This document shows positions 1-64,000 of a stretch of 64,000 nt of DNA, piece by piece. The stretch is from positions 144,471 to 208,470 of the forward strand of contig JAHBVV010000004.1 in assembly GCA_019637335.1 (NCBI GenBank), read 5' to 3'. Source of the stretch: Candidatus Hydrogenedentota bacterium (GTDB lineage Bacteria > Hydrogenedentota > Hydrogenedentia > Hydrogenedentales > JAEUWI01). Within the stretch, counting starts at the first letter, position 1, and each line of letters starts with the position of its first letter. Under the pieces are notes generated by a model. That model was given only the letters and a program-made list of their open reading frames with translations. It was not told the origin of the DNA and searched no databases. Position numbers and translations under genes: made by a program.

Positions 1-554
1 GCGGGCGCCCAGCGCTCCAGCGATTCATCCACGCCGCACGCGCGCTGAAAGGCCGCCCGATCCAATCCGATCAGCACGGGCATTACCGGCTGCTCCGGAA
101 TGGCGAAGTCGAACACATCCAGCAGGATTTCGGCGCGAAGTTCGCGTCCGTCCGAAAAGGTCGCGATGGCGGAACCGCTTCGCGGGCCCGGGGGGGCGTC
201 CGTTGGAACGGTAAACCGCGCGAGGAGGCGCAGCGTGGCATCGGGCGCAAGCGGGGTCTCGTCCAGCGGCGCCAGGCCTTGTTCGGGGCCGGTTGGCCGT
301 CGGTAGAACCTCGCTTCGGGCGAGAATTCGTTGCGCCATACGAGCTCGCAGCCGGTCAGCACACGGTCTTCGCCATCGTTGGCTATCCAGAGCTGGATAG
401 ATTCCGACTCGCCGCGCGCGGCGGCCACGCGCACGGTTCCGCCCGGCTCCCCCGAATCGGGAAAGCGCTCATCGACGAGGCCGTCTCCCACGAGCAGGGT
501 GGGGGCCGCTATCAACATCAGGGCGGCCAGCGCGCCCGATCCCGGTGTAATCAT
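1..554 (-). CDS. Secreted glycoside-hydrolase-like protein (DUF4091/GH123-type N-terminus), partial
   Basis: The gene starts with ATG at 554 and runs off the left edge, so only the first 184 codons are visible. Residues 1-22 form a signal peptide. The following stretch reads like the beta-sandwich that precedes the catalytic barrel in DUF4091/GH123-type enzymes: a 'RGESESIQLWI' strand early on, and then 'FDFAIPEQPVMPVLIGLD', which resembles the linker into the barrel in that family. The catalytic part lies outside the window, so substrate and activity cannot be judged. It is transcribed away from the DUF6933 gene at 665. The coding call is firm; the family call is by resemblance only. Confidence 0.6.
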   Translation of the reverse strand, partial: MITPGSGALAALMLIAAPTLLVGDGLVDERFPDSGEPGGTVRVAAARGESESIQLWIANDGEDRVLTGCELVWRNEFSPEARFYRRPTGPEQGLAPLDETPLAPDATLRLLARFTVPTDAPPGPRSGSAIATFSDGRELRAEILLDVFDFAIPEQPVMPVLIGLDRAAFQRACGVDESLERWAP

Positions 555-664
555 CCCGCAAGTGTAGCGCGCGGAACCGCGCCATACAAGCGATCTATCA
601 TGATTTCGGGTCGAACCGGGGCGCGGCCATGCGTTACAGTGGCGGCGGGAGAGGATAGAGCGCG

Positions 665-1156
665 ATGATCGTACGGCTGACACCGGAACTGGGCAAGCGA
701 ATAGGCGTTTCGCCGGCGGAGATGCATCCCCTGAACGCCAATCCGTTTGCGGACTGGTCCTGCCATGTTTTCCCGGCCGCGCGATCGCCCCATATCGTGG
801 CGCTGAACACCGCATCCCTGTACGCGGTGCTTTTTTCCGGCCAGCGTATAAACCGGAAAAACACGTTTGAATCGGCGCTTTTTGGGCATCTCCGGGACCA
901 GATAATCGGCGATGGCTTCGAGTTCCTGTACCGCCGCCTGATCGATATCCAAGGTGGCGAAATTCAATACTCGCGGCCCCTCAACCCCGTTCTTCGCGGC
1001 ACGATTGCCGATCTTGCGGAACTCGCGGCGCACTATCTCGAAACCCAGCGTCTCGCGCCCCGCGACGTCGCCGAGCGGATCAATACGGCTCCGCTCGCGG
1101 CCATCGGCCACGCGCATCCTCGGGACGCCTTTCGCGCGCTGCACGTGGGCGCCTGA
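665..1156 (+). CDS. DUF6933-like protein
   Basis: A 163-residue cytoplasmic protein without signal peptide or membrane segment. The order of conserved pieces matches my memory of the DUF6933 family: an N-terminal 'LTPELGKRI', a central 'HIVALNTASLYAVLF' strand, a 'RPLNPVLRGTIADLAELAAHYLE' region and a C-terminal 'RINTAPLAAI' segment. The biochemical role of this family is unknown to me. A purine-rich AGAGG lies about 10 nt before the ATG. It converges on the aspartoacylase-family gene (stop at 1172) and diverges from the partial gene at 554. Confidence 0.72.
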   Translation: MIVRLTPELGKRIGVSPAEMHPLNANPFADWSCHVFPAARSPHIVALNTASLYAVLFSGQRINRKNTFESALFGHLRDQIIGDGFEFLYRRLIDIQGGEIQYSRPLNPVLRGTIADLAELAAHYLETQRLAPRDVAERINTAPLAAIGHAHPRDAFRALHVGA

Positions 1157-1171
1157 TCGGGGCCGCGACGC

Positions 1172-2227
1172 CTACACCTGGTGCACGTTCGTGGCGAGGT
1201 CCGCGTGGACCCGATTGAACAAGTCACGCGAGGAGCTTTCCTGGATCTTCTTGCGGATCCGCAGCAGCCGGCTCCGGGAAATGAGCGCGATGTGAAATGC
1301 GGCGTCACCCGGCTTGACCACGGGCATTGTGGTCATGCCGAGGATGATCCCGTCCCCCGGCGACACCAGTTGGTTCCGCTCATCGCCAAAGATGTTGTAG
1401 TTCGACGCGAGCAACTGGCCCTTTTCCACCAGGTCGCCCGGGTTCACGTGAAAACTGAGTGTGCCCCCCCGCTCCGCGCGCACCCATGTTGTACGGTCGA
1501 CGCGCGTCTGGTAGCGCGGCGGGGTGACCTTCCCCCGCACCATCCCGAGGTTTTTCAGGACGTTCATTACGCCGCGCACCCCCACCTCGACGACACTGGA
1601 CTCGATCTTCCAGACCTCGCCCGCCTCGAGGATGATGCAGGGGATGCCGGCCGCCGTGGCCGCGCGGCGCAGGGAACCCACGGGGCCTTTGCCGTTCACG
1701 ATCAATTCGCAGCCGAAGGAGCGCGCGAGGGCGCGCACCTTGGGGACGGTGAGGTCCGCGCGGATATTGGGGTAGTTGGTGCGCCGGACGGCCGCACTGT
1801 GAAAATCCACGAGCAGGTCGCACTGGCGCACGACCTTGTTGAAAATCACGTGGGCCAACCGGCTTGAGATGCTTCCGCGCTCCGCTCCCGGGAAATCGCG
1901 GTTCAGATCGCGGCGGTCGGGCAGGTAGCGCGTGTGGTGTTCCAGTCCGTAGACATTGACCACGGGAATGCAGACCAGCGACCCGCACATCAGCTTCGGG
2001 GGCTGGTCGTACAGGAGTTCCCGGATAATTCCCATACCGTTGAGTTCGTCGCCGTGCACGCAGCCGGTCAGCAGCAGGCGCGGTCCTGGCTTTTTCGCGC
2101 GAATCACGTGGATTGGCACCACCGCTGGCGAACCGAGGTAGGACTCGCTGAATTTGAGCGAGATCGTGCGGGACTCCCCCAGCGGGACCCGCTGGCCCGC
2201 GATAACGAAAGCCCGGCGCCTGGTCAT
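1172..2227 (-). CDS. Succinylglutamate desuccinylase/aspartoacylase family protein (zinc carboxypeptidase-like)
   Basis: A 351-residue M14-like zinc hydrolase of the AstE/AspA type, which removes acyl groups from N-acyl amino acids or trims amide bonds. The zinc site is visible: 'CVHGDE' supplies His and Glu ligands and 'DFHSA' the second His. A 'DLNRDFPG' arginine/substrate motif lies between them. The C-terminal 80 residues form a lipoyl-like beta domain around 'VNPGDLVEKGQLLA'. The retropepsin-like gene lies 27 bp upstream on the same strand, so the two probably form an operon. In other bacteria this pair is often seen with the RimK-type ATP-grasp ligase; no rimK is visible here. The true substrate is unknown. 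Confidence 0.82.
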   Translation of the reverse strand: MTRRRAFVIAGQRVPLGESRTISLKFSESYLGSPAVVPIHVIRAKKPGPRLLLTGCVHGDELNGMGIIRELLYDQPPKLMCGSLVCIPVVNVYGLEHHTRYLPDRRDLNRDFPGAERGSISSRLAHVIFNKVVRQCDLLVDFHSAAVRRTNYPNIRADLTVPKVRALARSFGCELIVNGKGPVGSLRRAATAAGIPCIILEAGEVWKIESSVVEVGVRGVMNVLKNLGMVRGKVTPPRYQTRVDRTTWVRAERGGTLSFHVNPGDLVEKGQLLASNYNIFGDERNQLVSPGDGIILGMTTMPVVKPGDAAFHIALISRSRLLRIRKKIQESSSRDLFNRVHADLATNVHQV

Positions 2228-2254
2228 GCGGCCGGAATCCGCGCGGCGCCGCCC

Positions 2255-2827
2255 TTACTCCGGCTCATGCGCCCCGAGGGCAACGTGGCCGCCATGCCCG
2301 GCATCGTGGCGCGGCCGCGGCTTGCCCAACATACTTCGCTTGCTGACATCAACAACAAAATCCTTCTCCAGGGCCTTCCGCCCGAGCAACATCCGAAACA
2401 GCATTTTTTCCCTGGAAACCAGCGAGATCTCGATTTCCTTGAGCGTCGTCCCGATTTTGACGTGGGTTTTCACGAAACAGCGCCGCCGGTAGTCCCCCGT
2501 GCTCGAGCGCACCCGGGCCCATTTCACCACCTCCGCCCGGACCCGGCGCCGGTGCCTCGCGCCCTTCGTCGTCAGCACGACATAAAACTCCACCCAACCC
2601 GGCGCGCAGACCTTCAGATCCTCCACATGCAGCGCGCTCGTTCGCGCACCCGTGTCCACTTTCGCCTTCAGCGCGTGAATGTCCCAATCCGGAAAGGAGA
2701 TATACTCCGACCAACCGATGATCGTCTTAGCGCCTGGCCGCTTCTCCAACCGATCGATCCTTTCCCGCTGCAAGTGACCTGGCCGCCCCCACGCCTCCAT
2801 GCCGGGGCGCGTCCCGGGGCCATGCAT
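2255..2827 (-). CDS. RimK-associated retropepsin-like protease ('ATP-dependent zinc protease' family, PF05618)
   Basis: The protein carries 'KVDTGARTSALHV', the DTGA-x2-S signature of the PF05618 family. This family was first called an ATP-dependent zinc protease and folds like a single-domain aspartic (retropepsin) protease. A second conserved stretch, 'LLGRKALEKDFVVDVSK', closes the fold. The family is commonly neighbour to an aspartoacylase-like gene, as here (27 bp downstream), and is thought to process RimK-made poly-glutamate tails or peptides. The start is uncertain. ATG at 2827 and 2800 are both in frame but lack a good ribosome site. A TTG start near 2752, just after a GGAAAGGA motif, would begin at 'EKRPGAKTIIGW' and fits the family length better. 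Confidence 0.78.
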   Translation of the reverse strand: MHGPGTRPGMEAWGRPGHLQRERIDRLEKRPGAKTIIGWSEYISFPDWDIHALKAKVDTGARTSALHVEDLKVCAPGWVEFYVVLTTKGARHRRRVRAEVVKWARVRSSTGDYRRRCFVKTHVKIGTTLKEIEISLVSREKMLFRMLLGRKALEKDFVVDVSKRSMLGKPRPRHDAGHGGHVALGAHEPE

Positions 2828-3297
2828 ACACGCCCCGCCGGCGCGTCCGGGAAAGTGTACAACAGCCGCCGGCGCATTCCCAACTCGCCAGGGAGCCGCC
2901 CCGCCGTCCAGGCTGCTTGCGCGGGCCGGCGCGCCGCGCGCGGCGGCTTCTCTGGCTCCATGGGTTGTGAGTCAACCGGCCCGACGTTTTGTGCGTGCGG
3001 GCCTCCCGGTAGCCTTCGCCTGCGAAGGAGTGATAGAGTTCAGCCGAGTCCATGGGCGCGCCCGGTGTGTGCGGCCGTTCATGACGCATGTAAGGATCAA
3101 ATGGCGCCCCTGACTGCCGGGGTTCAAGTGAATCGCCGCGCCCGCAAGCCTTCGCGGCGGAGCTTGAGGGCCGGAGATACGCTGCGGGAGGATGCGCCCG
3201 TGGTTCCTCTTGAGATTTCGGGGCGGGTTCTCGGGAGTCCCCGGGGGCTCTCGTTGACTTACAGCTATGCCAGGCACTTTGTTGAATTGGACGAAAC
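2828..3297. other. Intergenic region between the protease pair and modABC
   Basis: About 470 bp with no convincing gene. Open frames here have no recognisable product and no ribosome site. I looked for a molybdenum-cofactor riboswitch and for a ModE-type operator (two TATA-rich half sites) in front of modA and saw neither. Only short GC-rich dyads are present. Confidence 0.4.
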
Positions 3298-4104
3298 GTG
3301 ATACTTCCAAAACACATACACACGCTTCGCCGCGCGGCAGCGACCGCGACGGGCGCCTGCGTCATTTTCGTCCTGCTGGGGGTTGTTGAGGGGGGGTGCG
3401 CGGCGTCCGGCGGCAATGAGGTTGTGCGTGTGGCGGTGGCCTCAAATTTCACGTCGGTTCAGGAAACGCTGGCCGCGCGGTTTACCGCGGAGACAGGTAT
3501 TCCGGTGGAATCAAGCTACGGGGCAACCGGCGCGCTGTACAGCCAGATAGCGCATGGCGCGCCCTTCGCCATTTTGCTGGCGGCGGACGCGGAACGCCCC
3601 GCTCGGCTGGAGACCGAGGGCGCGGCGGTCGCCGGCAGCCGGTTCACCTATGCACTGGGCGCCCTGGTGCTGTTCGGTCCCGACGGGATGGAAGGCGGCG
3701 CGGGGGCCTTGCGCGCGGGCGCATTTACACGCCTGGCGATCTGCAAGCCGGAACTGGCTCCCTACGGCGCCGCGGCGCGCCAGGCCCTGGAGCGGCTGGT
3801 TGGCTGGGATGCCGTGGCGCCGAAACTCGTGCTGGGGGACAATGTGACCCAGACGTATCAGTTTGTCGCCACGGGCAGCGCGGAGCTGGGCTTCGTGGCC
3901 CTGTCGCAGGTGCTCGACCGGCCGGCATCGCACTACTGGCGCGTGCCGGACGATCTGTACGATCCGATCCGCCAGGACGCGGTGCTGTTGCGCGCGGGCG
4001 CCGGATCGGACGGGGCGCGGCGCTACCTGGTGTTCCTCCAATCGCCGGAGGCGCGCGGGATTATCGAGGCGGCGGGCTATCGCGTCCCCGAACCGGCGCG
4101 GTAG
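3298..4104 (+). CDS. modA: Molybdate ABC transporter substrate-binding protein
   Basis: A 268-residue periplasmic binding protein that delivers molybdate (or tungstate) to ModBC. It begins with a GTG start and an N-terminal hydrophobic signal (residues 12-33), followed by Cys34. The context VEGGC is a poor lipobox, so it may be a lipoprotein or be cut by signal peptidase I. ModA hallmarks are 'VAVASNFTSVQETLAARF' after the signal, 'YGATGALYSQI' (the oxyanion-binding Ser/Thr loop) and 'ALSQVLDRP' near the C-terminus. It is the first gene of a modABC operon, 5 bp ahead of modB. The ribosome site is weak. No regulator gene is nearby. Confidence 0.93.
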   Translation: MILPKHIHTLRRAAATATGACVIFVLLGVVEGGCAASGGNEVVRVAVASNFTSVQETLAARFTAETGIPVESSYGATGALYSQIAHGAPFAILLAADAERPARLETEGAAVAGSRFTYALGALVLFGPDGMEGGAGALRAGAFTRLAICKPELAPYGAAARQALERLVGWDAVAPKLVLGDNVTQTYQFVATGSAELGFVALSQVLDRPASHYWRVPDDLYDPIRQDAVLLRAGAGSDGARRYLVFLQSPEARGIIEAAGYRVPEPAR

Positions 4105-4109
4105 CAACG

Positions 4110-4775
4110 ATGGACTGGCAGGCAATTGGCGTCACCCTGAAACTGGCCGCGGTCACGACCGTGCTGCTGCTGCTGATCGCCACGCCCCTGGCGTGGTGGC
4201 TCGAACGGCGCCGCACCTGGGCGCGGACGGTGGTGGAGACCCTGGTGGCGATGCCGCTGGTGCTTCCGCCCACGGTGCTCGGCTTTTACCTTCTCGTGCT
4301 GCTCGGACCGAAGGGCTGGATCGGAGGGGCCTGGGAATCGCTCGGAGGGCAGCGGCTCGTCTTCTCCTTTCCCGGGCTCGTCATCGGGTCGGTCGTCTAT
4401 TCACTGCCCTTTGTGGTGCAGCCGATCCAGAATGCCTTCGCCGCGATCGGGCCGCGCCCGCTCGAAGTGGCGGCCACCCTCGGCGCTTCGCCCCTGGACC
4501 GTTTCCTGACGGTCTCCCTGCCTCTCGCCCGCCGCGGACTGCTCACGGCGGCGGTGCTCGGCTTTGCGCATACCGTGGGCGAGTTCGGCGTCGTGCTGAT
4601 GCTCGGCGGAAGCATTCCAGGGGAGACCAAGGTGGTGTCCATCGCGGTATACGAGCGCGTGGAGGCCCTCGACTTCGCCGCCGCGCACGGTATGGCCGGC
4701 CTGCTGGTGGCCTTTTCCTTTACGGTGCTTTTCTTCGTGTACGCATTGAACCGCAACGCCAGGCCCGCGCCATGA
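4110..4775 (+). CDS. modB: Molybdate ABC transporter permease
   Basis: A 221-residue inner-membrane protein with five or six hydrophobic helices, the usual size for ModB. The cytoplasmic EAA loop that docks on the ATPase is visible as 'EVAATLGASPLDRFLTVSLP' (roughly residues 112-131). The N-terminus 'TLKLAAVTTVLLLLIATPLA' and 'LPPTVLGFYLLVLLG' are typical of molybdate permeases. Its stop codon overlaps the modC start (ATGA at 4772-4775), so translation is coupled. Confidence 0.94.
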   Translation: MDWQAIGVTLKLAAVTTVLLLLIATPLAWWLERRRTWARTVVETLVAMPLVLPPTVLGFYLLVLLGPKGWIGGAWESLGGQRLVFSFPGLVIGSVVYSLPFVVQPIQNAFAAIGPRPLEVAATLGASPLDRFLTVSLPLARRGLLTAAVLGFAHTVGEFGVVLMLGGSIPGETKVVSIAVYERVEALDFAAAHGMAGLLVAFSFTVLFFVYALNRNARPAP

Positions 4776-5851
4776 GCGGGCTCACCGTCGACATTAACCT
4801 GGAGCTGCCCGGCTTCAAACTGGCGGCGCGCTTTGACGTGCCCGAGGTGCGCGTGATCGGGGTGTTCGGCCCCTCGGGATCCGGCAAGACCACCCTGCTC
4901 CGGGCCGTGGCCGGACTGGAGCGCCGCGCGCGCGGGCACATCCGGATGCGCGGGGAAACCTGGCTCGATTCGCGCGCGGGCGTGTGCGTGCCGGCGCACA
5001 AGCGGCGCGCCGGCTATGTGTTTCAGGAACCCAGTCTCTTTCCGCATCTCGACGTACGCGGCAACCTGGAGTACGGGCTGCGGCGCGTACCGCCGGGCGC
5101 GCGCCAAGTTGCCTTCGACGACGCGGTGGATTGCCTGGGCATCGCGGCGCTCCTTTCCCGAAGCACGGCTGCGCTCTCGGGCGGCGAGCGGCAGCGCGTC
5201 GCCATGGCGCGAGCCATCCTGACGAGCCCGCGGCTTCTGCTGATGGACGAGCCCGTCGCCAGCCTGGACGAGTCGAGCCGCGCCGCGGTCCTGCCCTACG
5301 TCGCGCGGCTCCACGATGCGCTCGGTGTGCCGGTGATGTACGTGAGCCACAACGTCCGCGAGCTCGCCCGCCTGGCGCATACCGTGGTGCGCGTGGAGGC
5401 GGGCCACGCGACGGACGCCGGCGCGACCGGGCCCTTCCTGGAGCGGCTGGCTCACCGGCCGGAGGAGGGCGGCGACGCCATGGCCCTCCTGGAAGTCACG
5501 CAGGTGCGCCACGATGCCGGTTACCACCTGAGCGAAGGCCAGTCGCCCTTTGGTCCGCTGTGGATGCCGGGCGCTTCCCGGGGAACCGTGCGGGTGCAGA
5601 TTCGCGCCCGGGATGTCTCCATCGGCCTCCACCACGATCCGGAAAGCAGTGTACTCAATCAATGGCCCGCCGAGGTGCGCGAAATCCAGGCGGCGGGCCC
5701 CGGACAAATGCTCGTGCACCTCGGCCCGCCCGGCGATCCCCGAGGCCCCGGTCTGGTCGCCCTGATCACCGCCAAGTCCCGCGACGCGCTCGCGCTGGCC
5801 CCCGGGAAGCTCGTGTACGCCCGGGTCAAGGGCGTACAGACGGTGGCGTGA
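4772..5851 (+). CDS. modC: Molybdate ABC transporter ATP-binding protein with C-terminal TOBE domain
   Basis: A 359-residue ATPase that powers molybdate import. Walker A is GPSGSGKT (residues 33-40), the ABC signature is LSGGE (135-139) and Walker B is LLLMDE (155-160), followed by the switch histidine in 'YVSHN'. The last 70 or so residues form the molybdate-binding TOBE domain that lets ModC sense its substrate. The ATG start overlaps the modB stop by four bases. The region between this stop and 6063 holds only the terminator of the convergent gene. Confidence 0.95.
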   Translation: MSGLTVDINLELPGFKLAARFDVPEVRVIGVFGPSGSGKTTLLRAVAGLERRARGHIRMRGETWLDSRAGVCVPAHKRRAGYVFQEPSLFPHLDVRGNLEYGLRRVPPGARQVAFDDAVDCLGIAALLSRSTAALSGGERQRVAMARAILTSPRLLLMDEPVASLDESSRAAVLPYVARLHDALGVPVMYVSHNVRELARLAHTVVRVEAGHATDAGATGPFLERLAHRPEEGGDAMALLEVTQVRHDAGYHLSEGQSPFGPLWMPGASRGTVRVQIRARDVSIGLHHDPESSVLNQWPAEVREIQAAGPGQMLVHLGPPGDPRGPGLVALITAKSRDALALAPGKLVYARVKGVQTVA

Positions 5852-5994
5852 AACGCGGGTTCGAGGCCGGTGGGTTTCGGAACGCGCAGATCCGGGCACA
5901 CGAACGCGCCGGGGCGCGATCGCGTGGCGCGTCATGGAGCTGTGCCACTTTTCTTTCGAGGTGGGTGTGGCGGGCGGCGCGTGGTTGGCGGGTG

Positions 5995-6029
5995 AAAAAA
6001 ATCCCCCGGGAGAGTGACTCTGGGGGATT
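5995..6029 (-). terminator. Intrinsic terminator of the DapA-family gene
   Basis: On the minus strand a TCCCCC/GGGGGA stem with a loop that itself can pair (GAGT/ACTC) is followed by seven T residues. It lies about 35 bp beyond the stop codon of the gene ending at 6063. Confidence 0.85.
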
Positions 6030-6062
6030 GGACGTCGTTCAATTGATTGTGCGGTTGTTGCG

Positions 6063-6956
6063 CTAGATCAGGCCCTGTTCTTCGAGGCCTTTGGCGATGT
6101 TCTTCTTCTCGACCGCCGTGAGCTCGCGCTGGGGCGGGCGGACGCAGCCGCCGTCGACAGTGCGGTGGCGCATAATTTCCTTGAGCCCGGCCAGGCCGCC
6201 GCCGTAGATAAACAGCCGACACGCCCGCTCAAGGCGAACCTGTGCCTGCCAGGCCTTTTTGAGGTTGCCTTTTTGCAGCTGCTTGTAGATCTCGGCGTAG
6301 AGATCGATGTAGCCGTTGGAGGAACCGGAAACCACGGCCTTCGAACCGGCGAGGATGGCTTGGTAGCCCTGCTCGTCGGATCCGTTGATGACGGCGAAGC
6401 CGTTCTTGCTCTGTCCGATGAGGCGGGTTATGAAGGGCATGCTCCCGGAACTGTCCTTAATGCCAACGATGTTCTCGCAGGCGTCCGCCAGCTTGCTGAT
6501 GAGTTCGGCGGAGAGGGCGTTCTTCGCGCAGCTGGGAATGTTGTAGAGCAGAATCGGGAAGCCCGATGCCGCGTCCGCCACAGTCCTGTAGAAGGTGAAC
6601 AGCGCGCTGTCGTCGTAGCCGTAGAAGCATGGCGCAACCACGGCGGCGGCGGCGGCGCCCGACTTCTGCGCGTGGAGCGTCAACTCCACCGTGGTGGCGG
6701 TGTCCATGGCGCCGGTATGCGCGATGACCTTGGTCTTCTTCGTAACCGCCGCGATCACTTCTTCGAGGATGGTCTTTCGCTCCTCGGTGGTGCACAGGTG
6801 GCCTTCGCCGGTGGTGCCGCAGGGGAACAGTCCCTCGGCGCCGCGGGACGCCAGGTGCTCCGCGATTGGCCCGACTTTGTCGTAGTCCACGTACTCTCCG
6901 CCCGCCGTAAACGGCGTGACCATGGCGGAGATGATTCCTTCGACCTTAAATCTCAT
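6063..6956 (-). CDS. Dihydrodipicolinate synthase/N-acetylneuraminate lyase family protein
   Basis: A 297-residue class I aldolase of the DapA/NanA superfamily. The pyruvate-binding loop is 'GTTGEG', the catalytic tyrosine is in 'LLYNIPS', and the Schiff-base lysine is in 'VGIKDSSG'. The protein is full length. Family members make dihydrodipicolinate for lysine synthesis or cleave sialic or other sugar acids. The sequence around 'EGLFPCGTTGEGHL' is not clearly the lysine-pathway type, so the substrate is left open. A good ribosome site (AGGAAAGGG) precedes the chosen ATG at 6956. The open frame continues upstream to 7844, but only across antisense mazG sequence. A strong terminator follows the gene. 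Confidence 0.85.
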   Translation of the reverse strand: MRFKVEGIISAMVTPFTAGGEYVDYDKVGPIAEHLASRGAEGLFPCGTTGEGHLCTTEERKTILEEVIAAVTKKTKVIAHTGAMDTATTVELTLHAQKSGAAAAAVVAPCFYGYDDSALFTFYRTVADAASGFPILLYNIPSCAKNALSAELISKLADACENIVGIKDSSGSMPFITRLIGQSKNGFAVINGSDEQGYQAILAGSKAVVSGSSNGYIDLYAEIYKQLQKGNLKKAWQAQVRLERACRLFIYGGGLAGLKEIMRHRTVDGGCVRPPQRELTAVEKKNIAKGLEEQGLI

Positions 6957-7221
6957 ACACTGCCCTTTCCTCAGTTCAGACACGACCACGCGCGGAGCGC
7001 GCGCCCAGCGCCTCTTGACGGTATCATACACCATTTTTTCGCGAATTTCGAGCTTGTATTGTATCTGTGCCGGGAATTCTATGCTTTGCTGGACACGATT
7101 TGCCGTAAAACCGGGAAAACGTGGATTCCGGCCAGGTACACTCCCGTGTTTCGCTCTCCCGAGGTGCAGTATAGCATTCACCGGCGTGAGATTTCGCGCT
7201 TCTGGCGACTCGGCGCGGCGT

Positions 7222-7647
7222 TCAGTCCTCACGTGGGCGGCGTTCGCGCGCTTTGGCCTGGTTCCAGGCTTCGATCGCCTCTTCGGGGGTGGTGGCGCGG
7301 GTTTCGCCGAAGACGTGGTCGTGGCGCCGCACCATTTTTTCGTGGGCGCATTGGAGCACGCTTTCGAAGGTGAAGAGGCCTTCCGCCTCGGCGGCGGCGA
7401 CGCTGGCGAGCAGGGTGAAGAGTGCGTCTCCGCATTCCTCGCGGGCGTGGGCGGCGTCCCCGTGCTCCAGGGCCTCGACGTACTCCCGGCCTTCCTCGAC
7501 GTGATAGCGGGCGAACGAGAGGGCGGTCTGTTTCTGGTCCCAAGGGCATCCCTCGGGGCTGCGGAGGTAGCGGGCGAGGTTAATGAGCGCCTGGTGCCAC
7601 TCCCGTTCGGATTCGGGGGTGTTGTCGATGTGGGGTAGCGATTCCAT
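7222..7647 (-). CDS. mazG: MazG-type nucleotide pyrophosphohydrolase
   Basis: A 141-residue single-domain MazG protein, which hydrolyses (deoxy)nucleoside triphosphates to monophosphates to clean the nucleotide pool. The family fingerprint is visible as 'LRSPEGCPWDQKQT' followed by the metal-binding glutamates in 'HVEEGREYVEAL' and 'REECGDALFTLL'. Classical MazG has two copies of the domain; this one has a single copy, like many short MazG proteins. It is upstream of the DapA-family gene on the same strand, separated by 265 bp in which I saw no further feature. Confidence 0.88.
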   Translation of the reverse strand: MESLPHIDNTPESEREWHQALINLARYLRSPEGCPWDQKQTALSFARYHVEEGREYVEALEHGDAAHAREECGDALFTLLASVAAAEAEGLFTFESVLQCAHEKMVRRHDHVFGETRATTPEEAIEAWNQAKARERRPRED

Positions 7648-7739
7648 GTTCGTCCTTTTGCGGGGCCGTTGCTCAAGTATTGTCGGGAAGCGCCGATAGA
7701 GTTTATTGGAATGAACACGAGGACACGGAGGTCCAGGCC

Positions 7740-7919
7740 ATGATAATTCAATGTTGTGTATGCAAGATGGTCAAGTGGGGCAACGGGTGGCGTTTTGACG
7801 GGAAGGGAGGCCGCGCCGACGCCAGCCACACGTATTGTCCGCATTGCCTGGATGCCTGCCGGGCGGACATTCGCGCGGAGCGCGCGCGCGCGGACGAGAA
7901 GCAGCCGCTCAGCGCCTGA
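7740..7919 (+). CDS. Small CxxC zinc-ribbon-like protein
   Basis: A 59-residue protein with two cysteine knuckles, 'CCVC' at the N-terminus and 'YCPHC' in the middle, which would bind one zinc ion. A GGAGG ribosome site 8 nt before the ATG at 7740 fixes the start. The C-terminus is a charged, Arg/Ala/Glu-rich tail. Similar tiny proteins ('MIIQC.VCKK.K...') recur in environmental bacteria with no known function. It stands alone, divergent from mazG, and converges on the methyltransferase/exonuclease gene. Confidence 0.75.
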   Translation: MIIQCCVCKMVKWGNGWRFDGKGGRADASHTYCPHCLDACRADIRAERARADEKQPLSA

Positions 7920-7930
7920 ATTATCGTTGT

Positions 7931-9001
7931 TCAGCCGAAGAGTTCGAGGTTTTCCGGGGGCTTCGGCGGCTTGAATATTGGATACAGATCCACCAATACC
8001 TCCACGTCAATCGCGGCGTATAGAATTTGATCCTCCGCCAGCGGTCGCAGCGTCCAATCGGACGTCTGATTCGTTTTGTCCAGGTAGATTCCCAACTCCC
8101 GCTCGCAGACATCGCCCAGCTTGTGGCTCAGTCCCACGGATTTTTTGTGTTTGCTCCGGGAGGAGTGGAGCGTGTCGAACACATTGTGGATCCGTATGCC
8201 GTGCTTTCCGAGCATCTGTTCCTCGAAGAAGGCGTTGTGAATCACCTTCTCCACCCCCTCGTTCTCCATCAGCGCCTTTACGGGGGCCAGGTCGGGCATG
8301 GCCAGGGCGTCAATAATCCAGGATTGGTCGGGGATGCCGAGTTGAATGGTGCAGAGGGTTCGGGGTTCCTCCAGGGTCGTCTCGACGTCCAGCGCGACCA
8401 TGGGCTCCGCGGCGAGTCGCGCGCAGAGGGCGGTCATCTCGTCGTAGCTATCCACCCAGGCAATCGGGAATCGGGGCTGGTAGATCCCGGCGCGGCGCGC
8501 GGTTACCGCGATGGCGTTGTCCTCCGAGGTGACGTCGAGCAATTCGACGCGATCACAATCACACGCGGAGAAGAGTTCCTTGAAGTAGGCGAGCGCGTCT
8601 TCCCGCGTTGGCGCGCCGCCTGTGGGCAGGCGGGTCCAGTATCGGCTTGCGACGAGCAGGCTGCCCCCGGGACGCACGTAGGAGAAGGCCTGCGCGATGG
8701 CGGCGCGGCGCGCCTCGTCGCTTTTGAGGCGTGTCATGAGGTAGACCATCATGACGAGGTCATAGCGGGTGGCCGGGAGTTGGCTGAAGCCGAAGGGGAC
8801 GTGGGGGTCGTAGCCTTGGGCGTCGAACTTGCGGCGTTGCAGCCAGGACACGTCCACCCCGCGCCCGCACCCGAAGACCAGGAGGCGATCCTTCGGATCG
8901 ATGAGCTGCGCTTCGACCATTCGCTGGAGTATGGGCGCGGCCTCGGTGCGCACGCGCACGCGCCGCGCGACAGTCTGTTCCGAATGCGCCGGTTCGTCCA
9001 T
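7931..9001 (-). CDS. Fusion of a class I SAM methyltransferase and an RNase D-like 3'-5' exonuclease domain
   Basis: A 356-residue two-domain protein. Residues 38-170 are a Rossmann methyltransferase with the SAM loop 'VFGCGRG' (42-48) and an acidic strand end in 'GYDPH'. It resembles the putative methyltransferases linked to DNA phosphorothioation genes. Residues 200-345 are a DEDDy exonuclease domain: Exo I 'LDVET' (D205, E207), Exo II 'HNAFFE' (N256...E260) and Exo III 'YAAID' (Y328, D332). In Exo II the usual Asp is Glu. The start was set at ATG 9001, where homology-like sequence begins; the frame upstream is a repeat region. No phosphorothioation genes are near. Confidence 0.78.
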   Translation of the reverse strand: MDEPAHSEQTVARRVRVRTEAAPILQRMVEAQLIDPKDRLLVFGCGRGVDVSWLQRRKFDAQGYDPHVPFGFSQLPATRYDLVMMVYLMTRLKSDEARRAAIAQAFSYVRPGGSLLVASRYWTRLPTGGAPTREDALAYFKELFSACDCDRVELLDVTSEDNAIAVTARRAGIYQPRFPIAWVDSYDEMTALCARLAAEPMVALDVETTLEEPRTLCTIQLGIPDQSWIIDALAMPDLAPVKALMENEGVEKVIHNAFFEEQMLGKHGIRIHNVFDTLHSSRSKHKKSVGLSHKLGDVCERELGIYLDKTNQTSDWTLRPLAEDQILYAAIDVEVLVDLYPIFKPPKPPENLELFG

Positions 9002-9472
9002 GGGTTCCGTGTTGGGTTGCTTGTATACCGCGAGAGCCGGGCCAGCGCCACGCAGCCCGCGGGGGCGCGGCGAACTACCACATGCAGCCGGATATTGCGT
9101 CCCGCGCCCCGGCCCGTAGTATACGCGTCCGCGCGCGGGCGCTTCAAAGGGCGTCCCGCCAGGGCAATCGCACTTCAAATCTTGCGCACAAGCCGATGGC
9201 CGTTTGAAGAATTTCGAACTTAGAATAGGACTCGTGCTGGAACGCTGGCATTTCGCCCGCGGCGAATCTCTGACCTTGCCGGCAGAGATGCCGGCGCTCC
9301 AACACGCTTGCTTTCCTTGAATCCAGGTTTCGAGTCGACACGAGTTTACGCCCATCCGCCACGAGCGGGTTTAAACGCGATCGCCCCTGGGCGGGCGCGC
9401 CTTGAACTGTCCGGGCGGCCTGTGCGACGCTACGCGGCGTTACCCTCAAGACACAAGCCCCCGGAGGTCTCC
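9002..9472. repeat. Intergenic region with copy 1 of a diverged ~95-bp repeat (9258-9350)
   Basis: No gene is apparent. From 9258 to about 9350 the sequence ('CGGCGAATCTCTGACCTTGC', 'AGATGCCGGCGCTCCAA', 'TTTACGCCCAT') is repeated with point changes and a short indel at 12061-12155. In both places the copy sits a little upstream of a metabolic gene on the + strand. It contains a GCCGGC-rich dyad. Confidence 0.7.
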
Positions 9473-10441
9473 ATGCCCAGGATTTTCGTCACCCGCCGTC
9501 CGCCGGAGAGCGCCATCGCCCAGTTGAATGGGGCCTTTGGGGCCGAGAATGTGACTGTTTACCCCGAGGATCAACCGATCCCGCGGGCGGTCCTGCTGCG
9601 GGAGGTGAAGGGGGCGGACGCGGTGCTTTCCATGCTCACGGAGGCGATGAACGCGGAAGTGTTCGACGCGGCGGGGCCGCAGCTTAAGATCGTGGCGAAC
9701 ATGGCGGTCGGCTACAACAACATCGACGTGCCGGCGGCCACGGCGCGGGGCATCGCGGTGTCGAATACGCCGGATGTGCTCACGGAGACAACGGCGGACC
9801 TGGCCTTTGCGCTGATCCTCGCGACCGCGCGGCGCTTGAGCGAGTCGGAACGCTTTCTCCGGTCCGGAGCGTGGTCCAGCTGGTCCCCCACGTTCATGCT
9901 TGGCGTGGACGTCTACGGCAAAACCCTGGGCATCTACGGCATGGGGCGCATCGGCCAGGCGGTAGCCCGGCGCGCGGCAGCGTTTAACATGAAGGTGATC
10001 TATAACAACCAGACGCGGCTGCCCGAGGCCGAGGAGCGGGAACTCGGTGTCGCCTATGTGGACTTCCCCACGCTGCTGGCGGAATCGGATATCGTATCTC
10101 CCCACTGCCCGCTGACGGACGAAACACGGCACGTTTTCAATGCCGAGGCGTTCAAGGCCATGAAGAAAAGCGCGGTGTTCGTCAACACGACCCGCGGTCC
10201 CGTGGTGGACGAAGCGGCGCTGGCGTCGGCGCTTCACGCGGGCGAGATTTTCGCGGCCGGGCTGGATGTCTATGAGGACGAGCCGAAAGTACACCCCGAC
10301 CTGCTGACGGTGGAGAACATCGTGCTCCTCCCCCACATCGGCAGCTCCACGCTGGAAACGCGATCGGCCATGGCCAACCTGGCGGCGGAGAATATTATTG
10401 CCGTGCTGCGGGGCGAGAAGCCGCCGACGGGGGTGAATTGA
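9473..10441 (+). CDS. D-2-hydroxyacid dehydrogenase (glyoxylate/hydroxypyruvate reductase type)
   Basis: A 322-residue NAD(P)-dependent dehydrogenase that reduces glyoxylate, hydroxypyruvate or a related 2-oxo acid. The nucleotide-binding loop is 'GIYGMGRIGQAVARR' (about residues 150-164). The catalytic set is Arg in 'VNTTRGPVVDE', Glu in 'DVYEDEP' and His in 'LLPHIGS'. The length and these motifs place it with GRHPR/GhrB-like enzymes. GGAGG lies 6 nt before the ATG at 9473, which decides the start over the longer open frame from 9308 (that part is repeat DNA). Confidence 0.9.
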   Translation: MPRIFVTRRPPESAIAQLNGAFGAENVTVYPEDQPIPRAVLLREVKGADAVLSMLTEAMNAEVFDAAGPQLKIVANMAVGYNNIDVPAATARGIAVSNTPDVLTETTADLAFALILATARRLSESERFLRSGAWSSWSPTFMLGVDVYGKTLGIYGMGRIGQAVARRAAAFNMKVIYNNQTRLPEAEERELGVAYVDFPTLLAESDIVSPHCPLTDETRHVFNAEAFKAMKKSAVFVNTTRGPVVDEAALASALHAGEIFAAGLDVYEDEPKVHPDLLTVENIVLLPHIGSSTLETRSAMANLAAENIIAVLRGEKPPTGVN

Positions 10442-10880
10442 GAAGGGTGAAGAGTGAAGGGTGAGAGAAATGCCGTCAAGTCAGTTTCGGAATTTATGGG
10501 ACCGGATAGCACTCGCTCACAAGATTTTGGGAGCGCCGTTATTTTTGCCTCTGGCGAATCCCATACCTTTCAGGAATGCGGCGCTCTCACAAGGCTTGAC
10601 TGCTTTTGGCGGCGGGGGCGCAGGAGGAAACGCAGCGATACGAGTTGACGACCCGTCACCCACAAGCTGATGTCCGCTTGAAGCGGCCCGCTTGAGGGTG
10701 GCGCCCCCCGGAGTCGTAGGGGGTGAGAGAATATTTTCTTTGGCGCTTGCTGTCCGATCCGAGAACATCGACGCACGGCATACGCCCTTGCGCCTCCCGA
10801 GCACTCCCGAACGCCTTGACGCGTCGCGGCGTCCCGGGTATGCTGGCGCCATCGACCTTGAACAACGGGGAGGTATCGAG
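10442..10880 (+). promoter_or_regulatory. Intergenic region with a consensus sigma-70 promoter (10816-10844)
   Basis: The 439-bp gap holds no convincing gene. Near its end TTGACG (10816-10821) and TATGCT (10839-10844) are spaced by exactly 17 bp. The expected start point is around 10851, giving a 30-nt leader with GGGGAGG eight nt before the oxidoreductase ATG. The rest shows short runs of near-repeats only. Confidence 0.72.
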
Positions 10881-12059
10881 ATGCATCTCAGCCGGCGGGG
10901 ATTTCTTGCGGCGTCCTCTGGTCTTGCGGCAGCCGCGACGGCGGGCGGGCCACCAGAGAAGAAATACAAGGCCTGTATCATCGGCGACAGCACCCTGGGC
11001 GGTTACGGGCACCAGATTCATAACGCTTTTGCTTTTCGGGAGGATGTGGCTATTGTGGGGCTGGCGGATCCCGACGAGAAGGGCCGGGCGCGCTACGGCA
11101 ACGAAGTGGGCGCGGCGCGCGCTTACGCGGACTATCGCGAGATGCTCGACAAGGAGCGGCCCGACCTCGTCGCCATCGGGCCCCGTACCACGGTGAAGCA
11201 CCGGGACTACCTGCTGGCCTGCGCGGAGGTCGGCGCCCACGGGTTTATTGAGAAACCCCTTTGCGACCGCCTGGACGCCGGCGACGAAATGATAGCCGCG
11301 GCCGACGCGAAAAACCTGAAGTGGGCCATCGCGTATAACTTTCGCGGCATGCCACTGGTCCAGCGCGCGAAGAATCTGGTTTCCGAAGGACTCATCGGAA
11401 CCGTACTGGAGGCCCGCGGGCGCGGCAAGGAAGACCATCGCGCCGGCGGCGAGGACCTGATTGTCCTCGGCACGCACGTGCTCGACCTGATGCGTTTCTT
11501 CATGGGCGCTTCACCGGAGTGGTGCGCCGCCGATATCACCGTCGATGGCCGCGCCGCCACCCCCGCGGATGTCCGCGACGCCACCGAGCCCCTCGGGCCG
11601 ATTGTGGGCGACCGCGTCCACGCCATGTACGGCTTCCCGGGCGGGGCGGTCGGATACTTCGATTCCATGAAGAATCCAGACGGGAATGGCGGGCGCTTCG
11701 GCATCGACCTCTATGGGAGCCGTGGCGTGCTCTCGATTCGCATTCCCAAGGGGGATGAGACGGTGCGTGTGGGCTGGCTGGACGAATCGTCCTGGGCGCC
11801 GGTCGGGAAGGAAGCGACGTGGCGGCCCTTGCCGGACAGCCCGGCGGTCGAACCGGCCATACCGCCCGCCGCGCGCAACCGGATCATCACGGACGACCTC
11901 ATCGCCGCGATCGAGGAAGACCGCCGGCCCGCATACAGCGTGCACGACGGCCTGGCGTCCTGGGAGATGATCCAGGCGGCCTTTGATGCCTGCGTCCAGG
12001 GCGGGCGGGTGACGCTGCCGCTGGCGGCGCGCACCCATCCGCTGAAGCGGTGGGGTTGA
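10881..12059 (+). CDS. TAT-exported Gfo/Idh/MocA family oxidoreductase
   Basis: A 392-residue NAD(P)-dependent oxidoreductase likely acting on a sugar or inositol derivative. The N-terminus 'LSRRGFLAASSGLAAAAT' is a twin-arginine signal, so it is exported folded with its cofactor. The family's lysine motif is 'IEKPLCDR'. The Rossmann start is altered ('ACIIGDSTLGGYG') from the usual GxGxxG, so cofactor binding may differ. A C-terminal alpha/beta domain with 'LGTHVLDLMRFFMG' follows. GGGGAGG before the ATG and a good promoter upstream support this start. It is one of three TAT-type members in the window (also 37174 and 47843). Confidence 0.85.
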   Translation: MHLSRRGFLAASSGLAAAATAGGPPEKKYKACIIGDSTLGGYGHQIHNAFAFREDVAIVGLADPDEKGRARYGNEVGAARAYADYREMLDKERPDLVAIGPRTTVKHRDYLLACAEVGAHGFIEKPLCDRLDAGDEMIAAADAKNLKWAIAYNFRGMPLVQRAKNLVSEGLIGTVLEARGRGKEDHRAGGEDLIVLGTHVLDLMRFFMGASPEWCAADITVDGRAATPADVRDATEPLGPIVGDRVHAMYGFPGGAVGYFDSMKNPDGNGGRFGIDLYGSRGVLSIRIPKGDETVRVGWLDESSWAPVGKEATWRPLPDSPAVEPAIPPAARNRIITDDLIAAIEEDRRPAYSVHDGLASWEMIQAAFDACVQGGRVTLPLAARTHPLKRWG

Positions 12060-12060
12060 G

Positions 12061-12155
12061 CGCGGCGAATCCCTGACCTTGCCAGAGATGCCGGCGCTCC
12101 AAAGCGCTCACTTTCCTTGATTCAAGGTTCCAAATCGATTCAAGCTTACGCCCAT
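12061..12155 (+). repeat. Copy 2 of the diverged ~95-bp intergenic repeat
   Basis: This matches the sequence at 9258-9350 with scattered changes: both hold 'AGATGCCGGCGCTCCAA', then 'CTTTCCTTGA', then 'TTACGCCCAT'. It lies in the gap between the oxidoreductase stop and purO. Confidence 0.7.
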
Positions 12156-12272
12156 ATTCCGAGATCGAGTTTACATGCGGTTGCCCTCATGCGCCAGCTA
12201 GCGCGCCCGGCGCGCCATTCGTTATACTACCGGCTCATTTCCCCCATTTTTCCGAAGAGGAGCCCTTATTCC

Positions 12273-12920
12273 ATGTATATCGGACGCATTGTGAGTGTTG
12301 TGCAGACGCCCGCGGGCCAGCTGGGCGCGGTATATCGCGTCTCCAGCCGTTCCTTTCCCAACCGCACGGCGGTGGCCGGCGAAAACAAGGTGGCCATTGT
12401 GCCGAAGGCGGGCCACGAGGGCGACATCCACAAGAATCCGTATATTGCGTATAACTGCGTTCAGGTCGTGTGCGGCGGCCAGGTGGCGGTCGTGACCAAC
12501 GGATCGCAGACCGACCCCATCGCCGAGAAGATTGCCCAGGGCATGCCGGTGCGTGATGCGCTGGCCTTGACGAGCCTGGCGTTGGACTTTGAGAAGGACG
12601 ACTACAACACCCCGCGAATCAGCGCGGTGGCCGACAAGCGCGACGGTTCGGGCTGGCTGGCGGTGGTCCGGCACGACGGCGTCGAAGTGCGCCGGTTGCC
12701 GCTGGAGCCGGGCAGGTTCTTTTATGTGGCGACCTATGAGGAAAACAGCATTTCCCTGGCGCAGTCCGGCGCGTATGACGCGGCCAGCGCGTCCGGGGCC
12801 TGCGAGTTTATCCTGGGTCAGGGCGTTTTTGCCGAGCGGACGAACCCCGTGACGGCGGTGGCGGCGCTGGACAACGGTGCGGGCTTTGACTTGCACGCGA
12901 TGGACGCGGCGCAAGGCTGA
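12273..12920 (+). CDS. purO: IMP cyclohydrolase, PurO type
   Basis: A 215-residue protein of the PurO family, which closes FAICAR to IMP, the last step of purine ring synthesis. The opening 'YIGRIVSVVQTPAGQLGAVYRVSSRSFPNR' region and 'NGSQTDPIAEKI' match the archaeal-type PurO fold (Ntn-hydrolase-like). PurO replaces the cyclohydrolase half of bacterial PurH. It is directly followed by purB, which acts in the same pathway, after a tandem-repeat spacer. A GAGGAG motif lies 12 nt before the ATG. Confidence 0.82.
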   Translation: MYIGRIVSVVQTPAGQLGAVYRVSSRSFPNRTAVAGENKVAIVPKAGHEGDIHKNPYIAYNCVQVVCGGQVAVVTNGSQTDPIAEKIAQGMPVRDALALTSLALDFEKDDYNTPRISAVADKRDGSGWLAVVRHDGVEVRRLPLEPGRFFYVATYEENSISLAQSGAYDAASASGACEFILGQGVFAERTNPVTAVAALDNGAGFDLHAMDAAQG

Positions 12921-12925
12921 GGCAC

Positions 12926-13020
12926 AGGGACAGCAAGGACAGCAAGGACAGCAAGGACAGAGTGGACAGAGTGGACAGAGTGGACAGAGTGGACGGAGTG
13001 GACAGAGTGGACGGCGTGGA
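12926..13020. repeat. 9-bp tandem repeat array
   Basis: About ten copies of a 9-mer lie head to tail between purO and purB. The first three or four are GGACAGCAA and the remaining ones GGACAGAGT (two with GGACGGAGT-type changes). The array starts just after the purO stop and ends about 80 bp before purB. It has no spacers and is not a CRISPR. Such arrays vary in copy number by slippage. Confidence 0.9.
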
Positions 13021-13098
13021 CTCGGATACACAGCTTTCAAGCGTTCAGCCACTTGACGAAGTCCAAGATAGATGCAATTCATTTTAAAAAGGTTTCTC

Positions 13099-14529
13099 AT
13101 GAACGACGTATACACCTCCCCCCTTGTGGAGCGCTTTGCGACGCGCGAAATGGCCGAGATCTGGAGCGCGCAGAAGAAATTCTCCACGTGGCGCCGCTGC
13201 TGGCTGGCGCTGGCGGAAGCGGAGCAGGAACTGGGCCTCGATATTACGGATGAGCAGATTGCGGAGTTGAAGGCGCATCTGGAGGACATCGATTTCGAGA
13301 AGGCGGCGGCCTACGAGCGGGAGACGCGCCACGATGTGATGGCGCACATTCACGCGCTGGGCGAGATCGCGCCGAAGGCGAAGCCCATTATCCACCTGGG
13401 CGCCACGAGCTGCTTTGTGGGGGACAACACCGATCTAATCCAGATCCGCGAGTCGCTGGAGATTATTCTGGCGAAGGCGGTGGCGGTGCTGGCGCGTCTC
13501 AAGGACTTCGCGCTTCAGTGGAAGGACCTCCCCACGCTGGGCTTCACCCACTACCAGCCGGCGCAGGTGGTCACGGTGGGCAAGCGCGCGTGCCTCTGGG
13601 CGCAGGACCTGGCTATGGACGTGGAAGATCTGGAGGACATCCTGGCGCGGCTGCGCTGCCGGGGCGTGAAGGGCACGACGGGCACCCAGGCCTCCTTCAT
13701 GGCGCTGTTCGACGGCGATTCGGAAAAGGTGCGCAAGCTGGACCAGCTCGTGGCGGAGAAACTGGGTTTCAAAAGCTCCTACGGCGTCACGGGCCAGACC
13801 TACCCGCGCAAGGTGGACACGCTCGTGTTGCGCGTCCTCGCGGGCATCGGCGAGAGCACCCATAAGTTCGCCACGGACATGCGCCTGCTGCAGAACCTCA
13901 AGGAAATCGAGGAGCCCTTCGAAAAGACCCAGGTGGGCAGCTCGGCCATGGCCTACAAGCGCAATCCCATGCGCTGCGAGCGGGCGTGCGCCCTCTCCCG
14001 CTTTCTGATGGTGCAGCCGCTGCACAGCGAGTTCACCACGGCCACCCAGTGGTTCGAGCGGACGCTGGACGACTCCGCGATACGCCGCCTGAGCCTGCCG
14101 GAGTCCTTCCTGGCGGCCGACGGCGTGCTCAATCTCTACCTGAACGTCATGGAGAACCCGGCGGTTTATCCGAAGGTCATCGAGAAGCATCTCTGGGCGG
14201 AATTGCCCTTCATGGTCACCGAAAACATCATCATGGCCGGGGTGAAGAAGGGCGGCGATCGCCAGGAGCTTCACGAGGTCATCCGCACCCACAGCCACGC
14301 GGCCGGCGCGGTGGTCAAGCAGGAGGGCAAGGACAACGACCTGCTCGAACGCCTGGCCGGCGATCCCGCCATCGGCATGACCCTGGAAGAGATTCAGGAC
14401 TGCATCGATCTCGAGGAGCTCGTCGGCCGCGCGCCGATGCAGGTGGTGGAGTTTATCGCGGGCGAGATCGATCCCATCCTGGCGCGCAACGCCGGCCGCG
14501 CGGGGATTACCTCCGACGTGCGGGTCTGA
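13099..14529 (+). CDS. purB: Adenylosuccinate lyase
   Basis: A 476-residue lyase of the fumarase/aspartase superfamily. It acts twice in purine synthesis: SAICAR to AICAR, and adenylosuccinate to AMP. The superfamily signature '[16 protein letters not shown]' is intact. The catalytic His-containing '[13 protein letters not shown]' and '[11 protein letters not shown]' blocks are also intact. The length and the sequence '[15 protein letters not shown]' are of the longer, eukaryote-like ADSL class. The start at 13099 is chosen because AAAGG lies 7 nt upstream and homologous sequence begins at 'YTSPL'. It is probably co-expressed with purO and with the kinase 10 bp downstream. Confidence 0.94.
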
Positions 14530-14539
14530 GCCTCGACCC

Positions 14540-15475
14540 ATGAAGACCGCCGCCATCGTGAACCCCCGCGCGGGGCACGGCCGCTGTGAGCGCCGCTGGG
14601 CCGCCTGCCAGGGCGCGCTGCGGGACGCGGTGGGTCCATTGAAGTATTGTCCGACCGAGTATCCGGGCCACGGCAGCATTCTCGCGCGGGAGTTGTTGCG
14701 CGCGGGTTACGACCACTTGATTTCGGCGGGTGGCGACGGGACGCACTTTGAAGTGGTGAACGGCTGGTTCGAGCATGGCCAGGCTATCAACCCCGCCGCG
14801 CGCCTCACGGTGCTCCCGATGGGCACGGGATCGGACCTGGCCAAAGTGCTGGGGATTGCTCCCGGACTTCGCGGGATCGCGGCGCTGCGGGACGCGGAGG
14901 CCGTTCTGGCGGATGCCGGTTGCCTGACCTGCGCCACGGACCCGGGCGGGCCGGCGCGCACCTTCTACTTCCTGAACATCGCGCATTTCGGTATTGGCGG
15001 GGCCGCGTGCCGCTACGTGAACGAGCACAGCAAGGCCCTGGGCGGTTTCCTGTCGTATCTGCGCGCGATCCTGGTTATGCTGGCGCGCTATCGCGCGAAG
15101 GCAATGCACATCACGCTGGACGGCTCCATTCGCTTGGACGGCCCCGCGCTGGATTTTTCCGTGGCGAAAGGGTGCTACGACGCGGGCGGATTGCACCTCG
15201 CCCCCCACGCCCGCCTGGACAACGGCCAGTTCGATTGCTTCCACGTGGGTCCGATCGGATTTCTGGACGCCCTGCGCACGCTGCCGAAGCTCTACACCGG
15301 GCGGTTGAGCGAGCGGCGCGACGTGGTGACATACCTGCGCGCGACCCGCGTCGAGGCCAGCGCCGATGAAGCGGTCGAGGTGGAAATCGACGGGGAATTC
15401 GTAGGCTATCTACCGGCGACGGTTGTGCTGATTCCCGGCGCAATTCAGCTTACCCGCGCGCGGCGAGAGGGGTAG
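14540..15475 (+). CDS. Diacylglycerol kinase family lipid kinase
   Basis: A 311-residue protein of the DagK/YegS/sphingosine-kinase family, which phosphorylates a lipid alcohol at the membrane. The nucleotide-binding motif 'SAGGDGTHFEVVNG' and 'LPMGTGSDLAKVLG' are both complete. The C-terminal beta-sandwich ends with 'VEIDGEFVGYLPATV', the usual position of the last conserved acidic/Gly pair. The ATG is 10 bp after the purB stop with only a weak ribosome site, suggesting coupled expression with purB. The actual lipid substrate cannot be told from the sequence. Confidence 0.85.
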   Translation: MKTAAIVNPRAGHGRCERRWAACQGALRDAVGPLKYCPTEYPGHGSILARELLRAGYDHLISAGGDGTHFEVVNGWFEHGQAINPAARLTVLPMGTGSDLAKVLGIAPGLRGIAALRDAEAVLADAGCLTCATDPGGPARTFYFLNIAHFGIGGAACRYVNEHSKALGGFLSYLRAILVMLARYRAKAMHITLDGSIRLDGPALDFSVAKGCYDAGGLHLAPHARLDNGQFDCFHVGPIGFLDALRTLPKLYTGRLSERRDVVTYLRATRVEASADEAVEVEIDGEFVGYLPATVVLIPGAIQLTRARREG

Positions 15476-16037
15476 GCTGGACAGGCGGGAGGGGTAACCT
15501 ACATTGCGGGTGGGATGCGTATCGTGCTTTAGATTCATCCGTTTTGAGCGCACGGGATTATTCACAGGCGTTTTTTGTGCCCGAATTATCCGGAACCCCC
15601 AATGTATGCCGGTTGGAGCCTCTGTTGGCGAAATCGTTTCGACTGGTCTTTCGGCCCGAAGGGCCAGTGCAGCTCCCAGCCCCGGGCAACGCCCGGGGAA
15701 CACGGGGACACCGCCTTCCCCGCCCTGAAAGGGCAGCGCAGTGGTGAGTCAGTGCAGCGCTTCCGAAATTCAACTGCGCTGCCCTTTCAGGGCGTATAAG
15801 AAACCTACCGCTCAATCCCTGGGCGATGCCCAGGGCTGAAAACTGCATTGGCCCTTCGGGCCGAAAGAATGCGTTGGCATCCAGTTCTGCTGCCGAGTAT
15901 ACCGTCTGCGCTACAGACAAGCTCCAAGGAATCTTCTATCCGCTCATAACATCGCCGTCCGGAAACGAGATCCGGGCGATCGACTCATATCTTCCGTCAT
16001 CGTTGCCGATATACCTTCAAACCGAATGAGCCGTGCG
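15476..16037. repeat. Intergenic region with a large palindromic three-hairpin element (about 15650-15875)
   Basis: No gene is seen in this 560-bp gap. From about 15650 the order of small palindromes is CGGCCCGAAGGGCC, CCCCGGGCAACGCCCGGGG, GCCCTGAAAGGGCAGC. After a short centre around 15745 the order is reversed: GCGCTGCCCTTTCAGGGC, CCCTGGGCGATGCCCAGGG, GGCCCTTCGGGCCG. The element is thus an inverted repeat of about 100 bp per arm, each arm made of three self-complementary blocks. It could fold as a large cruciform or as RNA hairpins. Confidence 0.8.
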
Positions 16038-17537
16038 CTAGAATTTCAGCTGCAGATCGAAGTGGATATAGTCCGCGTCGTCGTTGTCCGTGCCGGCCAC
16101 CAGTTCAAGGCCGTTCCGCGCGAAGAAATGGCCCTGTTCGAGTCCATCACCGACGAAGAGGTGCTCCCAGACCAGCGCGAGCGAAAGATCGGCGCTATAC
16201 TGGTACTTCGCCATCAGGAAGGTGGTCCAGCCAAGCTCCTTGTCGTTTGGACGCGTCCAGGCCGGGTAGAAGAAGAGCACGGGGGTTTCGAAGGGTTCAT
16301 CGATTTCGAAATAGGCGACTTTCGCGCCCAGCGTAATCTTCTCGGTCGGTTTCGCGGTCGCGCCGGCGCGAATCTGCCAGAAATTGGAGAGTTCCTGGGT
16401 GATGCCGAGGTTCAGGCTGTAGGGCGTTCCCGGAAACAGCCGGTTGAAGCTCACGCTCGCGCGGCCCTCGCCGGGGAATAGGACGTCTTCCCACCGAAAT
16501 TCGCGGTTGTCCTCGCCCTGGAACCAGGCGCCGCCCACATAGATCCGCGGATTCCACGCCATGTCCAGCGTATACCCCACTTCGAGGTCTGTGGCGAAGT
16601 TTCCGTAGTCGGCGTCCGTATCCCCGTAGGTTACCGGCGTGAAGAGCCCGCCCACGTGGTCCGCATTGCCAAACTGGTAGGCGATCTCCCAGTCGTAGTC
16701 GAAGGCGCCGTGGCTGCCCCAGATCCGCGCGCCGGCGGTGTGCTGCCAGGAGGCCCGGTAGTCGTCGAGGCCGAGCAGGCTTTCGAACCACTCGCCCGCC
16801 GGCCCCAGGGTTGTGTCCACGGGTTCGTTTCCGTCGCGGACCAGCATCCAGTACAGCGAGAGCTTGACACTATCGAGGCCCTTCCAGGTTCCGTAGACGC
16901 CGTAGAAGTCCAGATCCTCATCGCCCGCGATGGTCTCGTTCAGCTTCATCCACCACGCGTCCACCTCGAAGTCCGCTGGCGTCCATGTCAGGCGGACGCC
17001 ATCGAAGGAGCGCCCGATGATGGCGGTGGCGATGTCGTCGACCAGCCAGCCCTTCCCGAGCCGCATTTCCTGGCGTCCCAGGCGCGCGCGGAGCGGAAGT
17101 CCGAACGTTTTGCGCGTCTCAATGTAGGCCTGGTACAGGTCGGCCGATCCGTTGGCTGCGGCCCGGTCCGCGCCGCTGATAACGTTGCTACGGAAGGATT
17201 GCCCCCATAGATCGTAGCTCTCGAATTCGGCGAACGCGGAAACGTCCGAGGTGAAATCCGCCTTGACGTTCAGGCGGGTGCGGTGCTCGACGAAGGCCAG
17301 ATCATTGCCCGCGCTGTCGAAATCGAAGCGGCTGTTCAGTCCAAAAGGGCCGAGCGGGCGGTTGGCGAAGCTGTATCCAACATACCGGGGCGTGGCCGGG
17401 CCGGCGATGGCGTTGCTGTAGTTGTCGTTCCAGAAGCGGCCACGGATGCGGATCTCCCCGCCGGCCTGGACCGACTGGAGTTCTGCGAGCGCGGTTGAGG
17501 CGAGTACCAGGGCGGCGGTGCACAGGATGCGTTTCAT
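16038..17537 (-). CDS. Outer-membrane beta-barrel porin, alginate-export family-like
   Basis: A 499-residue outer-membrane protein. Residues 1-20 ('MKRILCTAALVLASTALAEL') are a signal peptide. The rest alternates polar and aromatic residues in about 18 strand-like stretches and ends in Phe ('LQLKF'), as outer-membrane barrels do. The sequence 'RARLGRQEMRLGKGWLVDD', followed by 'FDGVRLTW', recalls the alginate-export (AlgE-like) porin family, so it may pass anionic sugars. GGGGAGA lies 9 nt before the ATG. A TTGAAT-N17-TATAAT promoter is present upstream. Confidence 0.78.
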   Translation of the reverse strand: MKRILCTAALVLASTALAELQSVQAGGEIRIRGRFWNDNYSNAIAGPATPRYVGYSFANRPLGPFGLNSRFDFDSAGNDLAFVEHRTRLNVKADFTSDVSAFAEFESYDLWGQSFRSNVISGADRAAANGSADLYQAYIETRKTFGLPLRARLGRQEMRLGKGWLVDDIATAIIGRSFDGVRLTWTPADFEVDAWWMKLNETIAGDEDLDFYGVYGTWKGLDSVKLSLYWMLVRDGNEPVDTTLGPAGEWFESLLGLDDYRASWQHTAGARIWGSHGAFDYDWEIAYQFGNADHVGGLFTPVTYGDTDADYGNFATDLEVGYTLDMAWNPRIYVGGAWFQGEDNREFRWEDVLFPGEGRASVSFNRLFPGTPYSLNLGITQELSNFWQIRAGATAKPTEKITLGAKVAYFEIDEPFETPVLFFYPAWTRPNDKELGWTTFLMAKYQYSADLSLALVWEHLFVGDGLEQGHFFARNGLELVAGTDNDDADYIHFDLQLKF

Positions 17538-17607
17538 GGCGGCGAATCTCCCCGTATCTGGTTGGTGTTCCCGACCGGCATGCGGCTTTAACATGCATTC
17601 CAAATAC

Positions 17608-17636
17608 ATTATAATGCGCGCGGAAGCCGGATTCAA
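17608..17636 (-). promoter_or_regulatory. Sigma-70-type promoter of the porin gene
   Basis: Read on the minus strand, TTGAAT (17636-17631) and TATAAT (17613-17608) are spaced by 17 bp. The predicted start near 17601 gives a leader of about 65 nt. The remainder of the 17538-17950 gap shows no other gene or clear signal. Confidence 0.75.
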
Positions 17637-17950
17637 GTGAATTCTCCCGCAAAGACGCCCATAAGGCCCCCGCCACACGCAGTCTACGGGAGCAGGATGG
17701 GAAGGTCAACGGCTTCGCGCTGGACCTGGGTTTTCCGGCGCGGCGCGGCTCCGGAATCGCGCGGCTGTGGTCCCGCTGGATTGCGCTGTGGTATACTCGC
17801 GCTTTGCGCCGGGCCTGCGGCGCGTGCTTTCGGACGAGGCCAAACCGGGTTCCCGGGACACCAGAACGCCTTTGTTCGGAACCTTTTTCGCGGGCCGGAT
17901 ATGAATTCGTTGCAGGTAGCCGATAACCAACGGAACCATATAGACCGACC

Positions 17951-19861
17951 ATGTCCCTACTCGACTCGATCAACAGCCCCGCCGATTTTAAAGCATTCTC
18001 CATTGCCGAGCTCGAAGAGCTGGCGCGGGAGTTGCGCGCGCGCGTTTTGGACGTAGTGAACCACAACGGGGGTCACCTTTCAGCCCCCCTGGGGGTGGTG
18101 GAGCTGACGCTGGCGCTTCATTACGTGTTCGATGTCGGGCGCGACCAGTTGATTTGGGACGTGGGGCACCAGTGCTACCCGCACAAGCTACTGACCGGTC
18201 GGCGCGACGTGTTCGACACGATCCGCAAGAAGGATGGCATCAGCGGCTACCCCAAAATCTCGGAAAGCCCCTACGACTGCTTTGGGACGGGCCACTCTTC
18301 GACCTCGATATCGGCGGCGGTCGGCATGGCGGTCGCGCGGGACCGGCTGAACGAGGACTATTCGGTGATCGCGCTGATTGGGGATGGCGCGATAACGGGC
18401 GGGATGGCGCTCGAAGGCCTCAGCCACGCCGGGCACCTGGGTCTGGACATGCTGGTGATCCTGAACGACAACGAGATGTCCATTTCGCCGAACGCGAGCG
18501 CGCTGAACAAGTATTTCAATCGCCTTATCATGGCGGAGCCGTACAAGCGGGCGAAGGAAGACGCCGGTAGCTTCGTAAAGAAGGTTATCGGCAACCGCAT
18601 GACCCGCGCGATTCAGGACATCGAGAAGTCGGTGAAGGGCTACATCACCAAGGGCGCGCTTTTTCAGGAGCTCGGGGTGAATTATCTGGGGCCGGTGGAC
18701 GGGCACGACCTGCCCCTGCTGATCGAATGCCTCACGAGTATCAAGAGCATGCACGGGCCGATCCTCCTGCATTGCCGGACGGAAAAGGGCAAGGGCCTCA
18801 AAGCCGCCGAAGAAGACCCCCTCAAGTACCACGGCGTCTCCCCGCGCGCCATCAAGCCGGCGGAGGAAGAGGGCGAGCCCCTTCCCAACGAGCGCGAAAG
18901 CCAGGCGCCGCCGGCCCGCAGCTTCACGGACGCGTTTGTGGAGGGCATGCTGGAGGCCGGGGCCGCGGACGAGCGCGTGGTGGGCATTACGGCGGCGATG
19001 CCGACGGGCACGGGCCTGTCACGCTTCGAGGAGGCCTACCCCGATCGCTTTTTCGACGTGGGAATCTGCGAGCAGCACGCGGTTACGATGGCGGCGGGCA
19101 TGGCGGCGAAGGGCCTTCGCCCGGTGGCGGCCATCTACTCGACATTCCTCCAGCGCGGCTACGACCAGCTCATCCACGATGTGTGTATTCAGAAGCTGCC
19201 GGTTGTCTTCGCGATTGACCGCGCCGGGCTTGTGGGCGAGGACAGCCCCACGCAGAACGGCACCTTCGATATCTCCTTCCTCCGGTGCATTCCGGACCTC
19301 CAGGTGCTCGCGCCGCGCGACGACGTGGATACGCGCCTGATGCTGCGCTGGGCGCTCCAGCAGGACGGCCCGATCGCGATTCGTTATGCGCGCGGCAGCG
19401 CCCCCACCATCGGAGCGGCGGACGGGCGCGACATCGCGCGGGGCGAGGTGTTGCGGGAGGGAACCGACGCCACCTTCCTGGCCCTGGGGCCGTGCCTGAA
19501 GTCCTGTATCGAGGCCGCGGAGCGCCTCGCCGGGGAAGGTTATTCCGTGGGCGTCGCCGATGCGCGCTTCGTCAAGCCGCTCGATGCGGCCCTGCTGGAC
19601 AGCCTGATCGATCGCCCCATCATTACGGTGGAAGAGAACACGCTCGACGGTGGATTCGGATCCGCCGTGCTGGAGCATTTCGCGAATGCCGGCCGCCTCC
19701 AGGAGTTGCGCATTCACCGCATCGGCATTCCGGACGTATTCAGCGAGCAGGCGACCCGAAGCGAGCAGCTGGAAGCGCACGACCTGCACTCGGACGGCCT
19801 CTACCGTTCGGTGAGCGCCTATTTGCGCGCGCAGGCCGCCGAGGTGGCCGCCGGGCACTGA
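17951..19861 (+). CDS. dxs: 1-deoxy-D-xylulose-5-phosphate synthase
   Basis: A complete 636-residue thiamine-diphosphate enzyme. It condenses pyruvate and glyceraldehyde 3-phosphate in the first step of the MEP isoprenoid pathway and also feeds thiamine and pyridoxal synthesis. The ThDP/magnesium motif 'GDGAITGGMALEGLSHAG...NDNEMSIS' lies near residues 138-180. The pyrimidine-binding transketolase domain carries 'GICEQHAVTMAAGMA' and 'DRAGLVGEDSPTQNG'. The C-terminal domain is intact. It stands alone; its stop codon abuts that of the convergent GH30 gene with no spacer. Confidence 0.96.
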   Translation: MSLLDSINSPADFKAFSIAELEELARELRARVLDVVNHNGGHLSAPLGVVELTLALHYVFDVGRDQLIWDVGHQCYPHKLLTGRRDVFDTIRKKDGISGYPKISESPYDCFGTGHSSTSISAAVGMAVARDRLNEDYSVIALIGDGAITGGMALEGLSHAGHLGLDMLVILNDNEMSISPNASALNKYFNRLIMAEPYKRAKEDAGSFVKKVIGNRMTRAIQDIEKSVKGYITKGALFQELGVNYLGPVDGHDLPLLIECLTSIKSMHGPILLHCRTEKGKGLKAAEEDPLKYHGVSPRAIKPAEEEGEPLPNERESQAPPARSFTDAFVEGMLEAGAADERVVGITAAMPTGTGLSRFEEAYPDRFFDVGICEQHAVTMAAGMAAKGLRPVAAIYSTFLQRGYDQLIHDVCIQKLPVVFAIDRAGLVGEDSPTQNGTFDISFLRCIPDLQVLAPRDDVDTRLMLRWALQQDGPIAIRYARGSAPTIGAADGRDIARGEVLREGTDATFLALGPCLKSCIEAAERLAGEGYSVGVADARFVKPLDAALLDSLIDRPIITVEENTLDGGFGSAVLEHFANAGRLQELRIHRIGIPDVFSEQATRSEQLEAHDLHSDGLYRSVSAYLRAQAAEVAAGH

Positions 19862-21334
19862 TTAGTTCGCGGGCGCGCGGTACGTCGTTACCGACCGGGC
19901 GGCGGCCGTGGCGTTGAATTGCGTTCCGCCGCTCGATACCGTCAGGGGGATATCGCGCTCGGACTGGTTCACCGCGATCAACACGATGGCGCCGCCGGGA
20001 TTGCGAAACGCGACGTGCTGTATGTCCGGCAGGTTCTCGCCGGAGTCAATGCGCACCGCGCTCCGTTCGATGAACTTCATGAATTGGCCGTACATGTAGT
20101 AATCGAAATTGTAGCGCACCTCCAACGTCTCCGCGTCCAGCACAATACAGGTCTCCGTGGCTACGAACGGCCCATTGTTCGGCCCGCCGTTGGAATCGAT
20201 CATGGTCACCCAGGCGTTGTAGGAGCTGGCGCCGTTGCGGAAGAACGCGATAATGTCGGCGGCGCCTTTCAGGCCGAAAGTCGAGCCTTCGGTAAGGTAG
20301 ACCGGCTTATCCGGGAATTCCTTCAGGAATTCTCCCATCGCCTCGGGCTCCCCGACGTAGGGGTGAAACGCCGTGCCGTCAACGAATTTCGCGGCCTCGG
20401 GATCGCTCAGAATGTTGCGCGGGTACCAGAGGTTGTTGAAGTTGTGGTCGAAGCACCAGATCTTTGTGCTGATACCGGCCTGGTCAAAGGTGGGGCCGAG
20501 GTGTTCGCGGATGAAGTCGCGCTCGGGCAGGCCCATGATGTCGCGGTTCACCGGCCACCAGGTATCCTCGTCCTCCACGAGGGACCACTGGCACGAGGGA
20601 TACCACCAGCTGCGGACATCGTCGCGCTTGTTGACGCCGGGCTCGTTCTGCACCGTGACGGCGTAGATGGGGATGCCTTCCGCCGCGTAGGCGCGGATGA
20701 ACTTCACGAAATACCGCGCGTAGGCATCGTAATAGCGCGGGTACAGATGCCCGCCGATGTGGTCGTCGCCCGTCTTCATCCAGCCCGGCGGGCTCCAGGG
20801 CGAGGCGTAGAACAACAACTCGGGGTTCTTCTCCCGCGCGAGCTGGAGCACGGGCAGAATGTAGGCGCGATCCTTCTCAATCGAGAAATGCGCCAGTTCC
20901 GGGTCCTTCTCCCCCGGCGGCATGTCGTTGTAGGTGTACCAGGGGTCCCCCGTGAAATCCGGCGTCCCCATGCAGATGCGCATGGTGTTCATGCCGATGC
21001 CGTTCTCGCGGGACACCAGGCGTTCCATGACCTCGGCGCGCTTTTCTGGGGACAAACGCCACAGGTTGGCGCAGGTGGTGTGCTCCAGGGACGCGCCCAG
21101 CCCGAGTATGCGCTGGTAGGTGGTGTTCGGGTGTATCCGGATCGTCTGCGCGCCCACGTCCGCTTCGCCACCGGCCTCCAGGGGCGGCTGCGGCGCCAGG
21201 GCATGTCGCAGGTCGGGGGTGCTGACCCAGCTCTCGATTGCGTCCGAGGGGGAGGCGCCGTGCAGCGTGAAGCAGACGAGAAGCAGCGGCGCAACCGCGC
21301 CCGTTTGCAAGATTGCATGATGTCGGGTTTTCAA
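19862..21334 (-). CDS. Secreted GH30-type glycoside hydrolase (glucosylceramidase/xylanase-like)
   Basis: A 490-residue GH30-type enzyme. The acid/base glutamate is in 'VTVQNEP' and the nucleophile in 'VYLTEGS'. The N-terminal 'LGLGASLEHTTCANLWRLSPEKR' and the C-terminal beta-sandwich ('VLIAVNQSERDIPLTV') are family traits. I chose a TTG start at 21334: AGGAGAGG lies 5-6 nt upstream and a signal peptide ('KTRHHAILQTGAVAPLLL') follows directly. The upstream ATG at 21382 lies inside a dispersed repeat and has no signal peptide. The likely role is cleavage of beta-linked glucan, xylan or glycolipid outside the cytoplasm. Confidence 0.88.
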   Translation of the reverse strand: MKTRHHAILQTGAVAPLLLVCFTLHGASPSDAIESWVSTPDLRHALAPQPPLEAGGEADVGAQTIRIHPNTTYQRILGLGASLEHTTCANLWRLSPEKRAEVMERLVSRENGIGMNTMRICMGTPDFTGDPWYTYNDMPPGEKDPELAHFSIEKDRAYILPVLQLAREKNPELLFYASPWSPPGWMKTGDDHIGGHLYPRYYDAYARYFVKFIRAYAAEGIPIYAVTVQNEPGVNKRDDVRSWWYPSCQWSLVEDEDTWWPVNRDIMGLPERDFIREHLGPTFDQAGISTKIWCFDHNFNNLWYPRNILSDPEAAKFVDGTAFHPYVGEPEAMGEFLKEFPDKPVYLTEGSTFGLKGAADIIAFFRNGASSYNAWVTMIDSNGGPNNGPFVATETCIVLDAETLEVRYNFDYYMYGQFMKFIERSAVRIDSGENLPDIQHVAFRNPGGAIVLIAVNQSERDIPLTVSSGGTQFNATAAARSVTTYRAPAN

Positions 21335-21733
21335 TTTTCCTCTCCTCGATTCGGTACCGTGTTTCGTGACGCGTTGCGTCACTCGTTAAGGATGAAAATG
21401 GACGGCGGCTTCGCCGCCTGGCAGGCGGGGACGCCTGCGCTCCCAGCCTTTGACGCTTCCTTTTTTTGGATGCTGTAATCTGTTTTGTATGAGGCAGTTG
21501 TGGTGATGCTGAGGCGTGTTTTTTCAGAGCAGCCGTTCGTGACGCGTTGCGTCACTCGTTAAGGATGAAAAGCCGGTTGCTTCGCAACCGGTACACAGCC
21601 GGGACGGCTGTGCCACGTTCCTTGGACGCTTCACGTTGGTTCGTAAGAGTACCCTCGAAGGGATGTGGCACAGGCGTCCCGCCTATGTATTTTCGAAGAA
21701 GTGGATTGCATTGGGAGTCTCTGGCGGCGCCGA
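21335..21733. repeat. Intergenic hairpin-chain repeats, copies A (about 21365-21535) and B (about 21538-21690)
   Basis: Copy A begins with the dyad GTGACGCGTTGCGTCAC (21366-21382). It continues with GGCGGCTTCGCCGCC and a second hairpin, and its 61-bp core 21401-21461 is identical to 36971-37031. Copy B begins with the same 34 bases (21538-21571 equals 21365-21398) but carries different hairpins, including CCGGTTGCTTCGCAACCGG. The GH30 start is just inside one edge. No gene is seen. Confidence 0.85.
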
Positions 21734-23611
21734 TCATTCAAAGGTGGCGGACTCACCGGTGATAGCAACCTCGTACGCCTTCTGGTAGGCCGATTCATCC
21801 GCGGCATCGTTCAACACCGCGAGGAGCGTGCAGACCCGCAGTTCGCCGAGCGCGATGCGCAGTCCGGTATCCGTCCGCTCGAACTCGACGGGCGTGACGC
21901 CCTCTGGTGTCACCGCGACGACACGGGCGGGATCAATCCACGCGGGCAGCGACGTTTCGATGGTGACATTCTCGTGGGGCGTGAAGGGATACGACTCCGG
22001 GTGAATTTCGTAGTTCTGGTTGGTCACGCAGAGGAGCAGTTTGTCCGGCGCGACCAGGGGCGCCACGTCGACCTGGTCCGGCGCGGTGGTGCGCAGCGCC
22101 ACCGGATCGGCAAGCAGCAGGTCGTCGCGCACCACGCGCATCACGCGGCCCCAGTCGCGCATGGCCTCCACGGCGTCGGGGAAACGATCGGCTTCCTTCT
22201 GGCTGAAGTTGAACCAGAGGATCCCCTTCGCGCCGCGCCCCAGGTTGAACATGAGCTGGGCCGCGATCTCGTCCGGCGTCGGGCAGTAGCGTTTCGGGCG
22301 CTGATCCCAGTCGGCGATGGCCTGCGACCAGACCCAGATGGGTTTCGGTTCCGACGCCTCCTTCAGATCCCGGGTGTAGTACCCGGTCTCCTCCAGCCGC
22401 GTGCCGTAGATATGCGGCCACACACTGCTGGTCGGTGCGCCGACGCAGTAGTGATCGTGGCAGGGTATATCCGGGATAGAGGCATACTCGAAGAACTTCA
22501 CGTTCCGGCAGAGCGTGATCATGGTTGGGATGCTGGCATCGATGCTTTTGGTGCTCTGATCCTTGAGCAGCATGTCCGACGGGAGAATCGACCAGTCGGG
22601 CTCATCGTACAGCATCCAGCAGGTGACCGCCGGGTGGCCGCCCAGGCTGCGCAGCGTGTCGACCGCCGCCCCCACGCCGCTCGCGTGGACCATGGTGTGC
22701 AGGCCATATTTGGGGACGAGCTCGGCGTAGAACGGATCTTCCTTGCGCCCACCCTGGACCAGGGTGTCGATGTGGATGCGGCGCTGGAACGCATAGGTCG
22801 ATTCATCGCCGCTCCACGCGCCAATCGGGAAGCGGCTCGTATGCGCGCGCCGGTGAGCATACACCTGGCGCGTCTCGCCGTTCTCCTCCACCCCGATGCG
22901 CAGGATCAGCAGCTCGGAAGGGGCCATGGGCTTATCGAGCGCGAGCGTCCCGATGGTGTGCGCCGGCCCCTGACCCTCCGCGGCGGTCCACGTCACGTTT
23001 TTGACCGTGTGGTTCAATACCTCCGCCGACGTGAACCGGATACTGCCGGTCCCCGTGTAGCGAACGTGGAAGGTCATCTCCGAGAGGTTGTCCGGCATGA
23101 CGATCGACGCCACCCGGACCGGATCGGGCCGCAGCGCCGTTTCGCCGAATCCCACGGGCTCCCACGTGCCGTCGACAATCGCCACGGACAGCGGATTTCC
23201 CTCCGCGAATTCCGCGCTGACCGCGTTTACCTCCAGCACGGTGCTCTGGCCGGGCCGCAGGTTGGTGTCGTACCAGCGGTGCCACGCCAGGAAACGCCCG
23301 AGCAGCCAGTGGGACTCGTCCTTGCCGTTCAGCCGGTAATAGCGCAGCCGCCGCGATTCGTCGCTCGTGTTCGTAAGGTAAATGTGTATCAGGCCGCCCT
23401 GATTCGGGGTGTCCTGCTCGATTTCCCGCAGCGCCTCCGTCTCCCAGCGCGCGGGGCGGTACTCGATGCGGTCGATGCGTAGCTTCTGGTCGGGCGCGAG
23501 TTCGGTGCTGGCCCCTTTTTGCGCCGTCTGTGCGCGAGCGGCCAGGGCCACTCCGAATAGCAGAAGAAGGGCGGCCAGCACGGACGCGCGCCGCTCAAGC
23601 ATTCTCGTCAT
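21734..23611 (-). CDS. Secreted glycoside-hydrolase-like protein (TIM-barrel type, family not assigned)
   Basis: A 625-residue exported protein. Residues 1-29 ('MTRMLERRASVLAALLLLFG' onward) are a signal peptide. An N-terminal beta-sandwich (about 30-270) is followed by a barrel-like region with 'CWMLYDEPDWSILPSDML' and 'GAKGILWFNFSQKEADRFP'. A small C-terminal beta domain ends the protein. The 'YDEP' and 'LWFNFS' strand ends are where GH42/GH5-like clans keep catalytic acids, but I cannot assign a family. GAGGTG 5 nt before the ATG sets the start. The gene has a copy of the 41-bp box about 75-115 bp upstream. It lies downstream of the broken toxin locus on the same strand. Confidence 0.62.
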   Translation of the reverse strand: MTRMLERRASVLAALLLLFGVALAARAQTAQKGASTELAPDQKLRIDRIEYRPARWETEALREIEQDTPNQGGLIHIYLTNTSDESRRLRYYRLNGKDESHWLLGRFLAWHRWYDTNLRPGQSTVLEVNAVSAEFAEGNPLSVAIVDGTWEPVGFGETALRPDPVRVASIVMPDNLSEMTFHVRYTGTGSIRFTSAEVLNHTVKNVTWTAAEGQGPAHTIGTLALDKPMAPSELLILRIGVEENGETRQVYAHRRAHTSRFPIGAWSGDESTYAFQRRIHIDTLVQGGRKEDPFYAELVPKYGLHTMVHASGVGAAVDTLRSLGGHPAVTCWMLYDEPDWSILPSDMLLKDQSTKSIDASIPTMITLCRNVKFFEYASIPDIPCHDHYCVGAPTSSVWPHIYGTRLEETGYYTRDLKEASEPKPIWVWSQAIADWDQRPKRYCPTPDEIAAQLMFNLGRGAKGILWFNFSQKEADRFPDAVEAMRDWGRVMRVVRDDLLLADPVALRTTAPDQVDVAPLVAPDKLLLCVTNQNYEIHPESYPFTPHENVTIETSLPAWIDPARVVAVTPEGVTPVEFERTDTGLRIALGELRVCTLLAVLNDAADESAYQKAYEVAITGESATFE

Positions 23612-23682
23612 ACTGCACCTCGTCACCCTGTGCGGCGTACACCCTAATCGCCGCCCGAAGACAGTATAGGGACATAACCTGG

Positions 23683-23723
23683 GGGGAACAATCCGCCAGA
23701 CTACCGGTGCTATATGCCAGACT
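23683..23723. promoter_or_regulatory. 41-bp conserved box, copy 1 (direct repeats 21 bp apart)
   Basis: This differs at only one base from 25285-25325. It contains GCCAGACT at 23695-23702 and again at 23716-23723, exactly 21 bp (two helical turns) apart, preceded by GGGGAACAATCC. It lies upstream of the secreted protein gene starting at 23611. Similarity between the two copies stops sharply at both ends, as expected for a protein-binding site. Confidence 0.55.
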
Positions 23724-23863
23724 ATCATGTCGGGCAAGTTACCAATAGAACGGATAGTCGACCAAAACGCTTTCAATCGTCACTTGCGGAGGCCATTTCA
23801 CCAGTATCAGCACGCAGGATCTCGTCCACAGGTTTGTGGATGGGTTTATATGGACCCAGAACG

Positions 23864-25017
23864 CTACCTTGATCGGGCTTCGAACTCCACGGGATGGAGG
23901 GACCGAACATGCTTGTAGTCTAGAATCTTCCTGTCCGCGGTCACCAGGGGGCATGCGAGATCGATAGCGGCGGCAACAAGCATTCGATCCGCCGGATCGC
24001 GGTGTATCTCGCCGGGCAAGCGACTTGCGTTTACGGCTACCGACCGACTCAATGGAATCAGGTAACATTTTAGCCGCCTGAAGCAGCAACGCGTGTAAAC
24101 AGCACGAACGGACCGTTAATAACGAGGAAGCTCGGCAAAGGATCGCGGACATTCGTGTCCGCGGCAGGACGAGCGCAAGACATATCGTGCTCGATGTGTA
24201 TGTAAAGAGGCGCGGGTTCACAATGCTTTCCGCTCCCGGGGACGCCGGAATTCTATTCCAAACCACGTACGTCACTTTATTTCCCGGGCTCACTTTGCCG
24301 CGGACAGGAATGTCCACGATCCTGCTATTCACGCCCGTCTTGACGGAGATTCGCCTACAAAACGGTGGGTGCTTCATTCCGCGAAAGAATTACGAATCTT
24401 CGAACCCGGTCAATAGTCTCTCTTATTCGTGTGAATTTGTGTTCATTCGTGGTTGAAAATCTGTAACACTTTAGCGGAATGAAGTGCGGAACAGGATGTG
24501 ATCTTACTATTGGAGCCGTTTTGCAGGAGCGCCAGTGGTTCGCCTGCATTGCACCGAAGGTGCAAGAACACGTTGCCGGAGTCCTCCGAGGACACGCGGC
24601 TTCTGATGCAACGGTAGCGTTTCCAGAACGCTGTATTGCGCCGGGGGCGCAATCTGCCGGCGGGCCGCCGGCGCTCCATAGTTGCACGTAGCCTTTATTC
24701 AGCAAGTCGCTATGGTTTGGCCACTGTACTTCGTTCGGCTAAAGAATTAGGAAAATCTTATTTGCTTCAGACGGCTAAACTGTTACGGTATTAGTTGCAC
24801 GCCGGGATACTGCAAGGCCTGGTCGAGCCATTCGTCCAAGGGGCAGGGCAGAGTCAACCGTGTTTCCCGCGTGGAGCATGGCAACTTCCCAACAGGAAAT
24901 GATATGAACCCCAATGCCCGTGTCCTGTGCAGCATCCAAGGCCCCGATCGCCCCACGTGAAAGTTGGCTATCGCCTTGGACCCACCAGACCCACACGTGC
25001 GTGTCGAGCAATATCAC
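23864..25017 (-). pseudogene. VapC-type PIN-domain toxin gene, split by an insertion and frameshifted
   Basis: The 5' part (25017 to 24787) encodes 'ILLDTHVWVWWVQGD...SCWEVAML'. It shifts frame by one base near 24861-24868 and continues as 'LDEWLDQALQYPGVQLIP'. An insertion occupies 24062-24786. The 3' part (24061 to 23864) resumes with 'LSRSVAVNASRLPGEIHRDP' and 'PLVTADRKILDYKHVRSLHP'. Deleting the insertion plus one copy of the 8-bp target repeat restores one continuous PIN domain with all four acidic residues (LLDTH, CWEVA, DPADR, TADRK). The GTG start overlaps the antitoxin stop. VapC toxins are RNases; this one must be inactive. Confidence 0.88.
24062..24786. mobile_element. Non-autonomous IS66-like insertion (MITE-type) within vapC
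   Basis: The 725-bp insertion starts with GTAACATTTTAGCCGCC and ends, read from the other side, with GTAACAGTTTAGCCGTC. These are the end sequences of the IS66-family element at 55896. The flanks GGAATCAG (24054-24061) and GGTATTAG (24787-24794) match at 6 of 8 bases, a decayed 8-bp target duplication. Inside are an inverted repeat (about 24140-24165 with 24296-24322), an extra IS66-like end at 24463 and a chain of hairpins near 24555-24680. No transposase or other gene is present. Confidence 0.8.
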
Positions 25018-25217
25018 CGAACCGAGTCCCAGGCATCGACCTCTTCGGCGGGCTCAAATGGGGCATCATAGCGATAGGCCGTCCCCCGCAGCGCACGCGA
25101 CGAATTTCCTTCCAAGACGGTCGGAAGTAATTCAATCCGCACCCGTGTGCCATTCTCGAGTTTCGCGGGCACATCCAGCACAATGACTCCGTTTTCCACG
25201 TGTCCGTCGTATTGCAT
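25014..25217 (-). CDS. Antitoxin-like protein of the vapBC-type locus
   Basis: A 67-residue protein beginning 'MQYDGHVENGVIVLDVPAKLEN', which looks like the small beta-rich antitoxins (DUF104/AF2212-like) encoded before PIN toxins. GGAGGAG lies 5 nt before the ATG at 25217. Its stop overlaps the toxin GTG start, the normal layout for such operons. It is intact while the partner toxin is broken, so it may persist only as a remnant or as an anti-addiction antitoxin. Confidence 0.75.
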   Translation of the reverse strand: MQYDGHVENGVIVLDVPAKLENGTRVRIELLPTVLEGNSSRALRGTAYRYDAPFEPAEEVDAWDSVR

Positions 25218-25284
25218 GATTCTCCTCCGAGTCTTACAAGGCAATTCTAGCACATGACTTGTTCGATATGGAGACGTGTAAAAC

Positions 25285-25325
25285 GGGGAACAATCCGCCA
25301 GACTACCGGCGCTATATGCCAGACT
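25285..25325. promoter_or_regulatory. 41-bp conserved box, copy 2
   Basis: This copy carries GCCAGACT at 25297-25304 and 25318-25325, again 21 bp apart, preceded by GGGGAACAATCC. It lies 169 bp before the GH5 start codon. The other copy is at 23683-23723. Confidence 0.55.
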
Positions 25326-25493
25326 TTGATGACGGATTCGGGATGATAGCTTTGGAAATAGGTTTGCCAGCCCTGCCCATTGAATGAGACAAGGCCGCCG
25401 TTGCTATGATTCTGAGGCGCCGCGCAGCTCACGCCGCCTGGCGTAACGTTTGTGTTTCGCCCCTCGGGGCCGTTCAAACAGGAGTAGACCCTC

Positions 25494-26957
25494 ATGCGAC
25501 GCAAATTGCTTTTCCTGCTCTCCCTCCTCGTGGCCATTCCCGCTCTTACGCTCGAACCGCTGACGGTGCGCGGGAAAGACATCGTCACGCGCGGGGGCGA
25601 CGTGGTGTCGCTGCGGGGCACAAACTTCGGCGGCTGGCTTATGATGGAAACGTGGATCCCCAGCATCGAGATGGAGTGGCACGATCATCTGCCGCGCCTG
25701 GCGGAGGAGGCGGGTATTCTGGACGGCTTGAAGTCGGCCATGGCCGTGGTGGGCGAGTTTCTCGACGATGAGCACAATATTAACGATTACATCGCCCAAC
25801 TTCACGCCGAATTGCCAAAGCACGCCGAAGCCGAAGGGGTAAAACGCTATCTGGCGCTATTCGAGAAAGAGCCGAGCGTGTTCGCCGCGCACGAAATGGA
25901 TGAACTCCTGCGGAAACGCTTTGGCGATTTCGGCGCGGCGGCCATCTGGAACCACTTTCACGACACCTGGATCACCGAGACCGATTTCCAGATAGCGCGG
26001 GCCATGGGCTTCAACTTTGTCCGCATACCTTTCTGGTACCGCTGGTTTGAGAACGACGCCACGCCCTACCAGTACCACGATTACGGCTTTCATTACCTTG
26101 ACAAGGCCGTTGCCTGGGCGGAAAAGCACGGCCTCTACGCCATGCTCGATTTTCACGGCGCGGTGGGCGGCCAGAGCCCCTGGGACCACACCGGGGAACT
26201 GAGCCGGGGCGAGTTTTTCAAGAACGCGGAATTTCAAAAGCGTACCGCGGCGCTCTGGAAGCACATCGCGGCGCGCTATGCCGGCAATGCGACGGTGTTC
26301 GCCTACGACGCGCTCAATGAGCCGTTCAGCGCGGAGGGCGTCGAGGATTGGACCAAGGCCCACGACCTTATCTACGACGCCATTCGCGAGGTTGACGCGG
26401 ATACGATTATCGTAATGGAAGATGGCTACAAGCTGGAGTTCGAGCAGTGGTCCCCCACCGGATTCTTCCCGAAACCATCGGATCTGGGCTGGGCGAATGT
26501 GGTCTACTCGTTTCACTTCTACTCCGGGGCCGATCCCCTATTCACGACGAACGCCGGTGCGGCGGATCACGTCAAGCGCGCGAAGGAAGTGCTCCGGCTC
26601 GGGAAAATGGAGCAGGATCGCTGCAATGTTCCCATTTATCTCGGCGAATTCAGCACGATGGGCGATTCGGAAAACGATATCGAGGGAATGCGCCACTTCC
26701 TGACCATGTTCAACGAGAACGGCTGGCACTGGTCGCCCTGGACCTGGAAATACGTCAACGACGACGAGGAAGGTTCCATCTGGGGCGTCTACCAATACGC
26801 GTACCCGTGGCCGGGCACGCCAAACCTCTACCGCGACTCGAAAGAATCGGTACACGAAGTCATCAACCGGCTGACCATGAACAACTTTGTGGAGAAGCGC
26901 GCGTTTGCGGACGTGCTCCGCGCCTGCCTCGCCCAGCCCGTGCGCGGCGCAGAATAA
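25494..26957 (+). CDS. Secreted GH5-type glycoside hydrolase (cellulase/glucanase-like)
   Basis: A 487-residue enzyme with a signal peptide ('MRRKLLFLLSLLVAIPALT'). Landmarks of GH5 are 'LRGTNFGGWL' near the N-terminus, 'FVRIPFWYRWF', the acid/base Glu in 'YDALNEPF' and the nucleophile Glu in 'IYLGEFS'. An insertion between about residues 65 and 125 distinguishes it from minimal GH5 barrels. AGGAG 9 nt before the ATG supports the start. It would cut beta-1,4 or beta-1,3 glucans outside the cell. Its stop is 13 bp from the convergent reverse transcriptase stop. A copy of the 41-bp box lies upstream. Confidence 0.88.
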   Translation: MRRKLLFLLSLLVAIPALTLEPLTVRGKDIVTRGGDVVSLRGTNFGGWLMMETWIPSIEMEWHDHLPRLAEEAGILDGLKSAMAVVGEFLDDEHNINDYIAQLHAELPKHAEAEGVKRYLALFEKEPSVFAAHEMDELLRKRFGDFGAAAIWNHFHDTWITETDFQIARAMGFNFVRIPFWYRWFENDATPYQYHDYGFHYLDKAVAWAEKHGLYAMLDFHGAVGGQSPWDHTGELSRGEFFKNAEFQKRTAALWKHIAARYAGNATVFAYDALNEPFSAEGVEDWTKAHDLIYDAIREVDADTIIVMEDGYKLEFEQWSPTGFFPKPSDLGWANVVYSFHFYSGADPLFTTNAGAADHVKRAKEVLRLGKMEQDRCNVPIYLGEFSTMGDSENDIEGMRHFLTMFNENGWHWSPWTWKYVNDDEEGSIWGVYQYAYPWPGTPNLYRDSKESVHEVINRLTMNNFVEKRAFADVLRACLAQPVRGAE

Positions 26958-26970
26958 CGCTGCCGGGGGG

Positions 26971-27849
26971 CTACGCGGGATCCGACCGGGGTGGCTGGTG
27001 CGCGGCGACCATCTGCTCCAGCGCGGCCCATCCCTGGCGTTGTTGGGGGGTCAGGGTTGCCCCGCTACCCGCGCGCAGCCGGTGGTCGACGGCGCGCAGC
27101 CAGCGGCGGGTGGCCCGGGGCAACGCAACGCGTTCATTGACGACCAGCCCGGTCACCTGCTGTTGCTGGTGGCGCCGCCGGATGCGGAGCTTCTTCTTCT
27201 GGTGCAGTTTGTAGCCGCCCTCCTCCGCCACAATCCGCTTGGTGTGGTAGAGGATAGCCTGGATGTCGTTGTGGCGGTCCTCCGCGAGCGAAAAGGTCAG
27301 ATCGTCGGCGTAGCGGGTATACACCGCGCCATGCTTCCGCGCGAGGCCGTCCAGGCGCGCGTCGAGTCGGTAATTCACGGCGTTGCTGAGCGCGGGGCTC
27401 GTCGGCGCGCCCTGGGGGAGGCCGCCTTCGTGGGTGCAGATCCGGGCCAGCAATTTGGCCGCCGCGCGGTTCCAGCCCATCCGCTGGAGATAGCGCCGGA
27501 CGCGCTTTGCATCGGTACTGCCGAAGAAATCGCGGATGTCCATCCGGATGACGGCGGCGCGTCCCGCGTGGCAGGCCGCGTTGCTGGCGATCGAATAGCC
27601 CGGGCGAAATCCGGTGACGCACGGGTGCACCGGGAGACGCTTGAGGAGGCGCTGATAGATCTGGCGCTGCGCGGCCTTCAGTTCGGGATCGGGCGCGCTG
27701 ATCGTTCGGGTCCCGCCGCCGCGCTTGGGCAGGGTAAAGGTGTGGTAGGCGACCTTCACCGCCTCCAGATCGGCGAGGGGCAGGCCAATGCGTTCGGCCA
27801 GTTCCCCGGGGGCGCGCCCGCCGCCGGTCAGCCAGGACCAGAATGCCAT
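26971..27849 (-). CDS. Retron-type reverse transcriptase
   Basis: A 292-residue reverse transcriptase. The active site is YADD (residues 180-183), with the first catalytic Asp at D104 ('IRMDIRDFF'). The 'GLPQGAPTSPALSN' block is at 143-156. Two retron-specific regions are present: NAxxH (N90-H94, 'NAACH') and VTG (V232-G234, 'VTGLVVN'). There is no maturase or fused effector domain. ATG 27849 with GGGAG about 10 nt upstream is preferred over 27912, because the longer frame would translate the ncRNA terminator. The ncRNA lies directly upstream on the same strand. Retron RTs copy part of the ncRNA into a branched RNA-DNA hybrid (msDNA), usually in phage defence. Confidence 0.93.
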   Translation of the reverse strand: MAFWSWLTGGGRAPGELAERIGLPLADLEAVKVAYHTFTLPKRGGGTRTISAPDPELKAAQRQIYQRLLKRLPVHPCVTGFRPGYSIASNAACHAGRAAVIRMDIRDFFGSTDAKRVRRYLQRMGWNRAAAKLLARICTHEGGLPQGAPTSPALSNAVNYRLDARLDGLARKHGAVYTRYADDLTFSLAEDRHNDIQAILYHTKRIVAEEGGYKLHQKKKLRIRRRHQQQQVTGLVVNERVALPRATRRWLRAVDHRLRAGSGATLTPQQRQGWAALEQMVAAHQPPRSDPA

Positions 27850-27878
27850 GTCGCGAGAATCTCCCGTCCGAAAGCCGT

Positions 27879-27910
27879 GAAAAGGCGGCGCCGGCCGAAG
27901 CCGGCGCCGC
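27879..27910 (-). terminator. Strong intrinsic terminator between retron ncRNA and RT gene
   Basis: On the minus strand an 11-bp perfect stem (GCGGCGCCGGC and its complement) with a TTCG tetraloop is followed by CTTTTC. It begins at the base where the a2 segment of the ncRNA ends and lies 30 bp before the RT start codon. Confidence 0.88.
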
Positions 27911-28022
27911 ACTTGCCTTGCTTACCATGCGATGGTAACACGGACTCTTTCATCGGGCCAGGTGGCCCGGTTGACGAAACATCAACCCACGCCCTGCATT
28001 TGGGCGCCGCCAAGGCAAGCGC
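27909..28022 (-). ncRNA. Predicted retron msr-msd ncRNA
   Basis: About 114 nt. The 5' end GCGCTTGCCTTG (28022-28011) pairs with CAAGGCAAGTGC-type sequence at 27920-27909, giving a 12-bp a1/a2 helix with one G-U pair. Between them lie four hairpins: CGCCC/GGGCG; GGTTGA/TCAACC with loop TGTTTCG; CGGGCCA/TGGCCCG; and TTACCA/TGGTAA with loop TCGCA. The TGTTTCG loop is like the GTTTCG-loop hairpin of the E. coli Ec86 msr, from memory. The position immediately before the RT, the closing helix and a promoter whose start point falls at the a1 end make this a strong candidate. The RNA is short, so the msDNA would be short too. Confidence 0.8.
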
Positions 28023-28027
28023 CCTCA

Positions 28028-28056
28028 AGTATAAGTGGGTGGATCGCTGGCGTCAA
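28028..28056 (-). promoter_or_regulatory. Consensus promoter of the retron ncRNA
   Basis: Read on the minus strand, TTGACG (28056-28051), 17 bp, TATACT (28033-28028). The expected transcription start, six or seven bases downstream, is 28021-28022, exactly where the a1 segment of the ncRNA begins. Confidence 0.85.
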
Positions 28057-28073
28057 TCCCGGCGATGGCGCCC

Positions 28074-28451
28074 TCACTGGGTCGCCCCGAGCTGCTGTAG
28101 CACTTGCGCGACTTCTGTCTTACCAAGCTCCTGGGCGTATTTCAGCGGTGTCCTGCGCGAGGTGTCCGTCATCTCGATAAATGCGCCCTGCTGCACCATC
28201 AGCACCACAATGTCGACGTTTCCGCCCTTTACGGCGGCGTGCAACGGCGTCATGCCCTCGTGGTTGATCAGGTTGTGGTCCCAGTCACCCGCCGCGATGA
28301 AGTATTGCACGGCTTCCAGGTCGCCGGCGGCGGCGGCCTGATAGATATCGTCCATTGGCTGGTAAACCGCCGGAGCGCTTTTTTCGTTCAGATTATTGCA
28401 CCCCGCGGCCACGGCGGCCAGTACGATTACCCACGTCCAACGCGTTTTCAT
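28074..28451 (-). CDS. Ankyrin-repeat lipoprotein
   Basis: A 125-residue secreted protein. The start 'MKTRWTWVIVLAAVAAGC' is a lipoprotein signal with Cys18 as the lipidated residue. The remainder holds about three ankyrin repeats ('DDIYQAAAAGDLEAVQYFIAAG', 'MTPLHAAVKGGNVDIVVLMV', 'RTPLKYAQELGKTEVAQVL'). Ankyrin repeats mediate protein contacts. GGAGG lies 5 nt before the ATG. It is directly upstream of the retron on the same strand, but its export signal makes a role as retron effector unlikely. Confidence 0.85.
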   Translation of the reverse strand: MKTRWTWVIVLAAVAAGCNNLNEKSAPAVYQPMDDIYQAAAAGDLEAVQYFIAAGDWDHNLINHEGMTPLHAAVKGGNVDIVVLMVQQGAFIEMTDTSRRTPLKYAQELGKTEVAQVLQQLGATQ

Positions 28452-28514
28452 TGCGCCTCCAGTTCCCTGAGCCAAGCTCGGCCCGGCATCCCCGCGGGGA
28501 GCCGCACTTCGGTG

Positions 28515-28550
28515 AAAAAAACGGGCGCGCGCCCAGCCCGGGCGCGCGCC
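28515..28550 (-). terminator. Intrinsic terminator of the pseudopilin gene
   Basis: On the minus strand an 11-bp stem GGCGCGCGCCC with its complement and a 5-nt loop is followed by CG and seven T residues. It lies about 45 bp beyond the stop at 28594. Confidence 0.88.
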
Positions 28551-28593
28551 ACGCTCAACTACTCCAGTTCACGGTCAAACTAACCAGCCAGCA

Positions 28594-29613
28594 TCAGGTC
28601 GCGCGACCGATGATTGCGGTGCGGCCGTCGCCGATGTCGCCGTCCGGCGCCTCGTACTTCACAAACGACACGTGGCCGTCCATGTAGAGTACGTTGATGC
28701 CGCCGGGGATGTGGGCGAAGCCATCCTTGCTGCGGCCGCTCACACCAATCCGGTCCCACATGACGAAGACTTCGCTCTGGGCCTTGGCGCTCGCGCCCGG
28801 GTTGTTGATGTCGGTTATCAGGAAGCGCTCGACGCCTTCACGGAGCACCAGGATCGAATCGCGACTTCCGCCACTGCCCTGAACGAGCGTCTTGCTGACC
28901 CCGACCGCGTTGTACTGTGCTTCGACGCTGTCAAAGTAGGCTTGGGCGGCCGCCAGGGTCGCCGTATTGCCGTAGGGGTGGCCGGAACCGAAACGGATGT
29001 CGTTGCTCGCAAGATTCACCCACGCCGCACGGGATGCGGCATCCACCGTTCCCGGGAAAGCGCTGCGCCACGTCGACCAAACGTAACGCATGGTATCCAA
29101 GGTGTGGGTGTTATCCGCCAGCCAGTTGACGTAGATGTAATTGCGGTCGTCGAACAGCGTCGCATTCAGGCCCCAGCCCAGTGTCTGATCAATCGGCGAG
29201 CGGCACCATCCGCCCGAGGGACACATGAAGTTGTCGGGGTTCTGGTGGGAATCCACACCGGAAGGACACCAGTAGATGTTCAGGTCGGCAATGTATTCCG
29301 GATAGATCAACACACCCTGGGGCGCGCTCAACATCTTGTGAGGGCCGCAGGCGCTGCCAACGGCGCCCGGATCACCCGCGCTCTGACAGGGCAGGCGCTC
29401 CACGCCCGTGGACATCCGCGGGAACTTCTCGCCCTGGGACTCGTTCGCGTACATCTTGTACACGAGGCCCCACTGTTTCAGGTTGTTCTGGCAGCTTGCG
29501 CGCCGTGCGGCCTCGCGGGCGCGGGCCAGCGCCGGCAGCAGAATCGCCGCCAGGATGCCGATGATCGCGATAACCACCAGCAGTTCGATCAAAGTAAAAC
29601 CTTTTCTACGCAT
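28594..29613 (-). CDS. DUF1559 family type II secretion-like pseudopilin
   Basis: A 339-residue protein with a class III (prepilin) signal, '[19 protein letters not shown]', cut by prepilin peptidase after Gly. The hydrophobic helix is followed by '[22 protein letters not shown]', the DUF1559 signature. The end, '[12 protein letters not shown]', is the usual H-X9-DG-type C-terminal motif of this expanded family of PVC and related phyla. Such proteins are thought to form short pseudopili or surface fibres. GGAGAG precedes the ATG. The 314-bp region upstream (29614-29927) is AT-rich with no gene. Confidence 0.92.
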
Positions 29614-29927
29614 TGCTCTCTCCTCGTTAAATTAAAAGGGGTATGAAACACAAGGAAACTGACTCTCTACGCACGAGGACAGCACCCACGCCGTTGAGCT
29701 CGACCTTTGGGAAGCTGACCCAACTTCCCGCTTCCGTCGCAGCCACCGTCTTCGTGATTTCCAATATAGCAGGGAAGTCCCTATTCGTCAATAAAAAAAA
29801 TAAAAACAGTCATTATAGCTGGTAAAACAATAATTCCGTAGATTCATATCGCGTATACCGCGCGTATCGATAATATTATGTTCAACTCGAAGGAATTTAT
29901 AAAGGCTTGCGGCGCCGGATCTTCGGA
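29614..29927. other. AT-rich intergenic region upstream of the pseudopilin gene
   Basis: It is clearly richer in A and T than its surroundings, including an A-run near 29800 and 'GATAATATTATG' near 29870. No gene is seen. It probably holds the pseudopilin promoter and the 3' end of the large hydrolase transcript, but I could not single out one promoter. Confidence 0.4.
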
Positions 29928-32900
29928 TTATTTCGTGTTGAAATGAATCCGCTGGCCGGGGATCAGACGCACCGGACCCAGCATTCCGGAGCGGGGAAGC
30001 GGCGCGAAGCCCAGGAGGGTGCTGGCGCCGTCCCCGTCGTCGTTTTTTCCGGCGCCGTAGCGCGCTTGAAGCGGTTCGGGAACCGGGGGCAGGCGATCAA
30101 GGCCGGCAATTCGGTTGATTTGGGTGTTGGTTACGCGAACCCGAAGCTGATTCAAACCGGAACGGACATGCGGCGTCACATCCAGTCGCTGATCCCGGAT
30201 CCAGACGACGCCGGCGGGCTTGTCGTTCCATTCGACCTCCGCGACGCCGCCCACAGCGCCCAGATCCAGTTCCAGAATGAGACGTTCATCCAGATAGCGA
30301 TCCGGGAGCGTAAAGTCGAGCTCGTACACGCCCGTGCCACTGAAGTGCTTCGTTTCGGCGCGCTTCGTCCAGCATTCCAGGTGCTCCAGGGTGGCTTCGT
30401 AGCGGGAGAACGTCGGGCTCTCCAATACCAACCGCCACGCGCCGCCCAGGGCAAGTGGCGCCGGGATGCCCTCAACCAATGTTTGCGCGGTTCGTCCGTC
30501 GGGCCATGTCGCGCTGACCACGCCGTTGTGGTCGGCCAGGCCCTCGACCCGCTGTTCGCCGACCGCCGTAACGCGCGCCAGGTCGCTCCGCGCGAGGTGG
30601 GGCTTCCCGGTGTCGGGCGTGAAGCGGATGGCGGTCGAGCCCCAGGCGCCGAGCCGCAACGGCAGCACCGTCGTCTCGTGCTGGCGCTCAAATTCAAGCA
30701 GGGGCGTGACGGCGCCGCGGAACGGGTCCCATTCCGCCGGTTCCTTTCCGGAAACCCGAAACGCAACGCGCATATCCACCGGACGGTCCTGAATATTGGC
30801 GACGAAATAGATATCCGTCTCGCCAGCGCGGCGGTGTTCGTAGACCAGCCCGTTGTTTTCGCGAAGATCCTCGCGGACGAAGTCGATGCCGAAGTCCGGC
30901 GTCACATGCCGCCGCAGCGTATTGACGAAGGGGTCGAACACGCTGGCCCGGAGGCTCAGGAGGTCGGAGCGGTCGATGACCTCGCGGATGTGGTAGGTTT
31001 GGCCGTCCCCCACGCGCCGGGGCGCGGTGGCGTCCCGGCCGCGCGGCGTATCAAACAGTTCGGCGGCGATGGACCGAACCCGGGCGTCGTTTGCGGCGTG
31101 ATCCCGCAGTCCGGTGGCGAATTCGGGCGCGCGTTCGAGGGCGATCGCCACGCCGCCGCCTTCGACGTAGACACGGATGCGCTCCAGCGAATCCAACGGC
31201 ATCGCCTCGATATTGGGGAGGAGCAGCATCCGGTAGGCAAGATCCCCGACGCGAATGGCTTGCCCATCGAATACGGCGCGGCCCTGCAGGACATCGTCGT
31301 TGATGAGGTCGAAGTCGTAGCCGTTGGCGTGCAGGAGGCCCCCGAGCGCGCCCCACTCGAAGCCGCGGGTCCACTTGCGGGCGTTGAGGACGTCCTTCGT
31401 CCACTGGCTGGCGAGTGGCGAATAGATCGCGATATCCGCCACGGGATGCCCCTGTCGCATGAGGTATGACGTGCGCGCCACGTAGTCCGCGAGGTGGTGG
31501 TAATACTTCCACCAGGTGTTTTCGTGATTGATGCGCGCGCCGGAGAAGAACCCACGCGACGGCGCGATGTCGCGTTCCGGCGTGGCGACGTAGCCGTGGT
31601 TGTAGAATTTGTTCGCGCCCGCCCGGAAGAAGGTGTCGCTGGCGATCTTGAGCTCCTCCAGCGTGGCGCGGTAGGGTTCCCAGTGGATGTAGGTGTAGGC
31701 CTCCACCGTGATGACATTGCGCCCGTAGAGATGCGCGCCGGACGCCGTGTATTCCCTCGGGCCGATGCGCGTGTCGAACCACGGCACGGTGTCCTTCTCC
31801 CCCGCCGTGATTTCCATTTCGGGCAGGTGGGTCATGCCCGCGCCTTCGAGGATGTCGGTGGGAAAGCCATAGGGCTGGATGCGCCCCTTCACGCCATTCG
31901 CCTCGCACCAGGCCAGGAAGGGCTTGAAGAAGTGCTCGATGCCGGCGTGGTGGAGAAAGGCGTTTACGTCGTAACGGATGCGCGGCGCCAGGTCCCCCAC
32001 TTCCCACCAGATCGCGGGCAGCCAGGGGCGAAGGTCGTAGCCGTGCAATGCCTCGAACTCGTCCAGCAGGCCGCCGCTCCAGTAGATGCCGCCCGGGAGC
32101 AGCGCCACTTCGAAGCTGTCGCAGAAGACGGACTCCACGGTGGTCCCGAAGTCCGCGCCGAGGGCCTCCTTGTACTTCCCGCCCACCACGGCGCAGTGCC
32201 GCTCCATGGCGCCGGTGTTGAAGTGGTCGATGGCGTTTCCATCCCCCGTGTAGGTGAGCCAGAAGGCCATGAGCCGCCAGTCGCCCTCGGGAATCTCCCA
32301 CGCGAGGCTATGGCCTTCCGCCTGCGCGGTGAGGTCCACGAGGGAATCGGGATCCAGGCTCCCGTCCGCAATCCGCCCCGCAACCACGGCAATCAGCCGG
32401 TCCGCGGCGGTGATTTCCTTACCGGAAACGCCGAATCCCCCACTCCGGGCCTCCACCTCAACCGGCAGCGGCCCCGCGAAACGTCCCGGCCCGCGCAATT
32501 CGATCGCCGTGGGAACCATGTTCTGGCTCCGGTCCTCCTGCGGCGCCCAGTCGTTCCCGATGACCCAGCCGGGGCCGCCAAAATTGAGGGAGAACTCCAT
32601 CCCGAGGCGTTTGGCTTCGGAGACGGCGTGGCGGACGAGATCCAGGTATTCGGGCGAGAGATAGTCCACGTTGCCCTTTTCATAGACCGGCCCCATGGTA
32701 ATCTGCTCGACCCCGCCAATGCCCTGCGCGCGCATCTGTTCGAGCTGGAAGGTGATGTCCTCCTTCGACAGCGCGTTGCCCATCCACCACCAGCGCGTGT
32801 GCGGGCGGCAGTCGACCGGGGGATCCCGGAAAGTGGCGGGATCGGGGCCGGTGGCGCCGGTCGCCTCGGCGGGGCATGAAAGCGGGCAGAGCAGGGCGGC

Positions 32901-32936
32901 GACGATCGCGCAACGCGCGAGAAACGAAACAGGCAT
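29928..32936 (-). CDS. Secreted GH106-type glycoside hydrolase (alpha-L-rhamnosidase-like)
   Basis: A 1002-residue exported enzyme (signal peptide residues 1-25). The N-terminal block 'TRWWWMGNALSKEDITFQLEQMRAQGIGGVEQ', followed by 'SPEYLDLVRHAVSEAKRLGMEFSLNFGGPGW', matches the opening of GH106 rhamnosidases. The C-terminal third is a beta-sandwich/galactose-binding-like region ('YELDFTLPDRYLDERLILEL', 'VWIRDQRLDVTPHV'). GH106 enzymes release terminal rhamnose from pectin-like glycans. GGGAG lies 10 nt before the ATG. Sequence identity of the catalytic glutamates could not be checked. Confidence 0.78.
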   Translation of the reverse strand: MPVSFLARCAIVAALLCPLSCPAEATGATGPDPATFRDPPVDCRPHTRWWWMGNALSKEDITFQLEQMRAQGIGGVEQITMGPVYEKGNVDYLSPEYLDLVRHAVSEAKRLGMEFSLNFGGPGWVIGNDWAPQEDRSQNMVPTAIELRGPGRFAGPLPVEVEARSGGFGVSGKEITAADRLIAVVAGRIADGSLDPDSLVDLTAQAEGHSLAWEIPEGDWRLMAFWLTYTGDGNAIDHFNTGAMERHCAVVGGKYKEALGADFGTTVESVFCDSFEVALLPGGIYWSGGLLDEFEALHGYDLRPWLPAIWWEVGDLAPRIRYDVNAFLHHAGIEHFFKPFLAWCEANGVKGRIQPYGFPTDILEGAGMTHLPEMEITAGEKDTVPWFDTRIGPREYTASGAHLYGRNVITVEAYTYIHWEPYRATLEELKIASDTFFRAGANKFYNHGYVATPERDIAPSRGFFSGARINHENTWWKYYHHLADYVARTSYLMRQGHPVADIAIYSPLASQWTKDVLNARKWTRGFEWGALGGLLHANGYDFDLINDDVLQGRAVFDGQAIRVGDLAYRMLLLPNIEAMPLDSLERIRVYVEGGGVAIALERAPEFATGLRDHAANDARVRSIAAELFDTPRGRDATAPRRVGDGQTYHIREVIDRSDLLSLRASVFDPFVNTLRRHVTPDFGIDFVREDLRENNGLVYEHRRAGETDIYFVANIQDRPVDMRVAFRVSGKEPAEWDPFRGAVTPLLEFERQHETTVLPLRLGAWGSTAIRFTPDTGKPHLARSDLARVTAVGEQRVEGLADHNGVVSATWPDGRTAQTLVEGIPAPLALGGAWRLVLESPTFSRYEATLEHLECWTKRAETKHFSGTGVYELDFTLPDRYLDERLILELDLGAVGGVAEVEWNDKPAGVVWIRDQRLDVTPHVRSGLNQLRVRVTNTQINRIAGLDRLPPVPEPLQARYGAGKNDDGDGASTLLGFAPLPRSGMLGPVRLIPGQRIHFNTK

Positions 32937-34158
32937 GGTTCACACTCCCATCCCCCGGGAAAAACTACGCCGGCGCGTTCGCCTTCACGAAAAGGCTACG
33001 GGCGCGGTGCAATCGCATTTCAACTTCGTAACCGTTTAGCCGTCTGAAGCAAAGAAGTTTTTCAACCACGAATGAACACGAATTCACACGAATAAGAGAG
33101 ACTATTGACCGGGTTCGAAGACTCAAACGGAACGATAGCAGGTCGGCCTTTGATTTCTTGAAGAGCAGGGCTTTCCTACAGATTTGCACAGGGCAGCCTC
33201 TGGCCGCAACCAAAGAAATGATCACCACGAAGGGCGCGAAGGTCACGAAGAGAGGAAGTTTTTGAAGGGGGGCATGCCAATGAGTTTGGAATGGAGCCGA
33301 GTCGGGATGCGGGGTCGATGCGCGGGAGGGATTGGATCGGGGGCCACAAAGAGCACAGAGAACACAAAAGATTTGATTGAACCGCGAATGAACGCGAATG
33401 GACTCAGCGCGGCCTTTGGCCGCGATCTGAAGTTTTGACCACGGATTACACGGATTGCACGGATAGAGAAGGAGTTTGATGAGTTCAACCGCGATTGGTC
33501 ACGAATGAAGGAAGTATCGTATCGCCTTGGGAGTCCGGGGCCGCGTCTTGTGGCGTTGATGGGCCGTTCGAAGGCGCCGCACGCGCTGCGTCAGCCTGGA
33601 AGGCTAACCCACGTTGGCCGCCCATGTAGACACTGGGGTTATCTTCGTTCGGCCAGACATTAATGATCGGTCCAAGTACGCCAAGACCGGATGAACCACT
33701 TTATGCGATCACCGCGCTTTTGTATCGCCCCCGGTGCCCATTGGATTCCATTGCCGGGGACGCCGCGATTCTATTTCAGATCAGCCGTGCCCGTTGAAAG
33801 TCAACGCAGGCGTTGCCGCAGGCAAGAATGCCCGCGATCCCTTAGCCGTGCTATCTCGTAGATTACCGAAGCGCCTGGAATCATTCCTGCTCATTGCTTC
33901 ATACGGCTAACGTATTACGAATTACTCAACTTCCAGCACGCGGCGAGCGCCATACGAACCTGCAATGTGAGGAAGGGCGCGTGCTGGGGCTACCCCGGCC
34001 GGGACGTACCCCCGCTCTGGCGCGCTTGCCGATTGGATGGCGGGGATATGGTTGACGCCGGGGTGCGCATTCCAGGAGCGGGCGTGTGTGCGCGGGTACG
34101 TCCCTTGTCCGCGGCGGCTTTTGCCGGGGGGAACGACCGCGATCCTGGTTGGCGGCGC
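32937..34158. other. Intergenic region holding a MITE-type insertion and repeat DNA
   Basis: 1.2 kb without genes. Positions 33028-33925 are an IS66-like non-autonomous element (listed separately). The rest is short flanking sequence; 33934-34158 has GC-rich dyads only. Open frames antisense to the next gene extend into it and look spurious. Confidence 0.6.
33028..33925. mobile_element. Non-autonomous IS66-like insertion with perfect 8-bp target duplication
   Basis: The 898-bp element is flanked by TCAACTTC at 33020-33027 and again at 33926-33933. The left end is GTAACCGTTTAGCCGTC. The right end, read inward, is GTAATTCGTAATACGTTAGC, which carries a 7-base doubling of the outer part. Inside are dispersed repeat motifs such as 'CACGAATGAACACGAATTC' (also present inverted near 24430), 'GATCACCACGAAGGGC' (also at 55808) and 'ACCACGGATTACACGG'. 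No gene is seen. Confidence 0.82.
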
Positions 34159-35694
34159 CTATTCGAACTTCAGCGCGTAGACATCCGCCTCGCGCATTAC
34201 AAAGCGCAGGGACACCGGCTGGCCGGCGATGCGGGACACGTCGCGGTTGCCTTTCCAGCTCACGCGGCGGTCGAGGCTGTCGCCGTAGACGAGGTCGCAC
34301 TCGTCCAGCGCGAAGCCGGGTATCGGTTTCCCTTCGGCGTCACGAATTTCGACGCGCACCATGCCCGCCGCGCTCGTGGCGACGTTGAGCGAAAGTTCGC
34401 TGCCCGAAAAGGTGAACGGCTTCGTCGTGAATTCACCTTCCCGCGATTTTGCGTGGACGGAAGCGAAGCCGTCGATGCGCAGGGTGTAGCGGCGCAGCCG
34501 GGAATCGCGCCCGGTGAAGTAGGATTCCGTTGCGTAGAGCGAAAGCTCCCGGGGGCTGTCGTCGCGGGTGGACGCGGTCTCCACCACGTGCCAGGCGATG
34601 TAGTTGTCGCCGTAGGACCAGTTGTGGCGGGTCTTGAGTCCCGGGCGCAGGAAGACATCGTTGCTCTGGCGAAAGTTCCGGCCGTCCCGGCTCGTGATGT
34701 AGACCGAGTCGGTCGTTGCGGTGCCGTAACGCGGGGAGACGGTCATGCGCTTCTCGCGGAGGTCCCATTCGGGAAGGAGCGGGGTTGATTCGGTGAGTCC
34801 GTGGTCCACGTAGCGGGCGGGAAAACCGATGTAGAGGTGCGGCGCCCGGTAGTAGGGCATGATCTGGTTGACGTAGAACTGGGCGAGCGGCTGCGGGCCC
34901 TCCCCTTCGGGAAAGGCAATCGTTCCCTCGTCGGTCCAAGTGAGGAAGTCCGGGGATACGGCTCGGTTGATCAGGCGGGTGCCTTTGTAGCCGCCTCCGG
35001 AAAAGACGCGGTAGTAGAGCACGTACTGCTGCTCGGTCTCGGACCAGAACGACACATTCTGCGAGTCGAAGGCGCCCTTGTCGAACACCGGCGTGTCCGA
35101 CATCGGCGACCAGTGAATGCCGTCGGGGGACTGGTATGCAAAGACGCCAGCATCCGTCTTTGCGCCGGCGCCCGTGGCCTTGTAGCGCCCCTCGGGCGTC
35201 GCGGCGGGGTTCGCGTCGATGAACGGCGAGAAATCGTGACAGCCGCCGCCATCCGCCATCGTGTCCAGTATGATGTTGTTCTCTTTGGAGCCGTTGAACT
35301 CGACCAGGCCCAGGTTGGGGCGCGTCCACGTGATGCCGTCCTCGCTCTCGAAGTAGGCGATCGTCAGCGGGCCGCCCGGCTCGATACCGGTGGGAATCTG
35401 CCAGGCGTGGTAATACATGCGGTAGACGGATTCTCGCGCGTCGTGCAGCACGGTGAAGTAGCCGCCGCCGTTGCCGTCCCAGGGGGCGTCGCAGTGCACC
35501 GCGATCTCTTGCGGTTCGGGCGCGTGCACCAGGAGCTGGACGTTCTCCATGGCGTCGATGAGATGATCGTCTATGAAGAGTTCCCGGCGATCGCCGATAT
35601 CGATGGGCTGGGCGGGTTCGGCGAGCGCCGGTACGCATCCGAGTGTTGCGGCGGCAATCAAAGCCACCCGAAGTGTTCTGCGAGCGCGTTGCAT
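34159..35694 (-). CDS. Secreted five-bladed beta-propeller (GH32/43/68-like) protein
   Basis: A 511-residue exported protein (signal peptide residues 1-25). The opening 'GDRRELFIDDHLIDAMENVQL' is typical of a planctomycete-type family related to GH43/GH32 propellers. Blade-like repeats include 'YFESEDGITWTRPNLG', 'AYQSPDGIHWSPMSD' and 'AVSPDFLTWTDEG'. The C-terminal 100 residues form a beta-sandwich. Such proteins probably bind or cleave glycans outside the cell. I cannot point with certainty to the three acidic catalytic residues. The start has a GGAG 10 nt upstream. Confidence 0.72.
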   Translation of the reverse strand: MQRARRTLRVALIAAATLGCVPALAEPAQPIDIGDRRELFIDDHLIDAMENVQLLVHAPEPQEIAVHCDAPWDGNGGGYFTVLHDARESVYRMYYHAWQIPTGIEPGGPLTIAYFESEDGITWTRPNLGLVEFNGSKENNIILDTMADGGGCHDFSPFIDANPAATPEGRYKATGAGAKTDAGVFAYQSPDGIHWSPMSDTPVFDKGAFDSQNVSFWSETEQQYVLYYRVFSGGGYKGTRLINRAVSPDFLTWTDEGTIAFPEGEGPQPLAQFYVNQIMPYYRAPHLYIGFPARYVDHGLTESTPLLPEWDLREKRMTVSPRYGTATTDSVYITSRDGRNFRQSNDVFLRPGLKTRHNWSYGDNYIAWHVVETASTRDDSPRELSLYATESYFTGRDSRLRRYTLRIDGFASVHAKSREGEFTTKPFTFSGSELSLNVATSAAGMVRVEIRDAEGKPIPGFALDECDLVYGDSLDRRVSWKGNRDVSRIAGQPVSLRFVMREADVYALKFE

Positions 35695-35790
35695 AGCGGA
35701 AAGCTCCAGCGAGTTTTGAATTGGACACGATTTAGATGATTGACACGATTGGAAGAAACTCTGCTAATCCTGTCGAAGACTGGGAATGCG

Positions 35791-36163
35791 ATTATTCTTT
35801 AGCCGTCTGAAGAAGTCACCCTCGTCGCACCCGACGGCGGCGGCTCTCGGTGATCGAACACCGTCATCCCCACGAAAGGGGCTGTCGGCTTACTTAACTC
35901 ACCCTACACTATGGAAGGAATGAGCAGATCCGTCATCCCCGCGAACGCGGGGATCCAGCGACGCGAACGCACAAACCTCCGAATTCCACTGGATTCCCGC
36001 CTTCGCGGGAATGACGCCATAGGGCGTTAGCACAGAATTGCAGAAAATGCGCTCACCGCACACGTTAAATCGACATCCCCTTCGCGGAAATGACGAATAC
36101 GGCCATTGTAAATAAGGCATCTCATATCGGCGAACGCCTTGCTTCAGACGGATAAAGTATATC
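35791..36163. mobile_element. Short IS66-like non-autonomous element carrying a PAKAGIQ-type repeat
   Basis: The 373-bp element is flanked by GGAATGCG at 35783-35790 and at 36164-36171, a perfect 8-bp target duplication. The ends share CTTTAGCCGTCTGAAG (left) and CTTTATCCGTCTGAAG (right, inverted). Its interior holds several copies of the widespread hairpin repeat 'GTCATTCCCGC'/'GCGGGAATGAC' (for example 35929-36013), which translates as 'VIPAKAGIQ' and 'LDPRVRGDD'. The rest of the 35695-36216 gap has no gene. Confidence 0.85.
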
Positions 36164-36216
36164 GGAATGCGATACTCGACGATACTGGCTGATTCTTCTA
36201 TCGCCGTACGTGGGCC

Positions 36217-36840
36217 TTATCCCTTGCGCTGTTCGCTTTCGGGTTTCGCTTCGGGAAAGGCGCGATCCAGATCCTGCAGGCGGATGTTGCGCCATTTGAT
36301 CTGCATGGGATCCTTTTCTTTCGTGCTGTGGACCTGCAACGCGATGAAGCCGCGGGCGGTCATGCCGTCTTCCAGGTCCGCGGCGGGCACGCCGTTGACC
36401 CAGGTCTTGATGGAGGTTCCCCGGCATTCAATGCGGAAGTGGTTCCACCCGTCCTGCTTGAATGCCTTCTGGGCTTCCGGCTTGTTCTCCAGGTTGTACA
36501 GCCAGCCACGGCGGGCTTCGTCGTAGATGCCGCCGGTCCACGCCCGGTCGGAGGGATCGATCTCGACCTGGTAGCCGTGGACGCGGTGGTCCTTGTACTC
36601 CGCGTAGCTGTTCGACCGGATCTGGACGCCGGAATTCATTTTGGGGTGCACGAGAAACTCGAGTTCCAGGACGAAATCGCCGTAAATCGTGTCGGTGCAG
36701 AGGAAGCTGTTCGGCTCCCCGAGTACGGTTGTTCCGACAATGGCGCCGTCCTCGATGGTGTATTGGGCTTTGCCGTTCCGCTGGGTCCAGCCATTCAGGG
36801 TCTTGCCGTCGAAGAGGTCTTGCCAGATGGGTTCTGCCAT
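36217..36840 (-). CDS. DUF1080 / 3-keto-disaccharide hydrolase family protein
   Basis: A 207-residue concanavalin-like beta-sandwich protein. 'WQDLFDGKTLNGWTQRNG' opens the domain; 'NSGVQIRSN' and 'GGIYDEARRGW' and a final 'GFIALQVHS' are classic DUF1080 blocks. Family members hydrolyse 3-keto-glycosides made by sugar oxidoreductases of the Gfo/Idh/MocA type; such an oxidoreductase lies 333 bp upstream on the same strand (37174). No signal peptide is visible, so it may act in the cytoplasm, or the start may be annotated short. The ribosome site is AAGG, 11 nt upstream. Confidence 0.88.
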   Translation of the reverse strand: MAEPIWQDLFDGKTLNGWTQRNGKAQYTIEDGAIVGTTVLGEPNSFLCTDTIYGDFVLELEFLVHPKMNSGVQIRSNSYAEYKDHRVHGYQVEIDPSDRAWTGGIYDEARRGWLYNLENKPEAQKAFKQDGWNHFRIECRGTSIKTWVNGVPAADLEDGMTARGFIALQVHSTKEKDPMQIKWRNIRLQDLDRAFPEAKPESEQRKG

Positions 36841-37173
36841 TGTATCGTTGCCTTATGAGGTTTTCGTTTGTTGGGTCGCCCGCCGCGAGACGGGTGTGGC
36901 GGTATGCTTTAGAATTTTTCGGGGTACAGCCTTTTATGACGCATTGCGTCAGCCTTTAAGGATAAAAACAGACGGCGGCTTCGCCGCCTGGCAGGCGGGG
37001 ACGCCTGCGCTCCCAGCCTTTGACGCTTCCTTGTTTGATCTTGGCGTCCTCTGGTTTGTGTGAGGCGGTTGTGGTAATGCTGTGTCGCTTATTTTCGGAG
37101 CAGGCACGGATTGGTCCGCGATCGCGTGGCGGCATGCGCCGTACGCGCGCGAACTGCAAACCGAGCCAGTCCC
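36841..37173. repeat. Intergenic hairpin-chain repeat, copy C (about 36935-37100)
   Basis: The 61 bases 36971-37031 are identical to 21401-21461. Weaker similarity extends about 30 bp upstream (ATGACGCATTGCGTCA dyad) and 60 bp downstream. No gene is present in the gap. Confidence 0.85.
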
Positions 37174-38463
37174 CTACAGGGCCCATTCGCCGCGCATGTC
37201 GCGGCCGAGCAGCGCGTTGGCGTCCTCGTCGTTCGGAAAACGCTCGGCAACGGGGTCCCACGCGAGCCTGCGGCCGAGGCGCATCGCGATATTGCCGATG
37301 TTGCAGACCGTCGCGGATCGGTGGCCGATTTCCGCCGTGCAGATGGGATCCTGGCGGCTCTTTACGCAGTCCGCGAAGTTCCGGTAATGATCGTCGCTCT
37401 TGTAGAGCTGGACCTCGTCCTTCCCGATCTTTTCCTTGAGGATTTCCTCGGGCCAGGCTTTGATCGTTTTGCGGTCGACATAAATCGTGCCTTCCGTACC
37501 CTCGAAGGTCATCCCGAATTTGCCCGTCTTGCAGACCAGCTCCACGCCGTTGGCGTAGCGGCACTCGAAATAGGTCTTGGTCGCGGTGGTGAACAGGCCC
37601 GACTCCGGGAAGACGCCGTTGCCATAGACTTCCACCGGCCCGGAGTCGTCCATGCCGAGGCCCCACTGCGCGATATCGAGGTTGTGCGCGCCGAAGTTGG
37701 TGACCTGTCCGCCGGAGTAATCGAGGATGAAACGGAACTCGTAGTGGCAGCGCTGGTGGTGGTATTCCGCCCACGGCGCGGGCCCGAGCCAGAAATCGTA
37801 GTCGAAGCCCTCCGGAACCGGCTCCGGCGTCCAGGTCGGCCCGCATTCGCGGTTGTTCCCCGGAATACCGATGTTGACATATTTGAGCGCGCCGATACGC
37901 CCATTGCGCACCAGCTCGCAGGCGCGGCGGAATCCGCCCTCGGAGCGCTGCTGGCTCCCGGTCTGGAGGATTCGCCCATGCTGTTTCACGGCATCGGCCA
38001 GCGCGCGTCCCTCCTGTACGGACCACGCGAGCGGCTTCTGAACATACGCGTCCTTCCCTTTCCTGACGGCGTCCAGCGCATTCAGGGCGTGCCAGTGGTC
38101 GGGCGTTGCGATAATCACGGCGTCGATGTCGTCGCGATCATTCAATTCGCGGAAGTCGTTGTAGAGCGCGCAATCGCTGTTACCATACTTCCTATTCACG
38201 ATCGCGGCGGCGGCTTCGCGGTGGGCTTTGTCGACATCGGCGATGGCGATCATTTGCACGTCCTTGAAGGCGAGAAAGCCGGTCATGTTGGACGTGCCCT
38301 GGAGGCCGCTGCCGATGACGCCCATGGTGATGCGCTCGCTGGGCGCGGTGCTGCCCCCGAGCCCAAGGGCCGAGGAGGGAATGATCGCCGGCGCGGCAAA
38401 GGCGGCGCCGATGGCGGCGGACTTGCCGAGGAATTGCCGCCGTGTGAGGTGGTTCTTTTTCAT
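37174..38463 (-). CDS. TAT-exported Gfo/Idh/MocA family oxidoreductase
   Basis: A 429-residue oxidoreductase with a twin-arginine signal 'LTRRQFLGKSAAIGAAFA'. The Rossmann fold begins 'ITMGVIGSGLQGTSNM' and the family lysine motif is 'YVQKPLAWS', with 'TPDHWHALNALDA' between. The C-terminal domain has 'GAHNLDIAQWGLGMD'. This is the long subtype common in PVC-like bacteria, thought to oxidise sugars at C3 in the periplasm. GGGAG lies 10 nt before the ATG. It neighbours DUF1080, which fits a 3-keto-glycoside route. Confidence 0.9.
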   Translation of the reverse strand: MKKNHLTRRQFLGKSAAIGAAFAAPAIIPSSALGLGGSTAPSERITMGVIGSGLQGTSNMTGFLAFKDVQMIAIADVDKAHREAAAAIVNRKYGNSDCALYNDFRELNDRDDIDAVIIATPDHWHALNALDAVRKGKDAYVQKPLAWSVQEGRALADAVKQHGRILQTGSQQRSEGGFRRACELVRNGRIGALKYVNIGIPGNNRECGPTWTPEPVPEGFDYDFWLGPAPWAEYHHQRCHYEFRFILDYSGGQVTNFGAHNLDIAQWGLGMDDSGPVEVYGNGVFPESGLFTTATKTYFECRYANGVELVCKTGKFGMTFEGTEGTIYVDRKTIKAWPEEILKEKIGKDEVQLYKSDDHYRNFADCVKSRQDPICTAEIGHRSATVCNIGNIAMRLGRRLAWDPVAERFPNDEDANALLGRDMRGEWAL

Positions 38464-38532
38464 GAAGGTGTGCTCCCGTACGGTGGGGTCTGCGTGTGGT
38501 CAAACGGGTATTCTAGGGGCTGGGGCCTGAAA

Positions 38533-39444
38533 TTACAACGCGGCGCCGGATTCCGCAGCCGGTTCGGTGGTTGGTTTTCGGGGCGTATACAGGCCCGGCA
38601 TGCACGCGAGCAGCCCCCAGACGCCGATCGCAATCCAGCCGGCCGCGCCGGTCCACGGCGGGCTTGACTGCTGGAAGAGATGGCCCCAGATGCCGCTGGC
38701 CTGGCCCGCAAAGGCGCCGAGACAGAGCGCGGCGGCGCCGAGGCTGCGCGCGCGATCGGCGATCTGCCCGAGCACCGCGCCGAGCACGATGGCCAGCGCG
38801 AGCGCCCGGAGCAGGGGTTCCAGGCCGCCTGCCGTTTCCGTCTCCCGATACCAGGCGAGCAGGAAAGGGACAAACCAGATCCCCCAGAGGAGACCGGTGA
38901 GGACATAGGCCGGAATGCGCCCGGCGGGCATCAGCCGGGGGAGCAGGTAGCCGCGCCACCCGATTTCGCTGCCCAGCGCCAGCAGGGCGAATAGCGTCGC
39001 GCCGACGGCGATGCTGATCAAGGGGTAGAAAACCAGCGCGGCCACGGGCGCCACCGCTTCGGCCTCGGGCGGCAGGGGCGCGGGCATTTGATCGGAAACG
39101 CGGTTGAGCAGGCCCGCCAGATTCCACTGGGGATAGGTCAGGCCAGCGAGGGTTGCGATCAGGTAGGTGATCGCGAAGGCGGCGATCGGCAGCAGCGTGG
39201 CGCGCGCGACCGTGTCGAAGCGGACCGGCCAGATGGGGTGCGGCGCCGGGGCGTTGTCGGGGCAGAAGTGCCGCGCGATTGCGGCGCAGAGCGCGGGTAT
39301 GCCCATGAGCGCGGCGAGCAGCAGAAACTGGAACAGGTTCGGCGAGGCCATCGAGAGCGCGCCCTCGGCGTGGCCAATGAAGACGAAGAGGAAGACCAGC
39401 AGGTAGCTGAGCGACAGGTAGACAGCGATTCCCTTGAGATTCAT
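38533..39444 (-). CDS. CPBP-like membrane protein, probably catalytically degenerate
   Basis: A 303-residue protein with about eight membrane segments. The region 'LGSEIGWRGYLLPRL...LTGLLWGIWFVPFLLAW' is that of CPBP (Rce1-like) intramembrane proteases. The normal motifs are EExxxR and a His in 'WGLWHLP'. Here the first Glu is Ser (SEIGWR) and the His is Phe (IWFVP), so two residues expected for catalysis are missing. A third-motif-like 'WGHLFQQ' is present. ATG 39444 with AGGA 7 nt upstream is preferred over a much longer frame rich in Arg and Pro. It may act as a pseudoenzyme or scaffold. Confidence 0.78.
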   Translation of the reverse strand: MNLKGIAVYLSLSYLLVFLFVFIGHAEGALSMASPNLFQFLLLAALMGIPALCAAIARHFCPDNAPAPHPIWPVRFDTVARATLLPIAAFAITYLIATLAGLTYPQWNLAGLLNRVSDQMPAPLPPEAEAVAPVAALVFYPLISIAVGATLFALLALGSEIGWRGYLLPRLMPAGRIPAYVLTGLLWGIWFVPFLLAWYRETETAGGLEPLLRALALAIVLGAVLGQIADRARSLGAAALCLGAFAGQASGIWGHLFQQSSPPWTGAAGWIAIGVWGLLACMPGLYTPRKPTTEPAAESGAAL

Positions 39445-39601
39445 TGGATTCCTGGAAACTCCCGTGAGGTCGCGGGTAGCGGTGTGTTGTTGGGTGCGTG
39501 AAGCCGATTGTGCGGGCGCGCCGCCTGCCAAAGGTCCGATCCTAGCGGGGGGCATGCCGGCCGCGCAAACCCGCCGCCGAACGCGCGAAGCGCCGCACGC
39601 C

Positions 39602-42600
39602 CTATCTGCCGCGCGGCGGGGGCGGCGTGGTTGACGCGGGGGCGTTGGTCTCGGCCCGGCCCGCCGGGAAAAACTGGTACTGCGCCGCGCCGTTCGCCGA
39701 AAGACGCGCGCAGACTTCCGGTTGCGCGGCGGGGTCGGACAGGGTGAACAGCAGCGTTTGCGACTTGTAGGGCGGCACATTCACCGCCTGGCGCCGGGGT
39801 TGAACGGAAACCTCGGGGAAACGGCCGGTCTCGGGCCAATGCGCAGGCGAGACAATCGCGTCGAGCACGCCCTGCACCGCAAGTCCGCCATTGTTTCGAA
39901 TCTCCGCGCGCAACTGTGCGCCGCTGCGGCTCAGGGTCAGCACCGCGGGCGTGTCCGTGGCGGCGAGCACATCGCGCGCGGTCTGGCGCTCGTACGTCGC
40001 CTCCAGGGCGAGCGCGCGGTCCGTCCCTGCCTCCGGCGTAAACGCGACGTGTATCGGCTCAACATGCTGGCGGCCGGGCGCCAGGGAAAACGGGAATTCC
40101 CGGGGGCCGAAGCTGATGCCGGCCGACGACATCAGACGCGCGCTGCCCTCGATGGTCTTGTCGTTGAGGTGGTTACTGATCACGGCCTCAATGATCGGGT
40201 GATCGCCATCGAGCGATCCGCGCAAGAGCACGCTCAGCGGCATGTGCTGGATCGGCGCGGCGCCCCGGTGTTCATCCCAGTAGCGCGTGGGTATCGGCCC
40301 ATGCGGGTCTTCCGTGCGCCCCGTCGCGGCCAGCCCGTCCGGCGGCGCGGCATTTCCCGGAAGCAGCCAGATCGGGTGGACCTGAAAGCCCCGGCTTTCG
40401 AGCGTTACCGCGTGGCCCGCCGCGGTCAGGGGCTCCCGTTGCATGTCGAAGGCGTCCGCGCGCCGGGCTTCGAGCATTGGGAAGGCGCTCGTGATCTCGC
40501 CCTGCCACGGCTCGCCCGCGGTTTCCCATGCGAGCAGGGCGAATCCGTTGCGCGGATGAAACGGATCGCGCGTTTGGGTTGCGTGGGGAAAACCCGCGGG
40601 CTTGAAACCGGTGAGGTGCAGCCCGGGCGCGGACACGCCAAACCAGGAGCGGCGCACGGGCAGGGGCCCGGGGTGAATACCGGTCAGGACGGCGGGGGCC
40701 GCCGTGAAGGCGGCTTCCGCGGCGGTATGGAGCTGTGCGCGACGCCAGTCCCCGCTGAAGGGATGGATAGCATACTCAAACTGCAATTCCGGCATCAGCG
40801 CGGCGAGCTGCCCCCCGCTCGGCGTCCGTTCGAGCGCGGTGCGGTGCGCCAGGCCGACGAGCAGACGCCCGTCGCGCTGCCAGGTTACACCGGCGCTGCC
40901 CGGAAAGAGGATGGCGCACCCGCCCTCGGGTTCGCGCGGGGCGGGCAATCCGGCCCAGGCCGATGGCGGAAGCAGGTAGCGCCGTCCGTCCTTCACGGCG
41001 TCCGCGAGCGCGTTCACCAGTGTCGCGGTCTGGGCGGGCGTGATCCCGGCGAGGATCATTGACGGCGCGGGCTCAAAACCATTGGGAACCTCCGCATCGC
41101 GCAGGAAGAGCCGCGCGCCCTGCGGGATGCGTTCGGCGAAGGCGGCCACCATCTCGGGATCGGCCTGCGCCAGCAACCCCCGCACCGCCGGGTTTTGCTC
41201 CGGGCTGCCGATCACGACGCGCATGCGGTAGCCGTCGTGAAGGTAGGCGTTGAGGTCCTGCTTTTTCGTGGCGTCCGTCCACAGAAAGTCGGGTTTCTCG
41301 GGCGGCGCCTGGTGCAGTATGGCGGGGATAGCGCGGCGGATCAAAGCGGCCTGGAGCCCCTCCGCCGCTCCGCGCAGCACGGGATCGTCGCCGTACACCA
41401 ACACGGCGGGCTCCAGCGGGAAGACGCGGTCCGGCCCAACTTGGATGGCGTCGCCCGGCGCGACAGCGGCCCACCGGTGCGCGGGATACACCACGCTGCC
41501 GGTACGGTTGTCGGTGCGGTCCGTCTGGATGACCCCGTCCGTGTGCCCCCTTGCGCCGCTGATCGCGCCGAAGCGTTCGCCGGCGATCAGTCCGCGTCCC
41601 GCGTGCGGCAATGTGAAGGCCGCAAAGGCCGCGCGCCCGCGCAGGTCGACGTCGCGCAGCCGCGTGTAGCAATGCACCCATGGCTGGCCGAGCGCAAGCG
41701 TGTAGCGCCGCTCCAGGAGGCCGCCGCGCATGGGGGTAGTCACCACGATGGTCTCGCGGAACGCGGTGTGTTCGGAGGTAATCGAAAGCGGCGGCGGCAA
41801 GGTCTCGCTGGCGGGGCCGGTCGTATGGAGGTCGCGCCCGCCATTGTTTTCGAGGTCGTTGGACGCCAGGAACGCGATGTCATTCAGCGGCCCGGCCTCC
41901 AGGCGCGCACCCGTGCGCTTGTCCTCGATCCGCGCGATGGCTCCCGTGGCGGGGGCCACGAAGAGCGCCAGGTACTCGTTCTCGATCTGGAGTTCACGGC
42001 CTGACGCCGGCGCGGACGGTGGCCCTTCCACCTTCATGAAGTAGGTGGCGTGGCCCAGCGCGGGCAGGTTCTGTCCCATGAACTCCAGCATCGCGGTTTC
42101 CTGGTACGGGCGCACGGCGGCGGGCACGGGCGTTCCCTCGCCATCCAGTACGATCACCCCGGCGTTGGGCGTGGCGGGCAGTCGCACCCGTACCGGCAGC
42201 GTGGCGATCTGGCTCGTGGGGTTGAAGGCGACGATGGCCTCAAATTGGCCGGCATTCAGGGGAACCGCGCCGGCGGTGTCAATCTTCTCCGCGATGTACG
42301 CCAGGCTGCGGCCCGCAGTCTCCCCCGCGATTTCCGCGACCTCGCGAAAGCCGGCGAGCGCATCGAGCGCGTCGTCCCGCGTTGCCGGCGCGCTCAGGTA
42401 GGCGGGAGTGCTGTAAAACGCCAGTTGCCGCGCCGCGACGTCAAGGGCCGCGTGGGGCCACACGGCGCCCTCCAGGCTTGCGAAGGTGGCCAGGGTCTCG
42501 GCGGTTGCGAGTTGCCGTTCCGACCGCGCCTGCGCGCGCTTGAGCATGGGCCAGGACAGCAGGTCGCCCGTATAGCCGGTGTTCAGGTAGGCCGAGGCCG

Positions 42601-44404
42601 GCGGAATGGCCGTTTCCAGCGCCGGGCCGCCCGCGGCGATTTCATCGAAAAATGCGGCGCCCCCGCCTCCGTCCAGCACGATGCGGGGAAAGGAGCGCGC
42701 CAGGTTGGCCACCGCGCCCCGGTAGAAGGGCTCGGGCGGATTCACGGCGCTATCCACGACGAGTACATCGCCCGGGCTGCCGAGGGCGAGCAATTCCCGC
42801 CGCTGCACGGCGGCCAGGTCCTGCAAATCCTCGACGTTTGCGGGGCCCGGGGAAGGCTGTTTGTGCCGGAGATAACGCGCGCCGCCGTGCAGGTCGAGGT
42901 AGCGCGCGAGCGGCGGGAGGCCCGCCCGTCCGGCGTTGCCGATAAGGCCCAGGATCGGCGTGTGTTGCAGGAGTTGTGGTGTTTGCGGGGCCAATCCCGG
43001 CGCGTTCCACGCCAGAAAATGTGGGGTGGCGCTTTTGAGCATGCCCTGATTCATCGAGAGCCCGATTTGCAGGTTGCGCCACAGCAACAGGCCGCCCGCG
43101 ATACGCTCGTCGACCGGCGCGTAGCGCGCGCGCACCGTCACGGCCCCCCGCTGCGCCGCCGCCAGCAGGTCCGCCCGCAATTCGGGATGCGCGGTGTACG
43201 GCGCGTGCCACGCGGACGGGTGACCCAGGTCGAACCCGTATCCCGTCCCCTCGCGCAGGAAAAGCACCTGATTCCGATAGGTTTCGAGCGAGCGCGCCGT
43301 GCTTTCCGACGCCGCTTCTCCTTCCGGTCGGTGCAGCGTGTGCCCGGTGATGATCCGCACGATTCCCGGCTGGTCCGCGCCGGAACGCACGGTGATGGCG
43401 TCGCGGAACGAAGCCTCCGCGCCGCCGCTGTGCATGCGGACCGTCACCTGCGCGGCGGCGCCGTCCGCCAGGCCCCGCACGGGAACGGGAACCGGTACGC
43501 GGACGGTTCCCAGCGCATCGATCGGCGCGACCTCGATCAGGTCCGGAATGGCCGACGCGGGCGTGGACACGATCAGGTCCACTGGTTCGGATTGGGAATC
43601 CACAGGGTTGTGCAGGGTGAGCCACGTGTCCTGGCGCGCGTCGCCCGCGCCGCCCGAGAACGTGCCCGCCTCTTCCAGTTCCGGGACGTAATACAGGCTG
43701 CCGAGCGGTTCCGCGGGCCGGACGCGCGCCGAGATAGCGAAGCCGCTTGTGTTGCGCAGGCGGGGCCGGTTCGCGAAGGTTGTCGCCGCCAGTTCCCGCG
43801 ACGTTACGTTCAGCGCCCGCGCGATCGCGTCGCTATCCGCCCCCGGAACCTCCATCACCACCAGGTTGTTTCCCGCGCGCAGCCGCACCGCGACCTGCGT
43901 GACGCCCGCGGCGTCCGGGGGCGCCGGCTCGTACGCGCGCGCCGGGAAGCCGTTTACCCACATCCGCACGCCCAGCGGCGACTGCACGTCGAGAAAGATG
44001 GCGGTCGCCCGGTCGGCGACGGTGTAGAACGCGGCGTACGCGATGCCGTCCTGCCGCGCGGGGAAGAAGGGTTTCAGGTCGAGCTCGGGACCCGTGGTTC
44101 CGGCGCGCTGCCAGATGGCCTCTCCCCCATCCGGCGCCGTCACGCGCAGCAGATGGTCCGGACGCGTGCGGGCGATACCCCCGAGCGGCGCCATGTGGTC
44201 CGTGTCGCCCAACACGGGCGCGCCGGAAGCGACCGCCCCCAGAATGCCGCCGGGGACATCGGGCGGGAAGGGCCCGCAGACGAGCCAGTGCGCGATATAG
44301 CCGCGCTCGAGGATGGGGGCCAGGTTTTCCTGGGCACGCGATTCGAGCGGGCACAACAGCAGGCCAAGCGCGACGAGCGCTACCGTGAAGCGTACCCGGC
44401 TCAT
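39602..44404 (-). CDS. Very large secreted GH38-like (alpha-mannosidase-like) multidomain protein
   Basis: A 1600-residue exported protein (signal peptide 'MSRVRFTVALVALGLLLC'). The N-terminal 300 residues are beta-rich ('HWLVCGPFPPD', 'GIAYAAFYTVADRATAIFLD'), as in sugar-binding modules. The middle shows 'VAFNPTSQIATLPVRVRLP', 'LQIENEYLALFVAPATGAIARIEDKRTG' and 'ERRYTLALGQPWVHCYTRL', the order found in the beta domains of GH38 alpha-mannosidases. The preceding helical part would hold the barrel, but I could not place the catalytic Asp. Its ATG overlaps the stop of the membrane-protein gene (ATGA at 44401-44404), implying coupled translation. Confidence 0.62.
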   Translation of the reverse strand: MSRVRFTVALVALGLLLCPLESRAQENLAPILERGYIAHWLVCGPFPPDVPGGILGAVASGAPVLGDTDHMAPLGGIARTRPDHLLRVTAPDGGEAIWQRAGTTGPELDLKPFFPARQDGIAYAAFYTVADRATAIFLDVQSPLGVRMWVNGFPARAYEPAPPDAAGVTQVAVRLRAGNNLVVMEVPGADSDAIARALNVTSRELAATTFANRPRLRNTSGFAISARVRPAEPLGSLYYVPELEEAGTFSGGAGDARQDTWLTLHNPVDSQSEPVDLIVSTPASAIPDLIEVAPIDALGTVRVPVPVPVRGLADGAAAQVTVRMHSGGAEASFRDAITVRSGADQPGIVRIITGHTLHRPEGEAASESTARSLETYRNQVLFLREGTGYGFDLGHPSAWHAPYTAHPELRADLLAAAQRGAVTVRARYAPVDERIAGGLLLWRNLQIGLSMNQGMLKSATPHFLAWNAPGLAPQTPQLLQHTPILGLIGNAGRAGLPPLARYLDLHGGARYLRHKQPSPGPANVEDLQDLAAVQRRELLALGSPGDVLVVDSAVNPPEPFYRGAVANLARSFPRIVLDGGGGAAFFDEIAAGGPALETAIPPASAYLNTGYTGDLLSWPMLKRAQARSERQLATAETLATFASLEGAVWPHAALDVAARQLAFYSTPAYLSAPATRDDALDALAGFREVAEIAGETAGRSLAYIAEKIDTAGAVPLNAGQFEAIVAFNPTSQIATLPVRVRLPATPNAGVIVLDGEGTPVPAAVRPYQETAMLEFMGQNLPALGHATYFMKVEGPPSAPASGRELQIENEYLALFVAPATGAIARIEDKRTGARLEAGPLNDIAFLASNDLENNGGRDLHTTGPASETLPPPLSITSEHTAFRETIVVTTPMRGGLLERRYTLALGQPWVHCYTRLRDVDLRGRAAFAAFTLPHAGRGLIAGERFGAISGARGHTDGVIQTDRTDNRTGSVVYPAHRWAAVAPGDAIQVGPDRVFPLEPAVLVYGDDPVLRGAAEGLQAALIRRAIPAILHQAPPEKPDFLWTDATKKQDLNAYLHDGYRMRVVIGSPEQNPAVRGLLAQADPEMVAAFAERIPQGARLFLRDAEVPNGFEPAPSMILAGITPAQTATLVNALADAVKDGRRYLLPPSAWAGLPAPREPEGGCAILFPGSAGVTWQRDGRLLVGLAHRTALERTPSGGQLAALMPELQFEYAIHPFSGDWRRAQLHTAAEAAFTAAPAVLTGIHPGPLPVRRSWFGVSAPGLHLTGFKPAGFPHATQTRDPFHPRNGFALLAWETAGEPWQGEITSAFPMLEARRADAFDMQREPLTAAGHAVTLESRGFQVHPIWLLPGNAAPPDGLAATGRTEDPHGPIPTRYWDEHRGAAPIQHMPLSVLLRGSLDGDHPIIEAVISNHLNDKTIEGSARLMSSAGISFGPREFPFSLAPGRQHVEPIHVAFTPEAGTDRALALEATYERQTARDVLAATDTPAVLTLSRSGAQLRAEIRNNGGLAVQGVLDAIVSPAHWPETGRFPEVSVQPRRQAVNVPPYKSQTLLFTLSDPAAQPEVCARLSANGAAQYQFFPAGRAETNAPASTTPPPPRGR

Positions 44405-45537
44405 AGGGCGGACCCGTTCGCGGCGGGCCGCTCGACGCTGGGCAGTTGGGCGTCGCGCAGATGCGGCCAATCCCGGTGGGCAATGATCTGTAGCACGAAC
44501 AGCACGACGCACAGCATGGTGGTCAGCGCGACCACCGGCGCGCCCCATGGCTCGAAGCGCATCAGCCAGCGGGAAAATCCCGCAAGCCCTATGCAAGCCA
44601 GTGCGAGCGGAATCAGCAGCTGGGCGCCGCCCGCCAGCGTCGTGTAGTCGATGGGCTCGGCGCCAGGAAAGAAGCGAAACGCCAGGATCGCGAGTAGACA
44701 GAGCCGAAACGGGCCGTTTTTCACGCAGGCAAACGCGATGATCGCGAGCGCCAGCGCAAACAGGCCCCAACTCCACGCGATCATCGGGTGCGCGTGCAGG
44801 TGCGCCACGGTCTCGGGCAGCAGGCCGATGGGGTAGATCAACAGAATCAGCGGCGCGGCCATTGCAACGGGGGATGGCAGGGTGCTGTACACCGCCTCGA
44901 TGTGAAGGCCATTCGCCAGCGTCGCCACGGCCAGAAAGGGCGCCAGCCGGAGCCAGTTTCGCGATTCCGGGCGGGCGGGGTAGAACTCCAGCAGCAGGAG
45001 CACACCAAATAGCGGGGCGTTGATTGCGAACGGAAACGCGGCCAACGCGAAGATCGCGAGCGCGGCGGCGATACGTGCCGGGGATGGGCGCTCGATCACC
45101 CGGAGATAGGCGAATACGGAAAGGAGCGCCATCAGGGCCGCGGCGAGGTAATAGACGCCGTTGGCTTCAAACAACGCCTCGGTTTTCACCGGGTGCGCCA
45201 TGAAGGAGGTCCCCGCGAGCGACCCGAGCCAGATCGGTCCCTTCACGAGCAGGCGAGTCACGTGGAAGATCGCCAGCATGCACGCGTAGATCAGGGGAAC
45301 GGCCACCATGGCGTGGGCCAGCAGCGAGGTTCCGGTCAGCGCGCCCAGCGCGTCGAGCACCGTGCGCGTAAAACCCGGGATTTCCGGGTGCGCGCCGAGC
45401 GCCTCCACCGCCCCTCGCCATCCCGCGGCCCACAGGCTCAGCCCGTATACGGTCCCCAGGTAGATCGCCATCGCGCCCGCATAAAAACGCGGGCCGGGTG
45501 GCGTCCGGGGCGGTGCTGTTGGTGTCGGGTTTTCCAT
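44401..45537 (-). CDS. Polytopic membrane protein of unknown function
   Basis: A 378-residue protein with about ten hydrophobic segments and few conserved charged residues. 'AHPVKTEALFEANGVYYLAAALMALLSVFAYL' and 'FAINAPLFGVLLLLEFYPA' recall integral-membrane glycosyltransferase-like (TMTC/O-mannosyltransferase) proteins, but the catalytic Asp motif near the first loop is not evident, so I do not assign a function. It is coupled to the GH38-like gene. A TATAAT lies only 11 bp before the ATG, suggesting a leaderless or nearly leaderless mRNA. Confidence 0.7.
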   Translation of the reverse strand: MENPTPTAPPRTPPGPRFYAGAMAIYLGTVYGLSLWAAGWRGAVEALGAHPEIPGFTRTVLDALGALTGTSLLAHAMVAVPLIYACMLAIFHVTRLLVKGPIWLGSLAGTSFMAHPVKTEALFEANGVYYLAAALMALLSVFAYLRVIERPSPARIAAALAIFALAAFPFAINAPLFGVLLLLEFYPARPESRNWLRLAPFLAVATLANGLHIEAVYSTLPSPVAMAAPLILLIYPIGLLPETVAHLHAHPMIAWSWGLFALALAIIAFACVKNGPFRLCLLAILAFRFFPGAEPIDYTTLAGGAQLLIPLALACIGLAGFSRWLMRFEPWGAPVVALTTMLCVVLFVLQIIAHRDWPHLRDAQLPSVERPAANGSAL

Positions 45538-45545
45538 GGCGTGCG

Positions 45546-45577
45546 GGGATTATAGCCCCTGCGGAAGGATGGCGCCA
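45546..45577 (-). promoter_or_regulatory. Possible promoter of the membrane-protein/GH38-like operon
   Basis: On the minus strand TTGGCG, 18 bp, TATAAT. The -10 ends about 11 bp before the ATG at 45537, so the transcript would start only a few bases ahead of the start codon. Confidence 0.5.
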
Positions 45578-45796
45578 ATGCCGGGCGAATTCATACATTT
45601 CCTTCAGGTTCCACGAGAGACTGGGCCGGCACAGCGCAATTTCGCGCGGTAGCATCAGGCCAATGCGTGCTACCCCTACCGGGACGGGCACGCGCCTTCT
45701 GGCTCGCGTGGACAACACGCGCGCCGACCCCTGGACGCCTGTCTGGCGATACGAGATCAGGGTCACCAGCGCGAGTCCGTCCCTTGTCCGCCCGCC

Positions 45797-45838
45797 CCAC
45801 GCTGTTGCCCGCACTCCAGCGGGCAACAGCGTGGTTTT
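45797..45838. other. 16-bp perfect inverted repeat followed by T residues (+ strand)
   Basis: CCACGCTGTTGCCCGC (45797-45812), a 6-nt loop, the exact complement (45819-45834), then TTTT. It looks like a + strand terminator, but no + strand gene precedes it. It lies just past the stop of the minus-strand gene ending at 45851, in an otherwise empty 313-bp gap. Confidence 0.8.
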
Positions 45839-45850
45839 GGACGTCAGATC

Positions 45851-47329
45851 TTATTCCACGGGAACGCCGCGGCGGGCGCTTCCCCAGCAGCCCAGGACCA
45901 TCGCGATCACGCCGAACAGGAAGACGTCCGCGATGTGTTTCCGCAGGTCGTCCAGAGACTTCCCGCGCAGGAACTGGCAGCCGCCCGGCGCCAGGGGGAT
46001 GCGCGCATCGAGCTCGGATTCACTGAGCAGTCCATCGTTATTGGTATCGAGCACCTCGAAGACGGCGTCATTGAGTCCAGCAATCACCGAGCGCGCCTCC
46101 GCGATCGACAGGAAGCCGTCCGCATTGGCGTCCGCGCTCGCGAAGGCGTCGCGCAGTTCCCGCGCAATTTCCTCCAGGCCCGGGAGTTCACCCTCACCCT
46201 CACCTTCGCCTTCACCTTCACCTTCGCCTTCACCTTCGCCCTCGCCTTCTCCTTCTCCCTCACCTTCGCCTTCACCCTCGCCTTCACCCTCGCCTTCACC
46301 TTCGCCTTCACCTTCGCCTTCGCCACCCATGCCGCCAGCGTCGTACCGAAACACCGCGCCGTTGATTTCGGAGCCCGGCGTGAAGTCGCCCACCCGGATA
46401 TTGATACCGCTGGTGGCCGCGTTGAAGATCACGGTGTAATACGCGCTCTCCAGCGCCACGGGCTGGAGTGTGGCGTCGAGGGTGTGGGTGAAATCCTGCT
46501 TCGCGGCCTTGGGGCTGTAGAGGCGGACCGCCCCGGCGCCCGGGTTCACCAGCGCCCCGGCATCGGTCACGCCCGCGATGCCGCCCGTTAGGAAGGGCGT
46601 TTCCGCCGACAGCAGCGCGCCGTCCGCTTCCCAGTCGAGCGTAGCCGATCCCTCATGGGCCGCGATCAGGGCCGCGATGCTGAATTGCCGCAACTCGCCC
46701 GTGTTGCCGTCCATCGCGAGCAGCGCGTCCGTGTCCACGGGCGATTTCGCCAGCGTCGCGGAATAGCTGCCCTCTGGCTTCACGACCACGGTGTCCTTCT
46801 CTGCGCGGTACTTCTCGGATTTCCGCACCACGGGAGTCATCCGCGATTTGCCGGCCTGCAAGTCCAGTATGACGAGTTCGCTCGGCTCGCCAAAGACCCC
46901 GGCGTCCAGCAAGACCAGCCGGTCGGTTAGAAAAAGTCCGTCGTAATGCGCCGCGTTCGCCACCATGGCGCCTTCTTCGAAGTCGGCCGGCGCCTGGGTG
47001 TCGAAGGTGTACAGATTTCCGCTGAAACCCGCGCCCAGCAGGGCCGTGGCGCCGTCGGGGGCCAGCGTGATGAAGCCCGGATCGCCGGCGTAGCCCGATG
47101 CGATTGGCGTGAAGGCGTCCGCATCGATGTCCGCCTGAACAAAAATGGCGTCGCCATTCCAGACGAGCAATCGCCCGTCGGGCAAGGCCGTCCCCGTCAC
47201 GCCGAACGCGAATTCCGCAGCCTGCGGGAAATTCTCGTAGGCGACGAATTCCCGCGCGGCGCAGGGCCGGGCCAGGAGGGCGGCCGCGAGGGCCAGGGGG
47301 AAGCAAAGGGTGGTCAGAAGGGTGCGCAT
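45851..47329 (-). CDS. Surface protein: propeller-like domain, (Gly-Glu)n linker, two EF-hands, C-terminal membrane anchor
   Basis: A 492-residue exported protein under a cobalamin riboswitch. Residues 1-25 are a signal peptide ('MRTLLTTLCFPLALAAALLA'). Residues 26-330 are beta-rich with propeller-like repeats ('TALPDGRLLVWNGDAIFV', 'GFITLAPDGATALLGAGF', 'GLFLTDRLVLLDAGVFG'). About 23 Gly-Glu pairs form a linker (334-381). Two canonical EF-hand loops follow (DANADGFLSIAE at 400-411, DTNNDGLLSESE at 428-439). Then come 'GGC' (Cys451), a short helix, one membrane segment (about 468-482) and 'SARRG'. This C-terminus resembles sorting signals that leave a protein surface-anchored. The function is not assigned; corrinoid capture is a hypothesis from the riboswitch. 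Confidence 0.85.
   Translation of the reverse strand: MRTLLTTLCFPLALAAALLARPCAAREFVAYENFPQAAEFAFGVTGTALPDGRLLVWNGDAIFVQADIDADAFTPIASGYAGDPGFITLAPDGATALLGAGFSGNLYTFDTQAPADFEEGAMVANAAHYDGLFLTDRLVLLDAGVFGEPSELVILDLQAGKSRMTPVVRKSEKYRAEKDTVVVKPEGSYSATLAKSPVDTDALLAMDGNTGELRQFSIAALIAAHEGSATLDWEADGALLSAETPFLTGGIAGVTDAGALVNPGAGAVRLYSPKAAKQDFTHTLDATLQPVALESAYYTVIFNAATSGINIRVGDFTPGSEINGAVFRYDAGGMGGEGEGEGEGEGEGEGEGEGEGEGEGEGEGEGEGEGEGEGEGEGEGELPGLEEIARELRDAFASADANADGFLSIAEARSVIAGLNDAVFEVLDTNNDGLLSESELDARIPLAPGGCQFLRGKSLDDLRKHIADVFLFGVIAMVLGCWGSARRGVPVE
46187..46326. repeat. Hexanucleotide repeat coding for the Gly-Glu linker
   Basis: About 23 tandem copies of a degenerate 6-mer (TTCACC, TTCGCC, CTCACC, CTCGCC on the + strand) encode the (Gly-Glu)n stretch of the surface protein. 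Third-base variation shows the array is not a fresh slippage product. Confidence 0.92.
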
Positions 47330-47499
47330 GGGAGGTTCCTTTCTCTCGGGGGGCCATCGCGCCGCCACGGGAAAAGGGCCCGCGCGCGGCGGCCCGCCTC
47401 CCCATGGAGACACGACACCCCCGAATGCTCCAGGTGCAATACACCTGTACCAGGGGTGTGGGAAGTGGATCAGGGGCAGGAACCGCACATGAGACCTGT

Positions 47500-47690
47500 C
47501 CCGCAACAACTTTCCCGCGAATTGTTGCAAAACCCCCGTTGCGGGTCAGATATTCTGGCTTCCGGATCGGCCTACACGCCGCGCCTTCCCCTCCTTGCGG
47601 AAAGTGGCTATTGCGGCGTTCGTCCCCGGTTACAGCAGCGCGACTGCGACGGATTCACACCGTCTTCCCTGCGCCCGCACGGGACCGGCC
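47500..47690 (-). promoter_or_regulatory. Cobalamin (adenosylcobalamin-type) riboswitch with expression platform
   Basis: On the minus strand the conserved core reads AGGGAAGACGGTGTGAATCC, then CGTCGCAG (47660-47644). This is followed by 'GCTGCTGTAACCGGGGACGA', 'GCCACTTTCC', 'GGGGAAGGCGCGGCG' and the B12 box 'AGCCAGAATATCTGAC' (47560-47545), in the order of the classical B12 riboswitch. After the box CCCGCAAC (47545-47538) can pair with GTTGCGGG (47507-47500), while GCAACAA (47530 side) can pair with TTGTTGC (47509 side). These helices exclude each other. The riboswitch leads the surface-protein gene starting at 47329. Confidence 0.9.
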
Positions 47691-47714
47691 GCACAGGGGC
47701 GACCGGCAAGGGCG

Positions 47715-47743
47715 AGTATACGGGCGCCCGCGCGGCATGTCAA
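47715..47743 (-). promoter_or_regulatory. Consensus promoter for the riboswitch transcript
   Basis: On the minus strand TTGACA (47743-47738), 17 bp, TATACT (47720-47715). The start point near 47708 is about 20 nt before the riboswitch core, giving a leader of roughly 380 nt. Confidence 0.9.
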
Positions 47744-47842
47744 ACAAAATACGCGGCGCGTTGAACTTTTCCCGTGTTCCGTGGTCGAATGGTGCATCGA
47801 CGCAACGAATCCGTTCGCCGAAAACAACGGAGTACCCCACGC

Positions 47843-49162
47843 ATGCCCGAGTATACGCCGCCCTCGCGCCGACACTTCCTGAAGCGCAGCCTGGCCGCCA
47901 CGGCCTGCGCCTTTCCGGCCATTGTCCCCGGACGCGCGCTGGGTCTGGACGGGGCGGTGGCCCCGTCGAACCGCATTGCCCTCGGTTTCATCGGCATGGG
48001 AAAGATGGCCCGCACGCTCCTTGAAAGTTTCCGCGGGCGCGACACGGTCCAGGTGCTTGCCGTGGCCGATGTGGAGCGAGGCCGCCGGGAGCGGGCCGCC
48101 GCCGAAACGAACGATTTCTACGCCGCGCGCTTCGCCGAGACGGCGTACCAGTCCTGCGAACACTACAACGACTTCCGCGAACTCTGCGCGCGCCCGGATA
48201 TCGACGCGGTGGTGATTACCACGCCCAACCAGTGGCACGCGCTCAACGCGGTGGAAGCGGCGCGCAATGGGAAGGACATCTACCTGGAGAAGCCCCTCGC
48301 CCGCACGATTGCCGAGGGCCAGGCCATCGTGCGCGCGGTGCGCCGTTACGGGCGAATTCTTCAGGTGGGCAGCCAGCAGCGTTCGGACGCCAACTTTCGC
48401 TTCGCCTGCGAACTGGTGCGCAACGGGCGGATCGGGCAGGTCCACTCCGTGCATGTGAACGTGGGCGGGCCGCCCGCGGAGGATTACCTCCCCGCCGACC
48501 CGCAACCGGAAGGGCTCGACTGGGACTTCTGGCTGGGCCCCTGCCCCTGGCGTCCCTACAGCGCGGTGCTCTGCCCGCCGGCGACCTACGACGGCTGGCC
48601 GCGCTGGCGCCACTACCGGGAATACGCGGGCGGCGGCATGACCGATGTGGGCGCGCACCATTTTGATATTGCCCAATGGGGGCTTGGGACGGATCACACC
48701 GGCCCGGTTGAAATCACGCCCCCCGGGGTAAACGGCGCGGAGCGGCTGACGTACCGCTACGCCAATGGCGTCCGCATGTACCACGGGGGCGCCGGGGGAA
48801 GCGGACCGGGCGGGGCCGTGGAATGGATCGGCGATCGCGGGGCGGTGCGCGTCAACCGGGAGCAGTACCTGGAAACGGATCCCGCGTCACTGAAATACGA
48901 CTTGATCGGCGCCGGCGAGGTGCGGCTCTACCGGAGCCGGGACCACCACGAGAACTGGCTGGAGGGCATACGAACCCGCCGCGATTGCGTCTGCAACGCC
49001 GAAATCGGCCACCATACCGCCACCGTTTGCCACCTTGGCAACATCGCCTACTGGCTGAAACGCCGCCTGGAGTGGAATCCGGAAGGCGAGCATTTCGTAA
49101 ACGATCCCGAGGCCAACCGCCTCCTGAGCCGCCCGATGCGCGGCCCGTGGGTGCTCACATGA
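47843..49162 (+). CDS. TAT-exported Gfo/Idh/MocA family oxidoreductase
   Basis: A 439-residue oxidoreductase with the twin-arginine signal 'PSRRHFLKRSLAATACAFP'. 'IALGFIGMGKMARTLLESF' is the cofactor loop and 'YLEKPLARTIAEGQA' the lysine motif; 'TPNQWHALNAVEAARNGKD' lies between. The C-terminal half matches the enzyme at 37174 ('GAHHFDIAQWGLGTDHTGPVE', 'AEIGHHTATVCHLGNIA'), so the two are paralogues. The start at 47843 is chosen at the TAT signal; a CGGAG lies 13 nt upstream. Its stop overlaps the next gene's ATG (ATGA), so both are co-translated. Confidence 0.9.
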   Translation: MPEYTPPSRRHFLKRSLAATACAFPAIVPGRALGLDGAVAPSNRIALGFIGMGKMARTLLESFRGRDTVQVLAVADVERGRRERAAAETNDFYAARFAETAYQSCEHYNDFRELCARPDIDAVVITTPNQWHALNAVEAARNGKDIYLEKPLARTIAEGQAIVRAVRRYGRILQVGSQQRSDANFRFACELVRNGRIGQVHSVHVNVGGPPAEDYLPADPQPEGLDWDFWLGPCPWRPYSAVLCPPATYDGWPRWRHYREYAGGGMTDVGAHHFDIAQWGLGTDHTGPVEITPPGVNGAERLTYRYANGVRMYHGGAGGSGPGGAVEWIGDRGAVRVNREQYLETDPASLKYDLIGAGEVRLYRSRDHHENWLEGIRTRRDCVCNAEIGHHTATVCHLGNIAYWLKRRLEWNPEGEHFVNDPEANRLLSRPMRGPWVLT

Positions 49163-51495
49163 TTCCCCGCGCATACTTCACAGGCCAAGTGTTGATTGTG
49201 TTGTTGTTCGTCGCGGGCGCCGCCGCGCAGGAGTCCCCGGAACCGCCCGCCCTCTCGCTCGACGCCGCGCTTGCGCAGGCGCGGGCGTGGGACTACGGCG
49301 ATGATCCCGCCCCACTGGAATATCTGAGGGAACGTGTGCTGGCGGCGCAGGGCGACCCCGTGTCGCGGGACGACCTGGCCAGCGCGCTGGCCGGGCTACT
49401 TTCCGACGAATCGAGGACCTATGCCGGCAAAGTCTTCGCTTGCCGCCAGCTCTACCTGATCGGCGGCACGGAGCAGGCCGGCGCGCTGATCGCCTGGCTT
49501 GGCGACCCCGAGGTCGGGACCGCCGCGCGCTATGCGCTGGAGAAGATTCCCGGCGCCGAAATCAACGACGCTATCTGGGCCGCCCTGGAATCGGCGGAGG
49601 GCCCTGCCGCCGCGGGGCTCACCGGGACCCTGGCCGCCCGGGGCGGTCGCGACGCAATCACCAGGCTCGTGCTCTTGCTCGCGCGGGAGGATCCCGACAC
49701 CGTGCGCGCGGCTATCGCCGGATTGGGACGTATCGGCGGACCGGAGGCGGAAACGGCATTACGGGAGGCGGCGACTTCGCTGCCCGACACGCTCCGCCCG
49801 GCGGCTTATGACGCGCTGCTCGCCTGCGCGGAGTGGTACGCCGCGCGGGATCGCGTCCTGGATGCGGACCGCCTGTACAGCAAACTGCTCACTACCGAAC
49901 GTCCCCTGCCCGTGCGCCTGGGGGCCTTTGCCGGGCGCGCACGACTTCTGGAGGATGACGCCGCGCCGATGATCGCGGAGGCGTACCTTTCCGCGGAGCC
50001 GGTGTGGATGGCGGCCGCGCGCGGCGCCATCCGGAACGCGGGGGGCGCGCCGTCCACCGCGCGCTTTGTCAGCCTGCTCGCGGCGGTCCCGCCGGAGGCG
50101 CAGGTCCCGCTGCTGGGCGCCCTGGCGGATCGCGGCGACCCCGCCGCGCTCGATGTGGTCGCTGGCGGCCTGCGCAGTGACAACGAGGACGTGCGCCTCG
50201 CCACCATCGACGCCCTCGGGGCGCTGGGCAATGAGACGGTGGTTCCCGCGCTTCTGGCTATTGCCGCGGGCGCGGACAAGGAGGCCGGGGACCGCGCGCG
50301 ATCCAGCCTGGCGCGCCTGCCGGACGCCGGCTCCAACGGCGCGCTTCTGAGAGCCTTCAACGAAGCAACGCCCGAGCAGAAGGCGCTGATTTCATCCCTG
50401 CTCGCGGCGCGGCAAGCCGTCGAGGCTGTCCCGATCCTGCTGGATACCGTCGCGTACGAAACGGACGAGGTGCGGCGCGGCGCCTGGGAAGCTGTGGGCG
50501 CGCTGGCCCGCGCGGACGCCCTCCCCCGCATGGTCGCGCTGTTTTTCGAAGCGCGGGAGGAGGAATCCCGCTCCGAGGGAGGGCGCGCGCTCCTTCACGT
50601 GCTTCGGCGCATTCCCGCAACCGGCGCCCGGGCCGATACGCTTCATGACGTGTTCCGCGCCGCGCCGGATCCGGATGCTCGGGCCTCGTTGCTGGCAATT
50701 GTTGCCGAGTTGGGCGATGATCGCCTGCTTTCGCTGGTGCGGGACGCGGTGCGGTCGCCGGAGGCGCCCGTGCGCGAAGCCGCCGTGCGGGCGCTCTGCG
50801 GCTGGCGGACGCCCGCGCCCCGGGAAGCGGTTTACGCGATCGCGGCGGACGAGAGCGACTCCGACAGGCGCCACGCCGCGCTTGAGGGCTTCATCCGCAT
50901 GCTGCGGCTGGACACCGGGGCGCCGGTGGATGATCGCGTGGCCGGATTCGAGCGTGCGCTCGCGCTGTCCGACACGCCGGGGATCAAGCGCGCGGTCCTG
51001 GCGGGCCTGGGCGAATTGAGAAGCAGCGCGGCCCTGGACCTCGCGGAGCGGCTGCGCGCGAACGCCGAGGTGCGCGCGGAGGCGAACGTCGCGGCCCTGG
51101 CGATCCGGCGGCAGTTTTTCCGCGCAACGGCGTCCGCCGCCGCCGATGAGGCCCGCCGCGCCGCCGACGGGCGGACCGACACCTTCTGGCAGGTTCCGGG
51201 CGGGCAAACCCCCGGACAGTGGATTGAGATTGACCTGTACCGTTCCATTGCGCTCCGGGGAATTGTCCTGGACACGGCGCGCACGCCGGACGCCTTCCCG
51301 AGAGGGTTCCGGGTCTACCTGTACGAGGCGGGCGCCCCTCCAGGCGAGCCCGTTGCCGAGGGCGTCGGCGCGCCGGGCGTGACCCCTATCGATTTCGCGC
51401 GGCCCTTCTCCGGGCGCATGCTCCGGATCGAGCAGACCGCGGACGCCCCGGAAAGCGATTGGGTCATCCATGAAATCGGGCTCATCCCCGAGTAA
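49159..51495 (+). CDS. Secreted HEAT-repeat protein with C-terminal discoidin-like domain
   Basis: A 778-residue exported protein (signal peptide 'MIPRAYFTGQVLIVLLFVAG'). Residues 40-640 are a chain of HEAT-type helical repeats, for example 'DTVRAAIAGLGRIGGPEAETAL', 'EDVRLATIDALGALGNETVVPAL' and 'APVREAAVRALCGWRTPAPREA'. Residues about 650-778 form an F5/8-type discoidin sandwich ('ADGRTDTFWQVPGGQTPGQW', 'ESDWVIHEIGLIPE'), a carbohydrate-binding fold. It is translationally coupled to the oxidoreductase upstream and is probably a scaffold holding enzyme and glycan together. No enzyme domain is seen. Confidence 0.82.
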   Translation: MIPRAYFTGQVLIVLLFVAGAAAQESPEPPALSLDAALAQARAWDYGDDPAPLEYLRERVLAAQGDPVSRDDLASALAGLLSDESRTYAGKVFACRQLYLIGGTEQAGALIAWLGDPEVGTAARYALEKIPGAEINDAIWAALESAEGPAAAGLTGTLAARGGRDAITRLVLLLAREDPDTVRAAIAGLGRIGGPEAETALREAATSLPDTLRPAAYDALLACAEWYAARDRVLDADRLYSKLLTTERPLPVRLGAFAGRARLLEDDAAPMIAEAYLSAEPVWMAAARGAIRNAGGAPSTARFVSLLAAVPPEAQVPLLGALADRGDPAALDVVAGGLRSDNEDVRLATIDALGALGNETVVPALLAIAAGADKEAGDRARSSLARLPDAGSNGALLRAFNEATPEQKALISSLLAARQAVEAVPILLDTVAYETDEVRRGAWEAVGALARADALPRMVALFFEAREEESRSEGGRALLHVLRRIPATGARADTLHDVFRAAPDPDARASLLAIVAELGDDRLLSLVRDAVRSPEAPVREAAVRALCGWRTPAPREAVYAIAADESDSDRRHAALEGFIRMLRLDTGAPVDDRVAGFERALALSDTPGIKRAVLAGLGELRSSAALDLAERLRANAEVRAEANVAALAIRRQFFRATASAAADEARRAADGRTDTFWQVPGGQTPGQWIEIDLYRSIALRGIVLDTARTPDAFPRGFRVYLYEAGAPPGEPVAEGVGAPGVTPIDFARPFSGRMLRIEQTADAPESDWVIHEIGLIPE

Positions 51496-51501
51496 CGGTA
51501 C

Positions 51502-51960
51502 TCAATCCACCCAGAGATTTCCGAGGTAGGGATCCAGCGCCGATTCGCTGGCCTCGGCGATGGCTGTCTTGAGAAGTGTCTGGAAGACCGGGCGCACCGG
51601 CAGGTCCTCCAGGCCGTCCAGCGGGTGGAACGCCGCCTCGACGACACGCGCGTCTCCCCCGGTCCGCAGTTCGCCGCTGGTGATCCGCGCGGCGAAGTAC
51701 AGGTTCACGATATGCCGGTGGCGATCCTCGGGGATGCTGTCGTTGGCCAGCATCAGGGCGCCGATCGCGGTCTCGATGTTCAGTTCTTCCCGCAACTCGC
51801 GCCGGAGCGCTTCCGCCAGCGTCTCGCCGTAGTCCACGCCGCCCCCGGGCAACATCCAGTACGACTGGCCGTCCTTCTGATGCCGCACCAGCAGGATCCG
51901 GCCATCTTCGACGATGATCGCGGCAACGCGAATGCGCGGCAACTTCGGTTCGTGGTCCAT
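51502..51960 (-). CDS. Nudix hydrolase
   Basis: A 152-residue Nudix enzyme, which hydrolyses nucleoside diphosphate-linked compounds. The Nudix box 'GGVDYGETLAEALRREL' followed by 'REELNIE' keeps all metal-binding glutamates; the Gly near its end is Asn. 'RVAAIIVEDGRILLVRHQK' is the usual opening strand. ATG 51960 with GGGAGG 10 nt upstream is chosen over 51993. It converges on the HEAT-repeat gene, with the stops 6 bp apart. Substrate unknown. Confidence 0.9.
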   Translation of the reverse strand: MDHEPKLPRIRVAAIIVEDGRILLVRHQKDGQSYWMLPGGGVDYGETLAEALRRELREELNIETAIGALMLANDSIPEDRHRHIVNLYFAARITSGELRTGGDARVVEAAFHPLDGLEDLPVRPVFQTLLKTAIAEASESALDPYLGNLWVD

Positions 51961-52107
51961 GGGCTGGCGCCTCCCGCCTGTATCTTGTTGCACCCCGCAG
52001 GCGCGTTTACATCCCGCGCGGGCGGTGCGTATTATACGGATTGGTCCCGGGCCGGGCGACTCCCGCCCGGAAAGGCATTAAACGAGAATGAGAGAGGAAA
52101 CAGGAGT

Positions 52108-53205
52108 ATGCGCATGTTTGATTTGGTCCGGCGCGGCGCGCTGGCGCTTGCGGCGGGGGGTATGATGGCGGGGTGGACGCATCCGGCGGGCGCGGAAGGG
52201 CTGTGGCCGCTGGAATTCGCGAACAAGGTGCGCGACGCGGGCGGCGCCGTAAATTTCGTCTTCGGCGCGAAACGCCCCTTCCCGCAGTGCCACGCCTCCA
52301 CGGTCGCCGAGACGAAGGACGGCCTCGTGGCCGCCTGGTTCGGCGGCACGGCGGAGAAGGACGACGACGTGGGCATCTGGTACGCCAACTGGGATGGCAA
52401 AAAATGGACCGATCCGCAGCGCGCCGCGAAGATCAACGACACGCCGCACTGGAACCCGGTGCTTTTCCGCGATGACGCGGGGACGATCCATCTGTTCTTC
52501 AAGGTGGGCCCCGAAATCCCCTTCTGGCAAACCTACTGGATGCAGAGCGAGAACGGCAGGGACTGGAGCGACCCGGTGGAGCTGGTCCCGGGTGATAAGG
52601 GTGGCCGCGGCCCGGTCAAGAATAAGGCCATCATCCTTTCAGATGGGACCTGGCTGGCCCCCGCGTCGACGGAGCACCAGGGCTGGAACGCCTTCGCGGA
52701 CCGATCAGGCGATCAGGGCAAGACCTGGGAACGTTCCGCAAACTTCGAGTTCGATCCCGCGAAGTTGACGGGCAAAGGCATCATTCAGCCGACCTTCTGG
52801 GAATCCGAACCGGGGCAGGTCCACGCCCTGATGCGCTCCACGAGCGGCCACGCCTGGCGAACCGATTCCTCGGACGGCGGTAAGACGTGGACGCCGGTCT
52901 ACGATTCGGGCCTCCCCAACAACAACAGCGGCTTCGACGCCGTGCGCCTGGAGGATGGGCGCATCCTGCTGGTCTACAACCCCGTCGCCGGCAACTGGGC
53001 CGCACGCACGCCGCTGGATCTTGCGATGTCGGAGGACAATGGCAAGACCTGGAAGACGGTCGCGCACCTGGAGGCGGATCCCGACCTCCGGAGCGAGTTT
53101 TCCTACCCGGCCATCATCCAGACGACTTCGGGCGATGTTGTGATTACGTATACTTACCAGCGCGAGCGCGTGCGCTGCTGGATCGTGCCCTTGTCCGCGC
53201 TGTAG
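52108..53205 (+). CDS. Secreted sialidase-like (BNR-repeat) exo-glycosidase family protein
   Basis: A 365-residue exported six-bladed propeller (signal peptide ending near 'HPAGAEG'). Asp-box (BNR) repeats are visible: 'SGDQGKTWE', 'SSDGGKTWT' and 'SEDNGKTWK'. The N-terminal 'PFPQCHASTVAETKDGLVAAWFGGTAE' block is typical of the bacterial exo-alpha-sialidase-like family that is common in PVC and Bacteroidetes genomes and may act on sialic or other acidic sugars. Two in-frame ATGs (52108 and 52114) compete; the second has the better spacing to CAGGAGT. A terminator follows. Confidence 0.85.
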   Translation: MRMFDLVRRGALALAAGGMMAGWTHPAGAEGLWPLEFANKVRDAGGAVNFVFGAKRPFPQCHASTVAETKDGLVAAWFGGTAEKDDDVGIWYANWDGKKWTDPQRAAKINDTPHWNPVLFRDDAGTIHLFFKVGPEIPFWQTYWMQSENGRDWSDPVELVPGDKGGRGPVKNKAIILSDGTWLAPASTEHQGWNAFADRSGDQGKTWERSANFEFDPAKLTGKGIIQPTFWESEPGQVHALMRSTSGHAWRTDSSDGGKTWTPVYDSGLPNNNSGFDAVRLEDGRILLVYNPVAGNWAARTPLDLAMSEDNGKTWKTVAHLEADPDLRSEFSYPAIIQTTSGDVVITYTYQRERVRCWIVPLSAL

Positions 53206-53226
53206 GCCAGTTATCCTGTACGAGAA

Positions 53227-53267
53227 AGCCCGCCGGTGGACCCCGCAAACGTCCCCGGCGGGCTATT
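53227..53267 (+). terminator. Intrinsic terminator after the sialidase-like gene
   Basis: A 10-bp stem AGCCCGCCGG (53227-53236) with its complement (53254-53263) is followed by ATTTTC. It lies 21 bp after the stop codon. Confidence 0.82.
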
Positions 53268-53416
53268 TTCATGTGTTGACCGTCTTTCCCAGGCTCTCGT
53301 GAATATGCTATAAACGACAGGCCCGCGCGTCCACCCTGGGCGCAATGGTACCGGCTGAATTTCGTTTCCGCCGGTTCCGTGCGGGGTTCCCTCATAGCGA
53401 AAGGAGTTCATACGCC

Positions 53417-55636
53417 ATGATACGCACGCGAATCGCGGGCGCCGCCGCGCTGGCGGCCCTGCTGGTGTCGGCGGCGGTCCACGCCGACAATCCTCCGGCC
53501 AAGTCCGGTCGGTTCGGCCAGGACGTTGCCGAGAAGTACACCACGGAGCACGGGTTGCCCTCCAATAATGTGGCCCACCTGGCCATTGTCGAGGGCGCGG
53601 TTGTCGCCGTTACCGATCAGGGGGCCGCGCGCTTCGAGGATGGCGCCTGGAAGGCGGACCCGTACTCCACCCAGGAGCACCTCTTCAACGACGCGGTCTG
53701 GCGCGACGATCACCGTGTCGTCGCCTCGGATCGGGGGCTCTTCCGGCGCGTCGAGGGCGCCGAAGCCGTCGAACTGGTCCCCGGAGCCGCGCGGCAGCTG
53801 GCCGAGTCTCCCGAAGGCTATCTGGTTGCGGCGACAGAAACGGGACTTTACCGCGAGACCGGAAATGGCTTCGAGGCGATATCCGTGACGGACGGCCTGG
53901 GCCGCACCTGGGCCACCCACGACGTGCGCGGCGCGGCCTTCGACAGCCAGGGCCGCCTCTGGTTCGCCACGCTCGCGGGCATTGGTCGCCAGGACGGCGA
54001 TTCCTGGACCTTCTACACGGGCCAGGAGGGTCTCCCCTACAATGACTTCACCAGCGTGGCCGCCGCCCCGAACGGCGCCATGTGGTTCGGCACGCGAATC
54101 GGCGCCATCCGCCTGGAGGACGGAAAGTGGTCCTACCGCCAGGGCCAGCGCTGGCTGCCGAACGACGACGTGCGCGATGTCGCCGTGGACGCCGATGGCA
54201 CGGCCTGGTTCGCCACCGCGAACGGCGTCGGCGCGATCCGCCGCGTCCCCATGACGCTCGCCGAGAAGGCCGAGATCTACGAAGAGGCGATGGAGAAGTA
54301 TATCCGCCGCACGCCCTTCGGGTATGTTTCGGAGGTGAGCACGGATACACCGGGCGACACGAGCGTCATTCACTACCACGACAGCGACAACGACGGCCTC
54401 TGGACGGCGATGTATGGCGCGGGCGAGTGCTATGCCTACGCCGCAACCGGCGATCCCAAGGCGAAGGACCGCGCCAAACGCGCCTTTGAGGCCCTGCGCT
54501 TCCTGCAGAAAGTCACCCAGACCGGCGATATCCGCCCGCCGAAGGGCTATGTGGCCCGCACCATCCTGTCGACCGACCTTCCGGATCCGAACGAGGGGCG
54601 CATCGAGCGCGATCGCCAGCACCAGCAGACCCAGGACTCCGCCTGGAAGGTCTACGAGCCGCGCTGGCCGAAGAGCGGCGACGGCAAGTGGTATTGGAAA
54701 AGCGACACGAGTTCCGACGAGCTTGACGGGCATTACTACTTTTACCCGCTTTACTACGACCTGGTTGCGGATACCGAAGAGGAGAAGGAACGGGTGCGCG
54801 AGGTGGTGCGCGACCTCACCGATCACATTATTGCGCACAACTACACGCTCACCGATCACGACGGCACGCCGACCCGCTGGTCGGATTATAGCCCGGAGGC
54901 CCTTAACCATCACTGGGTTTGGTGGTCCGAGCGCGGGCTCAAGTCCCTCAGCATGCTCTCGTACCTCACCGTGGCGGAGCACATGCTTGGGGACCAGAAA
55001 TACACGGATCACATCAACAAGCTCATGGAAGAGCACGCCTACGACACCAACGCGATGGTCACGAAGATCCAGCGCGGCGTCGGCTCCGGCAACCAGTCGG
55101 ACGACGAAATGGCGGTGATGTGCTACTACAACCTGGTCAAGTACACGAAGAACGAAGAGCTGAAGCACGACATGCTCTACTCCTTCTACTCGCAGTACAT
55201 CCTGACCGAGCCGGAGATGAATCCCTTCTTCAACTTCGCCTACGCCGCCTTCGGGCGCGATGTGCTCTACCGGAATCCCTACGGCATCCACCCGATTCCG
55301 CCGTGGGACGGCTGGCTGGAAGACAGCATGGCGACGCTCTACGACTTCCCGCTGGACCGCTTCAACTGGGCGCACAAGAACAGCCACCGGCTCGACATCG
55401 TCCGGCTGAACCGTCAGGCGGCCTTCGAGCCCGCCGAGGCCGCGCGGCCCATCAACCGGGGCTACCGGAACAACGGCAAGGTGCTCCCGGTGTCCGAGCG
55501 CTTCTTCCACCACTGGAACACCGACCCGTGGAACCTCGATTACGGCGGCAACGGGCGAAGCCTGGGAAGCGGCACGGTCTTTCTGCTCCCCTACTACATG
55601 GGGCTGTACTACGGTTTCATCGAAGAGACCGAATAA
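53417..55636 (+). CDS. Secreted protein: ligand-binding propeller blades plus alpha/alpha-barrel domain
   Basis: A 739-residue exported protein (signal peptide residues 1-24, 'MIRTRIAGAAALAALLVSAA'). Residues 30-300 hold propeller blades of the two-component-regulator type ('TTEHGLPSNNVAHLAIVEG', 'GAAFDSQGRLWFATLAGI', 'YTGQEGLPYNDFTSVAAAP'), known from sensor kinases but here without a kinase. Residues 320-739 are helical with Trp/Tyr-rich pieces ('DGLWTAMYGAGECYAYAATG', 'LNHHWVWWSERGLKSL'), like the six-hairpin folds of polysaccharide lyases and hydrolases. AAGGAG lies 11 nt before the ATG. Catalysis is not proven. Confidence 0.75.
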   Translation: MIRTRIAGAAALAALLVSAAVHADNPPAKSGRFGQDVAEKYTTEHGLPSNNVAHLAIVEGAVVAVTDQGAARFEDGAWKADPYSTQEHLFNDAVWRDDHRVVASDRGLFRRVEGAEAVELVPGAARQLAESPEGYLVAATETGLYRETGNGFEAISVTDGLGRTWATHDVRGAAFDSQGRLWFATLAGIGRQDGDSWTFYTGQEGLPYNDFTSVAAAPNGAMWFGTRIGAIRLEDGKWSYRQGQRWLPNDDVRDVAVDADGTAWFATANGVGAIRRVPMTLAEKAEIYEEAMEKYIRRTPFGYVSEVSTDTPGDTSVIHYHDSDNDGLWTAMYGAGECYAYAATGDPKAKDRAKRAFEALRFLQKVTQTGDIRPPKGYVARTILSTDLPDPNEGRIERDRQHQQTQDSAWKVYEPRWPKSGDGKWYWKSDTSSDELDGHYYFYPLYYDLVADTEEEKERVREVVRDLTDHIIAHNYTLTDHDGTPTRWSDYSPEALNHHWVWWSERGLKSLSMLSYLTVAEHMLGDQKYTDHINKLMEEHAYDTNAMVTKIQRGVGSGNQSDDEMAVMCYYNLVKYTKNEELKHDMLYSFYSQYILTEPEMNPFFNFAYAAFGRDVLYRNPYGIHPIPPWDGWLEDSMATLYDFPLDRFNWAHKNSHRLDIVRLNRQAAFEPAEAARPINRGYRNNGKVLPVSERFFHHWNTDPWNLDYGGNGRSLGSGTVFLLPYYMGLYYGFIEETE

Positions 55637-55662
55637 TCGGCCACTGGAAACGTCATGCATTG

Positions 55663-55691
55663 CCGGGCGCCCCACCGCGGGCGCCCGGTTT
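55663..55691 (+). terminator. Terminator-like hairpin after the propeller/barrel gene
   Basis: A 10-bp stem CCGGGCGCCC with its complement and a 6-nt loop is followed by TTTGT, 27 bp after the stop at 55636. Confidence 0.65.
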
Positions 55692-55895
55692 GTATGCGGG
55701 GGCAGGGTAATCGCATTTACATTTCGTGACAGTTTAGCCGTCGGAAGCGAAGAGGTTTTTCAACCACGAACGAACACGGGGCAGCCCCTGGCCGCGACCA
55801 AAGAAATGATCACCACGAAGGGCACTGGGCAGCCTTGGGCCGCAACCAAGGCATTGATCACCACGAAGGGCACGAAGGGCACGAAGAAAAAAAAA
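55692..55895. repeat. Repeat DNA left of the IS, with a solo IS66-like end at 55726
   Basis: GTGACAGTTTAGCCGTCGGAAG at 55726, split here as GTGACAGTTTAGCC plus GTCGGAAG, is a second IS66-like end in the same direction as the IS left end. It is followed by the repeat motif 'GATCACCACGAAGGGC' three times, also found in the insertion at 33028. It may be the remnant of an older element. Confidence 0.7.
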
Positions 55896-57420
55896 GTAAC
55901 ACTTTAGCCGTCTGAAGCATCTATATGTAGTTTTGTCGCGTGTTGTACGCACAGCATGTGGTATGCGATAGTGTGCGCATGGCGAACTCGCTGTTGCAAG
56001 ATATTCCCCTTGGGGCCTCGCTGACGGAAGAGGCGGCGCGTGCGATTTTCCTTCGCGGCGAAGAATCTGTAATCTTCGCGCTGCTTGCGCAGGCGAAGAT
56101 GCTGGCCGAGCACCAGGCCGCCCTGCCCGCGATCGCCCACAACACGCCCTCGACGCCTTCGGGCGCGAAGCCGGTGTACACCAAGCCCCAGTCCTCCGGT
56201 CGCGGCAAGAAGAAGCCCGGTCGCAAAGCGGGCCACGCGGGCAGCCGGCGACCGGCCCCGGAGGAGATCGATCGCAGCGAGGCGCACCGCGCGGCCTGCT
56301 GCCCGGATTGCGGCGGCTCCCTCAACCGCTGCGAGGAAACGCGGACGCGCTACACCGAGGATATCCCCGAAACCAGGCCGGAAGTGACCGAGCATGTCAT
56401 CCACCGGGACTGGTGTCCCAGGTGCAAGAAGAAGGTTGAAGCCCCGGTAAGCGCGGCCCTGCCGGGCGCCACCGTGGGCAATCGCGCGCTGGTGCTGAGC
56501 GCCTGGCTCCATTACTGCCTTGGCAACTCGCTCGCGCAGATCGCGGACGTTTTCAACTTCCACCTTTACTTCAAGGTCACCCCCGGGGGCCTGTTGCACA
56601 TGTGGCGGCGCCTGGCGGAAATACTCCTGCCCTGGCACGAGGAAATCCAGCGCGAAGCGCTCAGGTCCTCGGTGCTGAACGCCGACGAAACCGGCTGGCG
56701 CGTGGATGGAAAGACCCACTGGCTCTGGTGCTTCGCCAGCAGCGACCTGAGCTATTTTCTGATCGACCAGTCGCGCGGTCAGCCCGCGTTGAAGAAGTTT
56801 TTCATAGAGGAGTTCGCGGGCACGCTGGTGGCCGACTTCTGGGGGCCCTACAACGCCGTGGCGTGCGCCCATGCGCAGAAGTGTCTGGTGCACCTGCTGC
56901 GCGATCTCGAACACGTCGAGCGCTACAAGTCGCCCGGCGAGGACTGGGCGGCCTTCGCTAAAAAGCTGCGGCGCCTGCTCGGAGACGCCATCCGCCTTTC
57001 CCGGCGCGAGGATGAACACACGCCCGAAGCCTACGCTTCGCGACGCGCGCTGCTATCCAAGCGCCTCGATGAACTCAACGCCATGCCCTGGGAAGACGCG
57101 CAGGCGCGGCGCCTTGTCAAACGCCTCAAACGCCACTGCGACGAACTCTTCACCTTTCTGGACCGGCCCGGCGTCCCCTTCGAAAACAACCTCGCCGAGC
57201 GCTCCATTCGCCCCGCCGTCCTCCTGCGCAAGAACAGCTACGGAAACCGAAGCGGTACGGGCGCCGACATACAGGCCCTGCTCATGAGCGTCTTCTTCAC
57301 CCTCAAAAAGCGCGGGCACAATCCCGTCGACGCCATCAGCCATGCCCTCAAACAATTCCTCGAGACGGGCTCGCTGCCACCGCTACCCGCAAAGTCCACT
57401 TCAGTCCGCTAAAGTGTTAC
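55896..57420 (+). mobile_element. IS66-family insertion sequence (single-ORF type)
   Basis: The 1525-bp element has inverted ends GTAACACTTTAGCCGTCTGA (left) and GTAACACTTTAGCGGACTGA (right), matching at 18 of 20 positions. It holds one transposase gene and no IS66 TnpA/TnpB helper ORFs, like the ISBst12 subgroup. The flanking octamers (AAAAAAAA left, AAAGTGTC right) do not match, so the original target duplication is lost or an adjacent deletion has occurred. Its right end supplies the stop codon of the neighbouring TcmP gene. Confidence 0.9.
55979..57412 (+). CDS. IS66 family transposase
   Basis: A 477-residue DDE transposase. The N-terminal zinc-finger region has 'CCPDCGGSL' and 'WCPRCKKK'. 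The catalytic triad is in 'LNADETGWRVDG' (Asp), 'LVADFWGPYNA' (Asp) and 'FENNLAERSIRP' (Glu). The tail 'SYGNRSGTGADIQALLMSV' is the IS66 C-terminal signature. All motifs are intact, so the enzyme may be active. ATG 55979 is preferred; an earlier in-frame start at 55940 lies close to the left end. The stop codon is inside the right inverted repeat. GC content is like the host's, unlike the genes to its right. Confidence 0.93.
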   Translation: MANSLLQDIPLGASLTEEAARAIFLRGEESVIFALLAQAKMLAEHQAALPAIAHNTPSTPSGAKPVYTKPQSSGRGKKKPGRKAGHAGSRRPAPEEIDRSEAHRAACCPDCGGSLNRCEETRTRYTEDIPETRPEVTEHVIHRDWCPRCKKKVEAPVSAALPGATVGNRALVLSAWLHYCLGNSLAQIADVFNFHLYFKVTPGGLLHMWRRLAEILLPWHEEIQREALRSSVLNADETGWRVDGKTHWLWCFASSDLSYFLIDQSRGQPALKKFFIEEFAGTLVADFWGPYNAVACAHAQKCLVHLLRDLEHVERYKSPGEDWAAFAKKLRRLLGDAIRLSRREDEHTPEAYASRRALLSKRLDELNAMPWEDAQARRLVKRLKRHCDELFTFLDRPGVPFENNLAERSIRPAVLLRKNSYGNRSGTGADIQALLMSVFFTLKKRGHNPVDAISHALKQFLETGSLPPLPAKSTSVR

Positions 57421-58392
57421 AAAGTGTCTAATTTCACTTACTGATACGGTCTCGCCGCGGAAACGCTTCCGAATATCTTCGCGCAAGGCAGTTTCGTCAT
57501 AGTAGTCGAGTAACTGAAACTGGGCAGGGTCTACGCGGTCCGAAAACGAAAAGGCGCCTGTCGCGTCTGTTTTTCGCATCGCTTTCTTCATTTCTTCGAG
57601 ACCACGGATGTGATTTGTGCAGAAGAATAGCCAATGCGTAAGTTGGTTCCGATCGTCACACATCGCGAAATGCCACACGTACTTAACTTTGGCCTTGTCT
57701 TGTAGGGCCTTCTTGAATGAAGCTTGCATCGTACGGGCGGAATCCTGCGATGGAACTTCTAACGCGGCTCTCCACTCATCGCCTCCAAAAGCCTTATCGA
57801 ATGTTGGCCACTTTGTTTTGTCGCTTAGATACACTCCAAATCGCGACCAATTCAGAAATAGCAGGCATTCGCACATGTTGTGTCGCATTATCTTTTGGAT
57901 CATCGACATCGGAACCTTTGAGTATCCGAATTGATCGAGAAAGAAAAAGGCGGGTCCCAACTCCTTTGATTCACTATCTATCTTGTCAATCCATTCATCA
58001 AGCAGTGAAATGCAATCGCCATCGAAACACTTTACCGACTGGATGGAGCTGCACGCGTCAATCTTTTCTTGTAGGGCTGCGATCTGAAGTCGCAACGTGG
58101 CGCATCGTTTAGCGTCCTCCTCTATGAACGTCAAACGGACTGGACGTTTCAATTCGGCCTCGTGGTTCAAGATTGTATTTATCGCCAACACGGGGCTTCC
58201 TGCTTCACCGTTCTCGTATACTCCCGGCCCTGCGAATGCATCAAAAACCCGTAGCTCCTTCGTTGAAGGACTACGATTTGATACTTCGCGACCGAGTATC
58301 GCTACCCAAGCGCCTAAGTATGACTGTAGAATCTGGTGTTTCGCGAGTGTGTGCCGCTTCGCCTCCCAAATTGTGTCGAAGTCATCAGCCAT
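57409..58392 (-). CDS. tcmP: Three-Cys-motif partner protein TcmP, C-terminus altered by IS66
   Basis: A 327-residue protein whose 'HALFREY'-like start ('KHQILQSYLGAWVAIL'), 'FDAFAGPGVYENGEAGSPVLA', 'TFIEEDAKRCATLR' and 'PAFFFLDQFGYSKVPMSMI' match TcmP, a Rossmann (methyltransferase-like) protein found next to three-Cys-motif radical-SAM proteins. It follows DUF5131 by 21 bp; GGGGAGAA lies 6 nt before the ATG. The last codons (VTL-stop) come from the right end of the IS66 element, so the natural C-terminus, normally a winged-helix-like segment, is cut off. GC content (under 50 %) is far below the host's. The biochemical role is unknown. Confidence 0.88.
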   Translation of the reverse strand: MADDFDTIWEAKRHTLAKHQILQSYLGAWVAILGREVSNRSPSTKELRVFDAFAGPGVYENGEAGSPVLAINTILNHEAELKRPVRLTFIEEDAKRCATLRLQIAALQEKIDACSSIQSVKCFDGDCISLLDEWIDKIDSESKELGPAFFFLDQFGYSKVPMSMIQKIMRHNMCECLLFLNWSRFGVYLSDKTKWPTFDKAFGGDEWRAALEVPSQDSARTMQASFKKALQDKAKVKYVWHFAMCDDRNQLTHWLFFCTNHIRGLEEMKKAMRKTDATGAFSFSDRVDPAQFQLLDYYDETALREDIRKRFRGETVSVSEIRHFVTL

Positions 58393-58413
58393 TGATTTCT
58401 CCCCGGTGCTTTT

Positions 58414-59133
58414 CTAGTACGTCAATTGGACCGGCATCTCGTCCCAGGTTCTGCCAAGCAGAAGTCGACCAGTTTTTTTCTTATTCTGCCCACCCCACTG
58501 CTTGAAAAAAAACGGTACGCCACTTTCCATGCACATCTCTTGAATGGCGATGACCCAGTCCTCCGCCATAGGCCTTGCGCCCGGTCCCGATTCACCGCCA
58601 ACGATTACCCAGTCAATTCCATCTAGTAGGAGCGTAGGGAGCGGACCTATTAGCGGCTCGATTGAAAGAAAGCGTACTTGTGCGGGTACTGATCGCAAGT
58701 GGTCTATTCTTCCAACGACGCGCTCGTCCTCTACACTTGTACCCATCCATATATTTGGCGTCCACTCAAGTGAATCCGCACATTCTGCTACCCGTTCGGG
58801 GCGCTTCGTCAGCACCTGAAATTGGTGTTGCGCGCAATCATTCATAACCTTAAAGACTTGGCGGATGTAGTCGAGAGGGACGTCTCTGTGAAAAAGGTCG
58901 CTCATTGAGTTGACGAATATGAACCGCGGTTTCACCCACTTGTATGGGAGTTTGAGAGCGTGCGGTTGGAGCGTCAGTTGAAAACCCGCTGCATACTGAG
59001 GCTTGCCCATAGCCTGAAGGCGCTTTGCCATTCTTTCAGCGTAGCAAAACTTGCACCCGGCGCTAACTTTTGTGCAGCCAGTCACCGGATTCCAAGTTGC
59101 ATCTGTCCACTCAATCGTTGAGTCCTGTGCCAC
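58414..59133 (-). CDS. DUF5131 (phage Gp37/Gp68-like) three-Cys-motif radical-SAM-type protein
   Basis: A 239-residue protein of the Gp37/Gp68 family. The N-terminal '[19 protein letters not shown]' and '[11 protein letters not shown]' give the three-cysteine motif (GC-x6-C-x2-CYAE) that should hold an iron-sulfur cluster as in radical SAM enzymes. '[15 protein letters not shown]', '[10 protein letters not shown]', '[10 protein letters not shown]', '[12 protein letters not shown]' and '[14 protein letters not shown]' complete the family pattern. A GTG start at 59133 is preceded by AAGGAG, and a consensus promoter lies just upstream. The pair with TcmP is widespread on mobile DNA and phages, and its chemistry is not known to me. 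Confidence 0.92.
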
Positions 59134-59152
59134 AAGCTTTCTCCTTAGCGAT

Positions 59153-59181
59153 AGGATACTGAAAATATTTGTAGTTGTCAA
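59153..59181 (-). promoter_or_regulatory. Consensus promoter of the DUF5131-tcmP operon
   Basis: On the minus strand TTGACA (59181-59176), 17 bp, TATCCT (59158-59153), about 20 bp before the GTG start codon, with AAGGAG between. The remaining part of the gap (59182-59409) shows no clear feature. Confidence 0.87.
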
Positions 59182-59409
59182 TGGCGGGTTAAACGAGTCG
59201 GGGAAATTGCCGCATTGTGAATGCTCATCACGCAGCCGACCATCAGCGCCGTTGGAGTCATTGTACCAATCCCGGGAAATTGCTACGATATCCGCAGGTA
59301 GACCGTATCTTCCATCGTACATCGTCACCTTGTGTAGCCCCGACGCCTGTCGATAAATGTGAGTAAGCTCATCGGGCGAAAGCAAGGCAATCAACTGAGG
59401 GAATTGACC

Positions 59410-60234
59410 GTGAAACCATCGCGCAGAGAGATGATGCAATCGGCCCTCACCGCTGGCGTCCTATCGTTGGCCGGCAAACCGGCAAGCGCGGCGGCGGCTT
59501 CCGCGCCGGACGCGATGACGCCGCTGGACTACGGGCGCTCGTTCATTTGCAATACAGCGTCCTTCAACGCGGTTCGCTTCTGGGTGGAAAGCCGGACGCG
59601 CGTGATAAACACCGAAACCGGGGCCTTCACGGATTTTCTGCAGTGCGGTTCCTGCAAGAGCGAGCACACCTTTGCGGAAAAAGACCTCTTCCACGAGGAC
59701 AACTACGACTTCCTTCCGATTCTCGGCGACGGTGAGTGGCTGGTGTTCCGGCGTCCCGTGCGGCTCAGCGATCGCTACCGGACCGTGAGCCCGGTGGACG
59801 CCTACTGGGGCGCGCCCGAACTGAAGCTGCGGGAGGTCCCGAACGCGGTTGAGCTCGACTCGTGGGAGGCGATTCGCGACGCGACCGCGGCGGCCATCCC
59901 GATCGTGACGCAGACGGAAATCTGGAGCGCGGACGAAAAATGGCGCGCCGTGATTGAGTGTCCGACCAAGACGATGAACGTGGATCTGGACGGAAAGCGC
60001 TACCAGGTCGACACGGGCCCCGTGGCCTACCCGGACTTCACGCGGGACTACCCCGCGCCCATCGATCGGCTGCAACTCGCGTATGTGGCGTTTAACGCGC
60101 CGCACTTCGCCGATTGGGTGGTCGAACAGCCCACCCGGGTGAACCCGGACGGGCCCGACGCCACCGAAATCTACCACTATTCAAAGCCTTTCAGCCGGCC
60201 GGCGAAGAACAGGGTGTTTGCGCTGAACGCATGA
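59410..60234 (+). CDS. Secreted protein of unknown function with TAT-like signal
   Basis: A 274-residue protein starting at GTG 59410 (GAGGG 9 nt upstream) with '[21 protein letters not shown]', a twin-arginine-type signal. The mature part is rich in aromatic residues and has a 'CGSC' pair in '[13 protein letters not shown]'. '[22 protein letters not shown]' begins the domain. I do not recognise the family. High GC and codon use match the host, so it lies just outside the imported DUF5131/TcmP cassette. Confidence 0.7.
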
Positions 60235-60353
60235 TATTCGGGGCTGGGAACGGGTGTTGAGCCGGTGAGATGGCCTGGCGCCGCCGCGTAAGGCTATCCG
60301 AGTTCCCGCATTTCCGGTTGCGGCGCGAAGCCGCGCCGTGTAAAGTAACCGGC

Positions 60354-61613
60354 ATGTTCACCTTTATCCATGCGGCGGATATCCACCTGGACAGCCCTCT
60401 GCGCGGGCTCGGACGCTATGAGGGCGCCCCGGCCGAAGCGATCCGCGGGGCGACCCGGCGCGCCCTGGAAAACCTGGTGCACGTGGCGCTGGAAGAGGAA
60501 GTCGACTTCCTCCTGATCGCCGGCGACGTCTACGATGGCGACTGGAAGGACCACAACACCGGGCTCTTCTTCGCAAAACAGATGGGACGCCTCCGCGAAG
60601 CGAATATCCCCGTCTTTCTCATTGCGGGAAACCACGACGCGGAAAGCGTGATGACGAAAGGGGTCCGGCTGCCGGAGAACGTCCACGTTTTTCCGGTGCG
60701 GAAGCCGAAGACCATCCGCCTGGACGACCTCGGTGTGGCGCTGCACGGCCAGGGCTTCGCCACGAAGGCGGTGACGCAGGACCTGACCGCCGCCTACCCC
60801 GCGGCGATCCCGAGCTGCTACAACATCGGCCTGCTCCACACCAGCCTCACGGGCTACGAGGGCCACGATACGTATGCGCCCTGCACCGTGGAGGGGCTCC
60901 AGCACCTCGGCTACGACTACTGGGCGCTCGGCCACATCCACCAGCTCCAGTGCGTGCGCGCGGCGGATCCCGCGATCTGGTATCCCGGCAATATCCAGGG
61001 CCGCCACATCCGCGAAACGGACAAGAAAGGCTGCCTTCTGGTGACCGTGCACGACGGCGGCCAACACGAAGTCGACTTCCGCGCGCTCGACGTCCTCCGG
61101 TGGGCCGAGCTGGCGGTGGACGTCTCCAAATGCCCCGATTCCACCGCTTGCCTCGACCTGTTTCAGGAACGCCTCGAAGCCGCGCTGGCGGAGTGCGACG
61201 ATCGCCTCCTGGCCGCCCGCGTGATCTTCACGGGGGAAAGCCCGGCGCACGGCGAACTCGCGGCGGATACCCCGCAACTGGTGTACGACATCCAGAGCAT
61301 CGCCAACGTTTACGGCGGCGACCGGGTCTGGATCGAGAAGGTCCGGGTGCGGACGCGCCCCGAACGGGCGGTGGATACCTCGGCCTTCGATGGCGGTCCC
61401 CTCGCGGAGTTGGCCGGGGTTGTGGCGGCGATGAAAGCCGATCCCGAGGCCCTCGCGCGGGCGGCGGCGGTCCTGGCGCCGCTCCGGGATAAGCTGCCCC
61501 GCGAATGGAGCGCGGAGGCGCCGCTGGACGATCCGGATTGCGTCGCCGCGTGGCTCGATGAGGCGGAGTCCCTGGTGCGGGCCGCGTGGCTCGCGATGGA
61601 TCGCGGCGCATGA
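60354..61613 (+). CDS. SbcD/YhaO-type DNA metallophosphoesterase
   Basis: A 419-residue calcineurin-like nuclease subunit. The five metal motifs are present: 'HAADIHLDSPLRG' (D-x-H), 'LIAGDVYDG', 'IAGNHDAES', 'GLLHTSL' and 'ALGHIHQ'. The C-terminal 180 residues form the capping part seen in YhaO/SbcD. It should process DNA ends with the ATPase encoded next, whose start overlaps its stop. ATG 60354 begins right at the family's first strand; the longer frame upstream is not supported. Confidence 0.88.
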   Translation: MFTFIHAADIHLDSPLRGLGRYEGAPAEAIRGATRRALENLVHVALEEEVDFLLIAGDVYDGDWKDHNTGLFFAKQMGRLREANIPVFLIAGNHDAESVMTKGVRLPENVHVFPVRKPKTIRLDDLGVALHGQGFATKAVTQDLTAAYPAAIPSCYNIGLLHTSLTGYEGHDTYAPCTVEGLQHLGYDYWALGHIHQLQCVRAADPAIWYPGNIQGRHIRETDKKGCLLVTVHDGGQHEVDFRALDVLRWAELAVDVSKCPDSTACLDLFQERLEAALAECDDRLLAARVIFTGESPAHGELAADTPQLVYDIQSIANVYGGDRVWIEKVRVRTRPERAVDTSAFDGGPLAELAGVVAAMKADPEALARAAAVLAPLRDKLPREWSAEAPLDDPDCVAAWLDEAESLVRAAWLAMDRGA

Positions 61614-64000
61614 GGATCCGCGAGCTCCACCTCCAGGCCTTCGGGGCCTTCACCGGGCGTACGATCGACCTGTCGGGTGGCCAGGAAGGCCTCCACCTGA
61701 TCTACGGCCCAAACGAGGCTGGAAAAAGCACCGCGCTCCGCGCCATCACGCAGCTGCTCTACGGAATTCCCGCCCGGACCGGCGACGACTTTCAGCATCC
61801 CATGGCCAACCTCCGGATCGGCGCGACGCTGGACAACGGAAAGGACACCCTGGCCTTCGTCCGCCGCAAGGGTAACAAGAATACGCTGCTGTCTGCGGAC
61901 GAACGCGACGCGCTGCCCGATGGCGCGCTGGACGCTTTCCTCGGCAGCGTGGACCAGGCGGCATTCGAGAATTTCTTCGGCCTGTCCCACGCCCAGCTCG
62001 TGGGCGGCGGGGAAGCGCTGGTGCAGGGCCACGGCGACGTGGGCCAGGCGCTGTTCTCCGCCGCGGCGGGCCTCGGCCACCTGCGGGAGCTGCTCGGCCG
62101 CCTGGAGAGCGACGCCGCCGATCTCTTCAGCCCCCTGGGGAAGAAACCCCGCGTCAACCACGCCTTGGGCGCGTTAAAAAACCTACGGAGCGAGATCAAG
62201 GCGGCGCAGCTGTCCACGAAAGACTGGAAGGCGCTCGACGCCGAACTCCGCGACCTGGAATCGCGCCGCGACGAGATCGGCGCGGCCCTGGCGGCCGCGC
62301 GCGCGGAGGAGGCCCGCCTGAAACGGCTCCACGACGCCCTGCCGCTTGTCGCACGGCGCGCGGACGGCCGGGCGCGTCTCGGTGAACTCGCCGGGGCTGT
62401 CCTGCTGCCCGAGGATTTTTCCGAGCGCCGCCAGCGCTGCCAGACCGAGGCCGCGCACGCGCAGGCCAGCCACGATGCCGCCCGGAAGGCGCTCGAAGAG
62501 CTTGACCGCGAGTTGGCGGGGATCGCTGTGGATGCGGTGTTGCTGGCGCATGAGGAGCCCATCGAGGAACTGAACGAACGCCGCGCGCAGGTCCAGAAGG
62601 CGCTGGCCGACGTGGAGCGCGAGCTGGCGCCCGCGCTTGCGCGCCTGGAAGCCGAGGCTGCGCGCGAGTTGCAACAACTGCGCCCCCACTGGACCCTCGA
62701 TCAGGTGGAGGAGTTGCGGCTCGCCCCGGGCCAGGCGCAGCGCATCAACGAACTCTCGCGCGCCGGTGAAGCCCTGAAGGCGCAGTTCGCCGCCGCCGAT
62801 GACGCCCTGAAGAAGTGGCGGCGGGAGCGCGATCGCGCGGCGGAAGCCCTCGAGAAGCACGGGCCGGTTTTGGATACCGCCGCCGCCGAGCGCGCCCTGA
62901 AGCAGGCCGCGCGCGACGCCGCCGCGGAACGGGATCGGGATGCGCGGGCGCGGGAAGCCCGCGACCTCGCGGCCGCCATCGACGCGGCGATCGCGCGGCT
63001 CGGCCTGTGGTCCGGCGACCGCGCGTCGCTGGAGGCGCTGCCGGTTCCGTCCGCCGCCACCATCGAGCGGTTCCGTATCGATCTGGGGGACGCGCGAAAG
63101 CTGTGCGACGCCCGCCGCGAAGCGTCGGAAGCCCTGGCGTCGGAGTTACGGCAGGCGGAGTCCGAGCTTGCGGCGCTGCGCCGGGCCCACGACGCGCCGT
63201 CGCTCGACGCCCTCGAAGGCGTCCGCCGCGAACGCCAGGCCGGGTGGAAACTCGCCCGCGAAGCGTGGGAGGCCGGTATACCGCCGGAAAAGGCTGATTC
63301 CCCCGAAGCCCGCGACTGGCTTGCGCGCGCGCGCGAGGCGCATCCCGATGCGGCCACCCTCGCGGACGCCTACGCCGCCCTGGTGGAAAGCGCCGATGTG
63401 GTGGCGGACCGCCTGCGAAACGAAGCCGATCGCGTCGCCGCGCGGGCGCAGCTTGAGTCGGCCATCGAAAGCCTGGGCGAGCGCCTGGATGCTGCGCGCG
63501 CGGCGGAATCCGAAGAGGCGCAAGCGCTCGAAGCGATCGAGGTGGCGTGGAAAGCGGCGTGGACCCCGGCGGCCATCGATCCGCGGTCCCCCGAGGAAAT
63601 GGCCGCGTGGAAGCAGGCGCACGCGGATCTGTTGGATGACATCCAGGCGCACCGCGACGCGGAAAGCGCCGCGCGCGCGTTCGCCGCCACCGCCGAGGCC
63701 GCCTGTGGGGCGATTGACGCCGCCCTCGCCGAGGCCGGTGCGCCACCCCTGCCCGGCGGATGCGCGATCGCGGACGCCATCGCGCGCGCCGAGGAATGGG
63801 TCGAAACGCAGCGGGCCGCGCGCGAGTCGCGCGACCAGACCGCGCGCCAGCTGGAGAAACTTGAAAGCGACACGATTCCCGAGGCGGAAGACGCCCGCAA
63901 CCGGGCGGAGGAGCGGCTGGCCGAATGGCAGACCGAATGGGGCGCACTCGCGGAGGCGCTGGGCCTCTCAGCAACCGCCTCGCCGGGCGAGGTCCTGGCC
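61610..64000 (+). CDS. SbcC/YhaN-type AAA ATPase, partial
   Basis: The reading frame is open to the right edge (797 codons seen). The N-terminus 'MRIRELHLQAFGAFTGRTIDL' and Walker A 'IYGPNEAGKSTALRAI' belong to YhaN, the SMC/Rad50-like partner of YhaO. 'FFGLSHAQLVGGGEALVQGHGDVGQALFSAAAGL' is the YhaN-specific stretch. From about residue 180 on, the protein is coiled coil, rich in Ala, Glu and Arg. The signature motif and Walker B should lie beyond the edge. The ATGA overlap with the previous stop indicates a strict pair, by analogy acting on broken DNA ends. Confidence 0.88.
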   Translation, partial: MRIRELHLQAFGAFTGRTIDLSGGQEGLHLIYGPNEAGKSTALRAITQLLYGIPARTGDDFQHPMANLRIGATLDNGKDTLAFVRRKGNKNTLLSADERDALPDGALDAFLGSVDQAAFENFFGLSHAQLVGGGEALVQGHGDVGQALFSAAAGLGHLRELLGRLESDAADLFSPLGKKPRVNHALGALKNLRSEIKAAQLSTKDWKALDAELRDLESRRDEIGAALAAARAEEARLKRLHDALPLVARRADGRARLGELAGAVLLPEDFSERRQRCQTEAAHAQASHDAARKALEELDRELAGIAVDAVLLAHEEPIEELNERRAQVQKALADVERELAPALARLEAEAARELQQLRPHWTLDQVEELRLAPGQAQRINELSRAGEALKAQFAAADDALKKWRRERDRAAEALEKHGPVLDTAAAERALKQAARDAAAERDRDARAREARDLAAAIDAAIARLGLWSGDRASLEALPVPSAATIERFRIDLGDARKLCDARREASEALASELRQAESELAALRRAHDAPSLDALEGVRRERQAGWKLAREAWEAGIPPEKADSPEARDWLARAREAHPDAATLADAYAALVESADVVADRLRNEADRVAARAQLESAIESLGERLDAARAAESEEAQALEAIEVAWKAAWTPAAIDPRSPEEMAAWKQAHADLLDDIQAHRDAESAARAFAATAEAACGAIDAALAEAGAPPLPGGCAIADAIARAEEWVETQRAARESRDQTARQLEKLESDTIPEAEDARNRAEERLAEWQTEWGALAEALGLSATASPGEVLA

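What the first reader, a model, noticed from the sequence alone, without database searches (positions are those of the whole stretch)
23864..25017. Toxin gene split by a mobile element and rebuildable to the codon
Removing 24062-24786 with one 8-bp repeat joins 'YPGVQLIP' to 'LSRSVAVNASRLPGEIHRDP' in frame and restores a full PIN domain. A separate one-base shift near 24861-24868 also hits the gene. The antitoxin next to it is intact. This is a dated fossil of a toxin-antitoxin module, with two independent inactivating events.
Basis: seen in the sequence. Interest (0 to 1): 0.62.

Follow-up and report, generated by a model that had tools for sequence, protein, structure and literature searches.

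The report
Toxin gene broken by nested mini-transposons
A bacterial growth-arrest toxin gene next to its intact antidote gene has been knocked out by a small non-coding jumping element, which itself carries a second one, and by a separate frameshift; a sister species still has the whole gene, so this is a clear but ordinary gene death.

Summary
In a Candidatus Hydrogenedentota genome, a vapBC-type toxin-antitoxin pair (minus strand) has an open antitoxin and a PIN toxin cut by a 725-bp insert (24062-24786). A congener carries the same toxin whole (136 aa), and its DNA aligns to both sides of the insert with the target present once. The reading frame also has a frameshift around 24861-24868 that the congener lacks. 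Outer A is 429 bp (8-bp target repeat, 6/8 conserved). Inner B is 288 bp (target repeat GAAAATCT, 8/8). Both are multi-copy families here, with GTAACA-type ends and 8-bp duplications. Those ends match a single-ORF IS66-family transposon in the same window (55896-57420). The termini occur 186 times in this genome, 6 in one congener and 0 in five other family members, so the family expanded in this lineage. "Dated fossil" is too strong: only B-after-A is ordered, and low dN/dS suggests recent death. Insertional inactivation by MITEs is well known. This is a well-documented new instance of a known kind.

The parts
25014..25217 (-). antitoxin gene (vapB position), 67 aa from ATG (79 aa from the upstream GTG at 25253); open
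   Evidence: ORF; 78% aa identity and dN/dS 0.20 to congener G003; overlaps the toxin start as in G003 and other relatives
24862..25017 (-). toxin (PIN) N-terminal piece, original frame, 52 codons
   Evidence: PIN profile 1-43, E 0.0011; 77% identical to G003 VapC
24789..24860 (-). toxin middle piece, read in the shifted frame (24 codons); the frameshift lies between this and the N piece
   Evidence: 83% identical to G003 residues after the shift
24787..24794 (.). 8-bp target duplication GGTATTAG, copy on the high-coordinate side of outer MITE
   Evidence: target present once in G003
24062..24786 (.). outer MITE A (429 bp without inner element and its duplication), IS66-type ends GTAACA...
   Evidence: inverted repeats 24062-24085/24763-24786; multi-copy in own genome; a related long copy L015 with 8/8 target duplication
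24463..24750 (.). inner MITE B (288 bp; family consensus 289 bp) inserted in A
   Evidence: eight further copies aligned, most with 8/8 target duplications
24455..24462 (.). 8-bp target duplication GAAAATCT of inner MITE B, low-coordinate side
   Evidence: sequence
24751..24758 (.). 8-bp target duplication GAAAATCT of inner MITE B, high-coordinate side
   Evidence: sequence
24054..24061 (.). 8-bp target duplication GGAATCAG, copy on the low-coordinate side of outer MITE
23864..24052 (-). toxin (PIN) C-terminal piece with HRDPADRM and TADRKIL motifs
   Evidence: PIN profile 80-117, E 0.0016; 81% identical to G003 VapC
55896..57420 (+). IS66-family element, 1525 bp, single transposase ORF 55940-57412, ends match the MITE ends: candidate driver
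   Evidence: PF03050 E 4e-38 and zf-IS66; end matches with 0 and 2 mismatches to GTAACACTTTAGCCGTCTGAAG; sequence

Best explanation
A type II toxin-antitoxin module of the VapBC (PIN toxin) kind lost its toxin. An IS66-type MITE (A) inserted in the toxin gene with an 8-bp target duplication. A second IS66-type MITE (B) later inserted inside A. A frameshift also broke the toxin frame upstream of the insertion. The antitoxin gene stayed open. The MITEs carry no transposase and were most likely moved in trans by an IS66-family transposase such as the one at 55896-57420, whose ends match. Shown: insertion, nesting, target duplications, intact congener gene, frameshift in the assembly, end match. 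Inferred: trans-mobilisation, loss of toxicity, the order of frameshift and insertion (unknown).
For: Intact 136-aa toxin in congener G003. Its DNA 1110-1278 and 1272-1739 aligns to the two sides of the insert, overlapping by about the target length, so the target is single there. Inverted repeats and target duplications at both nest levels. Family copies elsewhere with 8-bp duplications. IS66 transposase with the same ends. 186 termini in the own genome, 6 in G003, 0 in five other family members, with 0 in the reversed-pattern control. 8-bp duplications and GTAA ends are reported for IS66 (PMC11946415, PMC3281130).
Against: The outer target duplication is only 6/8 identical. The vapBC locus is not in the same gene neighbourhood in G003, so the empty site is shown at gene level and not at chromosomal locus level. 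Target duplication of the candidate IS66 element itself is not recognisable (3/8), so it may not be the element that moved them.
Confidence: 0.95

Rival explanations
1. The frameshift is a sequencing or assembly error and the MITE insertion is the only true lesion.
For: Single-base event in a metagenome-type assembly; no reads could be checked.
Against: Large neighbouring genes are open (GH5, GH30, reverse transcriptase, IS66 transposase), so indel errors are not rife here.
Confidence: 0.15
2. The fragments are functional short proteins and not a dead gene (for example a truncated PIN half).
For: Both fragments keep the conserved PIN residues, with low dN/dS against G003 (0.07-0.12) and no excess of window-only changes.
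Against: All close homologues are full length; the low dN/dS mostly reflects the time before the insertion; neither fragment holds the whole set of PIN acidic residues; the C piece has no start and ribosome site of its own at the right place in relatives.
Confidence: 0.03
3. The antitoxin is retained under selection as an orphan that protects against incoming related toxins (anti-addiction).
For: Antitoxin open with dN/dS 0.20; congener G005 also has an open antitoxin beside a toxin with an in-frame TAG.
Against: The toxin pieces look equally conserved, so the module may simply have died too recently for the antitoxin to decay; one pairwise dN/dS cannot separate the two.
Confidence: 0.15

Closest known systems
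VapBC type II toxin-antitoxin modules (PIN-domain toxin, Pfam PF01850)
   Same: Small antitoxin gene overlapping the start of a PIN-domain toxin gene of about 130-136 aa; PIN profile matched by the intact congener protein (E 7e-13)
   Different: Here the toxin is interrupted and frameshifted; the antitoxin matches no Pfam or NCBIfam model
IS66-family insertion sequences, single-transposase (ISBst12-like) type
   Same: DDE_Tnp_IS66 transposase and zf-IS66 domain, GTAA-beginning ends, 8-bp target duplications on the related MITEs
   Different: Only one transposase gene, no tnpA/tnpB in the 1.5-kb element; subgroup assignment is from general knowledge and was not tested
Bacterial MITEs that inactivate genes (review PMC10969869: for example mcy, hns, avrA, hopX1, pyrE)
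   Same: Short non-coding multi-copy elements with inverted repeats and target duplications inside a coding gene
   Different: IS66-type ends (the review does not mention IS66), and one MITE nested in another

Membership tests
VapBC toxin-antitoxin module | PIN-domain toxin | tested here: met
   Intact congener homologue PF01850 E 7e-13; both window pieces match complementary parts of PF01850
VapBC toxin-antitoxin module | Small antitoxin gene directly upstream, overlapping | tested here: met
   25014-25217 overlaps the toxin start at 25017; same arrangement in G003, G005 and other relatives
VapBC toxin-antitoxin module | Antitoxin of a known VapB family | tested here: inconclusive
   No Pfam or NCBIfam match up to E 1
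VapBC toxin-antitoxin module | Toxin is a ribonuclease neutralised by the antitoxin | not testable with these tools
   needs an assay
IS66-type MITE | No transposase gene, length below about 600 bp | tested here: met
   A 429 bp, B 288 bp; only short chance ORFs inside
IS66-type MITE | Terminal inverted repeats shared with an IS66-family element | tested here: met
   Ends within 1-3 mismatches of the IS66 end GTAACACTTTAGCCGTCTGAAG on most termini (right end of B: 6 mismatches)
IS66-type MITE | 8-bp target duplication | tested here: met
   8/8 for inner B and most other copies, 6/8 for outer A
IS66-type MITE | Multi-copy in genome | tested here: met
   119 matching segments to the insert; 186 termini
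IS66-type MITE | Mobilised in trans by IS66 transposase | not testable with these tools
   needs a transposition assay

The most novel reading that the evidence does not exclude
IS66-type MITEs have undergone a lineage-specific burst in this Hydrogenedentota species (about 186 termini against 6 or none in relatives). They have a modular build that lets elements nest and be mobilised as larger composites, and toxin genes of addiction modules are favoured casualties while antitoxins persist.
Probability: 0.15. Interest if true: 0.45.

Novelty: new member of a known kind. Interest (0 to 1): 0.22.

Why it matters
It is a clean case of a toxin-antitoxin module losing its toxin while the antitoxin remains, in a poorly studied phylum. 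It also documents IS66-type MITE families with 8-bp duplications that a review of bacterial MITEs does not mention. For annotation it explains two orphan PIN fragments as one dead gene.

Tried and rejected
Rfam found nothing real in the region (one sub-threshold Drosophila scaRNA match). A chromosomal empty site for the whole vapBC module was sought with both flanking genes; no congener has them. The 51-nt direct repeats on either side of the module were tested as a dispersed repeat: only these two copies exist in the genome, none in G003 or G005 vapBC loci, so their origin stays open. The A-core (24062-24393) as the unit that inserted in the toxin was rejected: its flanks do not match (2/8), whereas the full 725-bp span gives 6/8 and the congener alignment. 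No PDB relative of the toxin by sequence. No paper found describing IS66-derived MITEs in this phylum. A rebuilt toxin protein was not made; pieces were compared apart.

Full report
What is there. On the minus strand of window 23864-25253 lie a small antitoxin gene and, overlapping its end, a PIN-domain toxin gene in pieces. The N piece matches PIN profile positions 1-43 and the C piece 80-117. Between them sits 24062-24786, bounded by 24-nt inverted repeats (92% complementary) and by 8-bp flanks GGAATCAG and GGTATTAG (6 of 8 identical). The frame claim was checked by arithmetic only: the two coding frames lie 904 bases apart, and 904 - 733 = 171 = 57 codons. The flanks were not joined.

The intact gene exists elsewhere. 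A congener (G003) encodes the toxin in one 136-aa frame directly after its antitoxin. Its DNA aligns to window 23892-24060 and 24787-25256 as adjacent stretches overlapping by 7 bases, so the target is single there. Identity per piece is 77%, 83% and 81%; antitoxin 78%. Homologues of similar length are found in many phyla and those read through are whole; the named relatives place the window in Candidatus Hydrogenedentota.

The frameshift. The opening frame runs to about 24862 and the following protein sequence is found in the next frame from about 24860, while G003 reads through. It is a lesion independent of the insert. Whether it came before or after cannot be told. Reads were not available, so error is not fully excluded, though large neighbouring genes are open.

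The insert is two nested MITEs. Searching the own genome with the insert gives two sets of copies: positions about 1-332 and about 402-683. The second (B) is an independent 289-bp family with near-perfect 8-bp target duplications in seven of eight other copies inspected. In the window B runs 24463-24750 with GAAAATCT on both sides (24455-24462 and 24751-24758). Taking B and one duplication away leaves a 429-bp element A. A related long A element elsewhere (L015, 602 bp) has an 8/8 duplication AATTCCAT. B therefore came after A. Divergence from family consensus is 5.7% for the A core and 7.4% for B in small copy sets; these do not give ages.

Likely driver. In the same window, 55896-57420 holds a 1.5-kb element with a single IS66-family transposase (PF03050 E 4e-38; zf-IS66). 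Its ends are GTAACACTTTAGCCGTCTGAAG (0 mismatches) and a 2-mismatch copy. IS66 elements are described with GTAA-beginning ends and 8-bp duplications (PMC11946415; ISPpa5a and ISPpa7 with 8-bp in PMC3281130). The only other IS66-like genes in this genome are partial or lack these ends close by, apart from L030, which carries two MITEs of the type. Trans-mobilisation is inferred. The terminal sequence with up to 2 mismatches occurs 186 times here, 6 times in G003 and 0 times in five other family members, with no hits for the reversed control. The expansion is thus specific to this lineage and largely later than its split from G003.

How old is the death. dN/dS between window and G003 is 0.07-0.12 for toxin pieces and 0.20 for the antitoxin (synonymous sites near saturation, so rough). 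Window-only and G003-only amino-acid changes are about equal. Apart from the frameshift the pieces carry no other stop. The toxin has thus spent most of its history under selection and died recently. This argues against a long-decayed fossil, and means the intact antitoxin is no evidence in itself for retained function. In congener G005 the homologous toxin has an in-frame TAG beside an open antitoxin, possibly a second, independent toxin loss.

What it is like and whether it is new. It works like, and by the tested features is, a VapBC-type module with an insertionally inactivated toxin; the antitoxin family is unassigned. Gene inactivation by MITEs is established (PMC10969869). The nested arrangement and the IS66 kinship are details worth recording. 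Overall: a real, well-supported, ordinary event.

Noticed in passing
window 23683-23733 and 25285-25335: 51-nt direct repeats (92% identical) flank the toxin-antitoxin module and occur nowhere else in the genome; might mark how the module was inserted, or be paired regulatory sequence.
   Followed up: partly
window 26971-27912 (-): Reverse transcriptase of retron-like kind (best PADLOC model RT_XIII, E 8e-86), with an ankyrin-like ORF at 28074-28475.
   Followed up: no
window 35791-36163: Another IS66-type MITE, 373 bp, with perfect 8-bp duplication GGAATGCG.
   Followed up: partly
window 33028-33918: Pair of IS66-type ends facing each other without matching 8-bp flanks; possibly a decayed or composite element.
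   Followed up: no
window 55726-55896: A further IS66-type end 170 bp left of the IS66 element, followed by TTTTTCAACCACGAA-like sequence also seen next to the right end of MITE A and at 33051; suggests modular or composite elements.
   Followed up: no
G000 C21:41813-42405: A MITE B copy with a roughly 51-bp internal unit repeated in tandem several times, like the minisatellite-in-MITE of Porphyromonas gingivalis (PMC4596501, title and abstract only).
   Followed up: no
L047 1082-1561 (-), congener G005: Homologous toxin with an in-frame TAG and an open antitoxin: a possible independent toxin loss.
   Followed up: partly

What the first reader, a model, noticed from the sequence alone, without database searches (positions are those of the whole stretch)
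27879..27910. Strong terminator between the retron ncRNA and its RT gene
An 11-bp GC stem with TTCG loop and U-tract starts right after the a2 segment and 30 bp before the RT start. In described retrons ncRNA and RT are usually co-transcribed. Here the RT would be made only by read-through, giving much RNA and little RT, or a switch if the a1/a2 pairing or the RT affects the terminator hairpin.
Basis: partly seen in the sequence, partly recalled or inferred. Interest (0 to 1): 0.6.

Follow-up and report, generated by a model that had tools for sequence, protein, structure and literature searches.

The report
Retron RNA gene with own terminator
In a family of retrons (bacterial elements that make small DNAs from an RNA template) found in Planctomycetota and their relatives, the template RNA has its own start and stop signals and the reverse transcriptase gene lies just past the stop, so the cell probably makes much template and little enzyme; this layout is absent from 58 of 59 other retron loci examined.

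Summary
On the minus strand, an 11-bp G+C stem with a TTCG loop and a CTTTTC tail (27910-27880) follows the retron a2 segment directly and ends about 30 nt before the RT start codon (27849). The stem is very strong; the U-tract is short (4 U).

Relatives decide the matter. A covariance model finds the same ncRNA beside the RT in all 53 members of one RT clade (Planctomycetota, Hydrogenedentota, Verrucomicrobiota) and in none of 59 other retron loci. A hairpin sits directly after a2 in all 23 hand-annotated members, with at least 4 T in the next 10 nt in 22 (3.6 expected). A terminator-like site lies upstream of the RT in 15/21 family loci versus 1/59 other retrons. A promoter precedes a1; none is detectable between stem and RT.

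Best reading: promoter-ncRNA-terminator-RT, with the RT made by read-through, as in type III toxin-antitoxin and AbiF loci. An RNA-only switch is not supported: the terminator arms have no competing pairing in 22 of 23. U-tracts are weak in G+C-rich members, including this one, so the hairpin may also protect the 3' end. No effector gene is conserved; RT N-termini look membrane-binding. No transcript data exist.

The parts
28028..28056 (-). Promoter-like site TTGACG-17-TATACT; -10 ends 7 nt before the annotated a1, so the start site falls at about 28021, the first bases of a1
   Evidence: the same site at the same spacing stands before a1 in most relatives (median chance fraction 0.013)
28011..28022 (-). 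a1 segment (GCGCTTGCCTTG) pairing with a2
   Evidence: fold; helix 1 covaries in 55 distinct sequences, 94% of cells paired
27909..28022 (-). Retron ncRNA (msr-msd), a1 to a2, with three msr-like hairpins and a short variable msd-like hairpin (27922-27938)
   Evidence: covariance model R1 hit 27884-28020, 127.8 bits (the window is one of the nine sequences R1 was built from); no Rfam family
27969..27987 (-). Most conserved ncRNA hairpin, GGTTGATG-TTT-CGTCAACC
   Evidence: helix 3: 99.5% of cells paired
27909..27920 (-). a2 segment (CAAGGCAAGTGC)
27885..27910 (-). Terminator hairpin, 11-bp stem with TTCG loop, -26.1 kcal/mol
   Evidence: helix 5: 96.6% of cells paired and 5 of 5 pairs changed on both sides across the family
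27880..27883 (-). U-tract of four U
   Evidence: family mean T in 10 nt 5.6 against 2.2 expected
26971..27849 (-). Retron reverse transcriptase, 292 aa (NAACH, YADD, VTG motifs); read-through gene

Best explanation
This is a retron whose template RNA is a free-standing small-RNA gene. A sigma-70-type promoter starts transcription at a1, the roughly 120-nt msr-msd RNA folds, and an intrinsic terminator placed flush after a2 releases most polymerases. The minority that reads through transcribes the RT, whose start codon lies about 30 nt on. The result is an excess of template ncRNA over RT, set by terminator leakiness, as in type III toxin-antitoxin and AbiF loci. Shown from sequence: hairpin, U-tract, promoter position, absence of a second promoter signal, conservation over an RT clade. 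Inferred: that termination occurs, how efficient it is, and that the purpose is the RNA:protein ratio.
For: A hairpin directly after a2 in 23/23 curated members; T10>=4 in 22/23 against 3.6 expected. An automated rule on 56 ncRNA copies gives mean T10 4.4 against 2.0 after control hairpins, P 1.6e-11. Terminator-like site upstream of the RT in 15/21 family loci against 1/59 other retrons and 3.4% of random windows. The terminator stem keeps pairing through double changes. The ncRNA family coincides with one RT clade, 53/53, support 99/87. Promoter before a1 at fixed spacing, none between stem and RT, median gap 35 nt. In L100 two tandem ncRNAs each have their own promoter-like site and hairpin; in L103 each has a hairpin. 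Precedent: the C. difficile AbiF ncRNA RCd22 has a terminator with a four-U stretch before the gene and measured read-through (PMC12373285).
Against: The U-tract is weak in the window (4 U) and weak or missing in several G+C-rich relatives (L007, L087, L106, L107); T content falls with G+C (rho -0.69). No transcript data. In the 23 curated loci the stem ends were placed by hand, which could inflate the T counts slightly (the automated count does not depend on this).
Confidence: 0.75

Rival explanations
1. The hairpin is mainly a structural 3' cap or RT-recognition element of the ncRNA, stacking on the a1/a2 helix and protecting the 3' end; termination is secondary, especially in G+C-rich hosts.
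For: The hairpin stays where the U-tract is poor (L007, L087, L106, L107) and abuts a2 with almost no gap.
Against: Stem and loop sequence are not conserved; only pairing is. T enrichment after the stem persists even in members with G+C of 60% or more (P 2e-4).
Confidence: 0.15
2. Conditional attenuator: RT (or another factor) binding to the ncRNA opens or stabilises the terminator, so RT autoregulates its own read-through.
For: The a1/a2 helix is flush with the terminator stem, so a protein on a1/a2 could touch it.
Against: No RNA-only competing structure in 22 of 23 loci; hairpin probability near 1 up to the terminator. A protein-dependent switch was not testable.
Confidence: 0.08
3. Ordinary coincidence: a chance G+C-rich hairpin in a G+C-rich intergenic gap.
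For: The region is 66% G+C; the tail is short.
Against: Searches exclude chance at family level.
Confidence: 0.02

Closest known systems
Retrons as described (Simon et al. 2019, PMC6868368)
   Same: Structured ncRNA with a1/a2 upstream of a retron RT with YADD and, in most members, VTG and NAxxH; same strand
   Different: Described as one polycistronic cassette; here a terminator divides ncRNA and RT, and no effector gene is conserved nearby
Type III toxin-antitoxin (ToxIN) and AbiF/RCd22 loci (PMC12373285)
   Same: Promoter - ncRNA - Rho-independent terminator - protein gene reached by read-through; RNA kept in excess
   Different: Protein here is a reverse transcriptase, not an endoribonuclease or AbiF toxin; the RNA is a retron msr-msd, not a repeat array
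PADLOC RT_XIII (best-scoring profile, 287 bits)
   Same: RT sequence similarity
   Different: Profile is 469 aa, this RT 292 aa; no conserved neighbour genes that could be its accessory proteins

Membership tests
Retron | Retron-type RT motifs (YxDD, NAxxH, VTG) | tested here: met
   YADD 53/53, VTG followed by L or I 47/53, N[AG]xxH 44/53; all three in the window
Retron | Adjacent msr-msd ncRNA with paired a1/a2 | tested here: met
   Model R1 and covariation, 53/53 clade members
Retron | Produces branched msDNA | not testable with these tools
   needs the bench
Tripartite (effector-bearing) retron | Effector protein encoded with ncRNA and RT | tested here: not met
   all-against-all of flanking ORFs: no family-wide neighbour; flanks 1.5-3 kb only, so a distant effector is not excluded. 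Lone-RT retrons without an obvious effector are also reported (PMC12548924), so this does not exclude it from retrons as such
Intrinsic (Rho-independent) terminator | G+C-rich hairpin followed at once by a U-tract | tested here: met
   window: 11 bp + CTTTTC; family: T10>=4 in 22/23; weak in some G+C-rich members
Intrinsic (Rho-independent) terminator | Causes transcript 3' ends | not testable with these tools
   no transcript data
Transcription attenuator / riboswitch-like switch | Mutually exclusive antiterminator pairing | tested here: not met
Type III toxin-antitoxin | Promoter-RNA-terminator-gene order | tested here: met
Type III toxin-antitoxin | Repeat-array antitoxin RNA and ToxN-like nuclease | tested here: not met
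   single structured ncRNA; the protein is RVT_1
Retron type XIII | Type XIII accessory genes next to the RT | tested here: inconclusive
   the RT profile is the best hit, but no shared neighbour was found; the accessory proteins of the type are known to me only from memory

The most novel reading that the evidence does not exclude
A distinct retron lineage of the Planctomycetota-Verrucomicrobiota-Hydrogenedentota group without a separate effector: the membrane-bound RT is itself the harmful part, and terminator-enforced excess of ncRNA (or its msDNA) keeps it inactive, like a type III antitoxin RNA.
Probability: 0.12. Interest if true: 0.8.

Novelty: new variant of a known kind. Interest (0 to 1): 0.55.

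Why it matters
Retrons are drawn as one transcript. A lineage that keeps the template RNA as a separate, terminated sRNA gene suggests that the RNA:RT ratio is under selection, gives a natural design for producing template in excess (useful for retron-based DNA production), and links retrons in expression logic to RNA-protein toxin-antitoxin systems. It also defines an ncRNA family with no Rfam match and an RT clade with no conserved effector and membrane-binding-like N-termini, whose function is open.

Tried and rejected
(1) RNA-only switch between a1/a2 and the terminator: rejected, since terminator arms have weak alternative pairing (medians -3.1 and -1.7 kcal/mol against -21.6 for the terminator; one exception, L013) and hairpin probability is near 1. 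L014 is the one full-length fold in which the hairpin is displaced, not in the terminated length. (2) A separate RT promoter after the stem: best matches are at chance level (median 0.60 of random intervals as good). (3) A conserved effector neighbour: none; only three Hydrogenedentota share a downstream gene. (4) Phage carriage: the viral collection gives only distant RTs, best 37% identity. (5) Rfam: no family at gathering score in the region, only chance-level hits. (6) Automated stem calling picked wrong helices in a few loci (L009, L010, L100, L103); these were left in, which makes that test conservative. (8) The Mestre 2020 classification paper was not held, so whether this clade has a number there is unknown. 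(9) Literature searches for retron with terminator or read-through found nothing that describes such a retron.

Full report
What is there. The retron lies on the minus strand. Reading 5' to 3': a promoter-like TTGACG-17-TATACT at 28056-28028, a1 at 28022-28011, three short hairpins, a short variable hairpin (27938-27922), a2 at 27920-27909, then the stem GCGGCGCCGGC-TTCG-GCCGGCGCCGC at 27910-27885 with tail CTTTTC, and the RT gene from ATG 27849 to its stop at 26971. The RT has NAACH, YADD and VTG; Pfam gives RVT_1; the best PADLOC profile is RT_XIII, 287 bits. The stem is -26.1 kcal/mol (z -4.8), while the U-tract has four U, too short for the simple scan. In 340 kb around it (64% G+C), strong hairpins after genes are rare (26 of 207 genes) and only 7 have at least four T in the next ten bases, so by these measures this is one of the better terminators of its neighbourhood.

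Relatives. A genome scan and two phylum searches gave the same kind of locus in Planctomycetota (29 of 392 genomes with an RT match at E 1e-55), Hydrogenedentota (7 of 68) and one Verrucomicrobiota MAG. A covariance model built from nine ncRNAs finds the ncRNA next to the RT in every RT of one clade (53 of 53; the single other RT carried along, L122, has none and falls outside the clade) and in none of 59 other retron loci. In Hydrogenedentota the ncRNA occurs once per genome and with the RT; the only exception is a decayed relic in a sister genome without the RT (L148). The structure is supported by covariation: 96.7% of cells paired, 28 of 33 pairs with changes on both sides, against about 34-49% paired when partners are slid; this alignment was fitted to the model structure, so it leans toward it.

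The terminator is a family trait. In all 23 curated loci a hairpin of -12 to -34 kcal/mol begins within a few bases of a2, and 22 have at least four T in the next ten bases where 3.6 are expected. With an automatic rule on 56 ncRNA copies the mean is 4.4 T against 2.0 after other strong hairpins in the same loci. Its stem keeps pairing while its sequence changes (helix 5). Within 400 nt upstream of the RT match, a hairpin with a T-rich tail occurs in 15 of 21 family loci, 1 of 59 other retrons and 3.4% of random windows. The tail weakens as G+C rises (rho -0.69), and in several G+C-rich members it is nearly gone, although the hairpin stays. Loci L100 and L103 carry two tandem ncRNAs, each followed by a hairpin; in L100 each copy also has its own promoter-like site, so the hairpin belongs to the RNA module.

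How it most likely works. The promoter sits at a fixed distance so that transcription should start at a1. Between stem and RT start (median 35 nt) no promoter signal exceeds chance. Hence most transcripts should end as a complete ncRNA, and the RT is made by read-through. This is inferred; no transcript was measured. The same order is established for type III toxin-antitoxin loci and for AbiF/RCd22 of C. difficile, where a terminator with a four-U stretch lowers read-through into the protein gene and both short and long transcripts were mapped (PMC12373285). The switch idea was tested as far as sequence allows: the arms have no competing partner of comparable strength in 22 of 23 loci and the hairpin forms with probability near 1 in the transcript that ends at the terminator. 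A protein-dependent effect stays open.

What else marks the family. No neighbour gene is shared across the loci, so no effector could be named within 1.5-3 kb. The RT N-terminus is either a hydrophobic segment (18 of 53 above a simple threshold) or, in many of the rest, a short leader of the type MGLFDWLK-LLG, which suggests membrane contact; this is inference from sequence. The family was not found in viral contigs.

Verdict. The finding is right about the feature and about the read-through layout, unsupported about an RNA switch, and larger than stated: it is the characteristic layout of a whole retron lineage. I rate it a new variant of a known kind. Whether the Mestre 2020 classification already contains this clade could not be checked.

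Noticed in passing
family RT proteins, e.g. window 27849-27800 (minus), L004, L010, L013, L017, L019, L020, L113: RT N-termini are either transmembrane-like segments (18 of 53) or, in many others, a short leader (MGLFDWLK...), suggesting a membrane-bound retron RT.
   Followed up: partly
L100 (2780-2925 and 2580-2707, minus) and L103 (1094-1233 and 1260-1396): Two tandem, diverged ncRNAs in front of one RT, each with its own hairpin and a different msd: one RT may serve two templates.
   Followed up: partly
L148 about 1480-1600: Decayed ncRNA (promoter remnant and two msr hairpins, no a2 or terminator) in a same-genus genome without the RT: a retron relic.
   Followed up: partly
family loci with G+C of 60% or more: The terminator hairpin persists while its U-tract fades with rising G+C, so the stem may have a second role.
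   Followed up: partly
window 28524-28550 (minus): Textbook terminator (12-bp stem, seven T) after the DUF1559/pilin-like gene, showing that this genome uses U-tract terminators.
   Followed up: no
window 28074-28475 (minus): Small ankyrin-repeat protein with a lipoprotein-like start, ending just upstream of the retron promoter; not conserved with the retron.
   Followed up: partly
window 47527-47722 (minus): Cobalamin riboswitch, 93 bits.
   Followed up: no
L087, L088, L002 downstream of the RT: Three Hydrogenedentota loci share a downstream ORF of about 140-155 aa (start MTHQEEISIHTSGHGDMHDIT in L088).
   Followed up: no
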